From Pseudomonadota bacterium (lineage in GTDB: Bacteria; Pseudomonadota; Alphaproteobacteria; Puniceispirillales; Puniceispirillaceae): a stretch of DNA of 64,000 nt. A program made the position numbers and the translations under genes. Location of the stretch: the NCBI GenBank assembly GCA_027620495.1, contig JAQCEA010000013.1, forward strand, positions 1 to 64,000, written 5' to 3'. Positions 1 to 64,000 of this stretch are shown here, piece after piece. Position 1 is the first letter of the stretch; the number at the start of each line of letters is the position of its first letter. The notes under the pieces are model-generated. The model was not told where the DNA came from and searched no databases. It saw only the letters and a list, made by a program, of their open reading frames with translations.

Positions 1-81
1 CAGACCACATCATGGACTAAATATGCGACCGCCCGTACCTGAAACACTAATAGAGTAATCGAAAATTAGTGGCACAGAAAA

Positions 82-315
82 TTGGGGCTAGACAACCAGT
101 TTTTCAATTATTTGAAAGATAGTTTCGATGTGCTTTATGAAGAAGGCTGCTCAGGTGCGCCGAAAATGATGAATATCGGCCTTCATTGTCGTCTTGCAGG
201 GCGGCCAGGCCGGACGGCGGCAATTAGACGCTTTGTTGAATATGCCGCAGGTCACAAACGCGTTTGGTTTGCCACTCGCGCTCAGATTGCAACCCATTGG
301 CGGCAATTGAGTTAA
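82..315 (+). pseudogene. C-terminal remnant of allantoinase/polysaccharide deacetylase (PuuE-like)
   Basis: Peptide DSFDVLYEEG..PKMMNIGLHCRLAGRPGRTAAIRRFVEYA..VWFATRAQIATHW resembles the C-terminus of PuuE-type allantoinases; an in-frame TAG at 67-69 and no N-terminal domain. Confidence 0.65.
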
Positions 316-435
316 TTTATCAAAATATGAAAAATGAACACAATGCCAAATGTGCCAATTAATTTGCAAATTGGTAAACATTGTGTTGAATGTTGCATAT
401 ATTATCTCAGGTAAAATAACCCAGACTGATTCGGT

Positions 436-1272
436 ATGTGTAAGAGTTTCCAACCAAGTCCAACTACTTCACAAGTTGATTTACAGCGCGCACGCGGCGT
501 AATCGAACTCGATATTGTGGGAGGCAAGTTGGATCGATTCTATCAATCTGGATCGTCCAAGGTCTTTCTGCCCAAAACGTATGCCAAGACAATTGAGGCT
601 GTTTTGGTCAATACTGCTGGTGGATTGGCTAGCGGCGATGAGTTCGTTTGGCGTCTTGGTGCTTACGGTACCACGCATTTAACTGTTTCCACACAAACAG
701 CGGAGCGGGTTTATCGTTCATTAGGCCAGCAGACTGCAAAAATGCGAATTGACATGAAGCTCACTGGCAATGCCAGCTTGCACTGGTTGCCGCAAGAGAC
801 AATCTTTTTTGATGGCGCCAATTTTTTGCGCCACTTGAATGTTGAGATGGAAGGCGACTCTAGCTTTCTTGCAAGTGAAATAATGGTATTTGGGCGCACG
901 GCAATGTCAGAAACTGTCAATCACGGCAGAGTCTTGGATCATTGGCGAATATCACGCGATGGTAAATTAATTCATGCGGAGGCATTGCGCTTAGAGGATC
1001 AAATTAGCCAAAAGTTGGAGACTATGGCGAGTGCTGCTGGAAACATATGCCTTGCAACCACTTTATATATTGGTACTGATGCAGAGAGCAAAGTTGATGC
1101 TGCACGCAAATTTTTTAAAAAAACCGGTGAAGTAAGAAGTGCAATTTCTGCTTGGGACGGGAAGCTTGTAATTCGAACTCTATGTGAGGACACAGCTCGA
1201 TTAAAAAAACTAATGGCACAATATATTGAACAATGTCGCGCTATTGCTAGTCCACGTGTTTGGGGTGATTAA
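436..1272 (+). CDS. ureD: urease accessory protein UreD
   Basis: 278-aa ORF directly upstream of ureABC; motifs PKTYAKTIEAVLVNTAGGLASGD typical of UreD/UreH. Confidence 0.9.
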   Translation: MCKSFQPSPTTSQVDLQRARGVIELDIVGGKLDRFYQSGSSKVFLPKTYAKTIEAVLVNTAGGLASGDEFVWRLGAYGTTHLTVSTQTAERVYRSLGQQTAKMRIDMKLTGNASLHWLPQETIFFDGANFLRHLNVEMEGDSSFLASEIMVFGRTAMSETVNHGRVLDHWRISRDGKLIHAEALRLEDQISQKLETMASAAGNICLATTLYIGTDAESKVDAARKFFKKTGEVRSAISAWDGKLVIRTLCEDTARLKKLMAQYIEQCRAIASPRVWGD

Positions 1273-1333
1273 AGTATTCATGCTACACTGAACGTGATCA
1301 TATGCCCTCGCTATCGGCAAGGAGATTTAGTGA

Positions 1334-1642
1334 ATGAAGTTAACACCACGAGAAAAAGACAAGTTGTTGGTGAGTGTTGCTGCAATGGTGGCGCGAGGCC
1401 GCTTGCAGCGGGGAGTTAAGTTGAACTATCCAGAAGCAATAGCTCTTATTACGGATTTTGTTGTTGAGGGTGCGCGCGACGGTCGCACTGTTGCTGATTT
1501 GATGGAGGCTGGGGCGCACGTTGTTGGTGAAGCGGACTGCATGCCGGGCGTTGCTAAAATGATCCATGATGTACAGGTCGAGGCAACTTTCCCCGATGGG
1601 ACTAAATTAGTTACTGTTCACCATCCAATCCGCCGAAAATAG
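1334..1642 (+). CDS. ureA: urease subunit gamma
   Basis: [50 protein letters not shown] is diagnostic of UreA. Confidence 0.97.
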
Positions 1643-1647
1643 ATTAA

Positions 1648-1968
1648 GTGAGAGGTCACCCCATGATCCCTGGAGAAATTATTGTTGCTGATGGCGAGAT
1701 TATCCTAAATGCAGATCGTGATACTATTAATATGAAAGTTTCAAACACTGGTGATAGACCAGTGCAAATCGGTAGTCACTACCACTTCGCTGAAGCAAAT
1801 ATAGCCCTGAAATTTAACCGGGGAGATGCGCGTGGAATGCGGCTTGATATTGCTGCCGGAACAGCAGTGAGGTTCGAACCTGGGCAGACACGCGAAGTGC
1901 GACTTGTACCAATGGCAGGTGCGAGACGCATTTTTGGATTCAATGGTCAAATAATGGGGGATTTATAA
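1648..1968 (+). CDS. ureB: urease subunit beta
   Basis: [25 protein letters not shown]...[21 protein letters not shown] start may be the second Met. Confidence 0.97.
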
Positions 1969-3678
1969 ATGCCGACAAAAATTTCCCGGAGCGCCTACGC
2001 TGACATGTATGGGCCAACCACTGGCGACAGGCTTCGCTTGGCGGATACAGATTTGATTATTGAAGTTGAACACGATCTTACACATTACGGTGAAGAGGTA
2101 AAGTTTGGAGGGGGCAAAGTCATACGTGATGGCATGGGTCAATCCCAAGTGACGCGGTTGGGTGGTGCGGTCGATACTGTAATCACCAACGCACTTATTA
2201 TCGATGTTTCAGGCATTTACAAAGCTGATGTGGGATTAAAGGACGGCTTGATTTGCGCCATTGGCAAGGCTGGCAACCCGGACACTCAAGCGGGCGTTGA
2301 TATTGTAATTGGGCCAGGAACTGAGGTGATTGCGGGTGAGGGACATATTCTGACTGCTGGGGGATTTGACAGCCATATTCATTTTATTTGTCCTCAGCAA
2401 ATTGATGATGCCTTGCATTCGGGGCTGACCACGATGCTTGGTGGTGGAACAGGCCCTGCACACGGCACTTTGGCCACAACCTGTACACCAGGAGGTTGGC
2501 ACATTAGTCGAATGTTGCAAGCAGCCGATGGCCTGCCGATGAACCTTGCATTTGCTGGCAAGGGAAACGCTTCAATGCCTGCGGCTTTGGAAGAGCAAGT
2601 CATGGCTGGTGCTTGCGCCCTGAAATTGCATGAAGATTGGGGGACAACGCCAGCTGCAATCGATACATGCCTGTCTGTTGCCGACGCCATGGATGTTCAG
2701 GTCATGATCCATACCGACACTTTAAACGAAAGTGGCTTTGTTGAGCATACTGTAAACGCGATGAAGCGTCGGGTAATTCATGCGTTTCATACTGAAGGGG
2801 CAGGCGGTGGCCATGCACCCGATATTATTAAGATTTGTGGCGAGCCATTTGTAATCCCCTCTTCAACAAACCCGACCCGTCCTTATACGGTCAACACATT
2901 AGAAGAGCATCTTGATATGCTGATGGTGTGCCACCATCTCGATAAATCTATCCCAGAAGATGTGGCGTTTGCTGAAAGCCGGATCCGCCGTGAAACTATT
3001 GCTGCCGAAGATATACTACATGACATAGGTGCATTTTCTATAATCGCATCGGATAGTCAGGCAATGGGGCGTGTTGGAGAGGTTATTATTCGTACATGGC
3101 AGACTGCACACAAGATGAAGATTCAGCGGGGAAGATTGTCAGAAGAAAACGGCGAAAATGATAATGAGCGTGTGAAACGCTACATCGCTAAATATACGAT
3201 CAATCCAGCGATTGCTCATGGCATTTCGGGCTATATTGGCTCAATTGCAGTCGGGAAACGGGCTGATTTGGTTATGTGGAAACCAGCCTTTTTCGGCGTA
3301 AAGCCCGAAATGGTTCTGTTAGGCGGCAGCATTGCAGTTGCACAAATGGGGGATCCAAATGCGTCTATTCCGACGCCACAGCCAGTTTATACCCGACCGA
3401 TGTTTGCTGCTTTTGGACGATCTGTTGAGCATTCAGCTGTCACATTTGTTAGTAGCGCAGCGCAAGCTAACGATATCAGGTCTCAGCTGGGTCTTGCAAA
3501 GACAACGCTACCTGTTTCCCATACACGTGATATTTCAAAGGCTGATATGATTTATAACAACCATTGCCCAGTAATTGATGTGGACCCGGAAACTTATGAG
3601 GTGCACGCCGATGGCATATTGCTAACCTGTGAGCCGGCGAGCGAATTGCCATTGGCACAACGTTATTTTCTGTATTAG
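1969..3678 (+). CDS. ureC: urease subunit alpha
   Basis: 569 aa; [30 protein letters not shown] (carbamylated Lys region), MVCHHLD active-site flap. Confidence 0.98.
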
Positions 3679-3688
3679 GAGGTGTTAG

Positions 3689-4159
3689 ATGGCGGATAAT
3701 GAAAGACCATCAGCCGTATTATATGCCAACCATATCCGCCAAGATGCAATTCACCACGATTTTGATCTGCGAGTTACATTAGATTTTGAAGCGCGGTTTT
3801 TAAGGCGTAAGAGGATGGTAACTGATTGCGGTATAGCATTTACTGTTGATCTTGCTGAGACGGTCTCACTCAATTCGAATGATGCATTTGTTTTGGAAGA
3901 TGGTCGTCAGATTATAATTAAAGCTGCTGCTGAACCAATTATAGAAATCCGCCATCCGGCTCTTGCGAAGATTGCCTGGCACATAGGTAATCGTCACACA
4001 CCATGCGAAATCAGCGAGGACTGTTTAATAATCCGTCAAGATCATGTCTTAGAAGATCTTTTGATACGGTTGGGCGCCACCCTCAAAAATGCTGAAGCAC
4101 CATTTAATCCTGAAGGAGGCGCTTATGGTGTTGGCCGTACGCATAGCCATGAACATTGA
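3689..4159 (+). CDS. ureE: urease accessory protein UreE
   Basis: Position in operon; LAKIAWHIGNRHTPCEI..DHVLEDLLIRLGA, short His-containing tail HSHEH. Confidence 0.93.
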   Translation: MADNERPSAVLYANHIRQDAIHHDFDLRVTLDFEARFLRRKRMVTDCGIAFTVDLAETVSLNSNDAFVLEDGRQIIIKAAAEPIIEIRHPALAKIAWHIGNRHTPCEISEDCLIIRQDHVLEDLLIRLGATLKNAEAPFNPEGGAYGVGRTHSHEH

Positions 4160-4854
4160 CCATGGCAACATTAACTGACCCCATTCATCAGATGCAGACC
4201 CTCGCTGCGTTGTTTTCGCAAACATTCCCAATTGGCGCATTTTCGTATTCACACGGTCTTGAGGCTGCCATTGCCACTGGCAAGATTTGTGATTGCAATA
4301 CTGCACATGACTGGATCGAAACATGTCTTATCGGCGGCAGCGGTCACAATGATGCGATTTTGATGGCTAATACATATAATACAGCTAAAAATGGATCGTC
4401 TGACCATGGCATAACTGATGAGATTAGAGCGATAAACGAGCTGTCTTTCGCATTATGTTCTGGTGCCGAACGTGCTCAAGAGAGTCGCGAATTAGGAGAC
4501 AATTTTGTTCGCACCGTCGATCAAATTTACCAATTGGGACTTGAGCAATCTTCACCACTCGCCTATCCAGTTGCGGCCGGTCTCACAGTCCGCTATCTCG
4601 GTTGCGGCCTTAAGCTTGGTTTGACCTTTTTCCTTCAAGGATTTGTCAGCAATTTAATTTCAGTGGTGGTGCGATCAGTTCCTATTGGGCAATCTGATGG
4701 GCAAATCATGCTTGCTCGACTGATGCCTGCGATGGCAAAACTTGCTGAAGAGGCAGAAACAGCAACACTTGATGACGTCGGTGGCTATGCCATTCTTGCC
4801 GATCATGCTTCTATTCTTCATGAAACTCTTGAACCGAGGATTTATCGGACGTGA
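4156..4854 (+). CDS. ureF: urease accessory protein UreF
   Basis: [19 protein letters not shown] motif; 4-bp overlap with ureE. Confidence 0.93.
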
Positions 4855-5543
4855 CTGGTCAAAATCAAAAAACTGTTGGGAAAGGGGTAAGGGCTTCTAG
4901 CCGCAATGGCCCTTTACGTGTTGGCATCGGTGGGCCAGTTGGGGCTGGCAAAACGAGTATGACTGAAGCACTTTGCCGCTATTTGGCACCGCAAATTTCT
5001 TTGGCGGTAATTACTAACGATATTTACACGCGAGAAGACGCTGACTATTTGATGCAGGTGCAAGCATTGCCTGCTGAGCGAATTAGGGGAGTTGAAACTG
5101 GTGGCTGTCCGCATACAGCAATCCGTGAGGATGCATCAGTGAACCTTGCCGCGGTTTCGGATCTTCGGGCTGCAATTCCTGATCTAGATATCATCCTAAT
5201 TGAGTCTGGGGGAGATAATTTGGCTGCAACTTTCAGTCCTGAATTAGCTGACCTGACGATCTATGTGATTGATGTTTGCATGGGCGGTGATATACCTCGT
5301 AAGAAAGGCCCAGCTCTGACAAAATCTGATATGCTGGTTGTCAATAAGGTTGAGCTTGCACCATATGTAGGTGTGGATATAGAGAAAATGAAGACAGACA
5401 CGGCGACCGCGCGCAATGGTCGTCCTTATATTTTTGGGTCAATGCGCAAGAATGACGGAGTTGCCGAACTTGGTGACTTTATCCTCTACGAGGCCAACCT
5501 TGAGGGCAGCCACTCACCTGTTGCATTTCGCGCTGATTTATAA
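4851..5543 (+). CDS. ureG: urease accessory GTPase UreG
   Basis: P-loop [48 protein letters not shown]. Confidence 0.97.
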
Positions 5544-5590
5544 TCTGCGTATTGGGTGCTCGTGTTTTGACAGAAGCTAATATAGTTTTT

Positions 5591-6487
5591 TCAAACTAAG
5601 CGGATTGGTGGTTTTCGGCGCTGTCCGGATAGGGCATTCCCTGAAATGGCAATCAACAGCAAAATGCCGCCTAGAATGGTGTTCGTGGTCAACACCTCGC
5701 CTAGAAACAACCATACCCAAAAAGGGCCAAGAACCACTTCTGCAAGAGAGAGTAGTGTTAATTCAGCTGCTGGCACTGTCCGTGAGCCAAGTGTGTAAAG
5801 AACAAGACCAGCTCCAACCTGAAACACACCCATACTGAGCGATATTCCCATGTCTTTTGGCGAAATGACTAAGGGAAGTGAAACCGCAAAACAAATCCCC
5901 GCCATGATCAACAAGCCAAATAACCCGGATAGAAACACCACTGGCATCATATCATGGCTTTTGCCACGACGGAGGGTGATGGTAAAAATTGCAAAACTAA
6001 GGGCTGAGCCGATTGCCGATAAATTGCCATAAATTGCTGTACCACCAAATTTATCCGCAACCATTACCAAAACACCAATAATTGCGACAGCAATGGCGAT
6101 CCAGGTTTCTTTCCTAACTGCCTCACCAAGTACTAATTGGCCTAAAATAGCTGCCATGAACGGTGCACAAGCAAACAGCAACATGGCATTGCCAACGGAT
6201 GTTGCCTGAATGGAGTATATTCCGCCTGCATATGCTGCTACGAGTGAGAGCGCGCCAATGATCCCGTTAAGTCCCATCTGGCTAGCAAGAACAAGAGGGT
6301 TTTTGCGCCTCATCATATAAATGACAAGAGCAAGAAAAAGTGACAAGCTGATAGACCGTAAAAACAATATTTGCCAGGCTTCGGCATTTTCAATGAAACG
6401 CACACCAAGCCCAACAGTGGACCATAAAACACCCGCTACGAAGACTAGTGTCATACCACTTCTTTGAGAAAGAGTACCGTTTTGCAT
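5591..6487 (-). CDS. EamA/DMT-family transporter
   Basis: 298 aa, about ten hydrophobic segments, DMT-type duplication. Confidence 0.8.
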   Translation of the reverse strand: MQNGTLSQRSGMTLVFVAGVLWSTVGLGVRFIENAEAWQILFLRSISLSLFLALVIYMMRRKNPLVLASQMGLNGIIGALSLVAAYAGGIYSIQATSVGNAMLLFACAPFMAAILGQLVLGEAVRKETWIAIAVAIIGVLVMVADKFGGTAIYGNLSAIGSALSFAIFTITLRRGKSHDMMPVVFLSGLFGLLIMAGICFAVSLPLVISPKDMGISLSMGVFQVGAGLVLYTLGSRTVPAAELTLLSLAEVVLGPFWVWLFLGEVLTTNTILGGILLLIAISGNALSGQRRKPPIRLV

Positions 6488-6940
6488 TTAAGTTATAACC
6501 AATTAGTCTTAAGCCAAATGACATAGACGCATTAATTTACCGATTTGGGAATTTATATTTTCGTTTTAAGGTTTTGGAAACTTGCATACTTTAGGTGCAG
6601 GGAGTGATGTTTCTAGGGCGCAGTAACCATAGGCCCCTTATTGCTGCAAAACCAAAATGCAATTAACAATCGTTAAGCTCCATTCGAGCAATGATGTTTT
6701 CTGAATTCGCACGACCTATTCGCTAGTGTTTCTTCATTTCAATTCAAAGTCAGTTTTTGAGAAAGCTAACTAGTGGAAGAAATTTTCTCATTAAGGGCCT
6801 GCTCTACTTTTTGTTTGTTGTCATGTCTTGAGGCAGTTCTATTATTGTAGCAATGCCATCATAGCATGAAAATGATTGTTCCAATGCGTTTAAAATAGGT
6901 TCAATGTCTTGCTGGGCGTTTTTGCGAGTAATGGTGTTTA

Positions 6941-7813
6941 ATGAACATGACCTATAATACCAAAGGCGTCATCTTTATTTTAGTGAGTATGTTTGGTTTT
7001 GTCGTTAATGACACCTTGATGAAATCACTTTTCATAACTTTTCCGCTTGTTGAGATTATTTTTCTGCGGGCACTGTTCTGCCTACTGCCTCTTTTTATCG
7101 CAATAAAAATTCAGCGTGTTGCCATCGTCAATTATTCCCGTACCAGCTGGAGTTTGATGCTGCTAAGAGGGTTTGCTGAAGTTATGGCAACACTAACATT
7201 TCTAAATGCATTGAAACATCTTCCGTTACCGAATGTAACGGCAATCATTCAGATACTGCCCTTAACTGTGACCATGGCGGCCGCATTGTTTCTGAATGAA
7301 CGGGTGGGCTTGAAAAGATGGACAGCCATCGTCATTGGTTTTATCGGCGTGCTGATAGTTATAAAGCCTGGAACAGAGGGGTTCTCAAGCTATTCATATT
7401 ATGCGGTTCTTTCGGTCATTTTCGTGACCATGAGAGAGATTGTTACCCGCAAGATTCCAGCTGAGGTTCCTGCAATAATGATAACTTTCATAACCGCGTT
7501 AAGTGTTGGCATCACGGCAACTATCTGTTTGCCGTTCATCACACTGAAAGCCCTTGATGCAACTGCGTTCATGCTGGTCTGGTCGGCTGGCATGGCGATT
7601 TTTGTAGGTTATTTTTTTAGCATCAAGTCCATGCGTATTGGTGAGATTAGCTTTGTATCTCAATTCAGATATACAGCGATGATCTGGGCTGTTCTTTTCG
7701 GCTATTTTGTCTTTAATGATATTCCGGCTCAGAACACGATAATTGGCGCGGTCATTATTGTTGCATCGGGCTTATACGCTTTCCACTGTAAGAGACTTAA
7801 AGAGGCTACATGA
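6941..7813 (+). CDS. EamA/DMT-family transporter
   Basis: 290 aa; GFVVNDTLMKSL...PLVEIIFLRALFCLLPLF, DMT family. Confidence 0.8.
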   Translation: MNMTYNTKGVIFILVSMFGFVVNDTLMKSLFITFPLVEIIFLRALFCLLPLFIAIKIQRVAIVNYSRTSWSLMLLRGFAEVMATLTFLNALKHLPLPNVTAIIQILPLTVTMAAALFLNERVGLKRWTAIVIGFIGVLIVIKPGTEGFSSYSYYAVLSVIFVTMREIVTRKIPAEVPAIMITFITALSVGITATICLPFITLKALDATAFMLVWSAGMAIFVGYFFSIKSMRIGEISFVSQFRYTAMIWAVLFGYFVFNDIPAQNTIIGAVIIVASGLYAFHCKRLKEAT

Positions 7814-7916
7814 CAAAGGATGATGAAGACTCAAATCTCTGAATTTAGCTATGACAATCCTTTCAATTCAAAAGTTCAAGGTGTAAGCCAAGTTGATTGC
7901 GTATTCCGAGGCTACT

Positions 7917-7970
7917 TCATACCCAAGAGCTGATCGAAGGGCCTTGAACAAATCCTGCCCCCGCAACCAT
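7917..7970 (+). repeat. 54-bp dispersed direct repeat, copy 1
   Basis: TCATACCCAAGAGCTGATCGAAGGGCCTTGAACAAATCCTGCCCCCGCAACCAT; same length and boundaries as three other copies. Confidence 0.95.
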
Positions 7971-8045
7971 CAAGACCCTACTAAAATCACTATTCTTTTG
8001 GATGATGATTTTTGTGCGTGGCCACTAGCCAAACAATGTTTAGAT

Positions 8046-8609
8046 TTATTTAGAAACCACAAAAACGCTGCTGGTTATCTTTTTGCCAGCAAGGCTGAGG
8101 CCACTATGATCATTGGCATAAAGCGACACGGATACCTCATTTCGCCCCAGTGGCAGTTTGGGAATATGTTGCCAGTCGCTATAGGCACGACTGAGTTTGT
8201 TGCCATTAACGTAGATATGTGCATGGCCATGTCCTTGCATGTTTTCATATCCGGCAGCAGCGGCATCAAAGGTGAAGTTCTTGGTAATTATATTCAGGTT
8301 CCAACCCCCAACTGGATCTGCAAGTATCTCTATATTCAAATCAGGTTTGGCAACCCAGTCATCGACCGACATTAGTTTTTCACCATGGGACATTTGCCTG
8401 CTAACAATCTCAAGATTTGGTCCGCCACCATCAGATGACCACAGAGCAATCCAACTCCAACAAACGGCGCCACCTAATAGTGCACCACTGAGGAATGCTA
8501 CCAATAAATCACTTGTTTTGGCTCTTGATGCAGTGGTTCTTTTATCTGCCTGAAGTCGGGATGCGCCCCAATTTGGACTTTTACTGTTCGGCAATGTGTA
8601 CTCCTGCAT
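8046..8609 (-). CDS. hypothetical protein with one predicted TM segment and an HGHAHIYVNG motif
   Basis: N-terminal hydrophobic segment; ENMQGHGHAHIYVNGNKLSRAYSDWQHI. Confidence 0.6.
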   Translation of the reverse strand: MQEYTLPNSKSPNWGASRLQADKRTTASRAKTSDLLVAFLSGALLGGAVCWSWIALWSSDGGGPNLEIVSRQMSHGEKLMSVDDWVAKPDLNIEILADPVGGWNLNIITKNFTFDAAAAGYENMQGHGHAHIYVNGNKLSRAYSDWQHIPKLPLGRNEVSVSLYANDHSGLSLAGKKITSSVFVVSK

Positions 8610-9180
8610 CCTTCATTTCTTTAAGTGAAATGTCGAGCGATCCATTGAGGTTGATGGCGCGGCAAGCAGACAACAACAAATTAACATGATAGCCGTGGTT
8701 TCTAGCATCAATTGCTGACCAAGCCACACAATAATCTGTCGCAAGGCCGACCAATGTCAAGTTGGCACATCCGCGTTCCTTTAAGAACCCATCCAAGCCA
8801 GTCGGGGTTGTTCTGTCATTTTCAAGAAAGGCTGAATAGGAGTCCACCTCAGGATTCATGCCTTTGCGGATGACAGCATTTGCAAGGTCAGTATTCAGAT
8901 CAGGGTGAAATGCTGCGCCAATGCTACCTTGAATGCAATGGTCAGGCCAAAGAACTTGTGAGCCATAATTCATGTCAAATGTCGTAAAAGGCTCAGCGCC
9001 ATCATGCGATGAGGCAAAACTGGAGTGTCCATTTGGATGCCAGTCCTGGGTTAATACCACAAGATCAAAACTTTCCATCATGGCATTGATTTTCGGCATG
9101 ATTTCATCACCACCAGCAACAGCTAAGGCTCCACCTGGGCAAAAATCATTTTGTGGATCAATCACGACGAGAGCTCTCAT
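8581..9180 (-). CDS. pncA: nicotinamidase/isochorismatase family (PncA-like)
   Basis: MRALVVIDPQNDFCPGGALAVAGGDEI, TQDWHPNGHSSFA, GLATDYCVAWSAIDA; start moved inward to the conserved MRALVVID. Confidence 0.9.
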   Translation of the reverse strand: MRALVVIDPQNDFCPGGALAVAGGDEIMPKINAMMESFDLVVLTQDWHPNGHSSFASSHDGAEPFTTFDMNYGSQVLWPDHCIQGSIGAAFHPDLNTDLANAVIRKGMNPEVDSYSAFLENDRTTPTGLDGFLKERGCANLTLVGLATDYCVAWSAIDARNHGYHVNLLLSACRAINLNGSLDISLKEMKDAGVHIAEQ

Positions 9181-9348
9181 AACCCACCTCCCATTCTGAT
9201 ATTTAACAATTAAAATGCTACAGGACCGCTGGTTTATATGCAATCTTGTGATAACGAAATACATGACGCACTTTTATGAATTTCCGATACACTCCTTTGT
9301 CATGACCAGCTTGCAGAGCTTATTTATTGTGCCGAAATTAAGGTTACA

Positions 9349-10044
9349 TCATACACCAATAAATCGTTGAAAAAGGTCTGGTTTATCTTGAATTTCAGAC
9401 GCCCTTACTGGGTCGTGGCTTCGGCCATTTTCCAAAAATACCACACGGTCGGCGATAGAAAGCACGGCGTCAACCCGCTGCTCGACAAGAAGTATGGCAA
9501 CCCCACGATCTCGAAGTGTTTTAACTGCATAACGGATTTGATCAATCATAGAGGGTTGAAGCCCTTCAGTTGGTTCATCTAGTAGTAGTATTTTAGGGCT
9601 GATGCATAGTGCTCGTCCGGTTGCCAGCATCTGTTGTTCGCCACCAGACAGGGTGTCTGCGCGTTGGTGAAGTCTCTCACGAAGCCGCGGAAACATGTCT
9701 AACACCTCTTCCCTGAAACCATGGTCTTTGCCATTCACCATCAAACCAATTTCCAAATTTTCTTCTACTGTTAGCTCGGAAAATAATCGGCGGCCTTGTG
9801 GAATATAACCAATACCATGTCGCGGCACTTCATTGGCGGGAAGCTGGGAAATTTCTATACCATTACATGCAATCCGCCCCACGTCGGTGCTTATCAAGCC
9901 CATGATCGTTTTCAAACAGGTGCTTTTGCCGGCACCGTTTCGGCCAAACAAACAGACAATTTCTCCAGCTTGAACATCAAATGAAACGTTATGAAGAACC
10001 TGTGCGCCCTGATAGCCAGATGATATTTCCTTGACTACCAACAT
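9349..10044 (-). CDS. livF: branched-chain amino acid-type ABC transporter ATPase (LivF)
   Basis: Walker A GRNGAGKST, LSGGEQQMLATGRAL, LLDEPTEGLQP. Confidence 0.93.
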   Translation of the reverse strand: MLVVKEISSGYQGAQVLHNVSFDVQAGEIVCLFGRNGAGKSTCLKTIMGLISTDVGRIACNGIEISQLPANEVPRHGIGYIPQGRRLFSELTVEENLEIGLMVNGKDHGFREEVLDMFPRLRERLHQRADTLSGGEQQMLATGRALCISPKILLLDEPTEGLQPSMIDQIRYAVKTLRDRGVAILLVEQRVDAVLSIADRVVFLENGRSHDPVRASEIQDKPDLFQRFIGV

Positions 10045-10766
10045 TAGCTGGTCCCCAGATAGGCTGCTTGTACCGCCGCATTTTCATGAATTTCTTTTGG
10101 TGAGCCTTCAGCTAGCACTTTGCCATTATTTAATACAGTAATTGCATCTGCAGATCGCATGACAACATCGATATTATGTTCAATCAGAAGTATGGTCATT
10201 ACGCCTCTAAGATTACTAATTAGTCTTATGAATTGGTTAATTTCGCTGTCAGCAAGGCCTTGTGTTGGCTCGTCAAGGATCAGCAATTTTGGTCTTTGAC
10301 ACAATCCCATCGCAATTTCGAGAAGGCGCTGATGCCCATAGCTGAGGTCACCTGCAAGCTGGGTGGCACGATCAGATATACCAACTTCTGCAAGCGCATC
10401 TTCAACCCGACGCTTGGTTTCGTTTTCATCGCCAATGGTTTGCCAGCGCACCGCAAGCGCAACATTTTCAAAAACAGAGAGGCGACCATAGATAGATGTA
10501 ATCTGGAAAGTGTAAGCCATACCGGCCCTAATGCGCAGATGTGCGGGTTCTTTCGTTACATCTATGCCGTCAAAAAACACCTGTCCTTCAGTAGCCGCAA
10601 TACGTCCCGACAACATGCTAACGAAAGTGGTTTTACCAGCACCATTAGGGCCTATTAACGCACGAACCTGGCCAGTTGGTATGACGAAACTGATGTTATC
10701 AACAGCTGTTATCCCACCAAATTTTCGACTGAGATTGTGGGTCGAAAGTAAATTCATGGCAACCAC
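10044..10766 (-). CDS. livG: branched-chain amino acid-type ABC transporter ATPase (LivG)
   Basis: GPNGAGKTTFVSMLSG, LSYGHQRLLEIAMGL, LLIEHNIDVVMRSAD. Confidence 0.93.
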   Translation of the reverse strand: MVAMNLLSTHNLSRKFGGITAVDNISFVIPTGQVRALIGPNGAGKTTFVSMLSGRIAATEGQVFFDGIDVTKEPAHLRIRAGMAYTFQITSIYGRLSVFENVALAVRWQTIGDENETKRRVEDALAEVGISDRATQLAGDLSYGHQRLLEIAMGLCQRPKLLILDEPTQGLADSEINQFIRLISNLRGVMTILLIEHNIDVVMRSADAITVLNNGKVLAEGSPKEIHENAAVQAAYLGTS

Positions 10767-11698
10767 CGTAACCCGCGTCTGCGGATCTCACCAACAAGGC
10801 CTTGTGGCGCAAACAATGTCAACATCACCAATGAGAAACCTGCAATGAGCATATATGCAGTCGTCAAGCCACTTGATAAATCGATCAGATAAAACATGAA
10901 TAAGGTGCCTACAAAAGGACCAAGAACGGTGCCTGCGCCGCCAAGGAGAACCCATAAAAGTGGAAAAATAGAATATTGAACCGAGGCAAAGGTCGCCCCT
11001 GCATAGCCAAATAGCAGACAATAACAAGCGCCAGCTGCCGCTGACATGGTCCCCGACAGGACTATTGCTGAAAGTTTATGGCGCTGAATATCATACCCGA
11101 GCATTCGCGTGCGCTCATTATTCTCGCGGATGGCAACGAGAACGCGCCCAAATCCAGCTTGAACCACGCGAAGACTAACAATAATGCAAATTGTCATGAG
11201 AAGCAGTGCCGCAAAATAGCGGCTTGTCGGATCAGACAAGTCTATGCCGGCAATTGAACGCAATTCCTGCTGAATGACCAAGCCTTCATCACCTCGGGTA
11301 AATTCTCCAAAATAAAGAACAGTTAAGTAGCCAGCTTGCGAAAACATCAGTGTGACGATCATAAATGCAACGCCGGTTGTGCGAAGCAGTAGAAGTCCGA
11401 TCGTAAGCGAGACAACAACGCCGCTGAGCAAACCAATAATAAGCGCTGGGCCGGCCAACCATTCAAGATGTTGCATGCTGAGTGAAAGCCCATACATGCC
11501 AGCAGCAAAGAACAGCGCATGGCCAAGACTAAGAAGCCCTGTATAGCCAAAAAGAATATTGTAACCCATGGCATAGCAGGTCAGCACCATAATTCTTGCC
11601 ATGCTGGCATGATGATAGGACGGCAGGACAAATTGCAAAACAAACAATAGCGCGACAATGCCAAGGTGAAGCAACCATGATTTTTTTAATTCACTCAT
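10754..11698 (-). CDS. livM: branched-chain amino acid-type ABC permease (LivM)
   Basis: GYNILFGYTGLLSLGHALFF; RENNERTRMLGYD; overlaps livG and livH. Confidence 0.92.
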   Translation of the reverse strand: MSELKKSWLLHLGIVALLFVLQFVLPSYHHASMARIMVLTCYAMGYNILFGYTGLLSLGHALFFAAGMYGLSLSMQHLEWLAGPALIIGLLSGVVVSLTIGLLLLRTTGVAFMIVTLMFSQAGYLTVLYFGEFTRGDEGLVIQQELRSIAGIDLSDPTSRYFAALLLMTICIIVSLRVVQAGFGRVLVAIRENNERTRMLGYDIQRHKLSAIVLSGTMSAAAGACYCLLFGYAGATFASVQYSIFPLLWVLLGGAGTVLGPFVGTLFMFYLIDLSSGLTTAYMLIAGFSLVMLTLFAPQGLVGEIRRRGLRWLP

Positions 11699-12621
11699 AG
11701 CGCGCGTTTTCCAAAAAAGCCTTGTGGGCGGAAAACTAGAAAAAAGGCGACCGCCAATGTTGCAATGATTTTTGCCAATGTTGGGGAAAAGAAAATAGAG
11801 ATAATGCCGTCACTCAAACCAATTAATAGCGCTGCGACAATTGTTCCTGGCAGGCTGCCGAGACCACCTATAATGACTACAATAAAAGATAATAAAAGTG
11901 GATCATGCCCCATCAGGTAGTGCGCTTGTTGGATCGGCACAATTAGAACGCCCCCAAGGGCAGCCAGCCCCGCACCAAGTCCAAAAACTGACGCATAGAC
12001 CCTGTTGACAGGAATAGCAAAGGCAAGTGCGGTTTCACGATCAAGTTGCGTTGCACGCATTATCAGCCCGTAACGGGTGCGGGTCATCAGCAGCCAAATA
12101 GCAACTAAAAGAGTCAACGCTGCGAGGATTACCGCAATTTTATAACTGGTGGTTCCGAGTCCCCAAGGCCAGTATAAGGCCAGCCCATCATTCGTCCACT
12201 CAAGGAGAGGAATCGATAACCGATTGTTAAAGGGCGCTTCGACTGGGCGTGCGTCTGGTCCAAATGTCATTAAAGTAAGTTGCTGAATGACGTAAAGCAG
12301 ACCGATTGTTGCCACGATGGTGCGCTCAGGATCATATCCAATCCGTTTGAGAATCAACTGATCGGCAATTACAGCCAATCCAGCCGTCAGCGGCGGTGCC
12401 AAAAGCATTGCAGCAACAAAGCCAAGCGCAGGGTTTCCTTCTATGCTCCCAGCTATCCACCAAGCCAAAACAGCTCCAACCATGAAAAACTCGCCATGTG
12501 CGACATTTACCACGCGCATCACCCCAAAAACTAATGACAAGCCTACGGCCATCAGTGATAGCACCGCCGCGGTGACAAGGCCCTCCAGAAGGCCAAGAAT
12601 GATATAGGGTCCAAGTTCCAT
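11695..12621 (-). CDS. livH: branched-chain amino acid-type ABC permease (LivH)
   Basis: AVGLSLVFGVMRVVNVAHGEFFMVGA; VVIIGGLGSLPGTIVAALLIGL. Confidence 0.93.
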   Translation of the reverse strand: MELGPYIILGLLEGLVTAAVLSLMAVGLSLVFGVMRVVNVAHGEFFMVGAVLAWWIAGSIEGNPALGFVAAMLLAPPLTAGLAVIADQLILKRIGYDPERTIVATIGLLYVIQQLTLMTFGPDARPVEAPFNNRLSIPLLEWTNDGLALYWPWGLGTTSYKIAVILAALTLLVAIWLLMTRTRYGLIMRATQLDRETALAFAIPVNRVYASVFGLGAGLAALGGVLIVPIQQAHYLMGHDPLLLSFIVVIIGGLGSLPGTIVAALLIGLSDGIISIFFSPTLAKIIATLAVAFFLVFRPQGFFGKRAL

Positions 12622-12738
12622 AAAACCAGGGTAAAACCACTTCCTTTGACAAGTGTCAGGCGGAATGTCTTAAAAATGAAATAAATTAGTTGATAAAATT
12701 ATCAGGTGCGGCCCGCCGTGACAGACCGCACCATGGCC

Positions 12739-14121
12739 TCAGAAAGGCTGTTTTGTATAGTCTACTTCATCTGGATAATAGGTATCCGATATGGAGGTAG
12801 TGTGCGCTAAAACAAGTTTACTGTTGGTTACTTTGGTAATGTATTGATGGCCAAACACCTGATGTGTCCTGCCGTTAAATTCTTTCGCACCTTGAGGGTG
12901 TGCATGGGAATGCGGCATTAAAGTCATTGCTTCAACAGCTTCGATCAGTTTGGCACGGTCTTTTGGACCGCTATAACCACTCGCTTCCATGCCGGCTTTA
13001 ACAATGTGGAGCGTTTCCCAACATCCAAACATATGGGCGTAGGTAGACACATCTTTAGAGTCGGACAATGAAGCGCCATTTGCATCGACACCAACGGCAG
13101 TGCGATAATCCTTATCATACACGGATTGGTTTGCCTGAGCGTAGCGTGGATTGCCTTCCCAGAAATATGTCCCTTCCAAAAACTCAAGGCCTGGACTCGC
13201 CAAATCAACTGCCTCTAAAGAATCGATAAAGCCAAAGATTTCTGGGCGCGAATTGCCAAAAAACTCACCCATTTCTTTTACGAAGGTCAGAACCGCTGGG
13301 CCAACCATGACATGATAAATCACGTCGGTATTGCGGGGGATTTTAGGAAAGTATTTTGTAAATGATGACTCAGTTGGAGGGATGGCTATTTTTGCAACCA
13401 CTTGCCCACCTTGTGCTTCTATCGCCGCTGAAAAATAATCTCGGTGATCATGACCAAAAGCGAAGTCTGGATAGATCATTGTTACCTTTTTACCCAATGA
13501 GCTACTGACAAATGGCGCCATGGCCTGTACCTGGCTTTTCACATCCGTAATGCCTGGTTGCAAGGTGTAGCGGTTTAGCATGCCACTTGCGACATGATGA
13601 CCTTCAGACACGACAAAATACGGAATTTTTAGTTCACCAGCACGCGGTGCAGAACCGATAACAACGTGGCTAAATAATGTGCCAAAAGCTATGTCGCATC
13701 CATGCTGCGTGGCCATCTTTTCAACAACTTCAGCACCACGTTTTGGGTCGGTGCCATCGTCTTCGGCTATAATTTCCACTTTCCGGCCATTAATACCGCC
13801 TTCATCGTTGATCTTTTTGACAGCAGCTTTGGTTGCACGATCATACCATCTGCCATACGCCGCTCCAATACCCGTACGATGGACCTGGAAACCAATTTTT
13901 ATCGGCTCTGATGCCTCAGCCTGACTATAGCGACCAAATAATGGCAAACTGCTTGCGGTCGCCACTAGTGCTGTTGTTGCGGCAAGTGTCTTAATTGCCT
14001 TGCGGCGGCTCGATTGTTTGGTCATATTTTGAACTTGGCCCATATCAACTTGATGGTTTCTTTTAATTGACACATTGTTTGTAGGTTTCCTCATATCTGC
14101 CTCCCCTGAATGTTTATCCAA
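12739..14121 (-). CDS. Liv-type ABC transporter substrate-binding protein, Tat-like signal
   Basis: SRRKAIKTLAATTALVA signal; EPIKIGFQVHRTGIGAAYGRWYDRATKAAVKKINDEGGINGRKVEIIAEDDGTDPKRG. Confidence 0.88.
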   Translation of the reverse strand: MDKHSGEADMRKPTNNVSIKRNHQVDMGQVQNMTKQSSRRKAIKTLAATTALVATASSLPLFGRYSQAEASEPIKIGFQVHRTGIGAAYGRWYDRATKAAVKKINDEGGINGRKVEIIAEDDGTDPKRGAEVVEKMATQHGCDIAFGTLFSHVVIGSAPRAGELKIPYFVVSEGHHVASGMLNRYTLQPGITDVKSQVQAMAPFVSSSLGKKVTMIYPDFAFGHDHRDYFSAAIEAQGGQVVAKIAIPPTESSFTKYFPKIPRNTDVIYHVMVGPAVLTFVKEMGEFFGNSRPEIFGFIDSLEAVDLASPGLEFLEGTYFWEGNPRYAQANQSVYDKDYRTAVGVDANGASLSDSKDVSTYAHMFGCWETLHIVKAGMEASGYSGPKDRAKLIEAVEAMTLMPHSHAHPQGAKEFNGRTHQVFGHQYITKVTNSKLVLAHTTSISDTYYPDEVDYTKQPF

Positions 14122-14191
14122 GTTGTATAATTGAATCCGCTAAAAGTGTGTGACCACTCAAAAAACAAGTCCAGTAAAATTTTATTTGTCA

Positions 14192-15613
14192 TTAGCTTAT
14201 CTTTGGCGCCGCAAGAAGCCATAAGCCAAGCCATGTATAAAGAACCATAAAAATTGCGACGGGCAATCCAGCATATACGGCTCTGACAGAATCACCGTAA
14301 ATTCGAACAGATTCCAGATGCGCTAAAATAACAGAAATAACATGACCAAGCGTGATCACAAAGGCCTGTGATAGCCAAATTAACCTGACAGTTTCACGAT
14401 GATTAAAAAAACCAGTAGTAACATAAAAACCATCTAATCCCAGTAAATTGAAACCATTACCCAATGGGTCATTAAGTGCCAAAAGCACATATTGACCTTC
14501 AACAAGGAGTGAGGGCAGGTAGTGCGCAGTATGATATGCAAGTGCGATAGGTAAAACGGTGGGCGCAAACGCATTTAGCAATGTTGTTGTGTTTAAATGT
14601 CCTGATGCAAGCCTGTTACCAATTGTGATCATAATGATAAATAGTCCGATAAGTATCAAATTAGCACTCAATAGACCTATTACCACTGGAATAACAACGG
14701 CGGATCTTCCAGGAAAATCAAGCGGATTCACTCCAATCTGATCAAACCAAAAAAATGTTTCATTTAATCCATCGAATGAGCCTGTGCCCAACAATACTAA
14801 AATGAAAATTGAAATTCCTCGGAATATTTTAATGTTATCTTTGAATTGCCAACCTAGCCAACCAGCGCAAAGCTTGTCGCCACGCTGTGCGAATACGGCC
14901 AGGCGTTTAAGTTGAACCATCATCACAGAGAAAAATTCAACCCGCTCTAGCCAGCGTTCAGGGCCAAAAACTACCATGCCTGAAAATGTCATTGTCATGT
15001 AGACTGTGAGCACGCTTGCCAAGCGCGCTGGATCGTCAGGCGCTGGATCAGCAAGAGTAAAGGCGGAAAACATCAATAGAATTGCCACGGCTGGCAAAAT
15101 GCCCGCTTGATCAGGTAGCTTTAACCAAGGTCGAGATAACAAAATAGTTAGTGGTTTTACAGCCCATTGCCATGGTGAAATCCAGCCCCACAAGTTAAAC
15201 AAATAGCCTTGAATCATTGGGGCCGCCATCCAAAATGCGACCCAAAATCCAAGTGTAAGCGGGTTTTCAAGTGGATCACGCGTTCCATTTAGGCCTGTTT
15301 GAATGCCCCAAACGACAAAAAGAAATGAAATAAAACTACTAATTTCCTGAGTTGATGAATTAATCCTGAATTCAATTAAGTTAATTTTTTTGAATAATTT
15401 ATATGGAACTTGGGAAGGCAAGAACCACACTAGCATCAGGCTGAGTGCTACAATTAAAACGCCCAGAGCTATGTATGGACCTGTTGGCAAGAGGGCAATG
15501 AAACTTTGCCCAGTCGCGTGTGAGAATGCTTTGGTTGGCGTAGTAATTCCTACAACTGACAATGAGATTTTTTTCCAAAATCGGCATGTTAGAGGAATTC
15601 TACAAATGATCAT
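14192..15613 (-). CDS. polytopic membrane protein of unknown function
   Basis: 473 aa with many hydrophobic helices; same strand as and upstream of the Liv SBP; start uncertain. Confidence 0.6.
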   Translation of the reverse strand: MIICRIPLTCRFWKKISLSVVGITTPTKAFSHATGQSFIALLPTGPYIALGVLIVALSLMLVWFLPSQVPYKLFKKINLIEFRINSSTQEISSFISFLFVVWGIQTGLNGTRDPLENPLTLGFWVAFWMAAPMIQGYLFNLWGWISPWQWAVKPLTILLSRPWLKLPDQAGILPAVAILLMFSAFTLADPAPDDPARLASVLTVYMTMTFSGMVVFGPERWLERVEFFSVMMVQLKRLAVFAQRGDKLCAGWLGWQFKDNIKIFRGISIFILVLLGTGSFDGLNETFFWFDQIGVNPLDFPGRSAVVIPVVIGLLSANLILIGLFIIMITIGNRLASGHLNTTTLLNAFAPTVLPIALAYHTAHYLPSLLVEGQYVLLALNDPLGNGFNLLGLDGFYVTTGFFNHRETVRLIWLSQAFVITLGHVISVILAHLESVRIYGDSVRAVYAGLPVAIFMVLYTWLGLWLLAAPKIS

Positions 15614-15692
15614 GTTTCAATATGAAAACTGCACTTTTCGATTGTCAAGCTAAGTTGAAAATTTTTGAGTAACAGTAAATTGGTGTTGGAAA

Positions 15693-15746
15693 TCATACCC
15701 AAGCGCTAATCGTAGGGTCTTGAACAAATCCTGCCCCCGCAACCAT
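15693..15746 (+). repeat. 54-bp dispersed direct repeat, copy 2
   Basis: TCATACCCAAGCGCTAATCGTAGGGTCTTGAACAAATCCTGCCCCCGCAACCAT. Confidence 0.97.
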
Positions 15747-15756
15747 TTTTCTCACT

Positions 15757-16191
15757 CTATTCTTGAACCGTTTCCATCGAGACAAAGGTTGACGTTGATG
15801 CCACATGTGGCAGAGATGAGATATTCTCTGCAAGCTCTGTTCGGTAATTACGAATATTGTTTGTTCGGACTTTGAGCAGATAGTCAAAACTGCCTGCAAT
15901 CATGTGGCATTGTTCAACAGATTTCAGCGCTCTCACAGCCGAATTGAACGCCGTCAGCGCATTAGCGCGGGTATCTGACAAGGTTACTTGGACAAAGGCG
16001 ATATGATCCTGTCCCAGTTTTGTATAATTAAGCTGTGCTGCATATCCACGAATATACCCTTCTTTTTCAAGTTTCTTTATCCGCGCTTGCAATGGTGAGG
16101 GTGACAGACCGACTTGTTCAGATAGTTTTTTGAGTGTTGTTTTACTATCATGAGACAGCTGATCAAGTATTTTAAAATCGATGGCGTCCAA
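15757..16191 (-). CDS. Lrp/AsnC-family regulator, probable putA regulator (PutR-like)
   Basis: MDAIDFKILDQLSHDSKTTLKKLSEQVGLSPSPLQARIKKLEKEGYI HTH; divergent from putA. Confidence 0.9.
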   Translation of the reverse strand: MDAIDFKILDQLSHDSKTTLKKLSEQVGLSPSPLQARIKKLEKEGYIRGYAAQLNYTKLGQDHIAFVQVTLSDTRANALTAFNSAVRALKSVEQCHMIAGSFDYLLKVRTNNIRNYRTELAENISSLPHVASTSTFVSMETVQE

Positions 16192-16347
16192 AGTAAAAAA
16201 TCCTAAATTAATTCGTTTTATAATAAATATAATACAAAAATAGTCAAAAATCAGTAAATTAAATATTTAAATAAGAAAAATAAAGGAAAAATACAAAATA
16301 AAAATTTGATAACATAGCCGCATCAATCTAATGCCGGAGAGTTGGCG
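16192..16347. promoter_or_regulatory. AT-rich divergent lrp/putA control region
   Basis: Long A/T-rich tract between divergent Lrp regulator and putA; GGAGAG upstream of the putA ATG at 16348. Confidence 0.5.
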
Positions 16348-19300
16348 ATGAACGCTATGCAAAGCCCGTTGAAAAAGATGTCATGGGGGCAAGGGCTTTT
16401 CCCTCAAATTGGACCTGTTGCGGATGAATTGGCGCTTGTCGAAGCATTTCACCATTTGCCTGCCCTTAGCTTGCAAGACCGGACAAACATCTTACAAAAA
16501 GCCAGAAAAATAACAGCTTTGGCACGCCAAACCAGCGCCATCATTTCGGCGGAAAAGATCATGGCGGTCTATAAATTATCGACATCAGAGGGGCGCATGA
16601 TCATGGAGCTTGCCGAAGCTTTGTTGCGCGTACCAGATGCGACGACACGCGATTTTCTGATTTTTGACAAACTTGCCCCCGGTCACTGGCTAGATGGTGA
16701 CGCCAAAGGGTTTTTAAGGGGGATGGAATCTGCGCTTGCACTTGCTGGGGCTATTGTTCGACACGGGCATGATGATGCTTTGACGGCGGTCGTCTACAGA
16801 CTTGGTGTGCCGACGGTTCGTCGTGCCATTGAAACAGCGATGCGCCAGATGGGCGGACAATTTGTCTTTGCTGAAACCATTGAACGCGCGGCAAAGAACG
16901 CCGCTCAGCAAAAACAACTGTTCTCATTCGATATGCTGGGGGAAGCGGCGCGTTCTGAAGAAGATTGCGTGCGGTATTTCAATGCCTATGCTAAAGCGAT
17001 CGATGTTGTTGGTACACAGGCCACAAATGACGATGTGAATCAGAATTCTGGCGTCTCTGTCAAACTCTCTGCGCTATCTTGCCGGTTACAGCCACGCTAT
17101 TGGCCGAAAAGCCACGAGGCGTTAACGCGGCGCATGGTCAAGCTTGCGATAGAAGCACGGCGGCACAATATCCCGTTGACGATTGATGCCGAGGAATTTA
17201 GCAGATTAGAGCCAAGCCTTTACGTCTTTGAATCTCTGCTGGCACATCCCGATCTAAAGGGGTGGCAGGGGTTTGGGATGGTTGTTCAGGCCTACGCACG
17301 TCATGCCGGTCAGGTGATGAATTGGCTGGAGGCAAAAGCGCGCACCTATCAGACCCGAATATCAGTGCGGCTGGTGAAAGGGGCCTATTGGGACAGTGAA
17401 ATCAAGATCGCACAGGAAAAGGGCCTTGCAGATTTTCCGGTTTACACGTCAAAAAAACATACTGATTTAGCATATATTACTCATGCAAAACGCCTGATGA
17501 GGGCGTCGGCCTATATCCATCCACAATTTGCAAGTCATAATGCTTATACGCTTGTTGCTGTGGCCCATCTCGCAGATATGGTAAAACCGAAATCATTTGA
17601 GCTTCAGAAGCTTCATGGCATGGGCGATGATGTTCACCGGCAACTTAGAAACATCACGACAGCACCTTTGCGTGTTTATGCGCCGGTTGGCCGACACCAT
17701 GATTTGTTAGCCTATCTTGTCCGCCGAATTCTGGAAAACGGGGCAAGTTCCTCCTTTATGAATCAATTTGCTGATGAAATGGTGGACATTGAAACGCTGG
17801 TTCGTGATCCTTACGAGAGCGTGCGCCTGAAGACCCATGTACCAACAGGGGCGCAGATATTTTGGCCTGAGCGCAAGAACAGTCGCGGCTTTGACGAGGC
17901 GAATATCGCTACATTGTGTGCGTTTGCTACTGATGTTTCAAACGAGCAATTGCCCACCCCACCGCGCGATTCTAGTCGGCAAGATGTTGCCAGAGCCTTT
18001 GAGAAGGCGCGCCAATCATCATGGCGCTGTGTTAGCCCGGCCGAACGGGGCAATATTCTTAATCATATTGCCGATCAATACGAAAACGCTGCCAGTGAAA
18101 TTTTTCGTCTGCTTGTTCAAGAGGCAGGCAAAACCATAGACGATGCCGCCGGTGAATTAAGAGAGGCTGTAGATTTTTGTCGATATTATGCGGCGCAGGC
18201 GCAAAAGATTAATTCTGCGTCGCTGGCACGCGGGACTGTTGTGGCGATCTCACCATGGAATTTTCCGCTGGCAATTTTTACTGGCCAGATTGTTTCAGCA
18301 CTTGGAGCAGGTAACATGGTTCTGGCAAAGCCCGCTGAGCAGACACCACTGATTGCCGCGTTTGCAGTGTCGCTTATGCATAGGGCGGGTGTGCCAAAAG
18401 ATGCGATTCAACTTTTATGCGGTAGCGGAACTGACGTTGGGGCCGCCCTCACTATCGCAGGACAGGCTGATATGGTGGTCTTTACCGGGTCAACTCATAC
18501 GGCCAAACTGATTGAAAGTGCCATTGCAGATTCAGCCAAGCCCGATGCACCGCTCATTGCAGAAACTGGTGGTCTTAATGCGATGATTGTTGACAGTTCA
18601 GCGCTTCTTGAACGGGCTGTGGATGACATTATAAATTCTGCTTTTAAGTCTGCAGGCCAGCGATGTTCAGCTTTACGAATTTTATATGTGCAAGAAAATA
18701 TAGCCGCTGACCTGATGCGTATGTTGGCAGAGGCCGCTGCTATGCTAAAGCTTGGTGATCCGTCTCAACCTGATACCGATATTGGCCCGGTCATTGATAA
18801 AGAAGCAAAATCCACAATTGATATTTATGTAGAAAAGGCCCGCATCGAGGGAAGGCTGATCTGGCAGGGTATTGCGCCTGAAACGGTATGTTTCTGCCCA
18901 CCGTCAATTTTAAGCGTTGACGGTATCGCCGATCTTCAGGGTGAAGTTTTCGGTCCTGTGCTTCATATCGCCACCTATAGAGCTGGAGATGAAGCAACGG
19001 TTGTAAATGCCATCAATGGGTCTGGTTACGGCCTCACCTTTGGTATGCATAGCCGGATCGACACCAGTATCGAGGCAGTGAGCGCGGCTATCAACGTTGG
19101 CAATGTCTACATTAATCGCAATCAAATTGGTGCTGTTGTAGGCTCACAGCCCTTTGGTGGTCATGGTCTATCAGGCACTGGCCCAAAGGCGGGCGGGCCG
19201 CTATATCTCAATACATTTTTGAAAAAAACCGATTGGGAATATAGCCGAAAGGCCATCACATTTGACTGCCCCGGGCCATCTGGTGAGCATAATAAATACA

Positions 19301-19626
19301 GTCTCACATCAAAGAAAGGCAAAGTGCTGGTGCTTCATAAAGATGCCGAAACACGCAAAGAGCTTGCCCGTATTGCAAAAAGCTTTGGTAATAAATTCAA
19401 GATGGCGGCAACGCTTACAGAAGAACTTGCAGATATTGATGTGGTGATGACGAAAGTGAAAAACAGCCCTGACGCTGGTGCGTTGCGCAAGGCACTATGC
19501 AAGGCCAGTCAGAGAGTAATACCGCTGATTACAGATGAAGGCGGCTATAGCTGGCTTCGGTCAGAAAAACATATCTGCCGCGATGTCACCGCATCTGGCG
19601 GCAATATAGACCTTCTTATGAAATAG
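16348..19626 (+). CDS. putA: bifunctional proline dehydrogenase / L-glutamate gamma-semialdehyde dehydrogenase
   Basis: PRODH motifs (GVSVKLSALSCRLQP, RLVKGAYWDSEIKIAQEKG) and ALDH domain (ISPWNFPLAIFTGQ, QRCSALRILYVQ); no obvious N-terminal RHH domain. Confidence 0.97.
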   Translation: MNAMQSPLKKMSWGQGLFPQIGPVADELALVEAFHHLPALSLQDRTNILQKARKITALARQTSAIISAEKIMAVYKLSTSEGRMIMELAEALLRVPDATTRDFLIFDKLAPGHWLDGDAKGFLRGMESALALAGAIVRHGHDDALTAVVYRLGVPTVRRAIETAMRQMGGQFVFAETIERAAKNAAQQKQLFSFDMLGEAARSEEDCVRYFNAYAKAIDVVGTQATNDDVNQNSGVSVKLSALSCRLQPRYWPKSHEALTRRMVKLAIEARRHNIPLTIDAEEFSRLEPSLYVFESLLAHPDLKGWQGFGMVVQAYARHAGQVMNWLEAKARTYQTRISVRLVKGAYWDSEIKIAQEKGLADFPVYTSKKHTDLAYITHAKRLMRASAYIHPQFASHNAYTLVAVAHLADMVKPKSFELQKLHGMGDDVHRQLRNITTAPLRVYAPVGRHHDLLAYLVRRILENGASSSFMNQFADEMVDIETLVRDPYESVRLKTHVPTGAQIFWPERKNSRGFDEANIATLCAFATDVSNEQLPTPPRDSSRQDVARAFEKARQSSWRCVSPAERGNILNHIADQYENAASEIFRLLVQEAGKTIDDAAGELREAVDFCRYYAAQAQKINSASLARGTVVAISPWNFPLAIFTGQIVSALGAGNMVLAKPAEQTPLIAAFAVSLMHRAGVPKDAIQLLCGSGTDVGAALTIAGQADMVVFTGSTHTAKLIESAIADSAKPDAPLIAETGGLNAMIVDSSALLERAVDDIINSAFKSAGQRCSALRILYVQENIAADLMRMLAEAAAMLKLGDPSQPDTDIGPVIDKEAKSTIDIYVEKARIEGRLIWQGIAPETVCFCPPSILSVDGIADLQGEVFGPVLHIATYRAGDEATVVNAINGSGYGLTFGMHSRIDTSIEAVSAAINVGNVYINRNQIGAVVGSQPFGGHGLSGTGPKAGGPLYLNTFLKKTDWEYSRKAITFDCPGPSGEHNKYSLTSKKGKVLVLHKDAETRKELARIAKSFGNKFKMAATLTEELADIDVVMTKVKNSPDAGALRKALCKASQRVIPLITDEGGYSWLRSEKHICRDVTASGGNIDLLMK

Positions 19627-19720
19627 TCTGCCTGATGATTTATTTGCGATACAGCCTCTATTTATGGGCGCGTCAAGCGTTTCTTTTTCAGAAAAGCTTT
19701 GCAACAGTTGCCAAAAAAAT

Positions 19721-19774
19721 TCATACCCAAGCGCTGATCGTAGGGTCTTGAACAAATCCTGCCCCCGCAACCAT
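19721..19774 (+). repeat. 54-bp dispersed direct repeat, copy 3
   Basis: TCATACCCAAGCGCTGATCGTAGGGTCTTGAACAAATCCTGCCCCCGCAACCAT; one difference from copy 2. Confidence 0.97.
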
Positions 19775-20047
19775 TGTTATTTGCACCCCCTCGCTTTTGG
19801 CCCGGGGGTGTTCGTTTTTTGGCTCTATGCCAAGCTTTAGCAAGGCCCCAAGCTCACCGTAGCGTTTGATTTTCAATTTCCCATTTTCTGGAACAAACTG
19901 CACCCGTTCGATCAACTGGCGGATGGCAGTGTTAGTATCGACAAAAATCATCGGGTCGGTTATGTCCAGTATATGGATAGTGGTAAAATGATCGTCAGTG
20001 TTTTGCACTGGTGAAGAATGACCCCGAGGTAGGTCATGATTAATCAA
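19721..20047 (-). pseudogene. C-terminal remnant of a serine site-specific recombinase reading into repeat copy 3
   Basis: IRQLIERVQFVPENGKLKIKRYGELGALLKLG matches the C-terminal pattern of large serine recombinases; continues in frame as ..GVQITMVAGAGFVQDPTISAWV across the repeat; no catalytic domain present. Confidence 0.7.
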
Positions 20048-20071
20048 TTTAGACGCATAATATAAACGTCA

Positions 20072-22156
20072 ATGCTGGAACGAGAAATGGCTGTTTCGTG
20101 GCGAAAAGATGGGATTTATGGGTTTGTCGTGCTGGACAACCCGCCGGTGAATGCCATTAACCGCGAAATTCGGCAGGGCTTGTTAGAAGCTGTTGACTGG
20201 GCCGAAAGAGAAGGGCTTGAACGGGTCATTTTATCAGGTGCCGGGCCTGCCTTTGCGGCTGGTGCTGACGCCAAGGAATTTGATCGCGCGCCAGAGGCAC
20301 CGCATCTTCCAGATGTTTTAAATCGTATTGAGTCAAGCACGGTGCCATGGATTGCGGCCTTGCATGGTGCGGTTCTTGGCGGCGGTGCGGAATTGGCGTT
20401 GGCGTGCCGTTACCGTGTGGCCCGCAGTGACGCCAGTATTGGGTTTCCAGAGGTCATTTTGGGCCTTGTGCCGGGGGCTGGCGGCACGCAAAGACTGCCC
20501 CGCCTTGTCGGCCTTGGTGAAGCGTTGAATCTTGTGCCAACCGGCAAAGCCATCAATGGCAGGCAGGCCAAGGAGATTGGCCTTGTCGATGAAATTGATG
20601 ATGATCCGCTGGGTTTTGCGGAAATAACCAATGGGGAGTTGCTGGGTATGTCGGTTCCAGTTGGCGCGTTAAACGCTGGTGAGGTTGATGAAGCGCATTA
20701 TGAGTCGGCGAGCGTGCTTGCCAAAAAGCGGATGCGCGGACAAGTCGCACCTCTCAAAGCAATTGATTTATTGCGTGTCGCCCAGACCCAGACGCTAGAA
20801 GCAGGCATGAAGCGTGAGCGTGAAGTTTTTCTGGATTTGCGGCAGTCTGATCAAGCCCGAGCGCTTCGCCATATTTTTTTCGCAGAACGTGGCGCTAAAA
20901 TCCCATCTGATTTAAAGCCAGAGATGAAGATACCGGATCACGTTGCCGTTGTGGGTGGCGGCACAATGGGCGCGGCGATTGCTTATGCTTTTTTAAATAC
21001 TGGTGCAAAAGTTGTGGTTTTGGAGACTGACGCCGATGGTTTGGCGCGTGCGTCCACCAACATTGAGGCGCTGATCAGTAACAGCCTATCATCGGGCCGG
21101 ATTGATGAAACCGCGGCCAATGCGCGGCGTAATCAAATGACGCGAACAACAAATTACCAAGACCTTGCGGGCGTTGATCTTGCAATCGAAGCGGTTTTTG
21201 AGGATGGTTCTGTCAAGCAAAAGGTTTTGCGATCCCTTGAGGCGGCGTTGCGACCGGATGCTGTGATTGCGACAAATACATCTTATCTGGACGTCAATAT
21301 GCTGGCAGCTGCACTGGCTGATCCGTCACGTTTGATTGGTCTGCATTTTTTTGCCCCAGCCCATATCATGAAGCTATTAGAAATCGTCAAAGCCGAGATG
21401 GCGTCTCCAAAAGCACTAGCTGTGGGGTATGCGGTTGCAAAACGCCTTGGCAAAATTCCAGTCGTTGCTGGTGTATGTGACGGCTTTATCGGCAATCGTA
21501 TTTTGGCCCGCTACCGGGAAGCGGCTGATACCTTGCTCATGGATGGCTGTACACCATGGGACATTGACGAGGCGATGGTCGATTTTGGCTATGCGATGGG
21601 GCCGTATGCGGCACAGGATTTATCGGGTCTTGATATTGCCCATGCAAACCGCCGCCGGCAAGATGCTACACGTGATCCGGCGCGGCGCTATATCCCCATT
21701 GCTGATCAGTTGGTAGCGGCTGGGAGACTGGGGCGTAAATCCGGTGCTGGGTGGTATCAATACCCGGCAAATGGCGGCAGAGACATAGACCCGGCCATTG
21801 AGAAAATCATTTTACAAGCGGCGGCATCAGCTGGCATTGATCGCCGCGCCTTTACCCCATCTGACATTCAAAACCGGCTTGTGCTGGCGATGATTAATGA
21901 AGCGGCAAATATTCGTTTTGATGGCATTGCGGCAACAACGGCTGATATCGATCTTGTGCTGGTTCATGGCTATGGCTTTCCGCGTTGGCGTGGTGGGCTT
22001 TTGCATTATGCCGACCAGATTGGCGTTGACCGATTGCTGGCAATGCTCGGAATGTACGCGGCAGAAGACCCGCTTGTCTGGCACCCAAGCCCGGTGCTTA
22101 TCGATTGCGCTGAAGCCAAAATCAGTTTGGCCGACTGGCAAGCAGAAAATCATTAG
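20072..22156 (+). CDS. 3-hydroxyacyl-CoA dehydrogenase / enoyl-CoA hydratase fusion (FadB/FadJ-like)
   Basis: N-terminal crotonase fold (DNPPVNAINREIRQGL, GGGAELALACRYRVA) and HCDH domain (VAVVGGGTMGAAIAYAF, FAPAHIMKLLEIV). Confidence 0.94.
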   Translation: MLEREMAVSWRKDGIYGFVVLDNPPVNAINREIRQGLLEAVDWAEREGLERVILSGAGPAFAAGADAKEFDRAPEAPHLPDVLNRIESSTVPWIAALHGAVLGGGAELALACRYRVARSDASIGFPEVILGLVPGAGGTQRLPRLVGLGEALNLVPTGKAINGRQAKEIGLVDEIDDDPLGFAEITNGELLGMSVPVGALNAGEVDEAHYESASVLAKKRMRGQVAPLKAIDLLRVAQTQTLEAGMKREREVFLDLRQSDQARALRHIFFAERGAKIPSDLKPEMKIPDHVAVVGGGTMGAAIAYAFLNTGAKVVVLETDADGLARASTNIEALISNSLSSGRIDETAANARRNQMTRTTNYQDLAGVDLAIEAVFEDGSVKQKVLRSLEAALRPDAVIATNTSYLDVNMLAAALADPSRLIGLHFFAPAHIMKLLEIVKAEMASPKALAVGYAVAKRLGKIPVVAGVCDGFIGNRILARYREAADTLLMDGCTPWDIDEAMVDFGYAMGPYAAQDLSGLDIAHANRRRQDATRDPARRYIPIADQLVAAGRLGRKSGAGWYQYPANGGRDIDPAIEKIILQAAASAGIDRRAFTPSDIQNRLVLAMINEAANIRFDGIAATTADIDLVLVHGYGFPRWRGGLLHYADQIGVDRLLAMLGMYAAEDPLVWHPSPVLIDCAEAKISLADWQAENH

Positions 22157-22290
22157 ACCATGGCGGGTCTATGTTTCTGATTTTTTCAAACGATGAACGT
22201 CATATTCATCCTATCAATGCCTGCGCTTCGATTGATATTTGACAAGCGGTATAGTAAACATAGCGCGCCGAGATATAGGGAGAGATTACC

Positions 22291-23445
22291 ATGAAGAAAG
22301 TTTTTATGATCGCCGCAATGGCGACAGCCGTTGCGATGGCCCCAGCCAACGCAGAAACTGTTAAAATTGGTTATATGACCACATTGTCAGGGGGGGCTGG
22401 CATTATTGGCAAGCAAATGCAAAATGCTGTAGAGCTGGCACTAGAGCATAAAGGCGGCAAGCTTGGCGGCATGGACGCCGAAGTCATTTTTGTTGATGAT
22501 CAGCGCAAACCAGATGTGGCAAAACAGCTGGCCAATCGGTTGGTGAAAAGTGACCGTGTTGATGTGGTTGCTGGTGTCATCTGGTCAAATCTTCTGATGG
22601 CGATTCATAAACCCGTGACACGCGCTGATACATTGTTGATCAGCTCTAATGCTGGGCCATCACCAATTGCCGGTGAAGAATGCCATGAAAACTTTTTTTC
22701 TATGTCTTGGCAAAATGACCAGACCCCCGAAGCCATGGGCAAATATATGCAGGATGCCGGTATCAAATCGGTCTATCTGATGGCACCAAATTATCAAGCT
22801 GGCAAAGATATGCTGTCTGGCTTCAAACGCTATTATACCGGCGAAATTGCTGGTGAAGTTTACACCAAATTGGGACAAAGTGACTTTCAGGCAGAATTGT
22901 CAGCCTTGCGCGCTGTCGCACCGGAAACAACCATGGTGTTCCAGCCTGGCGGTATGGGCATTAATTTTGTCAAACAATGGAAACAAGCCGGCATGGATGG
23001 GGTGAGCAAGCTTTATCAGGTCTTTACCGTTGATGGTGTGTCTTTGCCAGCGCTAAAGGAAACAGCCCTTGGTATTTTGGGAACCCAATCTTGGTCGCCT
23101 GATCTTGATAACGACATCAACAAGAAATTTGTCGCCGATTACAAGGCAAAATTTGGCGGCTACCCATCATTCTATGCGGCACAGGCTTATGACACCATCA
23201 TGGCGGTTGACCATGCGATTACCACATCAGGTAGCAAAGATACCGACAAAATGCGGGCGGCGCTGGCCAAGGGCAATATCCCGACAACGCGTGGGGTGTT
23301 GAAAATGAACAGCAATCATTTTCCGATCCAGAATTTCTATCTTCGTGATACCGTTCTGGACGCTGATGGTGTTGTCACCTCAAAGGTTTTGTCGACAGTG
23401 TTTACTGATCATGCCGATTCATATGCGGCAAGCTGTAAATTCTAG
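22291..23445 (+). CDS. Liv-type ABC substrate-binding protein
   Basis: Sec signal MKKVFMIAAMATAVAMAPANA; VKIGYMTTLSGGAGIIGKQMQNAVELALEHKGGKLGG. Confidence 0.92.
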   Translation: MKKVFMIAAMATAVAMAPANAETVKIGYMTTLSGGAGIIGKQMQNAVELALEHKGGKLGGMDAEVIFVDDQRKPDVAKQLANRLVKSDRVDVVAGVIWSNLLMAIHKPVTRADTLLISSNAGPSPIAGEECHENFFSMSWQNDQTPEAMGKYMQDAGIKSVYLMAPNYQAGKDMLSGFKRYYTGEIAGEVYTKLGQSDFQAELSALRAVAPETTMVFQPGGMGINFVKQWKQAGMDGVSKLYQVFTVDGVSLPALKETALGILGTQSWSPDLDNDINKKFVADYKAKFGGYPSFYAAQAYDTIMAVDHAITTSGSKDTDKMRAALAKGNIPTTRGVLKMNSNHFPIQNFYLRDTVLDADGVVTSKVLSTVFTDHADSYAASCKF

Positions 23446-23526
23446 ATAGACCGCGATTGGCTGGCGGTGAACTGCCGCCAGCCGCACCCACCATGCCCGA
23501 AACGCCATTGTGACAAGGTCTTGTGG

Positions 23527-24447
23527 ATGACATTAACCCTTATCCTTGAACAGGCTTTTAACGGGCTACAGGCGGGCGTGACATTGTTTCTTGTTGCGGC
23601 TGGCCTCACCTTAATTTTAGGCATTATGGATGTTGTCTTTCTGGCGCATGGCGCACAGGTGATGATTGGTGCCTATGCGGCGGCGGCCATTGCCGCGGCA
23701 ACTGGCAATTTCTATATAGGGCTATTGCTGGCGGTCCCAGTGACCTTTGCCAGCGGCTATCTCTTAGAATTTTTGTTGATCCGGCACCTCTATCGGCGCG
23801 ACCATATGGATCAGGTGTTAGCAACTTTTGGTTTGATCCTGTTTTTTAACGAGCTGATCCGGATTGGGTTTGGGCCAGCGGCGCTCTATTCTGATTTGCC
23901 GCCATCATTATCTGGCTTTGTTGAAATTCTGCCGGGTACACCCTATCCGGTTTATCGTCTTGGGGTGATTCTGGTTGGCCTTGCCTGTGCTATTGCGATC
24001 CATATGTTTGTCTCGCGCACCCGTATTGGGGCGATGGTGCGGGCGGGGGCCAATAACCCGGAAATGACCGCCGCGCTCGGCATTAATATCAAGATTTTAT
24101 TTCGGTTTATTTTTGCCACCGGGGCCTGTTTTGCCGGTGTGGCTGGCATGATGCTGGGGCCGATCACCGCGGTACAGCCGGGGATGGGGGAACCGCATTT
24201 GATCCTGTCATTGGTGGTGATCATTATTGGCGGCATTGGGTCGGTGCGCGGGGCCTTTATCGCGGCCATTATTGTCGGGCTTGTTGATACATTGGGGCGG
24301 GTCTTTTTGCCAGCAATGCTGCGTCTGGTTGTTGATCAGGCAACCGCTGATGGGGCTGGCCCGGCAGTGGCGTCTATGCTGGTCTATATCTTAATGGCGG
24401 TGGTGCTTATTTTCCGGCCAACAGGCCTGTTTCCGGCAAAGGGGTGA
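23527..24447 (+). CDS. livH: Liv-type ABC permease (LivH)
   Basis: AGLTLILGIMDVVFLAHGAQVMIGAYAAA; start at ATG 23527. Confidence 0.92.
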   Translation: MTLTLILEQAFNGLQAGVTLFLVAAGLTLILGIMDVVFLAHGAQVMIGAYAAAAIAAATGNFYIGLLLAVPVTFASGYLLEFLLIRHLYRRDHMDQVLATFGLILFFNELIRIGFGPAALYSDLPPSLSGFVEILPGTPYPVYRLGVILVGLACAIAIHMFVSRTRIGAMVRAGANNPEMTAALGINIKILFRFIFATGACFAGVAGMMLGPITAVQPGMGEPHLILSLVVIIIGGIGSVRGAFIAAIIVGLVDTLGRVFLPAMLRLVVDQATADGAGPAVASMLVYILMAVVLIFRPTGLFPAKG

Positions 24448-24451
24448 TCCG

Positions 24452-25477
24452 GTGTCAGCCATTCGCGATTTTATTGGACTGGTAGGTGACGGGGTGAAAG
24501 CCAACCAGACTTTGTGGCTGTTGGTTTTCGGCTTTGCGCTGTTCCCGATCTTCAGCTATTTTGCCGATTTGCCATTCTGGAATGATGTGGCAATGCGGAT
24601 CATGCTGTTGGGGATGGCGGCAATGGGGCTGAATTTGGTCCTCGGCTATGGCGGTATGGTGTCATTTGGCCATGCGGCTTTCATTGGCATTGGTGCCTAT
24701 TGTGTTGGCATCAGCCAATTTTATGGCATCAGTAATGGCTGGGCGCATCTTGGTTTTAGTATTGTTACCTGCGGGCTGGCAGGGTTGGTGATCGGCTATC
24801 TAGCACTGCGTACCAGCGGTATTTATTTCATTATGATCACGCTGGCATTCGCGCAGATGCTGTTCTTTTTATTTGTGTCGCTAGAGGCCTATGGCGGTGA
24901 TGACGGCATGAGTGTCGACCGCGGCGAATTTGGCTTTATTGATCTTTATGATCCGTTGCGCCTGTATTTTCTGATTTGGTGCGCGCTGGCACTTGTCAGT
25001 TTGGCACTCATGTTTATCGTGCGGTCGCGTTTTGGGGTAACTTTGCGGGCCATCAAAAGCAATGAATCGCGGATCGAGGCGATGGGGCTGTCTCCTTTGC
25101 GGTTTAAAATGGTCGGCTATGTGATTTCGGCGGTGATTTGTGGGATCGCCGGTACATTATTTGCCAGCTGGCAGGAATATGTCTCGCCAGACATCATGCA
25201 TTGGACGCGGTCAGGCGAATTAATGATCATTATCATTCTTGGCGGGCTTGCCACGCTGGCTGGCCCCTTGCTTGGCGCGATTGTCTTTCTGCTTCTTGAA
25301 GAAAGCCTGCCGATGTTGCTTGGCGCGGTGGCTCCGGCCTATGCAGAAAACTGGATGATTATTTTTGGCCCCCTATTGATTATGGTCGTGCTGTTTGGTC
25401 GGGGTGGGTTGACCGGCATTATTGACCGTTTGTCTGGGACGCGGGGCAATGCAGATCACAAGGCAGGCCCGCGATGA
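24452..25477 (+). CDS. livM: Liv-type ABC permease (LivM)
   Basis: MGLNLVLGYGGMVSFGHAAFIGIGAY; AIKSNESRIEAMG. Confidence 0.92.
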   Translation: MSAIRDFIGLVGDGVKANQTLWLLVFGFALFPIFSYFADLPFWNDVAMRIMLLGMAAMGLNLVLGYGGMVSFGHAAFIGIGAYCVGISQFYGISNGWAHLGFSIVTCGLAGLVIGYLALRTSGIYFIMITLAFAQMLFFLFVSLEAYGGDDGMSVDRGEFGFIDLYDPLRLYFLIWCALALVSLALMFIVRSRFGVTLRAIKSNESRIEAMGLSPLRFKMVGYVISAVICGIAGTLFASWQEYVSPDIMHWTRSGELMIIIILGGLATLAGPLLGAIVFLLLEESLPMLLGAVAPAYAENWMIIFGPLLIMVVLFGRGGLTGIIDRLSGTRGNADHKAGPR

Positions 25478-26220
25478 GCCGTGCTGTATTAGAATTGCAG
25501 GGTCTTAATAAATCCTTTGGCGCGTTGCACGCCACCCGGGATTTATCTTTTTGTGTGAATGCCGGTGAAATTCACGCATTGATTGGACCCAACGGGGCCG
25601 GCAAGACAACCTTGATCCAGCAAATATATGGCGCGTTGAAGCCTGATACCGGGCATGTTTTGTTAAATGGCAAAGATATCACCAGCTTGCCGGTGCCTGG
25701 CCGGGTGCGCGCTGGCATTGGCCGGTCATTCCAAATTAGCAATGTGCTGATGGATTTTACCGTTTTGGAAAATGGCATCATTGCCGAACAAGCCCGTCTT
25801 GGGCAGAGCTTTCGGTTCCTACGTCCAGCCTTTGACGACCCAGACTTGATCGCGGGTGCGCGGAAAATTCTGGCTCGTGTCGGACTGAATGACCGCGCCG
25901 ACCAACGGGTTGGCGATCTGGCGCATGGGGAACGCCGAATGTTGGAACTGGCACTGGCGTTGGCAACCGCACCGCAATTATTGCTTCTTGATGAACCAAT
26001 GGCAGGGGCTGGCCCAGAAGAAAGTCAGCGCATGAGCCAGATCATAGAGACGCTTCGCGGCAAATTGGCGATCTTGTTGATTGAACATGATATGGATGCG
26101 GTGTTTCGCCTTGCAGACCGGATCACCGTGCTGGTTGAAGGTGCGGTGATTGCCAGTGGTACGGCTGATGAGATTAGTAATAGTGCGGCTGTGCAAACCG
26201 CCTATTTGGGAAGTGAATGA
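25474..26220 (+). CDS. livG: Liv-type ABC ATPase (LivG)
   Basis: GPNGAGKTTLIQQIYG; LAHGERRMLELALAL; LLIEHDMDAVFRLAD. Confidence 0.93.
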   Translation: MSRAVLELQGLNKSFGALHATRDLSFCVNAGEIHALIGPNGAGKTTLIQQIYGALKPDTGHVLLNGKDITSLPVPGRVRAGIGRSFQISNVLMDFTVLENGIIAEQARLGQSFRFLRPAFDDPDLIAGARKILARVGLNDRADQRVGDLAHGERRMLELALALATAPQLLLLDEPMAGAGPEESQRMSQIIETLRGKLAILLIEHDMDAVFRLADRITVLVEGAVIASGTADEISNSAAVQTAYLGSE

Positions 26221-26927
26221 CCATGCTGGACCTTCATAACATTGAAACTGGATATGGCGCCGGTAAAGTTCTGTTTGGTGTGTCGTTGTCAGTCACTGCT
26301 GGGGCCTGCGTGTCATTAATGGGGCGCAATGGCATGGGGAAAACCACAACGGTGCGTGCCATTATGGGGCAATTGCCGCTGACCAGCGGACGCATTAGCC
26401 GTTTTGGCGATGATCAGGACGATCGGTCATCATTTGAAATTGCCCGTGCCGGTATCGGGCTGGTGCCAGAGGGCCGACAGATTTTTTCTAACCTCACTGT
26501 ACGGGAAAATTTGCAAACATTTTACCGGATGCCTGCTGGCCAGACTGGTGCCGCGTGGCATCTTGACCGGGTGCTGGCGCTGTTTCCGCGTTTGTCCGAA
26601 CGTCTGGAACATGCGGGCAATCATCTGTCAGGTGGCGAGCAACAGATGCTGGCGATTGGACGGGCGTTGATGACCAACCCGAAATTGCTCATACTTGATG
26701 AAGCCACCCAAGGGCTGGCACCGATCATCCGCCAACAGATTTGGGATTGTTTGAACCAGTTAAAGCAAGATGGACAATCCATCCTGATTATCGACAAAAA
26801 TGTCGATGCCATCGCCAAACTTGCTGATCATATTTACATTCTCGATAAAGGCCGGGTTGTGTGGCATGGCGATTCAGACGCACTTTTGGCGACGCCTGAT
26901 TTGAAATCGCGTTATCTTGGTGTGTAA
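26217..26927 (+). CDS. livF: Liv-type ABC ATPase (LivF)
   Basis: GRNGMGKTTTVRAIMG; LSGGEQQMLAIGRALMTNPKLLILDEATQGLAP. Confidence 0.93.
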   Translation: MTMLDLHNIETGYGAGKVLFGVSLSVTAGACVSLMGRNGMGKTTTVRAIMGQLPLTSGRISRFGDDQDDRSSFEIARAGIGLVPEGRQIFSNLTVRENLQTFYRMPAGQTGAAWHLDRVLALFPRLSERLEHAGNHLSGGEQQMLAIGRALMTNPKLLILDEATQGLAPIIRQQIWDCLNQLKQDGQSILIIDKNVDAIAKLADHIYILDKGRVVWHGDSDALLATPDLKSRYLGV

Positions 26928-26957
26928 TATAGCGTCATTATCGGTTCTGGCTGAGAC

Positions 26958-28181
26958 ATGATGGGGACAGGCAAAATGTTGGATGCTTTTATTTGTGACG
27001 CGATACGCACCCCCATCGGCCGTTATGGTGGTGGGCTGGCCACTATGCGGCCTGATGATCTGGCGGCACATGTCATCTGCACCCTGATGCAACGCAATCC
27101 GTCACTTGATCCATATGCGGTTGACGAAGTTGTTTTCGGCTGTGCCAATCAGGCTGGTGAAGACAATCGCAATGTGGCCCGCATGGCGTTGTTGCTTGCT
27201 GGTTTGCCGGTCGAGGTGCCAGCCAGCACCATCAACCGGCTGTGTGCATCTGGCATGGACGCCGTGGCAAGTGCGGCGCGCGGCATTATTGCAGGCGATT
27301 TTCAGCTTGCTATAGCTGGCGGCGTTGAAAGCATGAGCCGCGCCCCGTTTGTCATGCCAAAGGCTGAAACCGCCTTTGTTCGCAGTTACCAGATATTTGA
27401 CACAACCATTGGCTGGCGGTTTGTAAACCCGGCCATGCAGGCGATCTATGGCATCGATTCAATGCCGGAAACCGCCGATAATGTGGCGGTTGATTATGCC
27501 ATCAGCCGGCAGGATCAAGACGCTTTTGCCTTGCGGTCACAGCAACGCTGGGCAGTGGCACATAAAGCTGGCGTTTTTGCTGATGAGATTGCCCCTGTGG
27601 CGGTGCCAAAGCGCCGCGGAGAACCGGTCATCTTCGATACAGATGAGCATCCGCGCCCGCAAACGACAATCGAACAGCTGAAAAATCTTGATGGGGTGAA
27701 TGGGCCGGACTCTACCGTGACCGCTGGTAATGCGTCAGGTGTCAATGATGGCGCGGCAGCACTTTTGCTGGCATCTGAACAGGGCATAAACACCCACGGA
27801 TTGACGCCGCTTGCCCGTATTGTGGCAAGCGCAACAGCTGGTGTGCCGCCGCGCATTATGGGGATGGGCCCGGTACCAGCCAGCCAAAAGGCATTAAAAA
27901 AAGCTGGCCTCACCATTGATGATATTGATGTGATTGAAATCAACGAGGCGTTTGCGGCACAGGGCCTTGCTTGCCTCCGCGGGCTTGGCATTGCCGATGA
28001 CGCGCCGCATGTAAACCCAAATGGTGGGGCGATTGCGCTTGGTCATCCGCTTGGCATGTCTGGGGCGCGATTGGTGCTAACAGCGGCCTATGAACTCAAA
28101 CGCCGTGGTGGCCGCTATGCGCTCTGCACCATGTGTATAGGTGTGGGCCAGGGCATGGCATTGATTATTGAGGCCTGCTAG
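26958..28181 (+). CDS. acetyl-CoA acetyltransferase / 3-oxoadipyl-CoA thiolase-like
   Basis: NRLCASGMDAVASAARGI active-site Cys, GGVESMSRAPF, NPNGGAIALGHPLGMSGAR, CTMCIGVGQGMALIIEAC; start may be 26976. Confidence 0.94.
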   Translation: MMGTGKMLDAFICDAIRTPIGRYGGGLATMRPDDLAAHVICTLMQRNPSLDPYAVDEVVFGCANQAGEDNRNVARMALLLAGLPVEVPASTINRLCASGMDAVASAARGIIAGDFQLAIAGGVESMSRAPFVMPKAETAFVRSYQIFDTTIGWRFVNPAMQAIYGIDSMPETADNVAVDYAISRQDQDAFALRSQQRWAVAHKAGVFADEIAPVAVPKRRGEPVIFDTDEHPRPQTTIEQLKNLDGVNGPDSTVTAGNASGVNDGAAALLLASEQGINTHGLTPLARIVASATAGVPPRIMGMGPVPASQKALKKAGLTIDDIDVIEINEAFAAQGLACLRGLGIADDAPHVNPNGGAIALGHPLGMSGARLVLTAAYELKRRGGRYALCTMCIGVGQGMALIIEAC

Positions 28182-28264
28182 CGGACGGTGATTTGCGCCG
28201 CTTACTTTGATAGTCCCACACAACCTACCCACGCCATGGCCTTCAGTAAATCAACATGTTTGGC

Positions 28265-28639
28265 TTAATAGCCGCCATCGGCGTCATGTGTTTCGTGGCC
28301 TGACAGTGCAGGCGTGAAAGTGCAAATTAATCGCAGGTCACCCTTGAGCGCGCGAAGGATGTGGCGGTCGTGCTGGTTCAGCGCATACATGACACCGGGG
28401 CGAATGGGCCACGCTTCACCAGTTGCGACATTAACCACCTCGCCTTCACCCTCAATACAGTAGTTCGACTCAAGGTGGTTTTTATATTCAAGATGTAATT
28501 CAGCACCCTCTTTCACCAGCGTGTCATGGAGAGAACATCCCATTTGATCATCGGCGAGAACGATACGACGGCTTTCCCAGCCGTCACCTTTTGCGTGCCG
28601 CCAAGACCCGATTACGTCACTCAATTCACGAACAATCAA
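28265..28639 (-). CDS. ectC: ectoine synthase (stand-alone within this window)
   Basis: IVRELSDVIGSWRHAKGDGWESRRIVLADDQMG..YKNHLESNYCIEGEGEVVNVATGEAWPIRPGVMYALNQHDRHILRA; probable TTG start at 28639. Confidence 0.88.
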   Translation of the reverse strand: MIVRELSDVIGSWRHAKGDGWESRRIVLADDQMGCSLHDTLVKEGAELHLEYKNHLESNYCIEGEGEVVNVATGEAWPIRPGVMYALNQHDRHILRALKGDLRLICTFTPALSGHETHDADGGY

Positions 28640-28710
28640 TGTCTTTGCTCCTTCAAAGAAATTACCGGGCATTTGTCAGTCAATAACCTAAAGATTGCCA
28701 AGGTTTCTTG

Positions 28711-28764
28711 TCATACCCAAGCGCTAATCATAGGGTCTTGAACAAATTCTGCCCCCGCAATCAA
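28711..28764 (+). repeat. 54-bp dispersed direct repeat, copy 4 (slightly degraded)
   Basis: TCATACCCAAGCGCTAATCATAGGGTCTTGAACAAATTCTGCCCCCGCAATCAA. Confidence 0.95.
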
Positions 28765-28866
28765 ACATCCGTCATATGAATTAATTTGCAATTGGAATCC
28801 ATTTGTCATTACCTAAAATCTCATGAAATTTAGAGGCTGAAATATCACAATCGCATGAGGTGCAAC

Positions 28867-29874
28867 ATGGCTAGGCCTTCCTCACCACCCACCAGCACCG
28901 CTGATAATATCAAGCCGAGTCCAAATTCAGAATGGCATTATCATCCGCCCATTCCGATTGATAACAATCCACTATTTTCATGGCCGATACGTTGGAAAGA
29001 CACGCTGATCTATTACCGCGACAGTTGGCTTGTGGTGTCAGAGGGAACAATTTTTGTCCTTCTGGCTGTCCTGTCTTGGCGGTTTTTTAGCCCGGAAATA
29101 GAGTCTGCCCAAAACCTTGACTGGTCATGGGTTGGCGGCATCTGGCTTCGGAATTTCATGGTCTTGTTGGGCGTTGCTGGTGTGTTGCATTATTACTTTT
29201 TTGCCCGAAAACAACAGGGAACAGAGCTGAAATATGTTCCATCCTTCATGTCAAAAGGTAACCGGTTTTTGTTTAACAATCAGCTCTGGGACAATATGTT
29301 TTATGCGCTGGTGAGTGGGGTGTTGATCTGGTCTTGTTATGAAGTGTTGATGTTCTGGGCCATGGCCAATGGTTATGTTCAGATGATCACCTTTCAAGAT
29401 CACCCGATTTGGTTTATTCTTGCCCTGCCGTTGATATTCATCTGGATTGCGTTTCATTTTTACTGTGTGCATCGGTTGCTTCATGTCAAATTTCTGTATG
29501 GTCCGATCCATTCGTTACACCATAGAAATATTGCCACTGGCCCGTTTTCTGGTGTTTCTATGCATCCCGTTGAGCATCTATTTTACTTTTCATCGGTTCT
29601 GATCCATCTGGTTGTGCCAACGCATCCCGTGCATATTATTTTTCATCTCTTCGCGCTCTCTTTGGGGGCGGTGTTTGGCCATACCGGGTTCGACGCCCTT
29701 TTGGTGAAGAATAAAAAACGTCTAGCTATTGGCCATTTCCACCATCAGCTTCATCACCGATATTTTGATTGCAATTATGGGTCTGTAGATATGCCGTGGG
29801 ACAAATGGTTTGGCACCTTTCATGACGGCAGTCAAAACGCAATGAAACGGATCAGAGCGTCACGGAAGCTTTGA
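28867..29874 (+). CDS. sterol desaturase / fatty acid hydroxylase family membrane protein
   Basis: His boxes HRLLH, HSLHHRN, HFHHQLHHRYFDCNYG. Confidence 0.88.
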   Translation: MARPSSPPTSTADNIKPSPNSEWHYHPPIPIDNNPLFSWPIRWKDTLIYYRDSWLVVSEGTIFVLLAVLSWRFFSPEIESAQNLDWSWVGGIWLRNFMVLLGVAGVLHYYFFARKQQGTELKYVPSFMSKGNRFLFNNQLWDNMFYALVSGVLIWSCYEVLMFWAMANGYVQMITFQDHPIWFILALPLIFIWIAFHFYCVHRLLHVKFLYGPIHSLHHRNIATGPFSGVSMHPVEHLFYFSSVLIHLVVPTHPVHIIFHLFALSLGAVFGHTGFDALLVKNKKRLAIGHFHHQLHHRYFDCNYGSVDMPWDKWFGTFHDGSQNAMKRIRASRKL

Positions 29875-29958
29875 CTAAAATACATTGGCATAGGATCAAG
29901 CCACGCAATCTTCAGATGATAAACTAGGGGACGTAAATTTAAGTTATTGTAAGATAAT

Positions 29959-30093
29959 ATGAAATTTAGCGTTTATGGTAACGGGGTGACGAACGCCTAT
30001 GCCCTTATAAATTATCAAAAGGCGGGTGAGACTTATTCTCTCGTTCCCGGGGTTTATATGGGCATGACATTATCGGGTGCGAGGACAATATGA
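29959..30093 (+). CDS. 44-aa sORF overlapping the start of the MttB-family gene
   Basis: MKFSVYGNGVTNAYALINYQKAGETYSLVPGVYMGMTLSGARTI*, ATGA overlap with the 30090 start; below the ORF-track size cut-off. Confidence 0.4.
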   Translation: MKFSVYGNGVTNAYALINYQKAGETYSLVPGVYMGMTLSGARTI

Positions 30094-31646
30094 ACGAGAA
30101 TATTGAGGCCAAAAGACGTCATGCTGGGCGAGGCGGGCGCCGCCAAAGGGCCGACACTGGCGCATCGCAGATTGCCGAGGCACTCTCGCACAAGCGTATC
30201 ATCGGCCTGGGCGGCACACATTCACCATTGGATGATGCAGAGGTTGCAATTATCCATGACACCGCGATAACGCTGCTGGCTGAAACTGGCCTCAGTGAAC
30301 CATCGAAAACTGTCGTGGATATGGTCACTGCTGCGGGTGGCTTTTTGGATGACCAGCATCGTTTGCGGTTCCCAGAAACCTTGGTATCTGCGGCAATCGC
30401 CGGATTGCGCCGTGATATCAAACTATGGGGACGCGGTGGTGACACAGACCTTGATCTGGCACCCGGCCATGTGTTTGTTGGCACCGGTGGCGCATCACCA
30501 CTGGTCTATGATTCGGCGCTTGGAAAATATCGCGAATCTGGTTTGTCCGATCTGTATGATGCGGCGTGCCTTGTCGATCAGCTGAACCATATTCATTTTT
30601 TCAGCCGGCCGCTGGTGGCGCGGGACATGCCTGACATGCGTCATCTCGACGTGAACACGGCCTATGCCTGTCTTGCAGGTACACGCAAACATGCTTTCAT
30701 CAGTGCAAGCACACCAGCAAGCGTACGTGATATTGCCCAAATATGTTACCAGCTTGCTGGATCAAAAGACGCTTTTTGCCAACGCCCATTCCTGTCAATC
30801 AACGTGAATCATGTGGTCCCACCAATGCGGTTTGACCCAGGCGCGCTCGATGTGATGATGGAAGCGGTGCGTTGCGGTATACCGGTTATGGTCAACACCT
30901 TTGGTCAGCTTGGCGCGTCAAGTCCGGTTACAATCGCTGGCTGTGTCGCGCAAACAACCGCAGAAACGCTTGCCGGAATGGTGATCGCTTGGCTGGTTGA
31001 TCCTGCTGCCAAAGCGGTTTTTGGTCCGCGCCCGATGATCACTGATCTGCGCACCGGCGCCATGGCGGGCGGCGGCGGAGAACAAGCCGCTTTAACGGCT
31101 GCGTCTATGCAGATGGCGCGGCATTATGGCTTTGCATCATCCACCATTGCGGGCGCTACTGACAGCAAGATTCCCGATGCACAAAGCGGGTACGAAAAAT
31201 GTCTCACGGTGGCTCAAGCGGTATATGCCGGTGCCAATATTGTGACACAGGCATGTGGCGCACAGGCCGGTTTGATGGGAATCTCGTTGCAAGCCATGGT
31301 CATAGACAATGATATGCTTGGGGCCATTCTTCGCTCTACCGCGAAGGTTGATGTTTCGGCGGAAACTGTATCTGCGGCGGCGATTGGCAAGGTGGCTACA
31401 GGTATCGGGCATTTTCTGGGAGAGGCAGAAACCTACGCCCGGATGCATTCGGATTTTCTTTATCCAGAGCTTGCTGACAGACGCACCATTGATGTTTGGC
31501 AAGCCGCCGGCAGTCGCGATATCCGTGCGCGGGCTGCCGATCGGGTCACAGATTTACTATCATCACAGCGCCCCTATTATATTGATCCGGAAAGTGACGT
31601 CATCCTTCGTGCGGCACTGCCAATCAAACTGGCACCACCTGCCTAG
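30090..31646 (+). CDS. trimethylamine methyltransferase (MttB) family protein, non-pyrrolysine type
   Basis: 518 aa; LFVGTGGASPLVYD-type region, MITDLRTGAMAGGGGEQAAL, DSKIPDAQSGYEKCLT; no in-frame amber; SD GAGG before the ATG. Confidence 0.85.
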   Translation: MNENIEAKRRHAGRGGRRQRADTGASQIAEALSHKRIIGLGGTHSPLDDAEVAIIHDTAITLLAETGLSEPSKTVVDMVTAAGGFLDDQHRLRFPETLVSAAIAGLRRDIKLWGRGGDTDLDLAPGHVFVGTGGASPLVYDSALGKYRESGLSDLYDAACLVDQLNHIHFFSRPLVARDMPDMRHLDVNTAYACLAGTRKHAFISASTPASVRDIAQICYQLAGSKDAFCQRPFLSINVNHVVPPMRFDPGALDVMMEAVRCGIPVMVNTFGQLGASSPVTIAGCVAQTTAETLAGMVIAWLVDPAAKAVFGPRPMITDLRTGAMAGGGGEQAALTAASMQMARHYGFASSTIAGATDSKIPDAQSGYEKCLTVAQAVYAGANIVTQACGAQAGLMGISLQAMVIDNDMLGAILRSTAKVDVSAETVSAAAIGKVATGIGHFLGEAETYARMHSDFLYPELADRRTIDVWQAAGSRDIRARAADRVTDLLSSQRPYYIDPESDVILRAALPIKLAPPA

Positions 31647-31808
31647 CACCGCTTGGCATCATGCATAATGAGGCCAACGCCTAGTACGTTCGTTGGCGCA
31701 ACAGCAAGTCGGTTTTGGCAGAGGCTGTCTATTGCATCAAATTTACTTTGTTGAAATTCATTTTGATGGCAGAGTGACCACTACATATTCAGCAAGTTGA
31801 AAGCCAAA

Positions 31809-33059
31809 ATGCGGGTATTAATTTCTCTTTCAGCGTTACTGTTATCAGTAATGCTTGTGCAGATGGGCATAGGTGCGCTTCGACCATTTGACAGCATTTC
31901 CGGTGTAGCCCTCGGCTTTAGTAGTTTTGATGTTGGGCTTGTTGCATCTGGGCATTTTATTGGCTTTCTGGGCGGGTGTTTAATTGGCCCCAAACTGGTA
32001 TATCGTGCCGGGCATTCGCGGGCGTTTGCTATCTTTGCTGCCGTTGGCGTGATATCGATTATTGCCCACACGATCCATGCTGATCCATATTTTTGGACCT
32101 TTGCGCGCATATTTGGCGGGCTTGCGGTTGCCGGGTGCTACACGGTTATTGAGAGCTGGCTTCAAGCCAAAGCCACAAACAAAATCCGGGCGCGAGTCTT
32201 CTCCATTTACCGGATTGCTGATTTTGCTGGTCAGATTTTTGCAAACAGCCTGATCGGTGTTCTGACACCAGCAAGCTATATCTCATATAATATACTCGCG
32301 ATGATCATGTGTCTTGCGCTGATCCCGCTAGCCGTCACAGTAAGCAAGGAGCCAGGCCTTCCAAAAACCAATGGGTTTCAGCCATTTATAGCCTATAAAA
32401 TATCACCGCTTGCCACTCTAGGCGTGGTGGTCGCTGGCGTCTCAACTGCGGCTTTTGGCTCGATCGCACCGCTCTATGCAACCGATCTGGGCATGTCTCC
32501 GTTAGAAATTTCATATTTTTTGACCACTGCCGTTATTGGTGGGATCATCATCCACCCGCCAGCAGGGTTTCTTGCCGACCAATTTGATCGCCGGTCAGTT
32601 CTGATGGTGTTTAGCATTCTATCAACGATTGTGTGTTTGGCGATTGGCAGTGGTATCGTTGAACCTGTGGCGCATAGCATAACCAGCCCGTTGCTATTTG
32701 CCTTGCTATTTGGGCTTAGCACCTTTCCGATTTATTCCTTATCGGCGGCACACGCAAATGATTTTGCTATACCTGATGATGTGCTGGATCTCAGCGCATC
32801 TTTAATTTTCTTTTACGCGCTTGGCGCTATTATTTCGCCAATTATTGCAGGCTATTTTATCGGTATATTTGGCACATCATATCTTTTCATTCATATATCA
32901 CTGGCGCATATCGTTTTGATGGCATTTACCGTTATACGCGCCATTGCGCGGCCAGTTTCTGCAGATGATAAGCCATATGTCTATTACCCCCGAACAACAA
33001 TGTTTATCGCAAACATCATCCGTGCGCGTAATGCCGAGGATAAAAGAAACAAAGACTAA
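31809..33059 (+). CDS. MFS transporter (YcaD-like)
   Basis: 12-TM pattern, SFDVGLVASGHFIGFLGGCLIGP, RIFGGLAVAGCYTVIESWLQAKA. Confidence 0.83.
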   Translation: MRVLISLSALLLSVMLVQMGIGALRPFDSISGVALGFSSFDVGLVASGHFIGFLGGCLIGPKLVYRAGHSRAFAIFAAVGVISIIAHTIHADPYFWTFARIFGGLAVAGCYTVIESWLQAKATNKIRARVFSIYRIADFAGQIFANSLIGVLTPASYISYNILAMIMCLALIPLAVTVSKEPGLPKTNGFQPFIAYKISPLATLGVVVAGVSTAAFGSIAPLYATDLGMSPLEISYFLTTAVIGGIIIHPPAGFLADQFDRRSVLMVFSILSTIVCLAIGSGIVEPVAHSITSPLLFALLFGLSTFPIYSLSAAHANDFAIPDDVLDLSASLIFFYALGAIISPIIAGYFIGIFGTSYLFIHISLAHIVLMAFTVIRAIARPVSADDKPYVYYPRTTMFIANIIRARNAEDKRNKD

Positions 33060-33179
33060 TGTTATTGCAAGGCTTAATAACCGCTCCAGACAAGGTCTCT
33101 TTTGTCAAAGAAAACAGGCCCGACCTTCACTTCATCTGCCGCAAGGCAAATTTTGCGACATTATATCTTTGTCTTGATG

Positions 33180-34820
33180 CTAGGTTTCAGCCTCTATGAT
33201 CTGAGCGCGAAGCCTTTTCTTATCGATTTTTCCGACACTTGTTTTGGCGATTTCATCAACCATATCGATGCGGTCAGGCGCGGCCCATTTTGAAATGACT
33301 CCGGCATCGCTAGCCTCTTTAAACGCCATCTTAATCATTTTCTGAATGGCGTTTTTTTGATCAGATGCCGCGGGTTTGTTTGGATTGTCTTGAACCACCA
33401 GTAACATGGGACGTTCCCCCCATAATGGATCAGGAATACCAATTGCCGCAACTTCGGCGACACCGGGTATGGTTGAGGCAATGTTTTCTAGAGTCAGCGA
33501 TGAAACCCATTCGCCCCCTGATTTTATAACATCTTTGACCCGATCGGTAATTATAAGGCTGCCTTCTTCATCAAATCTTCCCACATCTCCGGTATGCATA
33601 TACCCCCCATGCCAAAGCGCTGCTGTCGCGGCTTGATCTTTTAGATAGGCCTTGGTCAACCATGGGGCCCGGGCAACAATTTCACCAACTGTTTTGCCGT
33701 CACGCGGCACATCATTCATCACTTCATCGACAACGCGGATCTCTACCATTGCTGCGGGCCGACCGGTTTTAAGCCTTGCATCAATACGGCCCTCGTCATT
33801 TGGGTCTAGATGCGCCACCGTAAGAAAGGGGCAAGTCTCAGAAAGACCATAAGCAGAGAACAAATTGATGCCTTTTGCTAATGCCCGCTCTGCCAGCCCG
33901 CGCGGCAACGCGGAACCACCAATAATCACTTTCCAATTTGATAGATCAGCCGAAGCTGCCGCATCACAATCTAGTAACATATGCAAAATGGTTGGCACGC
34001 AATGCGAAAACGTCACCTTATGTTCGCTGACAAGTTCCATGAGCCTGTTCGGGACATAGCGGCCCGGGTAAATTTGTTTTAAGCCTAGCATGGTCGCGGC
34101 ATAGGGAAAGCCCCAAGCATGCACATGGAACATTGGCGTAATCGGCATATAAACATCACGATTATGAAAACGGTTATTTGCCGACATCGGCCCTAAGGTT
34201 GCCAAAATGCCCATGGTGTGAAGCACAAGTTGGCGGTGGGAATATGCAACCGCTTTTGGATCACCGGTTGTGCCTGTCGTGTAAAAGGTTGTTGCCCGTA
34301 TGTTTTCGTCAAAGTCGGGGAATGAAAAATTTGGATCGGTGTTTAAAAACAGCTCGTCAAATATCGCTTCAATTTGAAGCATTGTCGGCGGCAATTCAAT
34401 ATCTGGTGAATCGCGCATTATGATCAAACGAACATAACGTTTGACTTGCGGCATCACATCTTCAAGCAATGGCAGAAAATCGACATGAAAAAGAATAACG
34501 TCATCTTCCGCATGATCGATTGTGTAGGCGATTTGCGATGGCGAGAGGCGGATATTCACTGTATGTAATGTTGCGCCCAACATTGGTACCGCAAAAAAAC
34601 TTTCAAGATAACGATGCGTATCCCAATCCATGATCGCAACGACATCACCTTGCCCAACACCAAAACGTTCCAATAGCTGGCCAAAGCGATTGAGGCGTTC
34701 GATGAATTCAACATAGCTATAAGAAGAAAGCCCATCGCTTATGATCTGCTGCTGCGGTGCGTGCTGCAGGGGACCGTTAAGCAATCCTTTGATGAGCAGA
34801 GAAAATTCAGAATTCAACAA
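33180..34820 (-). CDS. AMP-dependent acyl-CoA synthetase/ligase
   Basis: TTFYTTGTTGDPKAVAYSHRQ, SAYGLSETCPF, GGYMHTGDVGRFDEEGSLIITDRVKDVIKSGGEWVSS, KTSVGKIDKK. Confidence 0.92.
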   Translation of the reverse strand: MLNSEFSLLIKGLLNGPLQHAPQQQIISDGLSSYSYVEFIERLNRFGQLLERFGVGQGDVVAIMDWDTHRYLESFFAVPMLGATLHTVNIRLSPSQIAYTIDHAEDDVILFHVDFLPLLEDVMPQVKRYVRLIIMRDSPDIELPPTMLQIEAIFDELFLNTDPNFSFPDFDENIRATTFYTTGTTGDPKAVAYSHRQLVLHTMGILATLGPMSANNRFHNRDVYMPITPMFHVHAWGFPYAATMLGLKQIYPGRYVPNRLMELVSEHKVTFSHCVPTILHMLLDCDAAASADLSNWKVIIGGSALPRGLAERALAKGINLFSAYGLSETCPFLTVAHLDPNDEGRIDARLKTGRPAAMVEIRVVDEVMNDVPRDGKTVGEIVARAPWLTKAYLKDQAATAALWHGGYMHTGDVGRFDEEGSLIITDRVKDVIKSGGEWVSSLTLENIASTIPGVAEVAAIGIPDPLWGERPMLLVVQDNPNKPAASDQKNAIQKMIKMAFKEASDAGVISKWAAPDRIDMVDEIAKTSVGKIDKKRLRAQIIEAET

Positions 34821-34924
34821 TTATCCTCTCTTCGCATTGGTGCATATCGCGTTACTGCGCGGCTGGCTGTGTCTTTGCTGTTTGCATTGATCGGTGTCTT
34901 GACCAAGGCAATTTACAAACACCG

Positions 34925-35776
34925 CTAACGGCGTTCTAGATCAGACCAGATGTCTGTCACCCAGCTTTTTATTTGCAAAGCCTCTTGCCAACGGTTGGAC
35001 AGTTCGCGGCCATGTGAATCAGTCATCGCATATTCTGGCGGCCCAAGTTCACATAAGAAAATGCAATCGCCATCCGCATTGCGCTGACGCCAGCTAACCA
35101 GACCGTCACGCCACCATTGTTTAAATAATTCGACCCATTTTTGATGTTGAGGGAAATCCAACTGAAGCTGGATTTGTTGGCGGCTGGCGACGCGCCCTTG
35201 AAAACTGTCTGACCTTTCAATAATGCGCTGGATCAGCCCAGCATCACGCTCGGCAAGCGGCAGCTTGAATTCGCGGTCAACGACAAAATGCGACAGATCC
35301 GCACAAAGCCGCATTTCCGGTACCGCATCCAGCAAACATAAAGTGGCGTATAGGTCGTTGGTTATGCAATTTCGGTGCGTTTCAAACTGGATTGGCATGC
35401 CCAGCTTTTCAGACATCTCCATCCATTTGCGGATCACCGGTATCATTCCATCAACAGACAGCGGCATCACTTGACCGATCACATCAACAAAGGGCGCGCC
35501 AAAATCTTTTGCCATTAACAAGGTGTCATGCAACGAGTCGATGGTTTTGGGAAAAGCAACGATTAGGGGGGTGAGTCCGCAACGTTCCATGTGGGGCCGA
35601 ACCGCGTGCGCCTGTTCCACATCGCCTGCGCCAAGGTCAATCGCCATGCCATCATAACCGGCTGACGCTACCATCTCGCATATCTGATCAAACGGCAAAA
35701 TAACGCCGCTTTGATCATGCGGCATCATCGCCCAAAGCGAGGTATAAAACTTTAAGTGCCGCGTTGCGCCGCTCAC
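34925..35776 (-). CDS. sugar phosphate isomerase/epimerase-like TIM-barrel protein
   Basis: IQFETHRNCITNDLYATLCLLDAVPEMRLCADLSHFV typical of the xylose-isomerase-like TIM barrel. Confidence 0.75.
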   Translation of the reverse strand: MSGATRHLKFYTSLWAMMPHDQSGVILPFDQICEMVASAGYDGMAIDLGAGDVEQAHAVRPHMERCGLTPLIVAFPKTIDSLHDTLLMAKDFGAPFVDVIGQVMPLSVDGMIPVIRKWMEMSEKLGMPIQFETHRNCITNDLYATLCLLDAVPEMRLCADLSHFVVDREFKLPLAERDAGLIQRIIERSDSFQGRVASRQQIQLQLDFPQHQKWVELFKQWWRDGLVSWRQRNADGDCIFLCELGPPEYAMTDSHGRELSNRWQEALQIKSWVTDIWSDLERR

Positions 35777-35779
35777 CTG

Positions 35780-36760
35780 TTACGCTTCCAACTGAATATG
35801 TTTGCCATTGCCGGTCGGCACCACCCAGACTTCGTTGGTTGGCCATTGGCTTTCATCTTTTTGGGCAAGCTTGCGGATGACTTCAATTTGAAATTCGATC
35901 CATCCCATTCGATGTACCGGTCCCGCAATCGCCTCAATTTTGTCATTTAGTTTGCGTAATTGCCAAAATGGTACAGATGGGTAGCTATGATGCGCGGTGT
36001 GGTAGGGCATCTGCCAGCATAACCAGCGCATCAACGCGTTGGTACGCGTAGATCGGGTATTATTCAAAATATCAGCTTCATGCGACAGCCCAAGATGCTC
36101 TATGGTGTTTTGTAACTGATGCACAGGTTTGGTCAAAAGCATCGGCAGCAGCCAAAATGTGACCGCAGCCCAGCTTTCCAGATACAGAGAAATCAAAAAA
36201 ATCAGCCCATAACCGGCAAGATGCCATCGCGATTCTCTAATAATTTTACCCTCATGCGTTGCCCCGATATAGGGTTCGATAATAATGCCGCGCGCCCTGC
36301 GAATGATGCCGACGAAACGATTGCGCCAATAAGTAATGCCACTCATCCACAGTAAATAACTGCCGAGAGTGTAGGGCGCACGGGTCAATTCGCCATCGCG
36401 TTCCCAATCTTGGGTCCAGCGGTGGTGGGCAAAATGCATGACCTGATCATAGTCGCGGGGAAACAGCATGATAAAGCCAATTACCCGACCAAAAAACTCA
36501 TTCAGATATTTTGTTTTGAAAACTGTCCAGTGAGATAACTCGTGCTGTCCGGCATAAAGGAAATTGATGGCAATGCCGAGCATTGCACCGGTAAGAAGCA
36601 CCCACCAGCTGCCAAGCACCAGATAATGGGCATAGCCAAGCGCCAAAATCGTGCCAAGATGGCTACCGATTTGCAGAAAGCCAAAAGCATCGGATTTTGT
36701 ATTCAGTTTTTTCAGTTCACTTGGTTGCAAAAGCTTTCGTGTGGAAAATGACTCTTCCAT
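35780..36760 (-). CDS. membrane fatty acid desaturase family protein
   Basis: Three His boxes: GQHELSHWT, HFAHHRWTQD, YHTAHHSYP. Confidence 0.88.
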   Translation of the reverse strand: MEESFSTRKLLQPSELKKLNTKSDAFGFLQIGSHLGTILALGYAHYLVLGSWWVLLTGAMLGIAINFLYAGQHELSHWTVFKTKYLNEFFGRVIGFIMLFPRDYDQVMHFAHHRWTQDWERDGELTRAPYTLGSYLLWMSGITYWRNRFVGIIRRARGIIIEPYIGATHEGKIIRESRWHLAGYGLIFLISLYLESWAAVTFWLLPMLLTKPVHQLQNTIEHLGLSHEADILNNTRSTRTNALMRWLCWQMPYHTAHHSYPSVPFWQLRKLNDKIEAIAGPVHRMGWIEFQIEVIRKLAQKDESQWPTNEVWVVPTGNGKHIQLEA

Positions 36761-36815
36761 GGGCTACCCCTTTACCAAATTCGAAAAAAAATCTGATCCT
36801 ATGTTCTAAAGAGTG

Positions 36816-38480
36816 TCAGTTCTTATTCATTTTTTCAATAGCCGCATCCCCGATATTGTCAGCACCGCGGCTAGCCAACAGATTATCCAGCCAGTCTGGA
36901 TCCATGTTAGGCACCGAACTCAACAACAAATCGGTATAGGCATGATGGGGCGGTGTGAACATATCATTTTTCGGCCCCGACTCGACAACGATGCCATCTT
37001 TCATCACCACCACTTCATCGGCAATGGCACGTACGGTTGATAGATCATGTGTAATCAACATAAATGACAGTTGCATCTTGTCTTGAAGGTCAGTCAGAAG
37101 CCGCAAAATGCCCTCGGCTACAAGTTGGTCAAGGGCAGAGGTTACCTCATCACAAATGATAAATTTTGGCTCCGCCGCTAGGGCCCGGGCAATGCCGATA
37201 CGCTGTTTCTGGCCACCGGAAATTTCTGCTGGATATCGGTCAATAAATTCAGTTGGTTCAAGTTCAATCTGCGCCAACAATTCTTCAACGCGCTGACGCT
37301 TTTCACGGCCGGTTAATCCCAGATAAAATTCGACAGGACGCCCAATAATTTCGCCAATTTTCTTACGCGGGTTAAGCGCTGTATCTGCCATTTGGTAAAT
37401 CATCTGCATCTGCCGCAATTGTTCATTTGAACGTTGCCGGTAATCAGGTGGCAAGGCCGTGCCATCAAAACTGATGCTGCCGGTCAGCGGTGGCAACAAA
37501 CCGGTTATACAGCGTGCCGTAGTAGATTTTCCAGACCCGGACTCGCCCACGACAGCGACGGTGCGCCCGGCATGAATGTCAAAACTCACGTCACGGACAA
37601 CGGGATCATTCTTGGCATAGGCGGCTGTCACATTCTTTAAGCTGATGACAGGGGTAGCACCGGTTTTGGCGGGTGGCTTTTGCTTGCGTTCAAAGCTACG
37701 CACCGCCCAGAGCGATTTTGTGTAGCTTTCGCGCGGTGATTTCAGCATGGAACGGGTGGTGTTTTCTTCAACCTCATCACCGCGAAGTAAAACTTTAATA
37801 CGGTCGGCCATTTGCGCGACAACGGCTAAATCATGGGTAATGTAAATAGCGGCGGTTGAAAATTGTTCAACAATGTCGCGGATGGCGGACAACACCTCGA
37901 TCTGTGTTGTCACATCAAGTGCGGTTGTCGGCTCATCAAAAATAATGAGATCTGGCCGACAGGACATTGCCATGGCAGTCATGGCACGTTGCAACTGGCC
38001 GCCAGAAAGTTGATGCGGATAGCGAAACCCGATCATTTCGGGTTGCGGTAACCGTAACCGTCTATAGAGATTGATTGCATCGGTCTCGGCATCAATGCGG
38101 CTAAATTTTCTGTGAAAAACCGGTGCCTCGGTATGCTGATACATTATTTTATGTGATGGATTAAAACTCGCGGCTGCAGATTGTGCAACATAGGCAATGC
38201 GGCTCCCTAGCAAACGGCGCCGTTTTTCAAGAGGTGAATTGACAAGATCAATGCCATCAAACTCGATGCTGCCCCCAACAATTTCACAGCCATCACGCGT
38301 AAAGCCCATCCCGGCAAGTCCCAGCGTAGATTTGCCCGCACCAGATTCGCCAATCAGGCCCAGCACCTCACCAGGGTATAGATCAAGGCTCACTTTATTG
38401 ATAATACGGCTACGGGTTTCGTCACTGATACCATCAATTTGCAGGTCACGAATTTTGAGCAACGGCTTGGTATTTGTCAT
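36816..38480 (-). CDS. fused dipeptide/oligopeptide ABC ATPase (DppD-DppF)
   Basis: Two Walker A motifs (GESGAGKST, GESGSGKST) and two LSGGQ/ISGGQ signatures; start reset to MTNTKPLLK at 38480. Confidence 0.92.
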   Translation of the reverse strand: MTNTKPLLKIRDLQIDGISDETRSRIINKVSLDLYPGEVLGLIGESGAGKSTLGLAGMGFTRDGCEIVGGSIEFDGIDLVNSPLEKRRRLLGSRIAYVAQSAAASFNPSHKIMYQHTEAPVFHRKFSRIDAETDAINLYRRLRLPQPEMIGFRYPHQLSGGQLQRAMTAMAMSCRPDLIIFDEPTTALDVTTQIEVLSAIRDIVEQFSTAAIYITHDLAVVAQMADRIKVLLRGDEVEENTTRSMLKSPRESYTKSLWAVRSFERKQKPPAKTGATPVISLKNVTAAYAKNDPVVRDVSFDIHAGRTVAVVGESGSGKSTTARCITGLLPPLTGSISFDGTALPPDYRQRSNEQLRQMQMIYQMADTALNPRKKIGEIIGRPVEFYLGLTGREKRQRVEELLAQIELEPTEFIDRYPAEISGGQKQRIGIARALAAEPKFIICDEVTSALDQLVAEGILRLLTDLQDKMQLSFMLITHDLSTVRAIADEVVVMKDGIVVESGPKNDMFTPPHHAYTDLLLSSVPNMDPDWLDNLLASRGADNIGDAAIEKMNKN

Positions 38481-38482
38481 GC

Positions 38483-39658
38483 TCACTCCCTCAGCCCTGA
38501 CGCGCGGTGCAACATCCAGTCGACAACAAAATTGACTGCGACTGTAAGCAAAGCAATGGCCCCTGCCGCCATCAATGGCAAGGCCGCGGTCAGTGGGCTG
38601 AAGACCGCGAAATTGATGAATTGTGCAAGATCTTTCACCATGGTGCCCCAATCAGCCAAAGGTGGTTGAATGCCAACGCCAAGAAAGGATAGCGAGGCGA
38701 TTGTCAAAAAGACAAAACAAAATCGTAATCCAAATTCAGCGAGGAGTGGGGCAAATGCGTTTGGCAAAATCTCTTTAAAAATAAGGTAGGACATGTTTTC
38801 GCCGCGTAATTTGGCGGCTTCAAAAAAATCCATAACCACAATATTCATACCGACAGCGCGCGAGAGTCGAAACACGCGCGTGGCATCTAGCACGGCTATA
38901 ATTAGAACCATATAGATCGTTAAAAGCCATTTTTCCGAGCCAGCCCATGCAGAGGCAATGGTCATCAATAAAAGTGCAAAAATTAATTGAGGGATTGACA
39001 TCAGCATATCAACTATCCGCGATAATGCTTGATCAAACCAGCCGCCTAATGCCGCTGCCAAAAATCCAAAAAATGTACCAATTAAAAAGGCAAGGCATGT
39101 GGTTATAAAGGCGATACCTACGGTATTTTGTCCACCATATATGAGACGAGACAGCAAATCGCGTCCAATTTGGTCAGTGCCTAAAAGATGTGCAGGATCG
39201 CCGCCTAGATCTGGGTTGCCCCCGGGCAGAACATTTACCTTTGCAAAAATTTCAGCTTGCCCATAGGGCGCTAACCAGTCGGCAAAAATAGACATGATCG
39301 CATAGCCGATGATAATTATTATGCCGAGTGCGGCGGTTACCGGCATCTGTCGAAACATTTTGCGACTGCTATCAGTGCCAAAATGCTGTCCGGCCAAGCG
39401 GAATAGATAACCGGCAATGCCAAGGCCGATAACGCCTTGAACAAACCATTGAAAAAATATCAGCTCTTTGACGAAATACAGCCACCACATCAAATAAATT
39501 GTGGCTATGGCAATTGAATATCCAAAAGCGCCACCGAGACTCATGCCGGTACAGGCATGTTGGATCTGCGCAATCGGGACGCGGCGACCAATCGGCCGCA
39601 ATAAAAGGCTCATTGCGATCACACATGCCAGCCATATCAATCCACTTGTGCCTGTCAT
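38483..39658 (-). CDS. peptide-type ABC permease (DppC) with extra N-terminal membrane region
   Basis: Core LLGTDQIGRDLLSRLIYGGQNTVGIAF...SFLGVGIQPPLADWGTM; about 100 aa of additional hydrophobic N-terminus. Confidence 0.88.
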   Translation of the reverse strand: MTGTSGLIWLACVIAMSLLLRPIGRRVPIAQIQHACTGMSLGGAFGYSIAIATIYLMWWLYFVKELIFFQWFVQGVIGLGIAGYLFRLAGQHFGTDSSRKMFRQMPVTAALGIIIIIGYAIMSIFADWLAPYGQAEIFAKVNVLPGGNPDLGGDPAHLLGTDQIGRDLLSRLIYGGQNTVGIAFITTCLAFLIGTFFGFLAAALGGWFDQALSRIVDMLMSIPQLIFALLLMTIASAWAGSEKWLLTIYMVLIIAVLDATRVFRLSRAVGMNIVVMDFFEAAKLRGENMSYLIFKEILPNAFAPLLAEFGLRFCFVFLTIASLSFLGVGIQPPLADWGTMVKDLAQFINFAVFSPLTAALPLMAAGAIALLTVAVNFVVDWMLHRASGLRE

Positions 39659-39669
39659 TCTGCCATCTC

Positions 39670-40665
39670 CTACTTCGGAATTCTCAAGCGGGGATTTGAT
39701 AAAATCGCCATGATATCGGCGAGCAAATTTAGCAGAATGTAGGCTGAGGCAAAGACCATGCAACAGGCCTGTACTACTGGAATATCCCTAATCTTAACAC
39801 TATCAACAAAAAGTTGACCAATGCCGGGATAGACAAATACCACCTCAACCACCACAACGCCTGTGATTAAATAGGCCAAGTTCAAAGCGACCACATTGAT
39901 GATTGGCGCCAACGCGTTGGGTAACGCATGCACAACAATGACCCTAAATGGGCTAAGCCCTTTTAATCTTGCCATTTCGATATAGGGAGATGCGAGCAAA
40001 TTAATGATGGCGGCGCGGGTCATGCGCATCATATGGGCTGTAACAACAAGTGTGAGTGTTAGCGCAGGCAATAAAGTTTTTTCAAGTCTCTCAGCAAAGC
40101 TCATACCATCAAAAATATTAGACAGTGATGGCAACAATGGGTTTAAGACAGCAAGAACGAGAATGAGAATATAGGCAACAAAAAATTCTGGACTCGAAAT
40201 TGATGTCAGCGTGCTGACATTTGCAACCCGATCAAAAATTGAATAGCGATACAACGCGGCTAGGATACCAATGGCCAAAGATATAGGGATTGCAATCACT
40301 GCGGTGACGCTGGCCAGGAATACGGTGTTGGCAAAACGTGGTGCCAGCTGTGTCGCAACACTGCCGTAGTTAGAGCTACTATTTTCACCAACATAAGCAC
40401 TGAAATTTGCTTGCGCAAAGCTAGTGCCGAAGTCACCTCTAGCCGCCCCGACAAGCCAGTCAAAATAACGGTTGGCAATTGGTCGATCAAGGCCAAGATC
40501 TGCGCGAATTGCTGCAACCGCTTCGGGTGTGGCGGCTTGGCCAAGCAACGCTTGCGCGAAATCACCTGGCAACATGTTTACTGCCAGAAAAATAATTATC
40601 GACACAAGGAAGAGTGTCAGAACACCTAATCCAAGACGCTTAATTATAATCGATAGAATGCCCAT
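39670..40665 (-). CDS. peptide-type ABC permease (DppB)
   Basis: RADLGLDRPIANRYFDWLVGAARGDFGTSF; MMRMTRAAIINLLASPYIEMARLKGLS. Confidence 0.92.
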   Translation of the reverse strand: MGILSIIIKRLGLGVLTLFLVSIIIFLAVNMLPGDFAQALLGQAATPEAVAAIRADLGLDRPIANRYFDWLVGAARGDFGTSFAQANFSAYVGENSSSNYGSVATQLAPRFANTVFLASVTAVIAIPISLAIGILAALYRYSIFDRVANVSTLTSISSPEFFVAYILILVLAVLNPLLPSLSNIFDGMSFAERLEKTLLPALTLTLVVTAHMMRMTRAAIINLLASPYIEMARLKGLSPFRVIVVHALPNALAPIINVVALNLAYLITGVVVVEVVFVYPGIGQLFVDSVKIRDIPVVQACCMVFASAYILLNLLADIMAILSNPRLRIPK

Positions 40666-40741
40666 GCGACCCAGTTTGTTTGATTAGACTGCGATATCAC
40701 CTAGTCGAGGTCAGGTTGAATTCAACCAACGCAGTATGAGG

Positions 40742-40777
40742 CAGTTTCACGCAAATCAGAAAATCTGCGTGAAACTG
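40742..40777. other. intercistronic stem-loop (12-bp perfect stem)
   Basis: CAGTTTCACGCA-AATCAGAAAATC-TGCGTGAAACTG located between the SBP and permease genes. Confidence 0.75.
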
Positions 40778-40798
40778 TTTGTTATTTTTGTTTATCTA

Positions 40799-42346
40799 TT
40801 AGGCGAACCACCAGCGCTTGGAAATTCGTGAGTTATCCAGCATCCACAAATTGCCAACTTTAGGCCCATGCGCCAGCTTTGTTGACGCCGCGTCCAGATA
40901 GTTCTGGTACATTGGAATTATTGTGCCGCCCTCTTGAGAACATAGTGACTGCATTTCAGTGTAAATGTCACGGCGCTTGGCGCTATCAAGTTCTGACCTG
41001 CCTTGTTTCAAAAGTGATTGGAACCTCTCATTTTCCCAACCGGCTTCGTTCCACGGTTGGCCACTCTCATAGGCGGTCTGGAACATCCAGTCTTCAGTAG
41101 CTCGTCCTGACCAATACGACGCACACCATGGCTTTTTCATCCAAACGTTCGACCAATAGCCATCGGCTGGTTCCTGGATAACATTGATGGTTATGCCACA
41201 TTTTGCGGCTGAGTTAGAATAGAGTTGTCCTGCATCTGTCGCACCTGCGAATGCTCCCTCTGATACATGTAGGTCGAGCTTTAGATTGCCCATTCCGGCC
41301 TTGTTCATATGGAATTTTGCCTTGTCAGGATCATACTGTATTTGCGGCAGGTTACCGGCATAATACTGATTAGCTGGACCGATAGGATGGTCGTTGCCGA
41401 TCGCTCCGTGACCAAGCAAAATTTTGTCAACCATTTCCTGACGGTTTACAGCATGTTTCAAAGCCTGTCTGACATGCACATTGTTGAAAGGCTCCATCTT
41501 GCAAAGCATTGGGAAGACATTGTGCATATTCCCGGTGACTTCAATTATTTCAACATTTGGGTTTGCCTTCATTAAAGGAACCGTTTTGAAATCAACACGG
41601 TTAACAGCGTCAACCTGGCCGGTCATCATTGCGTTCATCCGTGCAGAGGCATCTGCAATTGCAATGGCTTCAACCTCGGCAAAATAGCCAACCGTGTCAG
41701 CGCGATAATGGTCTTCATATTTCTTCACCAATGTACGAACGCCTGGCTCAAAAGAAACCACCTGATATGGTCCGGTGCCGATACCTTTGCTGATAGCTTC
41801 GGCAATCATGCCTGCTGGGAAGATACAGATGTGGTAATCAGATACCAGATAAGGGAAATCGGCACTGCCAGATTTCAGGGTAAACTGTACCTGGTTGTCG
41901 CTAAGCTTTTTCATCTCTTCAACTGATGATACGATTGGCTTGGCGGCTGATTTAGCGCCTTCTTCCACATGCATTTTCATTGACTCTATAACGTCATCGG
42001 CACCAAAGCTCTTGCCGTTGTGGAATTTTACGCCTTTACGCAAATTGAATGTCCAAACTTTCGCATCTGGCGTGGCTTCCCAGCTTTCTGCTAGTTCGCC
42101 TTTCAGACTGCCATCAGACGCCACTTCGGTCAGGGTTTCAAATACACAACCAGCGCCCATGTTAATCATATAGTTATCAGAATGGGTGCGGCTGTCCCAC
42201 GTGTCTGATGTATTGGCACCAGCAAGCCCCAACCGCAAACGGCCACCATGCTTTGGTGCCGCCAAGGCTGGCATTCCCATTGTTGAAAGCAGGCCAGCCG
42301 CAGCTGACGTTTGCAACAATGTTCTTCTCGAAAACCGATTATTCAT
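40799..42346 (-). CDS. peptide-type ABC substrate-binding protein, Tat-like signal
   Basis: MNNRFSRRTLLQTSAAAGLLSTMG; GGRLRLGLAGANTSDTWDSRTHSDNYM, SBP family 5. Confidence 0.9.
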   Translation of the reverse strand: MNNRFSRRTLLQTSAAAGLLSTMGMPALAAPKHGGRLRLGLAGANTSDTWDSRTHSDNYMINMGAGCVFETLTEVASDGSLKGELAESWEATPDAKVWTFNLRKGVKFHNGKSFGADDVIESMKMHVEEGAKSAAKPIVSSVEEMKKLSDNQVQFTLKSGSADFPYLVSDYHICIFPAGMIAEAISKGIGTGPYQVVSFEPGVRTLVKKYEDHYRADTVGYFAEVEAIAIADASARMNAMMTGQVDAVNRVDFKTVPLMKANPNVEIIEVTGNMHNVFPMLCKMEPFNNVHVRQALKHAVNRQEMVDKILLGHGAIGNDHPIGPANQYYAGNLPQIQYDPDKAKFHMNKAGMGNLKLDLHVSEGAFAGATDAGQLYSNSAAKCGITINVIQEPADGYWSNVWMKKPWCASYWSGRATEDWMFQTAYESGQPWNEAGWENERFQSLLKQGRSELDSAKRRDIYTEMQSLCSQEGGTIIPMYQNYLDAASTKLAHGPKVGNLWMLDNSRISKRWWFA

Positions 42347-42630
42347 TTTTTCCTCCAACAAAAAAGATTTAAGAAGTGGCAACCGACTGACTGCGCTTCG
42401 ACTTCCAAAGTCTTACCGGTGCCATCCCATCTTATGTTTATAATAGCCTATTCAGAAAATTGGACCTTTGACAAGTATTTTGACGTTCATCAAAGTTGCA
42501 GATTTAATAGCCAATTGACGGTTCTTTTATGCGGCAAATCATATTTACTCTGATCTTATGAGAATTTTTTGCTGCGTCCCAAAAAATCGATGATAACAGC
42601 TCAATCACTGAGATATATTTATCGTTAATT

Positions 42631-43749
42631 CTATGCATGATATTTAACTATATTATGCGTTTTCAAACTACTCAGATAGTCCTCACGATTTATGTAGGCG
42701 CCTGCCATTTTTCGTTTGCCCTGAAAAGCGCCGCGGCCATGTAGGACCCGCCAATTATCAAAAACTATCATTTCGCCAGGCTTTAGTTGATATCGCCATT
42801 GATAGTTTGCGCTGTTAAATCGGCTATCGAGATAACGGATCCCGGAATAGAGCTGGGTCATTTGTGGTTCGGCAAGCCGTATCGTTGCCCGGTCATAATT
42901 GTTAAAGGTTACCTGAATGAGTCGTCCCTCATGATCATGTCGCAGGATGGGTCGGCGTGCCTGCAAATTTGAACCATCCCCTTTGTAAATGCCAGTAACC
43001 TCAATCTGGCCAAGTGCGGCATATAAAACCGGATCATCCTGTTGAAGCTGGTGAGCCACTCTAAAACCGTCAACCATGACCGACTCACCACCAGTTGCGT
43101 CATACTCCATACAAAGAAGTATTTGCAGCCCCGGTGCGTCTAAACTGTATGTCGAGTCGGTATGTGGTCGCAATTCCTTTGGCGTATACGCGCTATCTGC
43201 CATTGTTTCATTCGCTTCAAACTCCCACAACCCACCAAAAATAGTCTCGCGAATATAGCCAATATTATTTGCAAACTTGGCCACAGACGCCTGTTCGCAT
43301 GGACAGTGTTTCACAAGCACAAATCCATAATCGGCAAGCTTTTTTAAAGCCTCAGACGTGCCTGACCGGGTTAACGCCTGATCAAACTCAATCGAGACAA
43401 GATCACTGGTTATGTTATGCGCATCCCAGAGCGTGGGGGCCGGTACATCAATTTCATCTATCGGCTTCAGGTAAGCTGCAAGAAATCCGCTATCATAGTC
43501 CACGAAATTTTCAAGGTCAGGCCATTTGATGCAAATACATTGGCCGTCCTCTTTTAGTTTTACCTGTTCTGGGGAGATATCGGCAGGCACCATCGCGGTG
43601 AATAATTCACGTTGGTGACTTTGGCTGTCAAAGCTGACCGGATCCCGGGCGTTATCTCGTAGCCAAAAATACGAAAAAATAGACGCTTGACCACTATGCC
43701 ATTTGATTTGCATTGAATCAGAACCAAGTTGAAAAGCGCTGATTGTCAT
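42631..43749 (-). CDS. gamma-butyrobetaine hydroxylase/TmpA-like 2-oxoglutarate dioxygenase
   Basis: YFWLRDNARDP N-terminal domain; LRPHTDSTYSLDAPGLQILLCM Fe-binding HxD; NWRVLHGRGAFQGKRKMAGAYIN. Confidence 0.85.
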   Translation of the reverse strand: MTISAFQLGSDSMQIKWHSGQASIFSYFWLRDNARDPVSFDSQSHQRELFTAMVPADISPEQVKLKEDGQCICIKWPDLENFVDYDSGFLAAYLKPIDEIDVPAPTLWDAHNITSDLVSIEFDQALTRSGTSEALKKLADYGFVLVKHCPCEQASVAKFANNIGYIRETIFGGLWEFEANETMADSAYTPKELRPHTDSTYSLDAPGLQILLCMEYDATGGESVMVDGFRVAHQLQQDDPVLYAALGQIEVTGIYKGDGSNLQARRPILRHDHEGRLIQVTFNNYDRATIRLAEPQMTQLYSGIRYLDSRFNSANYQWRYQLKPGEMIVFDNWRVLHGRGAFQGKRKMAGAYINREDYLSSLKTHNIVKYHA

Positions 43750-44114
43750 TGGTATGTTCCTCTCAAATGGAAATGGCCACAAAGACGAATAAACCCACAA
43801 ACCACCCTCAACAAGGCCCCACTAAACCAGCGACCGATGGATCTAGGCGTAGGATTGATGCCCCGGCGCCGCGTCAATTTGTGACTTAATTCATCTATAT
43901 CAATAGGCTAGCAGATCATCATTTATGGTCAACTATCAAAAATTTGCTTGGCATCTTGCCCTAATAATGGCCCGAGGATGAAGCGCCGACCACCATGGAC
44001 CAGCGATTGGGGGTGCTGCTGATGGGTGAAATTTAGATGTGGCTATCAAATAGATGGTTAGCTAGGCAATGGGGCTTGGCCCGGCGACCTTGGCCCTAAC
44101 GCATTCGCAAATTT

Positions 44115-44687
44115 TCAATGCGTTTGCAGTCCGGCAACACGATATAACATTGGCAAATAATGCTCTAACGGGGGCACCGCCAAACCGCTCACCTTGCCCT
44201 GATCATCACAGCGCCGGACAAGAACAATTCTGTCAAAGCCGGGAATGCTCTCAAAGGATTTGCATTCATCACCGCGCATCGGCCCACCTTGTAATGTTAA
44301 CGAATGTTTTGATGCCTCTGAAAGGCTGTCATAATAGGCTTGGTCAACAGCACAAAGATATCGTTTCGCCGCGACATGATGGCGAACACAATCCACAACG
44401 GTTTCAGGCAAAACCCCCTCAATCAATATCGCGCCGGCATCTTCATGCAAACGATCAGCGACATCGTCCATGGCAAAGGCCCCCAGTTCAGAGGTAAAAT
44501 GCCCCACATCATGAATAAGCGCGCCAATCACTGCGTCATCATCTCCACCTGCTTGAGAAGCAAAATAGGCGGATTGAAGCATATGCTCGCCAATGCTTAC
44601 CGACTCACCAAGATATTCTTCCGCACCATTGGTATGAAAAATAGTGATGATCCGGTCTATCACTTGGCGCCGTTCGTCTTCAGTCAT
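44115..44687 (-). CDS. HD-domain oxygenase, TmpB/PhnZ-like
   Basis: ESVSIGEHMLQSAYFA..AVIGALIHDVGHF...ADRLHEDAGAILIEG...VRHHVAAKRYLC; ATGA overlap with the upstream dioxygenase gene. Confidence 0.8.
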   Translation of the reverse strand: MTEDERRQVIDRIITIFHTNGAEEYLGESVSIGEHMLQSAYFASQAGGDDDAVIGALIHDVGHFTSELGAFAMDDVADRLHEDAGAILIEGVLPETVVDCVRHHVAAKRYLCAVDQAYYDSLSEASKHSLTLQGGPMRGDECKSFESIPGFDRIVLVRRCDDQGKVSGLAVPPLEHYLPMLYRVAGLQTH

Positions 44688-45838
44688 ACCGCTATGGTCT
44701 CCTTTTCCATGGCGGCAAGTGTTGAATAAAGCCCGTCCTTGTCGGGATAACATCCCTGAAGCCAACGCGAGCCTTTACCGCTATACCCATTGCGCGCATG
44801 CAATACTCTGGTGTTATCGACAACAAAACAATCCCCGGGTGCCAATTTGAAACTCACCTGCATTGAAACATCGTCTATAATCTCAGCAAACAAACGCCAT
44901 GCCCTGTAAAAGGGCTGCATATATTCATAGGGAATATCCGTCAGTGCGGCAGCCGACCGATTATTGAACCGGATGGTAATCACTTCACCATCTGGGGTGG
45001 TTTCGATCATTGGTCGCCGAGCGTGGAGGGAAACACCGGCACTGCCCTCATAGGAAAACCGCGCGCAATGACCCGCAAGGAGCGCAAATGCATCGGCATC
45101 TTGATCTGCCAAAACTTCGGCGGCACGAAAACCATCAACAACGATACTGGCACCGCCTTGTGCAGAGTTTTCAAGACAGTAGAGAATTTGCATCGATGGC
45201 ACCGGGTCACGGTATGGATTATCAGTATGCGCTTGAAGCCCAAGACCAGTATAGGCAAGATTGACCGGGTTAACTTCGGTTCTGACTTCAAACCATTTTC
45301 CGTAATTTGTTTCACGAACAAACCCAAAAAGGCCGGCAACATCCATCAATGCACCACTTTTGACCGGGCCATTTTCGAGTTTTGCAAATCCATATTTCCG
45401 TAGGTTGAAAAGCCAGCCATATAAGGAACGGCTGTCTGTATTGACCATGTCAAATTCTGCCGACGGCAAAGATTTGCCAAGGCGACCATCCCAAGTTTCG
45501 ACCCAATCAGCAAACCAGCAACTTCTTTTTGACCGGTCCTTATCATAACAATGCGACATCAGCCATGCTGGGTCATAGGCCACATCAAGATCACGGTCAT
45601 TAAATCGAATGATGATCCTGTTATCTGCAAATCGTGCACTGCAGATCACCACAGTTTCAGGAATGTCCTGAATGGTAATCAAACGCTGGCCATTACCAGA
45701 TGATTTGGTGGCATCATCATTGGCATTGTCCCGAAGCCAAATCGAATGGAAACGGGTGATCTGTCCATCTGACAGATGACAATTCAGGCTGCCGCCATTA
45801 TCTGCGATGGAAACCGCTTGGATAATCATGAACGTCAC
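44684..45838 (-). CDS. TmpA/PhnY-like 2-oxoglutarate dioxygenase (quaternary-amine phosphonate type)
   Basis: IWLRDNANDDATKSSGNGQRLIT; LQAHTDNPYRDPVPSMQILYCLENSAQGG; NTRVLHARNGYSGKGSRWLQGCY; coupled to the TmpB-like gene. Confidence 0.8.
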   Translation of the reverse strand: MTFMIIQAVSIADNGGSLNCHLSDGQITRFHSIWLRDNANDDATKSSGNGQRLITIQDIPETVVICSARFADNRIIIRFNDRDLDVAYDPAWLMSHCYDKDRSKRSCWFADWVETWDGRLGKSLPSAEFDMVNTDSRSLYGWLFNLRKYGFAKLENGPVKSGALMDVAGLFGFVRETNYGKWFEVRTEVNPVNLAYTGLGLQAHTDNPYRDPVPSMQILYCLENSAQGGASIVVDGFRAAEVLADQDADAFALLAGHCARFSYEGSAGVSLHARRPMIETTPDGEVITIRFNNRSAAALTDIPYEYMQPFYRAWRLFAEIIDDVSMQVSFKLAPGDCFVVDNTRVLHARNGYSGKGSRWLQGCYPDKDGLYSTLAAMEKETIAV

Positions 45839-45962
45839 TCACAATTGTATGTTCGTTGAGTATATCATCGAAATTGAAATTGCAAAGCGATCAGATATCA
45901 GCGTCAGCAAGGCCCCAAACAAAAAAGAGCGGTTTGAACTTGTTTCTTGCGAAGCGATGCCT

Positions 45963-46136
45963 CAACCCAACGGTGAAAGCTATTAACCACAACATTCAGC
46001 AGGGCTTGCTAGATGTTGTTGACAGGGCAAAAAGGAAAAGGCTTGAACGGGTCATTTTATCAGGTGCCGGGTCTTGCGTTGTGGCTGGTGCCATGTGTAT
46101 TGGCCTTGGCTAACGTATGGCACTAATTATAGAGGC
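45963..46136 (+). pseudogene. fusion relic: enoyl-CoA hydratase 5' fragment joined to thiolase 3' fragment
   Basis: 45963-46090 aligns gaplessly with 20137-20264 (128 bp, about 83% by hand count); 46091-46136 aligns gaplessly with 28129-28174 (46 bp). Confidence 0.85.
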
Positions 46137-46161
46137 GTACCTGCGTTTCTGTCAGCCGTTG

Positions 46162-47025
46162 CTAGCCATATAGCCGTGTTAAGCCGTCATAGAGGTCAAC
46201 CCGCCGGTCTCGAAACAACCCCCAGCTTGCCCGCTCGGTTCGCATTGCCGCAAAATCAAAATCGGCGACAGCTAGACCTTCGTCTGCATTAAGTTCAGCC
46301 AGTTTACCACCAGTTGCATCGGCGATAAAGGAGTGGCCGTAAAAATGCATGGTAATATCATCAATCACTTCTTGACCAATACGGTTGCTTGCAGCAAGGG
46401 CCACCATATTCGCCGCTGCATGCCCCTGCATCGTCCGCTGCCAATGGTCTTTTGAATTGATCTGAGGGCTTTCTGGCTCACTGCCAATTGCAGTTGGGTA
46501 CAAAAGAAGGTCTGCCCCCATTAATGCCATCGCCCGCGCACACTCTGGAAACCATTGATCCCAGCATATGCCGACGCCAATTCGGCCAGCAGCGGTATCC
46601 CATACCTTAAATCCGGTATCACCCGGACTAAAATAGAATTTTTCTTCATAACCAGGGCCTTGCGGCAGGTGGGATTTGCGATAGAGACCCAAAAGACTGC
46701 CGTCTGCATCTATCATCATCATTGAATTAAAATAGGCGTTTTCAACCCTCTCAAAAAAACTGATTGGACAGACAATATTCAGCTCTTTGGCCACGGCTGC
46801 AAAGCGCGGAATGAATGGGTGGGCGCTAGCCGGTGCGGCATAGTCAAAATAAGCCGCCTTTTGCTTTGGACAGAAATAGGGCGTTGCAAACAATTCCTGC
46901 AATAACACAATTTGGGCACCCTTCGCCGCTGCGGCACGAATCAACGTTTCTGCCTTTGCTAGATTGCTCTCAACATCCCAATCGCATCTCATTTGTGTTA
47001 TCGCAACACGCGTCAACTGGCTCAT
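46162..47025 (-). CDS. aguB: N-carbamoylputrescine amidase-like nitrilase-superfamily hydrolase
   Basis: VLLQELFATPYFCP, YRKSHLPQGPGYEEKFYFSPGDTGF, IGVGICWDQWFPECARAMALMGADLLLYPTAIG. Confidence 0.9.
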   Translation of the reverse strand: MSQLTRVAITQMRCDWDVESNLAKAETLIRAAAAKGAQIVLLQELFATPYFCPKQKAAYFDYAAPASAHPFIPRFAAVAKELNIVCPISFFERVENAYFNSMMMIDADGSLLGLYRKSHLPQGPGYEEKFYFSPGDTGFKVWDTAAGRIGVGICWDQWFPECARAMALMGADLLLYPTAIGSEPESPQINSKDHWQRTMQGHAAANMVALAASNRIGQEVIDDITMHFYGHSFIADATGGKLAELNADEGLAVADFDFAAMRTERASWGLFRDRRVDLYDGLTRLYG

Positions 47026-48059
47026 GATACTTGCGCCTCAAATCCCATCAATACATTGACTGTATTGACGCCAATTTCCTCAACGGCGTAACCGCCTTCC
47101 ATCACAAAAACCGTTGGCAAACCAAGGCCAGAGATGCGACCACCCATATCGGTAAAATCATCGCTTGTGAGCTTAAAAAAGCTGATCGGATCACGCTCAA
47201 AGGTATCAACACCCAAAGAGACAACGACCCCTTGCGGTGCAAAATCACGGATCCGTTGCAAAGCGTTATCAAGGGCCTGGCGCCATTCTGAATACGGGGT
47301 ACCGGCCGGCATGGGGTAATTCACATTATAATTGGTGCCAGCACCCGTGCCGGTTTCATCTGCATGTCCAAGAAAATGTGGAAACGCGGCCATTGGATCA
47401 CCGTGAAGTGAGAGAAATAATACATCCGCCCTATCATAGAAAATGGCTTGCGTGCCGTTGCCGTGGTGAAAGTCAACATCGAGGATCGCGACCCTTTCCA
47501 AACCCTGATCACGCATGTGTTGGGCCGCGGCCGCGGCGTTATTGATAAAACAATAGCCACCATATTGGTCGCGCGAGGCGTGGTGTCCTGGTGGGCGGCA
47601 CAATGCAAAAGCGGCGCGGTCTCCCTTTAGGACATGATCAGTACCAGCAAGCGCAACGCCAAGTGATGCCCATGCGGCCTCAGCGGTGCCTGCGCTGATT
47701 GATGTTTCGGCAGCCAAACAATAATAGCCAAGTTTTCCTTCAATGAAATCAGGTATATGCGTTGCGGGCATGGACCTTGATTGCCAGACCGTTACCATCG
47801 CTTCACCCTTAAACCCGGCTGCCTGCCATTCGTCCCAGGCTGTGTTAAGAAAGGCAAGATACCCGGCATCGTGAATTTTATGGACTGCGCTGGACACAAC
47901 CGGATGCGGGTCGAGGATGGTGCCAAAATTTTTGTCGGACAGTCGTTTTAAGATGAAGTCCACGCGTTCTGGGCATTCGAAAGGAGGCACCAATTCACCG
48001 CCATAAAGTTCAGTCTTTGAGGCTCTTTGCCGGTGTGCTTCTGAATAGATAATTTTCAT
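47022..48059 (-). CDS. histone deacetylase family / acetylpolyamine amidohydrolase
   Basis: RPPGHHASRDQYGGYCFINNAA, ILDVDFHHGNGTQAIFYDR, SLGVDTFERDP; 4-bp overlap with aguB. Confidence 0.88.
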   Translation of the reverse strand: MKIIYSEAHRQRASKTELYGGELVPPFECPERVDFILKRLSDKNFGTILDPHPVVSSAVHKIHDAGYLAFLNTAWDEWQAAGFKGEAMVTVWQSRSMPATHIPDFIEGKLGYYCLAAETSISAGTAEAAWASLGVALAGTDHVLKGDRAAFALCRPPGHHASRDQYGGYCFINNAAAAAQHMRDQGLERVAILDVDFHHGNGTQAIFYDRADVLFLSLHGDPMAAFPHFLGHADETGTGAGTNYNVNYPMPAGTPYSEWRQALDNALQRIRDFAPQGVVVSLGVDTFERDPISFFKLTSDDFTDMGGRISGLGLPTVFVMEGGYAVEEIGVNTVNVLMGFEAQVS

Positions 48060-48129
48060 GTAACTGTCCTCCCATTATTGATTTTGTTCCTGTCGTGTTC
48101 ATTCGTCGATCGGGCAATTGAGCGTGGCA

Positions 48130-49017
48130 TTATTCCTCGGCATTCCTCTTTGCCAAATGTAACGCGGTAACAGCACAAATCACGCACCCAAAACCAGCTG
48201 CGGTGATGACCTCATCAAAAATCAACCACCCCCAGAAGAACCCGGCAGGTAGCACAAGAAATGAGGCGACATTGACCGTTACCGCGCCAACGGTACTGAC
48301 TAGATAAAAGAATAACACCACCTCAATAGCGGTGACCACACACAGGATTAGAAAATCAGTCTGCAAGAACCAGCCGCCGATTGCCGCGCCGGATACGCCG
48401 GTCAAAAGCGTCAAGGTGAGCAGGATAAGCAAGGATACAAATGATTCGCCAAATGCCACTTGCAGCGCGTTAAGCCCCGGTGGCCAGAAATGCTCTACAT
48501 ACAGGGCATCTACGGCATAGGCCATCGGAACCAGACAAGCAATAATGATCCATATTGTGGGTGACTCAACAGATGTATTGCTCTCTAACAATAATAACAA
48601 GATACCGGTTGTGCCGACGACCACAGACAGAATTAACCGCATTGCTGGACGGATCAAACGCAGGCCCATGGCCACCGCGACGGTAAAGACTGGTGTCAGC
48701 GAAACAATCATCGTCAGCACTGTAGCATCGATCTTTGGCGCCGCCAGCATTTCGACGCCCAGCGGCACAACATAAGCCAGCACCCCGGCGACCAGAAAGA
48801 AAATCAACCGGCTTCGGGTAAAAACAAACAGCTGTCTTTTCAGCGTCAAAACCCCGAAATAAAGCGCGCATAGAGCCGCCAGAAGTGCGGTCAGTGCAGC
48901 AAGTGCATCGGTATCAGCGCCAATCTTCTTGATAAAGGCAAAATGCAGCGCCCAAATCACAGGCAGCAGAATCAGCAGGTGCAGCTGTGGCAAAGCCGGA
49001 CGCACGGCTGCGGTCAA
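48130..49017 (-). CDS. EamA/DMT-family transporter
   Basis: 295 aa, hydrophobic; ATGA overlap with the upstream flavoprotein gene. Confidence 0.8.
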   Translation of the reverse strand: MTAAVRPALPQLHLLILLPVIWALHFAFIKKIGADTDALAALTALLAALCALYFGVLTLKRQLFVFTRSRLIFFLVAGVLAYVVPLGVEMLAAPKIDATVLTMIVSLTPVFTVAVAMGLRLIRPAMRLILSVVVGTTGILLLLLESNTSVESPTIWIIIACLVPMAYAVDALYVEHFWPPGLNALQVAFGESFVSLLILLTLTLLTGVSGAAIGGWFLQTDFLILCVVTAIEVVLFFYLVSTVGAVTVNVASFLVLPAGFFWGWLIFDEVITAAGFGCVICAVTALHLAKRNAEE

Positions 49018-51086
49018 TGCACGTCCCCCGAAAGCTGCGCGATTTCCCGCCTGAATGGAAGTGCATCGCCAATATCGTCTTCATCTAGTTCATTGGCATA
49101 TCGGTGACCGGCATAAGTTGCCCATGCAATCGGCGCGGGCGCGGCGGCATCACCAATCAATTTGACCGATTGCACACCATGCGCCGCCCATTCGCCCTCT
49201 CGGGCTTTGAGCGCGTGCCAAAGTTCATCATGGCCCAGTCGACTAGTAACGAGGACAGCGGCGTTGGCTGTGATTTCTTTGGTATCGCCAGTATAGCTAC
49301 AGGCCGTTGTCAAGCGGTTACGGTCAATGCGGGTTACAAGCCGGTTGAGTTCTATATTAATGCCAAGTGCTGCCAGCCTTTGATGAATAAAGCCTTGTTC
49401 AAGGGTGTTTCTTGTCCAGTCCGAAACATAGGCGGCGGGCGTGACAAGGGTCACGCTGCATCCGGCGGCAACCAGACGTTCGGCAATAACCCCTCCCATA
49501 TAATAATGGTCATCATCAAACAGCACGACATGCCCCTGTGGTAGTTTGCCGGCCATGATATCATCCGGCGTGAATAGCGGCATTGCAGCATCTATGGGGA
49601 TTGGGCGAAGATGAGCGCGACCAACGCCGTCGCGCCGCCAGCTTGATCCGGTGGCGAGGCAAACATGTGCAAAGCCAAAATCGAGCACCTGATCAGCGTC
49701 CAGACTACTTTGCAGATACACCTCTAGATTTGCCATTTTTTGGATTTGCCCTACACGGTAATCGGCAACGCGCCCCCATGCAGATAGGTTTGGCAGAGCG
49801 CGTTCCAAATGCACCCGCCCGCCAAGATGATCTGTGGCCTCGGCCAGCGTGACCTGATATCCGCGCAATCCCAAGGCTCTGGCACTCTCAAGTCCAGCTG
49901 GCCCCGCTCCGACGATAAGAACTTTGCTGTCGGACCGATTTGGTTTCATTTTTTCAGGGTGCCAGCCTTTGCGCCATTCTTCCATAAAAGATGGATTTTG
50001 CGTACAGCGGGAAATGGACATGGTCATGTCACCAGTAACGCAGATATTACAGCCGATGCATTCGCGGATGTCATCGAATCGGCCTTCCTTGATTTTGTTC
50101 GGCAGGAACGGGTCGGCAATAGACGGGCGGGCGGCACCAATGAAATCTAGCGTACCAGAGGTGATCTGCTTAACCATAGCATCAGGCGAGGTGAATCGCC
50201 CGACGCCAACGATCGGCTTGTCGGTCAGCGCTTTGATGCCACTGACAAGGTTCTGTTGTGCCGCTTCTTCTTTAAATCGTGATGTGCCAGAACAATCTTC
50301 CCAACTACCATGTGCCAGATCCCATAAATCCGGCAGGTCGCGATGCATCTCGATCACTTCGCGCAATTCGGTATTGGTGAAGCTGTGTTCATCTATGGCT
50401 TCTTCTAACGAGAGACGAAGCGTGATGCCCATGCTGTCACCAACCGCGTTTTTGATGTCTTCGACCAGCTCACGCATGAAGCGGCTTCGGTTTTCCAGAC
50501 TGCCGCCATATTCATCGGTGCGTTGGTTTGTTGCCCGTGAAAGAAAATGCTGAATAATACCAAAACCATGCGCCCCATAAAGACAGATCAGATCATAGCC
50601 AGCTGTCTTTGCGCGCTTTGCGGCATTCACATACCAGCGCCGCACATCGGCGATTTCTGATTTGTCGAGGGCGCGGGCATTCACCGGATCGGAAGTGAAG
50701 GTCAGTATGGGCCCCGGGCTGACCGCCAAAGGCACTTCCTTGGTGTAGAGATTAGGACCATTTATGCCCGAATAGGCAAGTTCAATTCCAGCCAAAGCGC
50801 CGTGGCTGTGCATGGCATCTGCCATCTTTGCCAGCATCGGGATGTCGTCGTCATCCCACAAATGTAATTCAATGAAAGGCGCAATTTCGCTCGAATGATG
50901 AATTTCAACCTGCTCGGTAAAAATTACCCCCCATCCTCCTTCGCTCTTTGTTCGGCGCATTGCCGCCACAGCGGATGGATCACGATAGCCACCACCATTG
51001 CAATGTGGCACTTGATAAAAGCGATTCTTTGCCGTGACCGGGCCAATTTTCATAGGTTCGAAAAGAATGTCGTAACGCGATGTCAT
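49014..51086 (-). CDS. TMADH/DMADH/histamine dehydrogenase-family iron-sulfur flavoprotein amine dehydrogenase
   Basis: YDILFEPMKIGPVTAKNRFYQVPHCNGGG; CIGCNICVTGDMTMSISRCTQN 4Fe-4S motif; C-terminal nucleotide-binding domains (VLIVGAGPAGLESARALG). Confidence 0.88.
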   Translation of the reverse strand: MTSRYDILFEPMKIGPVTAKNRFYQVPHCNGGGYRDPSAVAAMRRTKSEGGWGVIFTEQVEIHHSSEIAPFIELHLWDDDDIPMLAKMADAMHSHGALAGIELAYSGINGPNLYTKEVPLAVSPGPILTFTSDPVNARALDKSEIADVRRWYVNAAKRAKTAGYDLICLYGAHGFGIIQHFLSRATNQRTDEYGGSLENRSRFMRELVEDIKNAVGDSMGITLRLSLEEAIDEHSFTNTELREVIEMHRDLPDLWDLAHGSWEDCSGTSRFKEEAAQQNLVSGIKALTDKPIVGVGRFTSPDAMVKQITSGTLDFIGAARPSIADPFLPNKIKEGRFDDIRECIGCNICVTGDMTMSISRCTQNPSFMEEWRKGWHPEKMKPNRSDSKVLIVGAGPAGLESARALGLRGYQVTLAEATDHLGGRVHLERALPNLSAWGRVADYRVGQIQKMANLEVYLQSSLDADQVLDFGFAHVCLATGSSWRRDGVGRAHLRPIPIDAAMPLFTPDDIMAGKLPQGHVVLFDDDHYYMGGVIAERLVAAGCSVTLVTPAAYVSDWTRNTLEQGFIHQRLAALGINIELNRLVTRIDRNRLTTACSYTGDTKEITANAAVLVTSRLGHDELWHALKAREGEWAAHGVQSVKLIGDAAAPAPIAWATYAGHRYANELDEDDIGDALPFRREIAQLSGDVH

Positions 51087-51120
51087 GAGGCGAGCCTTGG
51101 TTGATTGTGGTTCCGGCATT

Positions 51121-52575
51121 TTACCTTAAATGGCCTTTGCCAGTGATCAGACTAGGGCGATGTTCGGCGTCATAGAGCCAATCCAACAGCCCTTCATAGG
51201 CAAGCGATGCATTGAGCACCGTTGAATCATCATAGGCATGGCCAACAATCTGCATGCCGGTTGGCACCCCATTTGCCGCAAAGCCGGTTGGGCAGGACAT
51301 GACTGGCAAGCGTGACAGCATATTAAATGGCGAAGTGAGCCATAGCTTGTCCTCGCCGCCGGTGCGTGGTTGCCCATCAATTTTATAGGATTGCTTTGGG
51401 TAGCCGTAATCTGCTGGAACATCTGTTGTCGCATTGGTTGGACAGACAAGAATATCAAAATTTTCCATCACCCGGGCAAAGCTGGAATGCGCCTGCCAAG
51501 CCAGCGTATTGGCATCGATAATTTCACGCGGCGTCCGGGTCAGGCTGGCTTTGGCATAGGCGAGGCTGTATGGACACATGTCCTCGCCATGAGATTTTGC
51601 TGCATCCTGCAAAGTCGCGCCCCACAGGGTGTTCAGATAGGTTTCGGCCATCGCTGGCAGGCTATGGGGCCATCCCAAATCGACCTCTTCGACTTTTGCA
51701 CCTGCGTCAGATAGATGCTTGCACGCGGCGGCAAAATTTGCGGCGACATCATGATCAATTTCATAACCGCAAAGTGTTGTCGTCATGGCCACACGCAGCC
51801 CTTTTAAGCAATTTGGGTCAGCCACATGTGTTGGTGGCGCTGGCAGGCTGGCAATGTCACTTGCATGTTGACCGGCGGTGAGTGCTTGCATGATCACGAT
51901 GTCGGAGGTGCTGCGCGCCATTGGGCCAGAATGGCTGTAATAATCTAGATTGAAAATCGGCACTTCTGGATTACGACCATAGGGCGGCTTGTAGCCAAAT
52001 ACACCGCAGGCAGATGCCGGAATGCGGATTGAGCCGCCGATATCTGTGCCAGTGGCAATGGGCGCTATGCCTGTCGCCAGTGCAACAGCAGACCCGCCAG
52101 ATGAACCACCACAGGTCATCTTATCATGCCATGGATTTGTGGTAACACCATAACGACGTGACCAGGTAGACCCCAGCAGGCAGAATTCAGGTGTTGTTGT
52201 TTTGACAAGCGGGATCGCGCCACCATCAAGAAGGCGCTGAATATAGACATCGGTGTGTTCGTCTACCCGATCGGCATAGAGAAGCGAACCGCTGGATCGC
52301 GTGCTTCCACATAGTGCAAATTCTTCCTTGATGGCGATTGCCACCCCTTCGAGCGGTCTGGGCGCCGCACCTTTACCGCTATAGCGGACTTCAGCTTTAT
52401 GGGCTGCCTCCAGTGCCGTTTCAGCAAAAAATTCAGTGATTGGGTTACAATGTGTCTGTACGGTCTCAGCACGGGCAAGACTGGCAGTTATTACTTCAAC
52501 GGGTGACAAGCTTTTGCTGGCAAAGGCGGCAACAAGCTCAGACGCGTTTGAAAACAAAAAATCGTCATCACTCAT
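51121..52575 (-). CDS. amidase-signature family hydrolase
   Basis: GVAIAIKEEFAL; TCGGSSGGSAVALATGIAPIATGTDIGGSIRIPASACGVFGYKPPYGR. Confidence 0.92.
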   Translation of the reverse strand: MSDDDFLFSNASELVAAFASKSLSPVEVITASLARAETVQTHCNPITEFFAETALEAAHKAEVRYSGKGAAPRPLEGVAIAIKEEFALCGSTRSSGSLLYADRVDEHTDVYIQRLLDGGAIPLVKTTTPEFCLLGSTWSRRYGVTTNPWHDKMTCGGSSGGSAVALATGIAPIATGTDIGGSIRIPASACGVFGYKPPYGRNPEVPIFNLDYYSHSGPMARSTSDIVIMQALTAGQHASDIASLPAPPTHVADPNCLKGLRVAMTTTLCGYEIDHDVAANFAAACKHLSDAGAKVEEVDLGWPHSLPAMAETYLNTLWGATLQDAAKSHGEDMCPYSLAYAKASLTRTPREIIDANTLAWQAHSSFARVMENFDILVCPTNATTDVPADYGYPKQSYKIDGQPRTGGEDKLWLTSPFNMLSRLPVMSCPTGFAANGVPTGMQIVGHAYDDSTVLNASLAYEGLLDWLYDAEHRPSLITGKGHLR

Positions 52576-52623
52576 TGCTGCCTCTCCTTATGGTTTTTTA
52601 GGGTGGTGTTTCAGGCTGTCCGC

Positions 52624-53661
52624 CTATTGCATTACGCGTGTCCACACCTTATCGATCAAACCTTGTGCCTTGGCATTACAAGCCTGACCAAATTTTACCG
52701 GCACGTCAGCTGGAACCTGAATGTTCTTGGCATTTTTCATATCATCTGAGAGATATTTAACTGACTCGGGAATGGCATTGGCATAAGCCGCAAAATTTGA
52801 CAGAAGCGCCATATTTTCAGGATGCATCAGAAAGTTCATAAACGCCTTGGCGCTTTCAACATTCTGGGCGCCATTCGGCACTACAAGCGAGTCAAACCAG
52901 CCAACAACACCTTCTTTTGGATAGGCATAAGTCAGATCGTCAACGCCTTCCCAAACGCCAACCTGGCTGAATCCGTCCCAATGTGCGTGCATCACCACAT
53001 CACCGCTCTTAAGCCGGTCATTGATACCTTCAGATGAATAGACTTTTACGCATTCCTTTTGCTTCATCATCACATCAAGAACAGCCTGCATCTCTTTTGG
53101 ATCTTCAGAGCAGAAATCTGAACCCAAATAGAGATGTGCCATGTTGATGACCTCATCAGGTGATTTGAATACAGCGAGCTTATTACAGGTTGCGGCATTT
53201 GGTTCAAAAAATTCCTTCAGAGATGAACCATTGCCATCATAGCTGTTCGCCCGATAGGCAAATGAGGCTGAACCCATTTGATAAGGGGTCGAATAAGCCT
53301 GCTCTGGATCCCATGATGGGTTGCGAAAGCGTTCGTCGACATATTTGTAGTTTGGCATATCAGCAATGCCATCGACCTTCATCAGCAGACCTTCTTTGAC
53401 CATGATGTCAACGAAATGCTGTGACGGGACAACAAGGTCATAACCGGTTGCACCTGATTGCAGCTTGGCAAGCAGCGTTTCGTTCGAATCATAGGTGTCA
53501 AGCGTTACCTCGATACCAGTTTCCTTCTCGAATTTCTCGATCAGCTCGGTCGGCGTGTAGTCGGTCCAATTATACAGGTTCAGCTTTCCTGATGCCTGAG
53601 CAGATGCAGCAACGGCAACCGAGCCGATAGCCAGCATCATGGTTTTTGCAAATTTCTTCAT
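52624..53661 (-). CDS. spermidine/putrescine-type ABC substrate-binding protein
   Basis: KLNLYNWTDYTPTELIEKFEKETGIEVTLDTYDSNETLLAKLQSGATGYDLVVPS (PotD/PotF). Confidence 0.93.
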   Translation of the reverse strand: MKKFAKTMMLAIGSVAVAASAQASGKLNLYNWTDYTPTELIEKFEKETGIEVTLDTYDSNETLLAKLQSGATGYDLVVPSQHFVDIMVKEGLLMKVDGIADMPNYKYVDERFRNPSWDPEQAYSTPYQMGSASFAYRANSYDGNGSSLKEFFEPNAATCNKLAVFKSPDEVINMAHLYLGSDFCSEDPKEMQAVLDVMMKQKECVKVYSSEGINDRLKSGDVVMHAHWDGFSQVGVWEGVDDLTYAYPKEGVVGWFDSLVVPNGAQNVESAKAFMNFLMHPENMALLSNFAAYANAIPESVKYLSDDMKNAKNIQVPADVPVKFGQACNAKAQGLIDKVWTRVMQ

Positions 53662-53700
53662 TCTTTTGGTCTCCTTCTTTTGTGCCTCAGAGTGAGGGGG

Positions 53701-54528
53701 TTATCCGATGGCTTCACCTTTGCGGTTGGCCGAGGAAAGTAGCCAGTACACGCTCACCAAAATGACCGATACTGCCAACAATAGGGTTGAGACAGCGTTG
53801 ACCTCGGGGGTCACGCCGGTTCTGATCATGCTGTAGATATAGACCGGCAGGGTCGTTGATCCAGCACCGGCCACCATCAATGTGATGATAAAATCATCAA
53901 TAGAAATAACGAAGGCCAGCATAAAGCCAGACATGATGCCCGGGGTCAGCAATGGCAATGTGACATAGCGGAACGCATCCCAGCGGTCGGCATATAGATC
54001 TTGGGCGGCGACCTCTAGCCCCGGATCCATGGCTTCTAGCGCGGCACGAATGGGCATATAGGCAAAGGGAATACAGAACACGGTATGAGCCAGAATGATA
54101 TTAATCAGTCCCAAATTAATGTTGAGAAGCGCAAAAAAGATCAATGTTGCCACCGCGGTGACGATTTCTGGCACCATCAATGGCAGGGTAATCAGGCCCG
54201 CAGTAAAGGCGCGCGAGCGGAACGGGCCGCCGCGAACCATGACAAGTGCTGCCAATGTTGCCATGATGGTGGCTGCAGGTGCGGCAAAGAAGGCCACGAT
54301 CAGCGAATTGATGGCGGCGCTATGAATATCATCATTTTCCAGTAGTTTCAGGTACCATCGCCATGAAAATTCAGACCAGACCATGGCGAATTTGCTGCCG
54401 TTGAAACTATAGGCCACCAACACCAGAATTGGCACATACAGAAAGGCGAAAAAGCCAACAGATAAACCGCCAAAGCCGGGAAAATCCCAGATTGGACGAA
54501 ATTTTGATTTGCGATGCGGGCTAGCCAT
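53701..54528 (-). CDS. spermidine/putrescine ABC permease (PotC/PotI)
   Basis: FAFLYVPILVLVAYSFNGS..EFSWRWYLKLL; start reset to MASPHRK. Confidence 0.9.
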   Translation of the reverse strand: MASPHRKSKFRPIWDFPGFGGLSVGFFAFLYVPILVLVAYSFNGSKFAMVWSEFSWRWYLKLLENDDIHSAAINSLIVAFFAAPAATIMATLAALVMVRGGPFRSRAFTAGLITLPLMVPEIVTAVATLIFFALLNINLGLINIILAHTVFCIPFAYMPIRAALEAMDPGLEVAAQDLYADRWDAFRYVTLPLLTPGIMSGFMLAFVISIDDFIITLMVAGAGSTTLPVYIYSMIRTGVTPEVNAVSTLLLAVSVILVSVYWLLSSANRKGEAIG

Positions 54529-55456
54529 GTGTTGCCTCCGCACCGGTTTGTTCGTAGACGGCATGACGGCGGGCCGCCCGCGCATTGACCATCAGAGCAA
54601 TAACCACAATTGCCAGCAACATCATTGCGATTGCAGCACCAAAGGGCCAGTTGCGCGAGGTGGCAAATTGCAATTGAACCAGCGAACCCAGCATGAGTTT
54701 CTTGCCTCCGCCCAACAAATCTGGGGCAATGAAGGCGCCAAGACATGGTACAAAAACGAGGATGCTGCCCCCAATAATGCCGGGCATGGTCAGTGGCACA
54801 ATAATGCGCCGTATCAGCTCATAACGATTGGCATAGAGATCGGCACCAGCTTCCAGCAGGCGTACATCCATCTTCTCCATCGAGGCATAGAGCGGCAACA
54901 CCATCAAGGGCAGGTATGAATAGACCAAACCAATCAGAATTGCGGTGTTGGTATACATCAAATTTATCGACTCATCCGGGCCGATAATGTTTAAAAATGA
55001 CCCAACCTGATCCATAAAACCGCCCCGCCCTAAAATGATGACCCAGGCAAAGGTGCGAACAAGAAGGTTGGTCCAAAACGGAATAGTGATCAGGAATACC
55101 AGCAGGTTTTTGCGATGATCCGGCTGACGGGCAATATAATAGGCAGCAGGAAATCCGATAAGAAGTGCCAGGCCTGTCGCACCAAGCGCCAGCATGAATG
55201 AACGCATGATGATGATCAAATAGGCGGGGTTGAATTCGGTTTCGTCAAACAAATTTTTGTCAAACAGGATTTGAACATAGCTCGACACATCAAAGCGAAG
55301 ATGCACACCGCCATAAACATTCGCCTCCATGAGAGAAACCGCGGCCATAATCAATAATGGGCCAATCATTAGAACGCCAATGGTAACCCATGTCGGCAAC
55401 AGCCCGAGAAGACGAAGCCGTTTTATGCTCATGGATTTTCCAGTCGCGTTGTTCAT
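54521..55456 (-). CDS. spermidine/putrescine ABC permease (PotB/PotH)
   Basis: [51 protein letters not shown]. Confidence 0.92.
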
Positions 55457-56544
55457 GACCGAAGAACCCTACAATTGTCAGCGGGGATTTCAATCAGCAC
55501 CTCATCACCGGTGGCAAAACTGGCATGCGCGCCTTGATTGATGCAGGCTTTCAGCGTCTGCCCATCACAGGCAAGATCAAGATGTGTTACACTACCGAGA
55601 TAAGTTTGCTCGATCACCTTGGCCTCCATCTGGAGAGAAGACGGCGTTGTTTTTTTGCCCGTTTTGGCAAGGACTTTGACCTTTTCAGGCCGGATCATAA
55701 TCGTAACCGCGTCACCAGCGGCAACATCAGGCGTGCTTATTTTTAAGGTGCCGCCACCGACCAATGTGAAGGTCATGTTTTTTCCTGTCGTTTTGCAACT
55801 GGCTTCGAGCATATTCGCTTCGCCAATAAAATTGGCAACAAACCGGTTCGCGGGTGCTTCATAAACCGCTTGCGGCGTGCCGACTTGCTGGACCTTGCCT
55901 TCACTGATCACCACGATCCGGTCGGACATGGCCAGCGCTTCTTCCTGATCATGCGTTACAAAGATAAATGTAATGCCGGTCTTTTGCTGGAGCTGCTTTA
56001 GTTCATCGCGCATGGCCTGACGCAATTTGAGGTCAAGCGCAGACAGCGGTTCATCCAGTAACAAAACCTTTGGGTTGGGCGCCAATGCCCGTGCCAGTGC
56101 CACGCGCTGTTGCTGTCCGCCCGACATTTGTGATGGACGCCGTTCAGCCAACGCTTCCATTTGGGTCAGGGCTAGCACCTCTTTACAACGGTGATCAATC
56201 TCGGCCTCGCTCTTTTTCAGGCGGCGCAGACCGAACGCAACATTTTCATAGACGCTGAGATGCGGAAACAGGGCGTAATGCTGAAAGACCGTGTTTACTG
56301 GTCGCTGGTTGGGCGGCAGATCCTCTATCTCTTCGCCAAACAGATTGATATGACCTTTTGTCATATCCTCAAATCCGGCAATCATGCGCAGAAGCGTGGT
56401 TTTCCCACAGCCTGATGGACCCAGCAATGTAAGGAATTCATTATCATAGATTTGCAAGGTGACATTATTGACCGCTGTCACCGCCGCATTTCCAGTACCA
56501 TATATTTTGGTGACCTGTTGGATGTCTACCGCAACATTCTTTCG
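55453..56544 (-). CDS. spermidine/putrescine ABC ATPase (PotA/PotG)
   Basis: [58 protein letters not shown]-terminal TOBE-like region. Confidence 0.95.
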
Positions 56545-56671
56545 CATATGCGTGTTTACCCTCCCCAAAACACCCAAATCGACGGTTTAGTTAACAAGAA
56601 AAATGCGACAAGTTGCAACTGTTCTATTGTTTTTTTGCGGACTTAATTTGGTTTTAAGAGTGCGCTTGCCT

Positions 56672-56724
56672 AATGCCGGCCTAGTCTGGCATTGTTTTAT
56701 CTGGTCTTGCAAAACGGCTAGACC
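56672..56724. promoter_or_regulatory. two inverted repeats in the divergent pot / aldehyde dehydrogenase region
   Basis: AATGCCGG-CCTAGT-CTGGCATT at 56672-56693 and GGTCT-N12-AGACC at 56703-56724. Confidence 0.4.
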
Positions 56725-56759
56725 ATAAATCACAACCATATGTTTGGGACGGAATTACC

Positions 56760-58265
56760 ATGAGTCCATTAGATACGGGGAGCTGGCAAAAGGCAGATTG
56801 GGATCGTGCCGCCAGCAAAATCACACCAAGTGCGAAAGCCTATATTGATGGCAAATTTGTTGATGCGATATCAGGCAAGACTTTTGCCAGCATCAATCCT
56901 GCAACAGATAGCACGCTGGCCATGGTAGCTGAATGTGATGCCGCGGACATAGACCGGGCGGTTGCGGCAGCAAGGCGGGCCTTTGAGGCTGGCGTGTGGT
57001 CTGCGATGGCGCCAATGGATCGCAAAGCGGTGTTATTGCGGCTTGCCGAATTAATCCGCCAAAATCTGGTCGAATTGGCGCTGTTGGATAGTCTGGATAT
57101 GGGTAAGCTTGTTACCGATGCCGCGACTATTGACGTTCCCGGATCAGCGCTGTTTTTCCAATGGTATGCCGAGGCGATTGACAAGGTTTATGATGAGATT
57201 GCACCGACCGGCCCGGGTGATTTGGCGTTGATAACACGTGAACCCTTGGGTGTTGTCGGGGCTGTTGTGCCCTGGAACTTTCCGCTGGATATGGCAACAT
57301 GGAAATGTGCCGCAGCACTGGCCGCTGGTAATTCGGTTGTTTTAAAGCCGGCTGAGCAGTCACCGCTATCGGCACTGCGGCTTGCGGAACTTGCAAGTGA
57401 AGCCGGGTTGCCGGATGGTGTGTTGAATGTTGTTCCTGGATTTGGTGAAACAGCGGGTCGTGCTTTGGGGTTGCACCCAGATGTTGATTGTTTGGCCTTT
57501 ACCGGATCGACTGCAGTTGGGAAATTGTTTCAGCAATATGCTGGGCAATCAAACATGAAACAAGTCTGGCTGGAGACGGGTGGCAAAAGCCCTAATTTGG
57601 TATTTGCCGATTGCGCCGATTTGGACGCGGCCGCTGACATGGCGGCGTTTGGCATTTTTTTCAATCAGGGCGAGGTCTGTTCAGCCAATTCACGTTTGTT
57701 AGTTGAACGCAGCATTCAACAGGAATTTGTCGACCGATTGGTGGCGCGTGCGAAAAATACCCAACCGGGAAATCCGCTTGATCCAGCTTCCAAGATGGGT
57801 GCCATGGTCAGCCGCGAACAAACCGACCGTGTGATGGAATATATCGACATAGGCAAAAAAGAGAGTGAGTTGGTTGTCGGCGGCGAGGAAGTCAAAATTG
57901 ATGGAAAAGGGTGTTTTATCACCCCGACGATTTTCAATAATGTAACATCAGATGCAACGATTGCACGCGATGAGATTTTTGGCCCGGTGTTGGCGGTCGT
58001 GCCATTTGACACTGAAGAAGAAGCGGTGCGGATTGCGAATGATTCAGTCTATGGTTTGGCGGCTTCGGTATGGACCGATGGGCTGTCGCGCGCGCATCGC
58101 GTTGCCAGTAAATTGCGCGCCGGAACAGTTTCGGTCAACACGGTCGATGCGCTGAGTCCTATGACGCCATTTGGTGGTTTTAAGCAGTCCGGAATTGGTC
58201 GTGATTTGTCGCTTCATTCCTTTGACAAATATACCGCGCTGAAAACAACATGGATAAAATATTAG
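56760..58265 (+). CDS. aldehyde dehydrogenase (PuuC-like gamma-glutamyl-gamma-aminobutyraldehyde/aminoaldehyde dehydrogenase)
   Basis: VVPWNFPLDMATWKCAAALAAGNSVVLKPAEQSPLSALRLAELA; LETGGKSPNLVFADCADLDAAADMAAFGIFFNQGEVCSANSRLLVE. Confidence 0.92.
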   Translation: MSPLDTGSWQKADWDRAASKITPSAKAYIDGKFVDAISGKTFASINPATDSTLAMVAECDAADIDRAVAAARRAFEAGVWSAMAPMDRKAVLLRLAELIRQNLVELALLDSLDMGKLVTDAATIDVPGSALFFQWYAEAIDKVYDEIAPTGPGDLALITREPLGVVGAVVPWNFPLDMATWKCAAALAAGNSVVLKPAEQSPLSALRLAELASEAGLPDGVLNVVPGFGETAGRALGLHPDVDCLAFTGSTAVGKLFQQYAGQSNMKQVWLETGGKSPNLVFADCADLDAAADMAAFGIFFNQGEVCSANSRLLVERSIQQEFVDRLVARAKNTQPGNPLDPASKMGAMVSREQTDRVMEYIDIGKKESELVVGGEEVKIDGKGCFITPTIFNNVTSDATIARDEIFGPVLAVVPFDTEEEAVRIANDSVYGLAASVWTDGLSRAHRVASKLRAGTVSVNTVDALSPMTPFGGFKQSGIGRDLSLHSFDKYTALKTTWIKY

Positions 58266-58387
58266 CCCCCGTTATGTTCTCACATGCGCGGTTTGCATGA
58301 TTCTTTATGCTTTCAATTCATCTTTGTAACCGCGTTATGTCTAGATACTCTCAGACATAATCAGCAATCAGCGTATATGCGGGTTGA

Positions 58388-59869
58388 TTAGTTTTCTGCA
58401 AGGTTTAGATAATTTGCGAGGTGCGTTTTCATTGACGCATCAAAATAGAGGCCCAATTTGGTGCGGCGATCGAGGATATCCTCTGCGGTGCGTACCCATT
58501 CCTGCGCTATCAGCCATTCAATTTCTGCCTGATAGAGGCCATATCCAAATGCTTGCCCTAGCCGCTTTGGGCGGTCTGCTGTACCAAGAATGGCATAAAT
58601 TTCTGACCCATAGGCGCGCGCCATGCGGGTGATCATCTGTTCTGGAAACGCCGGGAAATCTCGCTTAACACGATCCAAAAAATGTTGAAAATTAGCACAA
58701 GGGATGTCGCCGCCCGGAAGATGGGCAGAAGAAGCTAGGCCAACTTTTGGGGCAGGCCATTTTTGATTAACTAATCGGGCCACCTTTACGGCCAGCTGGC
58801 GGTAGGTGGTTAATTTACCGCCAAAAACATTTAACCAATTCTTTGCGGCTTCATCTTGCCAAGACAACACATAATCACGGGTTATTGATTGCAGCGCTTT
58901 TTTGCCATCATCAAACAGCGGACGTACACCTGAATAGCTGGCAATAATCGTCTCTCGATTAAGCGGCGTGGCCAGATAGTGGCCTAGCTCGTTGCAGATA
59001 TAGTCTAGTTCATCATTGCTGATTTGTGGGTGATCTGCAGAACCTTGGTGATCCATATCGGTTGTGCCAAGCAGAGTGAAATCATCCAGATAGGGAAGGG
59101 CAAATAGAATCCGGCCATCTGAATTTTGAAAGATATAAGCTTTGTTATGATCAAAAAGTCGCTTGGTAATCAAATGTGAGCCACGCACTAATCTGATGTT
59201 TTTCTCTGGCTGACGGTCTTGTTGCAAGGCCATAATCTGGTCAACAAATGGCCCCCCAGCATTGATAATCATTTCTGCATGAATCTCACGCGTGCTGGTT
59301 TTGGCTACCCATCCTTTTGATGATCTGCTGATTTGCACTATTTCGCTATCACGGTAAATCTTTGCGCCCCGTTGAGACGCGGCCCTTGCATTGGCAAGGG
59401 TTAGACGGCTGTCATCAACAAAACAATCTGTATATTCAAAGCCGTGCGTTATGTCCGACCGAAGCGCGTGTCCGGCGGCATCTGTGGTGAGATCAACACC
59501 AGTTGGGCGCGCCAGTTCTGACCGCCCGCCTAAATTTGCATAGATAAACAGACCCATTTGCAGCAACCATTTCGGCCGCATCCCCGCTTGGTGTGGCAGA
59601 ACAAATCGCATGGGGTGTATCAGATGCGGTGCCATATTCATAAGAATATCCCGTTCTTTTAGCGCCTCTCTCACGAGCCTGAATTTATAATGTTCTAGGT
59701 AACGCAGTCCGCCATGGATAAGTTTTGTGGACCATGAAGATGTCGCCGATGCAATGTCATTTTTTTCACATAAGATGACTTGGTACCCTCTGCCCGCCAA
59801 TTCGCGTGCAATCCCACAGCCGTTTATGCCCCCACCAATAATCAGGATATCGCATTGACTTAGTTGCAT
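58388..59869 (-). CDS. glpD: glycerol-3-phosphate dehydrogenase
   Basis: DILIIGGGINGCGIARELAGRGYQVILCEKNDIASATSSWSTKLIHGGLRYLEHYKFRLVREAL. Confidence 0.95.
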   Translation of the reverse strand: MQLSQCDILIIGGGINGCGIARELAGRGYQVILCEKNDIASATSSWSTKLIHGGLRYLEHYKFRLVREALKERDILMNMAPHLIHPMRFVLPHQAGMRPKWLLQMGLFIYANLGGRSELARPTGVDLTTDAAGHALRSDITHGFEYTDCFVDDSRLTLANARAASQRGAKIYRDSEIVQISRSSKGWVAKTSTREIHAEMIINAGGPFVDQIMALQQDRQPEKNIRLVRGSHLITKRLFDHNKAYIFQNSDGRILFALPYLDDFTLLGTTDMDHQGSADHPQISNDELDYICNELGHYLATPLNRETIIASYSGVRPLFDDGKKALQSITRDYVLSWQDEAAKNWLNVFGGKLTTYRQLAVKVARLVNQKWPAPKVGLASSAHLPGGDIPCANFQHFLDRVKRDFPAFPEQMITRMARAYGSEIYAILGTADRPKRLGQAFGYGLYQAEIEWLIAQEWVRTAEDILDRRTKLGLYFDASMKTHLANYLNLAEN

Positions 59870-59970
59870 ATTTTTAAAACATCGTAAAACCGAGGGGAAT
59901 CTATCTTGTTTCGGTAAAACATAGTTTAAGTTTTGTCCGGGCTTTTCGCCAAGCGTAATATTTGTCTAAT

Positions 59971-60022
59971 CATGTGTATTGGTGCTGGCCAAGGCGTGGC
60001 ATTGATTCTGGAGGCCTGCTAG
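59971..60022 (+). pseudogene. thiolase 3'-end relic
   Basis: ATG TGT ATT GGT GCT GGC CAA GGC GTG GCA TTG ATT CTG GAG GCC TGC TAG = MCIGAGQGVALILEAC*; gapless with 28130-28181. Confidence 0.75.
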
Positions 60023-60423
60023 GGGACAGTGCGGCACGCCATCTATTTCGATAGCCATTCAAAACAAAAACTAAATTCAATTAACTTCACAAAAATTCTT
60101 GTTTCTTCTGAAGTAAGATATTTTGTTTTAGTTCATCAATAGTCATTAAAGTCATAGCATTAAAATAGTACATGACGTCACCATTCTTCAGAAACCTTAT
60201 GAACTGGTCATACGCATTAACTGTTGTTCGCCGTTTCAAAACCTATTTTAGCAACAAAAAAATTAATTATATCAATACTTTATACTTCTCATAGATTTTT
60301 TTCTTGCAGAGGTTTTCTGTGTTTGGCGTTATGTATAGTTGAAAAACACTGTCAGGTTTTTGTGATCTTTAAAATCTAATATGCCTAATCCCTGTCAATG
60401 TCTTATTTTTGGGGCGTTGGTTG

Positions 60424-60882
60424 ATGAGTATCTCTCAATTCAAAACTTATCTGCAAACATATGTTCGGAATTGGTGCGAAGCTAATGGTCAGAGTATTGA
60501 CAACGGCAAGTCACGGGGACTGGCTTTTGAGAATTTTGTGTTTGAAACTCTAGTAAGCCGCTTTGAGTTAGATGGAGCTTCTATTGAAGAAAATGTATTT
60601 AGATCTGACGAGAGAGGTTTTGACATCATATTGCCACCGTCAGGCAATAGTGATTTTTTTATTGTTTGTCAGTGTGAAATGGGTGGTGCCATAATCGCGC
60701 GCCATCTTCATGATCGTATTTTTGAAAGATTCGAACAGGGGCAAGAGGCAGAGGGAAGCGGCCTTGGCCTTGCCATTGTAAAGGAAATTTGTCTCTTGCA
60801 TGGGGGTGAGGCCAGCTATAGCGAGGTTGGCGGGTGGGCCTGTTTTACCCTGACACTGCCGCAATCAGGCACGCGGGAATAG
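60424..60882 (+). pseudogene. chimeric ORF: AIPR/restriction-like N-terminus joined to histidine-kinase C-terminus
   Basis: N-terminus RGLAFENFVFETLVSRF..RGFDIILPPSGNSDFFIVCQCE, then IFERFEQGQEAEGSGLGLAIVKEICLLHGGEASY..GWACFTLTLP (HATPase F and G2 boxes without H/N boxes). Confidence 0.6.
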
Positions 60883-60921
60883 CGCCATTGCCGGGCCAGC
60901 CAAACCCGCACAAGACGGGTA

Positions 60922-61389
60922 TTAATACACTTTGATTTCATAGCACCGACAGGCCGTGCGGCCATGTTTGCGCCCATAGATTTCCAGCCGGTGTTCGGTA
61001 AGCTCAAATCCCATTTCGCTGGCTATTTCCTCGATCAGCCGTTGCAGTTGCTGGCTTTTAAATTCATGGATTTGACCAGTTTCGACATCCATCAAATGGT
61101 CATGTTCCACACGTTTGATTTCAAACCGCGCCTTGCCATCGCCAACATCAAGTTTTTGGATGAGTTGATAATCTTCAAAAATACCCAAAGACCGGTAAAT
61201 TGATGCAATTGATATAGAGCTGTCTTTTTCCTTGCACCGCAAATAGATCGTTTCGACATCGGGGTGATCGGCCGCTTCTTCAAGCACCGTTGCCAGCAAA
61301 TGACGCTGGCTGGTCATTCTGATTCCAGCATGCGTGCATTTTTTGACAAAAGGCATGTCACCTTTTTTACGTGCTTTTGTGCCAGTCAT
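60922..61389 (-). CDS. Fur-family transcriptional regulator
   Basis: GIRMTSQRHLLATVLEEAADHPDVETIYLRCKEKDSSISIASIYRSLGIFEDYQLIQKLDVGDGKARFE. Confidence 0.9.
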   Translation of the reverse strand: MTGTKARKKGDMPFVKKCTHAGIRMTSQRHLLATVLEEAADHPDVETIYLRCKEKDSSISIASIYRSLGIFEDYQLIQKLDVGDGKARFEIKRVEHDHLMDVETGQIHEFKSQQLQRLIEEIASEMGFELTEHRLEIYGRKHGRTACRCYEIKVY

Positions 61390-61524
61390 AGTTTTAAACA
61401 CCATCTAGAAACGCTGATTCATTGTTGCATCAAAACATAATTTTGCAAAAATATATTGCAGCTTCATATGATCAGCCTAACCTTATGACACAAACGCCAT
61501 ATTTATCACCTTGGAGGTGCCGCC

Positions 61525-62379
61525 ATGCTTTCAAAAGAACAGGTCGAATTTTTCAACGCTAACGGTTATTTAGTGGTCGAAGATGCGGTCACGCCCGATC
61601 AATTAGATGCTTTGCGTCAAGATTTTGCCAATTGGGTGGAAGAAAGCCGCGACCATGATGAGGCATGGGGCGAGATCATCAATGGCAAGCCCAGATTTGA
61701 TGTGGAAAAAGGGCATTCTGCTGCCACACCCGCCTTGCGCCGGGTCAATGCACCCCATGAGGTCTCAGATGCTTATTTTAATGTCATGGCGGATAGCAAG
61801 ATGACCGATATGGTCGCTGATCTAATTGGCCCTGATGTGAAATTGCATCACACAAAAATCAACTCAAAATTGCCCGGATCGGCAACAGCGGTCAAATGGC
61901 ATCAAGATTTTCCATTCACACCGCATACCAATGATGATCTGATTACGGCACTTTTAATGGTAGATGAAGTAAATACTGAAAATGGCCCCCTGGAAGTTTG
62001 GGCGGATACCCACAACGGAACCATCCACACATTATGGCATGATGGCCAGTTTACAGGTGCGGTGAGTGACGAAATTACCGAACAAGCGTTACAAAAACGT
62101 ACCATTTGCACGGGTAAGGCCGGCAGTGTTTGTTTGATGCATACGCGCCTTTTACATGGGTCTGCACCTAATCGGTCCGACGCATCACGGACACTTTTCA
62201 TCTGCGTTTATAGTGCCGCTGATGCCATGCCTATTTCACCGTCACCTGTCCCCACCACGTATCAAGGGATGATCGTTCGCGGAGAAGATAAAGGCCTTGT
62301 GCGGTCAGTGGATTTTCATATACCCATGCCAAAATTGCCAGATGGCGCCTCTTTCTTTGACCAGCAGCAAAGAGGCTGA
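61525..62379 (+). CDS. phytanoyl-CoA dioxygenase (PhyH) family protein
   Basis: EQVEFFNANGYLVVEDAVTPDQLDALR; VKWHQDFPFTPHTNDDLITALLMVDEVNTENGPLEVWADTH; LLHGSAPNRSDASRTLFICVY. Confidence 0.88.
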   Translation: MLSKEQVEFFNANGYLVVEDAVTPDQLDALRQDFANWVEESRDHDEAWGEIINGKPRFDVEKGHSAATPALRRVNAPHEVSDAYFNVMADSKMTDMVADLIGPDVKLHHTKINSKLPGSATAVKWHQDFPFTPHTNDDLITALLMVDEVNTENGPLEVWADTHNGTIHTLWHDGQFTGAVSDEITEQALQKRTICTGKAGSVCLMHTRLLHGSAPNRSDASRTLFICVYSAADAMPISPSPVPTTYQGMIVRGEDKGLVRSVDFHIPMPKLPDGASFFDQQQRG

Positions 62380-62387
62380 GAAAACAC

Positions 62388-63506
62388 ATGACATTAGACC
62401 AAGCGCAAGAAGATCTTTTTTGTGCCATTGCCAATAATGAAAATCGAACACCGCATTCTATGCCCGGTTGGTATTATTCAGATCAGCAGCTGTTTGAATT
62501 AGAAAAAACCAAGGTTTTTGCTGATGGGTGGGTTTGCGTCGGCCACCAGAGCGAAATTTCCAAAACAGGTCAATATATAACAGCCACCATTGGTGATGAG
62601 CCGATCGTCATATTGCGTGATCGACAAAAGCAAATACGCGCCTTTTCCAATATTTGCCGACATCGCGGCATGACACTTGTCGACGGCAAAGGAAAGGTTA
62701 GTCTGTTAACCTGCCCGTATCATGCTTGGAGTTACCAGCTTGATGGCCAGCTTTATAAAGCGCCATACATGGACTCGGTCGAAGGATTTGATCCCACGCT
62801 TTGCGCCCTGCCAGAATTTAAACTGGAAGAATGGTTGGGATTTATGTTTGTTAACATTAGCGGTGTGGCAGCGCCGCTGGCCCCACAATTGGCTGATCTT
62901 GAGCCATTTTTGAAAAACTATCATCCTGAAGACCGCCATAGTACGCAGACCTGGCATGAAGAATGGCAAACCAATTGGAAAGCGCTTGTCGAAAATTTTA
63001 TGGAAGGCTATCACCTCTCGGTAACCCATGCGACAACGCTTGATTACATAACGCCCACAGAATTATGCGAAAAATTAGCCTCTGGAGACGGGTTTACCGC
63101 GTATCGATCTAACTATCGTCCATCATCACCGCAACGCCTGCCATTTCCAGCTGATCTGATACCGAAAGAGCAGCGGTCTTCAGTGCTGGTGAATATTTAT
63201 CCAAATTTTGTCATTACAGTTGGGCCAAATTGCGCGGTTTTTTTGATTTTATTGCCAGTTCGCGTTGAAAGTGTGGTGATCAAAATGGGCGTGCTCGTTC
63301 AAGATGGTGCAGATGATCTGGCGGAAACCAAAGCTTATATCGATCTTGCTCACGCGTTTAATGCAGAAGATAAAGCCACGCTTGAGGCCATACAGAAAAA
63401 CGCCAAAACGAGTTTCCGCCCCATAGCGCATCTTGCACCTGAAGCGTTTGAAGGTACGATTTGGGATTTTACGCGCCAAATGGCAAAATTAATGATAAGT
63501 AATTAA
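62388..63506 (+). CDS. Rieske non-heme iron oxygenase alpha subunit (glycine betaine/choline monooxygenase-like)
   Basis: CRHRGMTLVDGKGKVSLLTCPYHAW Rieske motif; NWKALVENFMEGYHLSVTH mononuclear iron site. Confidence 0.88.
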   Translation: MTLDQAQEDLFCAIANNENRTPHSMPGWYYSDQQLFELEKTKVFADGWVCVGHQSEISKTGQYITATIGDEPIVILRDRQKQIRAFSNICRHRGMTLVDGKGKVSLLTCPYHAWSYQLDGQLYKAPYMDSVEGFDPTLCALPEFKLEEWLGFMFVNISGVAAPLAPQLADLEPFLKNYHPEDRHSTQTWHEEWQTNWKALVENFMEGYHLSVTHATTLDYITPTELCEKLASGDGFTAYRSNYRPSSPQRLPFPADLIPKEQRSSVLVNIYPNFVITVGPNCAVFLILLPVRVESVVIKMGVLVQDGADDLAETKAYIDLAHAFNAEDKATLEAIQKNAKTSFRPIAHLAPEAFEGTIWDFTRQMAKLMISN

Positions 63507-63587
63507 GCAATACAGGCATGCGCGCAAATACTGGTTTTATTTGCGCCATTTAAGCTGGCAAGCAAAATAATATGATTGTTTGACGCC

Positions 63588-64000
63588 ATGACAGATCACC
63601 CCACAACCTTGTCAATTCTGCGTGACCTCATCGGGTTTCCGACGGTCAGCCGCGACCCCAACCGGGACCTGATTGATTATTGTGCCAGCTATTTAAAATC
63701 AATCGGCGCGTCAGTTGACATCATAACAGCCGAAGCGGGGCGCAAGGCCAACCTATATGCAACGATTGGCCCCCAGGATGTGCCGGGCGTGATGCTGTCT
63801 GGCCATACAGATGTTGTGCCGGTTGATGGTCAAGCCTGGTCAAAACCACCATTTGAAGCGGTGGTCGAAGACGGGCGGGTCTATGGGCGGGGAACAGCCG
63901 ATATGAAGGGGTTCGTCGCATCGGCATTATTTTGTGCCAGCAAAGCGGCAGATCGACAGCTAACAACGCCGTTGCATCTTGCCTTGTCACATGATGAAGA
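63588..64000 (+). CDS. acetylornithine deacetylase/ArgE-like M20 peptidase, truncated by window end
   Basis: ATG at 63588: MTDHPTTLSILRDLIGFPTVSRDPNRDLIDYCASYL..VMLSGHTDVVPVDGQAWSKPPFEAVVEDGRVYGRGTADMKGFVA; open at position 64000. Confidence 0.85.
   Translation, partial: MTDHPTTLSILRDLIGFPTVSRDPNRDLIDYCASYLKSIGASVDIITAEAGRKANLYATIGPQDVPGVMLSGHTDVVPVDGQAWSKPPFEAVVEDGRVYGRGTADMKGFVASALFCASKAADRQLTTPLHLALSHDE

Follow-up and report, generated by a model that had tools for sequence, protein, structure and literature searches.

The window, by which we mean the whole stretch of 64,000 nucleotides that was analysed, carries a scar of 174 bases (45963-46136) between two working genes. To its left lies a TauD-family (TmpA-like) gene (44684-45838, minus strand; Pfam TauD) and to its right an aguB-like carbon-nitrogen hydrolase gene (46162-47025, minus strand; Pfam CN_hydrolase), the last gene of a cluster running from 56577 to 46162. 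The scar consists of two relics, both on the plus strand. The first (45963-46091) derives from the 5' part of fadB and corresponds to 20137-20265, approximately codons 22-64 of that gene. The second (46091-46136), joined to it in frame, corresponds to the 3' end of a thiolase gene at 28129-28174.

The match of 45963-46090 to 20137-20264 is gapless, with 106 of 128 positions identical and a 32-nt exact block within it. In a self-comparison of the window, blastn extends it to 46091/20265 (107/129, E about 1e-31). The thiolase part shows 35 identities in 46 positions and, taken alone, reaches an E-value of only 0.005. It abuts the fadB match base to base with the frame continuous, and none of about 2,900 random 46-mers from the window scored above 28 against the thiolase, compared with 35 for the relic. 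Both halves thus have significant homology to intact parent genes that this genome still carries. The two abutting matches had been reported in an earlier note on this DNA, and both are borne out.

Across the junction the translation reads VAGA and then MCIGLG, a stop codon and RMALIIEA. The thiolase counterpart is TMCIGVGQGMALIIEA, and alignment of the scar tail to the intact thiolase, MCIGVGQGMALIIEA, places the stop codon at the Q of the MCIGVGQG motif. With both ends truncated and a stop inside the thiolase motif, coding capacity has been lost. The scar is a dead relic, much reduced in size, of another copy of the fadB...thiolase cluster, which serves the breakdown of fatty acids and amino acids, and we can see no present function for it. 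Decayed duplicates and deletion scars are of an ordinary kind, and this one is real but nothing unusual in type. It shares truncated gene ends, neutral substitution, a new stop codon and a deleted middle with the classic pseudogene or deletion scar but, unlike in a typical deletion scar, both end genes of one cluster survive here as a fused, in-frame stub.

The parent cluster begins with an intact fadB (20072-22156, plus strand), the parent of the 5' relic, which encodes an enoyl-CoA hydratase / 3-hydroxyacyl-CoA dehydrogenase (Pfam ECH_1 and 3HCDH). There follow livJHMGF (22291-26927, plus strand), with relatives that are 71-90% identical, and an intact Liv-linked thiolase (26958-28181, plus strand; Thiolase_C match), the parent of both the tail at 46 kb and a second one described below. 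No trace of Liv DNA remains at 46 kb. On the minus strand at 19721-20047, overlapping a tRNA-fMet-like repeat at 19.72 kb, is the C-terminal relic of a large serine recombinase, recognised by its homology (38% over 71 aa) to an open reading frame of genome G004 (L243:808-1725). The latter is a longer homologue with the recombinase zinc ribbon PF13408 and likewise ends in VAGAG.xQDPTISxWV. The genome G003, a single contig, has several similar recombinase endings between 1.17 and 1.27 Mb. Elsewhere in the window, an Rfam scan gave a sole match, to the 5'ureB small RNA (2121-2410, minus strand, 98.6 bits), an antisense match over the 5' portion of the gene for the alpha subunit of urease.

Left of the scar, 45900-45937 (plus strand) is a probable relic of the DNA upstream of fadB, matching 19833-19869 inside the recombinase relic. 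Its local score of 16 is reached by 0.15% of random 124-mers from the window and by 0.46% of random targets, giving an overall p of about 0.0015-0.005. This is suggestive only, but the duplicated copy may have carried its upstream flank too. The earlier note had missed both this collinear piece and the thiolase tail at 60 kb.

Each half of the scar is closest to the Liv-linked cluster. The fadB relic has 104 of 126 positions in common with the window's own fadB, against 73-77 of 126 with the nearest relatives. It also retains a few bases that are common to relatives and have been lost from the fadB at 20 kb, so that it is a sister of that gene rather than a derivative of its present sequence. 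Among the thiolases compared, the Liv-linked ones match the tail best (35/46 for the copy at 28 kb, 35/46 for G001 and 33/46 for G011), and the tail belongs to their clade. The earlier note had allowed that other paralogues might match better; those in this genome match worse (29, 24 and 23 of 46) and were ruled out as the source of the tail. A canonical fadB-fadA pair was also ruled out, the fadB half being the sister of the gene at 20 kb, which itself shares only about 30% identity with the other FadB family.

Over 42 codons, 5 synonymous and 17 nonsynonymous differences separate the fadB relic from its parent. Since dS (0.18) and dN (0.21) are similar, the relic evolves neutrally, as expected without selection. 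Between this genome and its nearest relative, G011, dS is 0.39-0.55 (thiolase, PhyH and fur), and synonymous sites in the fadB genes of relatives are saturated. The duplication is therefore probably younger than the split from G011, recent and lineage-specific, a dating that rests on five synonymous differences.

Gene order in the genus bears directly on what was copied. In all ten same-genus genomes with readable order (G002, G003, G004, G006, G007, G008, G009, G012, G013 and G015) the arrangement is liv-thiolase-...-fadB: fadB follows the thiolase at a distance of 1 to 22 kb, with both genes on one contig and one strand, and the liv genes precede the thiolase wherever the contig extends that far. 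G014 has the liv-thiolase run, with fadB on another contig. Among genomes with readable order, fadB-liv-thiolase is seen only in the present one, so the relic requires a copy of the local arrangement and not of the ancestral one.

The site itself is also particular to this lineage. The earlier note had proposed looking for an intact module here in related strains. The flanking TmpA-like and aguB-like genes are absent from same-genus relatives but occur in other families of the order, a distribution that acquired blocks would be expected to show. They are adjacent in none of 136 genomes of the order. None of the 136 has the module at this site, in either an intact or an intermediate state. Given that the flanks are lineage-specific, this says little.

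A second orphan thiolase 3' tail of 61 bp lies at 59971-60031 (plus strand; 85% identity to 28130-28190, E 4e-12) and includes 9 bp beyond the thiolase stop codon. Left of it there is no similarity to fadB or thiolase. No further copies of the tail were found in this genome; a possible trace at contig position 68.8 kb was dismissed as it sits in unrelated sequence. Both orphan tails begin at the same thiolase base (28129/28130, with starts at 46091/46092 and 59971), a coincidence that random deletions do not explain. All three tails (28, 46 and 60 kb) point in the same direction and mark the borders of two stretches, 28.2-45.9 kb and 46.2-59.9 kb, that we infer to be newly acquired catabolic blocks. 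At least two such scars, at 46 and 60 kb, sit at borders of this kind. The second block comprises aguB, hdac, an OYE-like gene, polyamine ABC genes and an aldehyde dehydrogenase, a set of genes that is also conserved in a different family of the order.

To the right of the tail at 60 kb, positions 60923-64000 are collinear at 89.7% with contig C3 of G011, where the counterpart sits 24 kb downstream of the thiolase with different genes in between. In both genomes, then, what lies between the thiolase and the fur block varies. The G011 assembly has a completeness of 59%, and its contig starts within the thiolase gene. Between the tail and this collinear region, 0.4 kb from the former, lies an open reading frame (60409-60882, plus strand) in which a C-terminal histidine-kinase ATPase domain seems to be joined to an unrelated N-terminal part. 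The N-terminal part may resemble AIPR-type proteins. The frame may possibly be another collapse stub.

As to how the cluster copy at 46 kb shrank, the fused ends comprise fadB up to codon 64 and the last 16 codons of the thiolase, with about 7.9 kb of the parent sequence missing. At the junction the two parents share about one base, which is consistent with illegitimate recombination. A search with the scar region in 136 genomes of the order revealed a clear parallel in G022 (contig C12, L275:1271-1595), an independent collapse of a cluster from the start of its first gene to the end of its last. There, a polyamine-transporter ATPase gene breaks off after its first 80 or so codons (E 5e-38) and continues without a gap into the final 41 codons of aguB (E 5e-15), with about 10 kb lost. 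These are the first and last genes of the cluster that occupies 56577 to 46162 in the window. The fusion in G022 is out of frame, whereas that at 46 kb is in frame. Beyond G022, no further stub fusing a 5' to a 3' end was found in about 1.06 Mb of relatives' sequence, and we accordingly make no claim that such stubs are common.

The reading that we favour, and hold to be probable, is that the scar began as a duplicate at a block border, left behind while a genomic island was growing, and later collapsed. Growth of the island would have involved a duplication, in direct orientation, of the segment comprising the recombinase relic, fadB, the liv genes and the thiolase, with the result that the two incoming catabolic blocks were flanked by copies of the module or of its end. 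Only the copy at 20-28 kb would have remained functional. The copy at 46 kb would have lost its 7.9 kb, probably through one illegitimate-recombination deletion, its ends then drifting neutrally, and the copy at 60 kb would have shrunk to the thiolase tail. A possible route is single-crossover insertion of circular DNA carrying the module, which would explain direct copies at block borders. We infer the loss of the Liv genes, the single deletion and the coupling of duplication to block acquisition; that the lost middle held Liv genes follows from the order of the 20-28 kb cluster. The earlier note's picture of a full module copy between the TmpA-like gene and aguB that later collapsed thus stands as regards a fadB...thiolase copy in the order of that cluster, its Liv middle coming from the order alone.

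A bolder and distinctly tentative extension of the border-duplicate reading is that the module, or the thiolase 3' end, could serve as a repeated landing border for incoming catabolic blocks in this group. Each acquisition would then add a copy of the border, and deletions running from one end gene to the other would remove the surplus copies. The stubs left behind, with the 5' part of a first gene fused to the 3' part of a last gene, would preserve the sequence in which blocks arrived.

The earlier note had gone further in a different direction, treating the scar as independent evidence for a module that is moved or duplicated whole. Here the direct repeats of the window have to be considered. 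Four of them, 53-61 bp long, lie at 7917-7970, 15690-15750, 19718-19778 and 28711-28763 and end in CAAATCCTGCCCCCGCAACCA, which resembles the 3' end of tRNA-fMet; the identity of the tRNA is suggested in part by a partial tRNA-like sequence on contig C28. They delimit cassettes with isochorismatase-like and Liv-type ABC genes (7.97-15.69 kb), an Lrp-like regulator and putA (15.75-19.72 kb), and fadB-liv-thiolase with an ectoine-synthase-like gene (19.78-28.71 kb). The repeat has more copies elsewhere in this genome, on contigs C20, C28 and C41.

Two known systems invite comparison. In the fGI-2 of Methylophilaceae, recurring repeats of a tRNA 3' end, there of tRNA-Lys, mark the limits of additive flexible genomic islands (PMC10872708). 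The metabolic cassettes of the window, fadB-liv-thiolase among them, are delimited in a like manner but, unlike in fGI-2, the scar at 46 kb has no such repeat and the recombinase relic is of the serine type. Tycheposons, the tRNA-flanked cargo elements of Prochlorococcus, have been reported with tRNA-Met in Methylophilaceae (PMC10872708). As in the present case, their cargo consists of nutrient and catabolic genes and has partial tRNA sequences at its borders; they differ in that no tyrosine recombinase was seen in the window, which has the serine-recombinase relic instead. The 53-bp repeats fit the additive-island pattern, but this is a matter apart from the scar.

It could nevertheless be argued that the fadB-liv-thiolase cassette, with its 53-bp repeats at 19.72 and 28.71 kb, is mobile and inserted autonomously between the TmpA-like and aguB-like genes before collapsing. 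The framing of the 20-kb module by tRNA-fMet-3'-like direct repeats together with the serine-recombinase relic, and the likely piece of upstream DNA left of the scar, are in keeping with such an insertion. We consider it unlikely, as a search of 45.4-46.5 and 59.5-60.4 kb turned up no 53-bp repeat (p above 0.15), the next block has a second tail at its far end, and the fadB-first order is missing from relatives. The claim of movement as a unit falters on much the same points: the order is seen only in this genome, the framing repeats are missing at 46 and 60 kb, and the second tail, the siting of tails at the borders of blocks and the synteny between 60.9-64 kb and the sequence downstream of the G011 thiolase point to a duplication tied to growth between the thiolase and the fur block.

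Quite unlikely, in our estimation, is site-specific integration at the thiolase 3' end, with the tails at 46 and 60 kb as displaced att sites of two tandem elements inserted at 28.13 kb. The three tails in direct orientation, the start base shared by the orphan ones and their position at block borders are what such integration would produce. Yet no integrase was recognised by inspection among the block ORFs (window ORFs of at least 100 aa), the recombinase relic at 19.7-20.0 kb lies outside the blocks, and the 24-kb insert of G011 lacks a second tail. The fadB fragment directly left of the tail at 46 kb would, moreover, have to be a coincidence.

Two unrelated events might instead be supposed, namely a resident fadB remnant at its ancestral place downstream of the thiolase and a separately arrived thiolase tail. 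In relatives fadB indeed lies 1-22 kb downstream of the thiolase in the same orientation, roughly the place of the relic, and the bases that the relic shares with them to the exclusion of the 20-kb fadB point the same way. Such a history would require the end genes of one module to meet by an exact, base-to-base, in-frame junction, and the upstream piece matches the rearranged arrangement at 20 kb; we regard it as improbable. Chance or an assembly artefact, to which only the E-value of the thiolase part taken alone lends any colour, can be dismissed almost entirely in view of the E-value of the fadB part (1e-31), an adjoining tail above all random controls, and the 17% divergence from the parent, which makes a mis-assembled repeat very unlikely.

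Read as a border duplicate in a growing island, the scar taken alone is one decayed duplicate. If stubs of this kind regularly mark the borders of blocks, they would constitute a readable record of how catabolic clusters are gained and erased in these genomes without obvious mobile-element genes.
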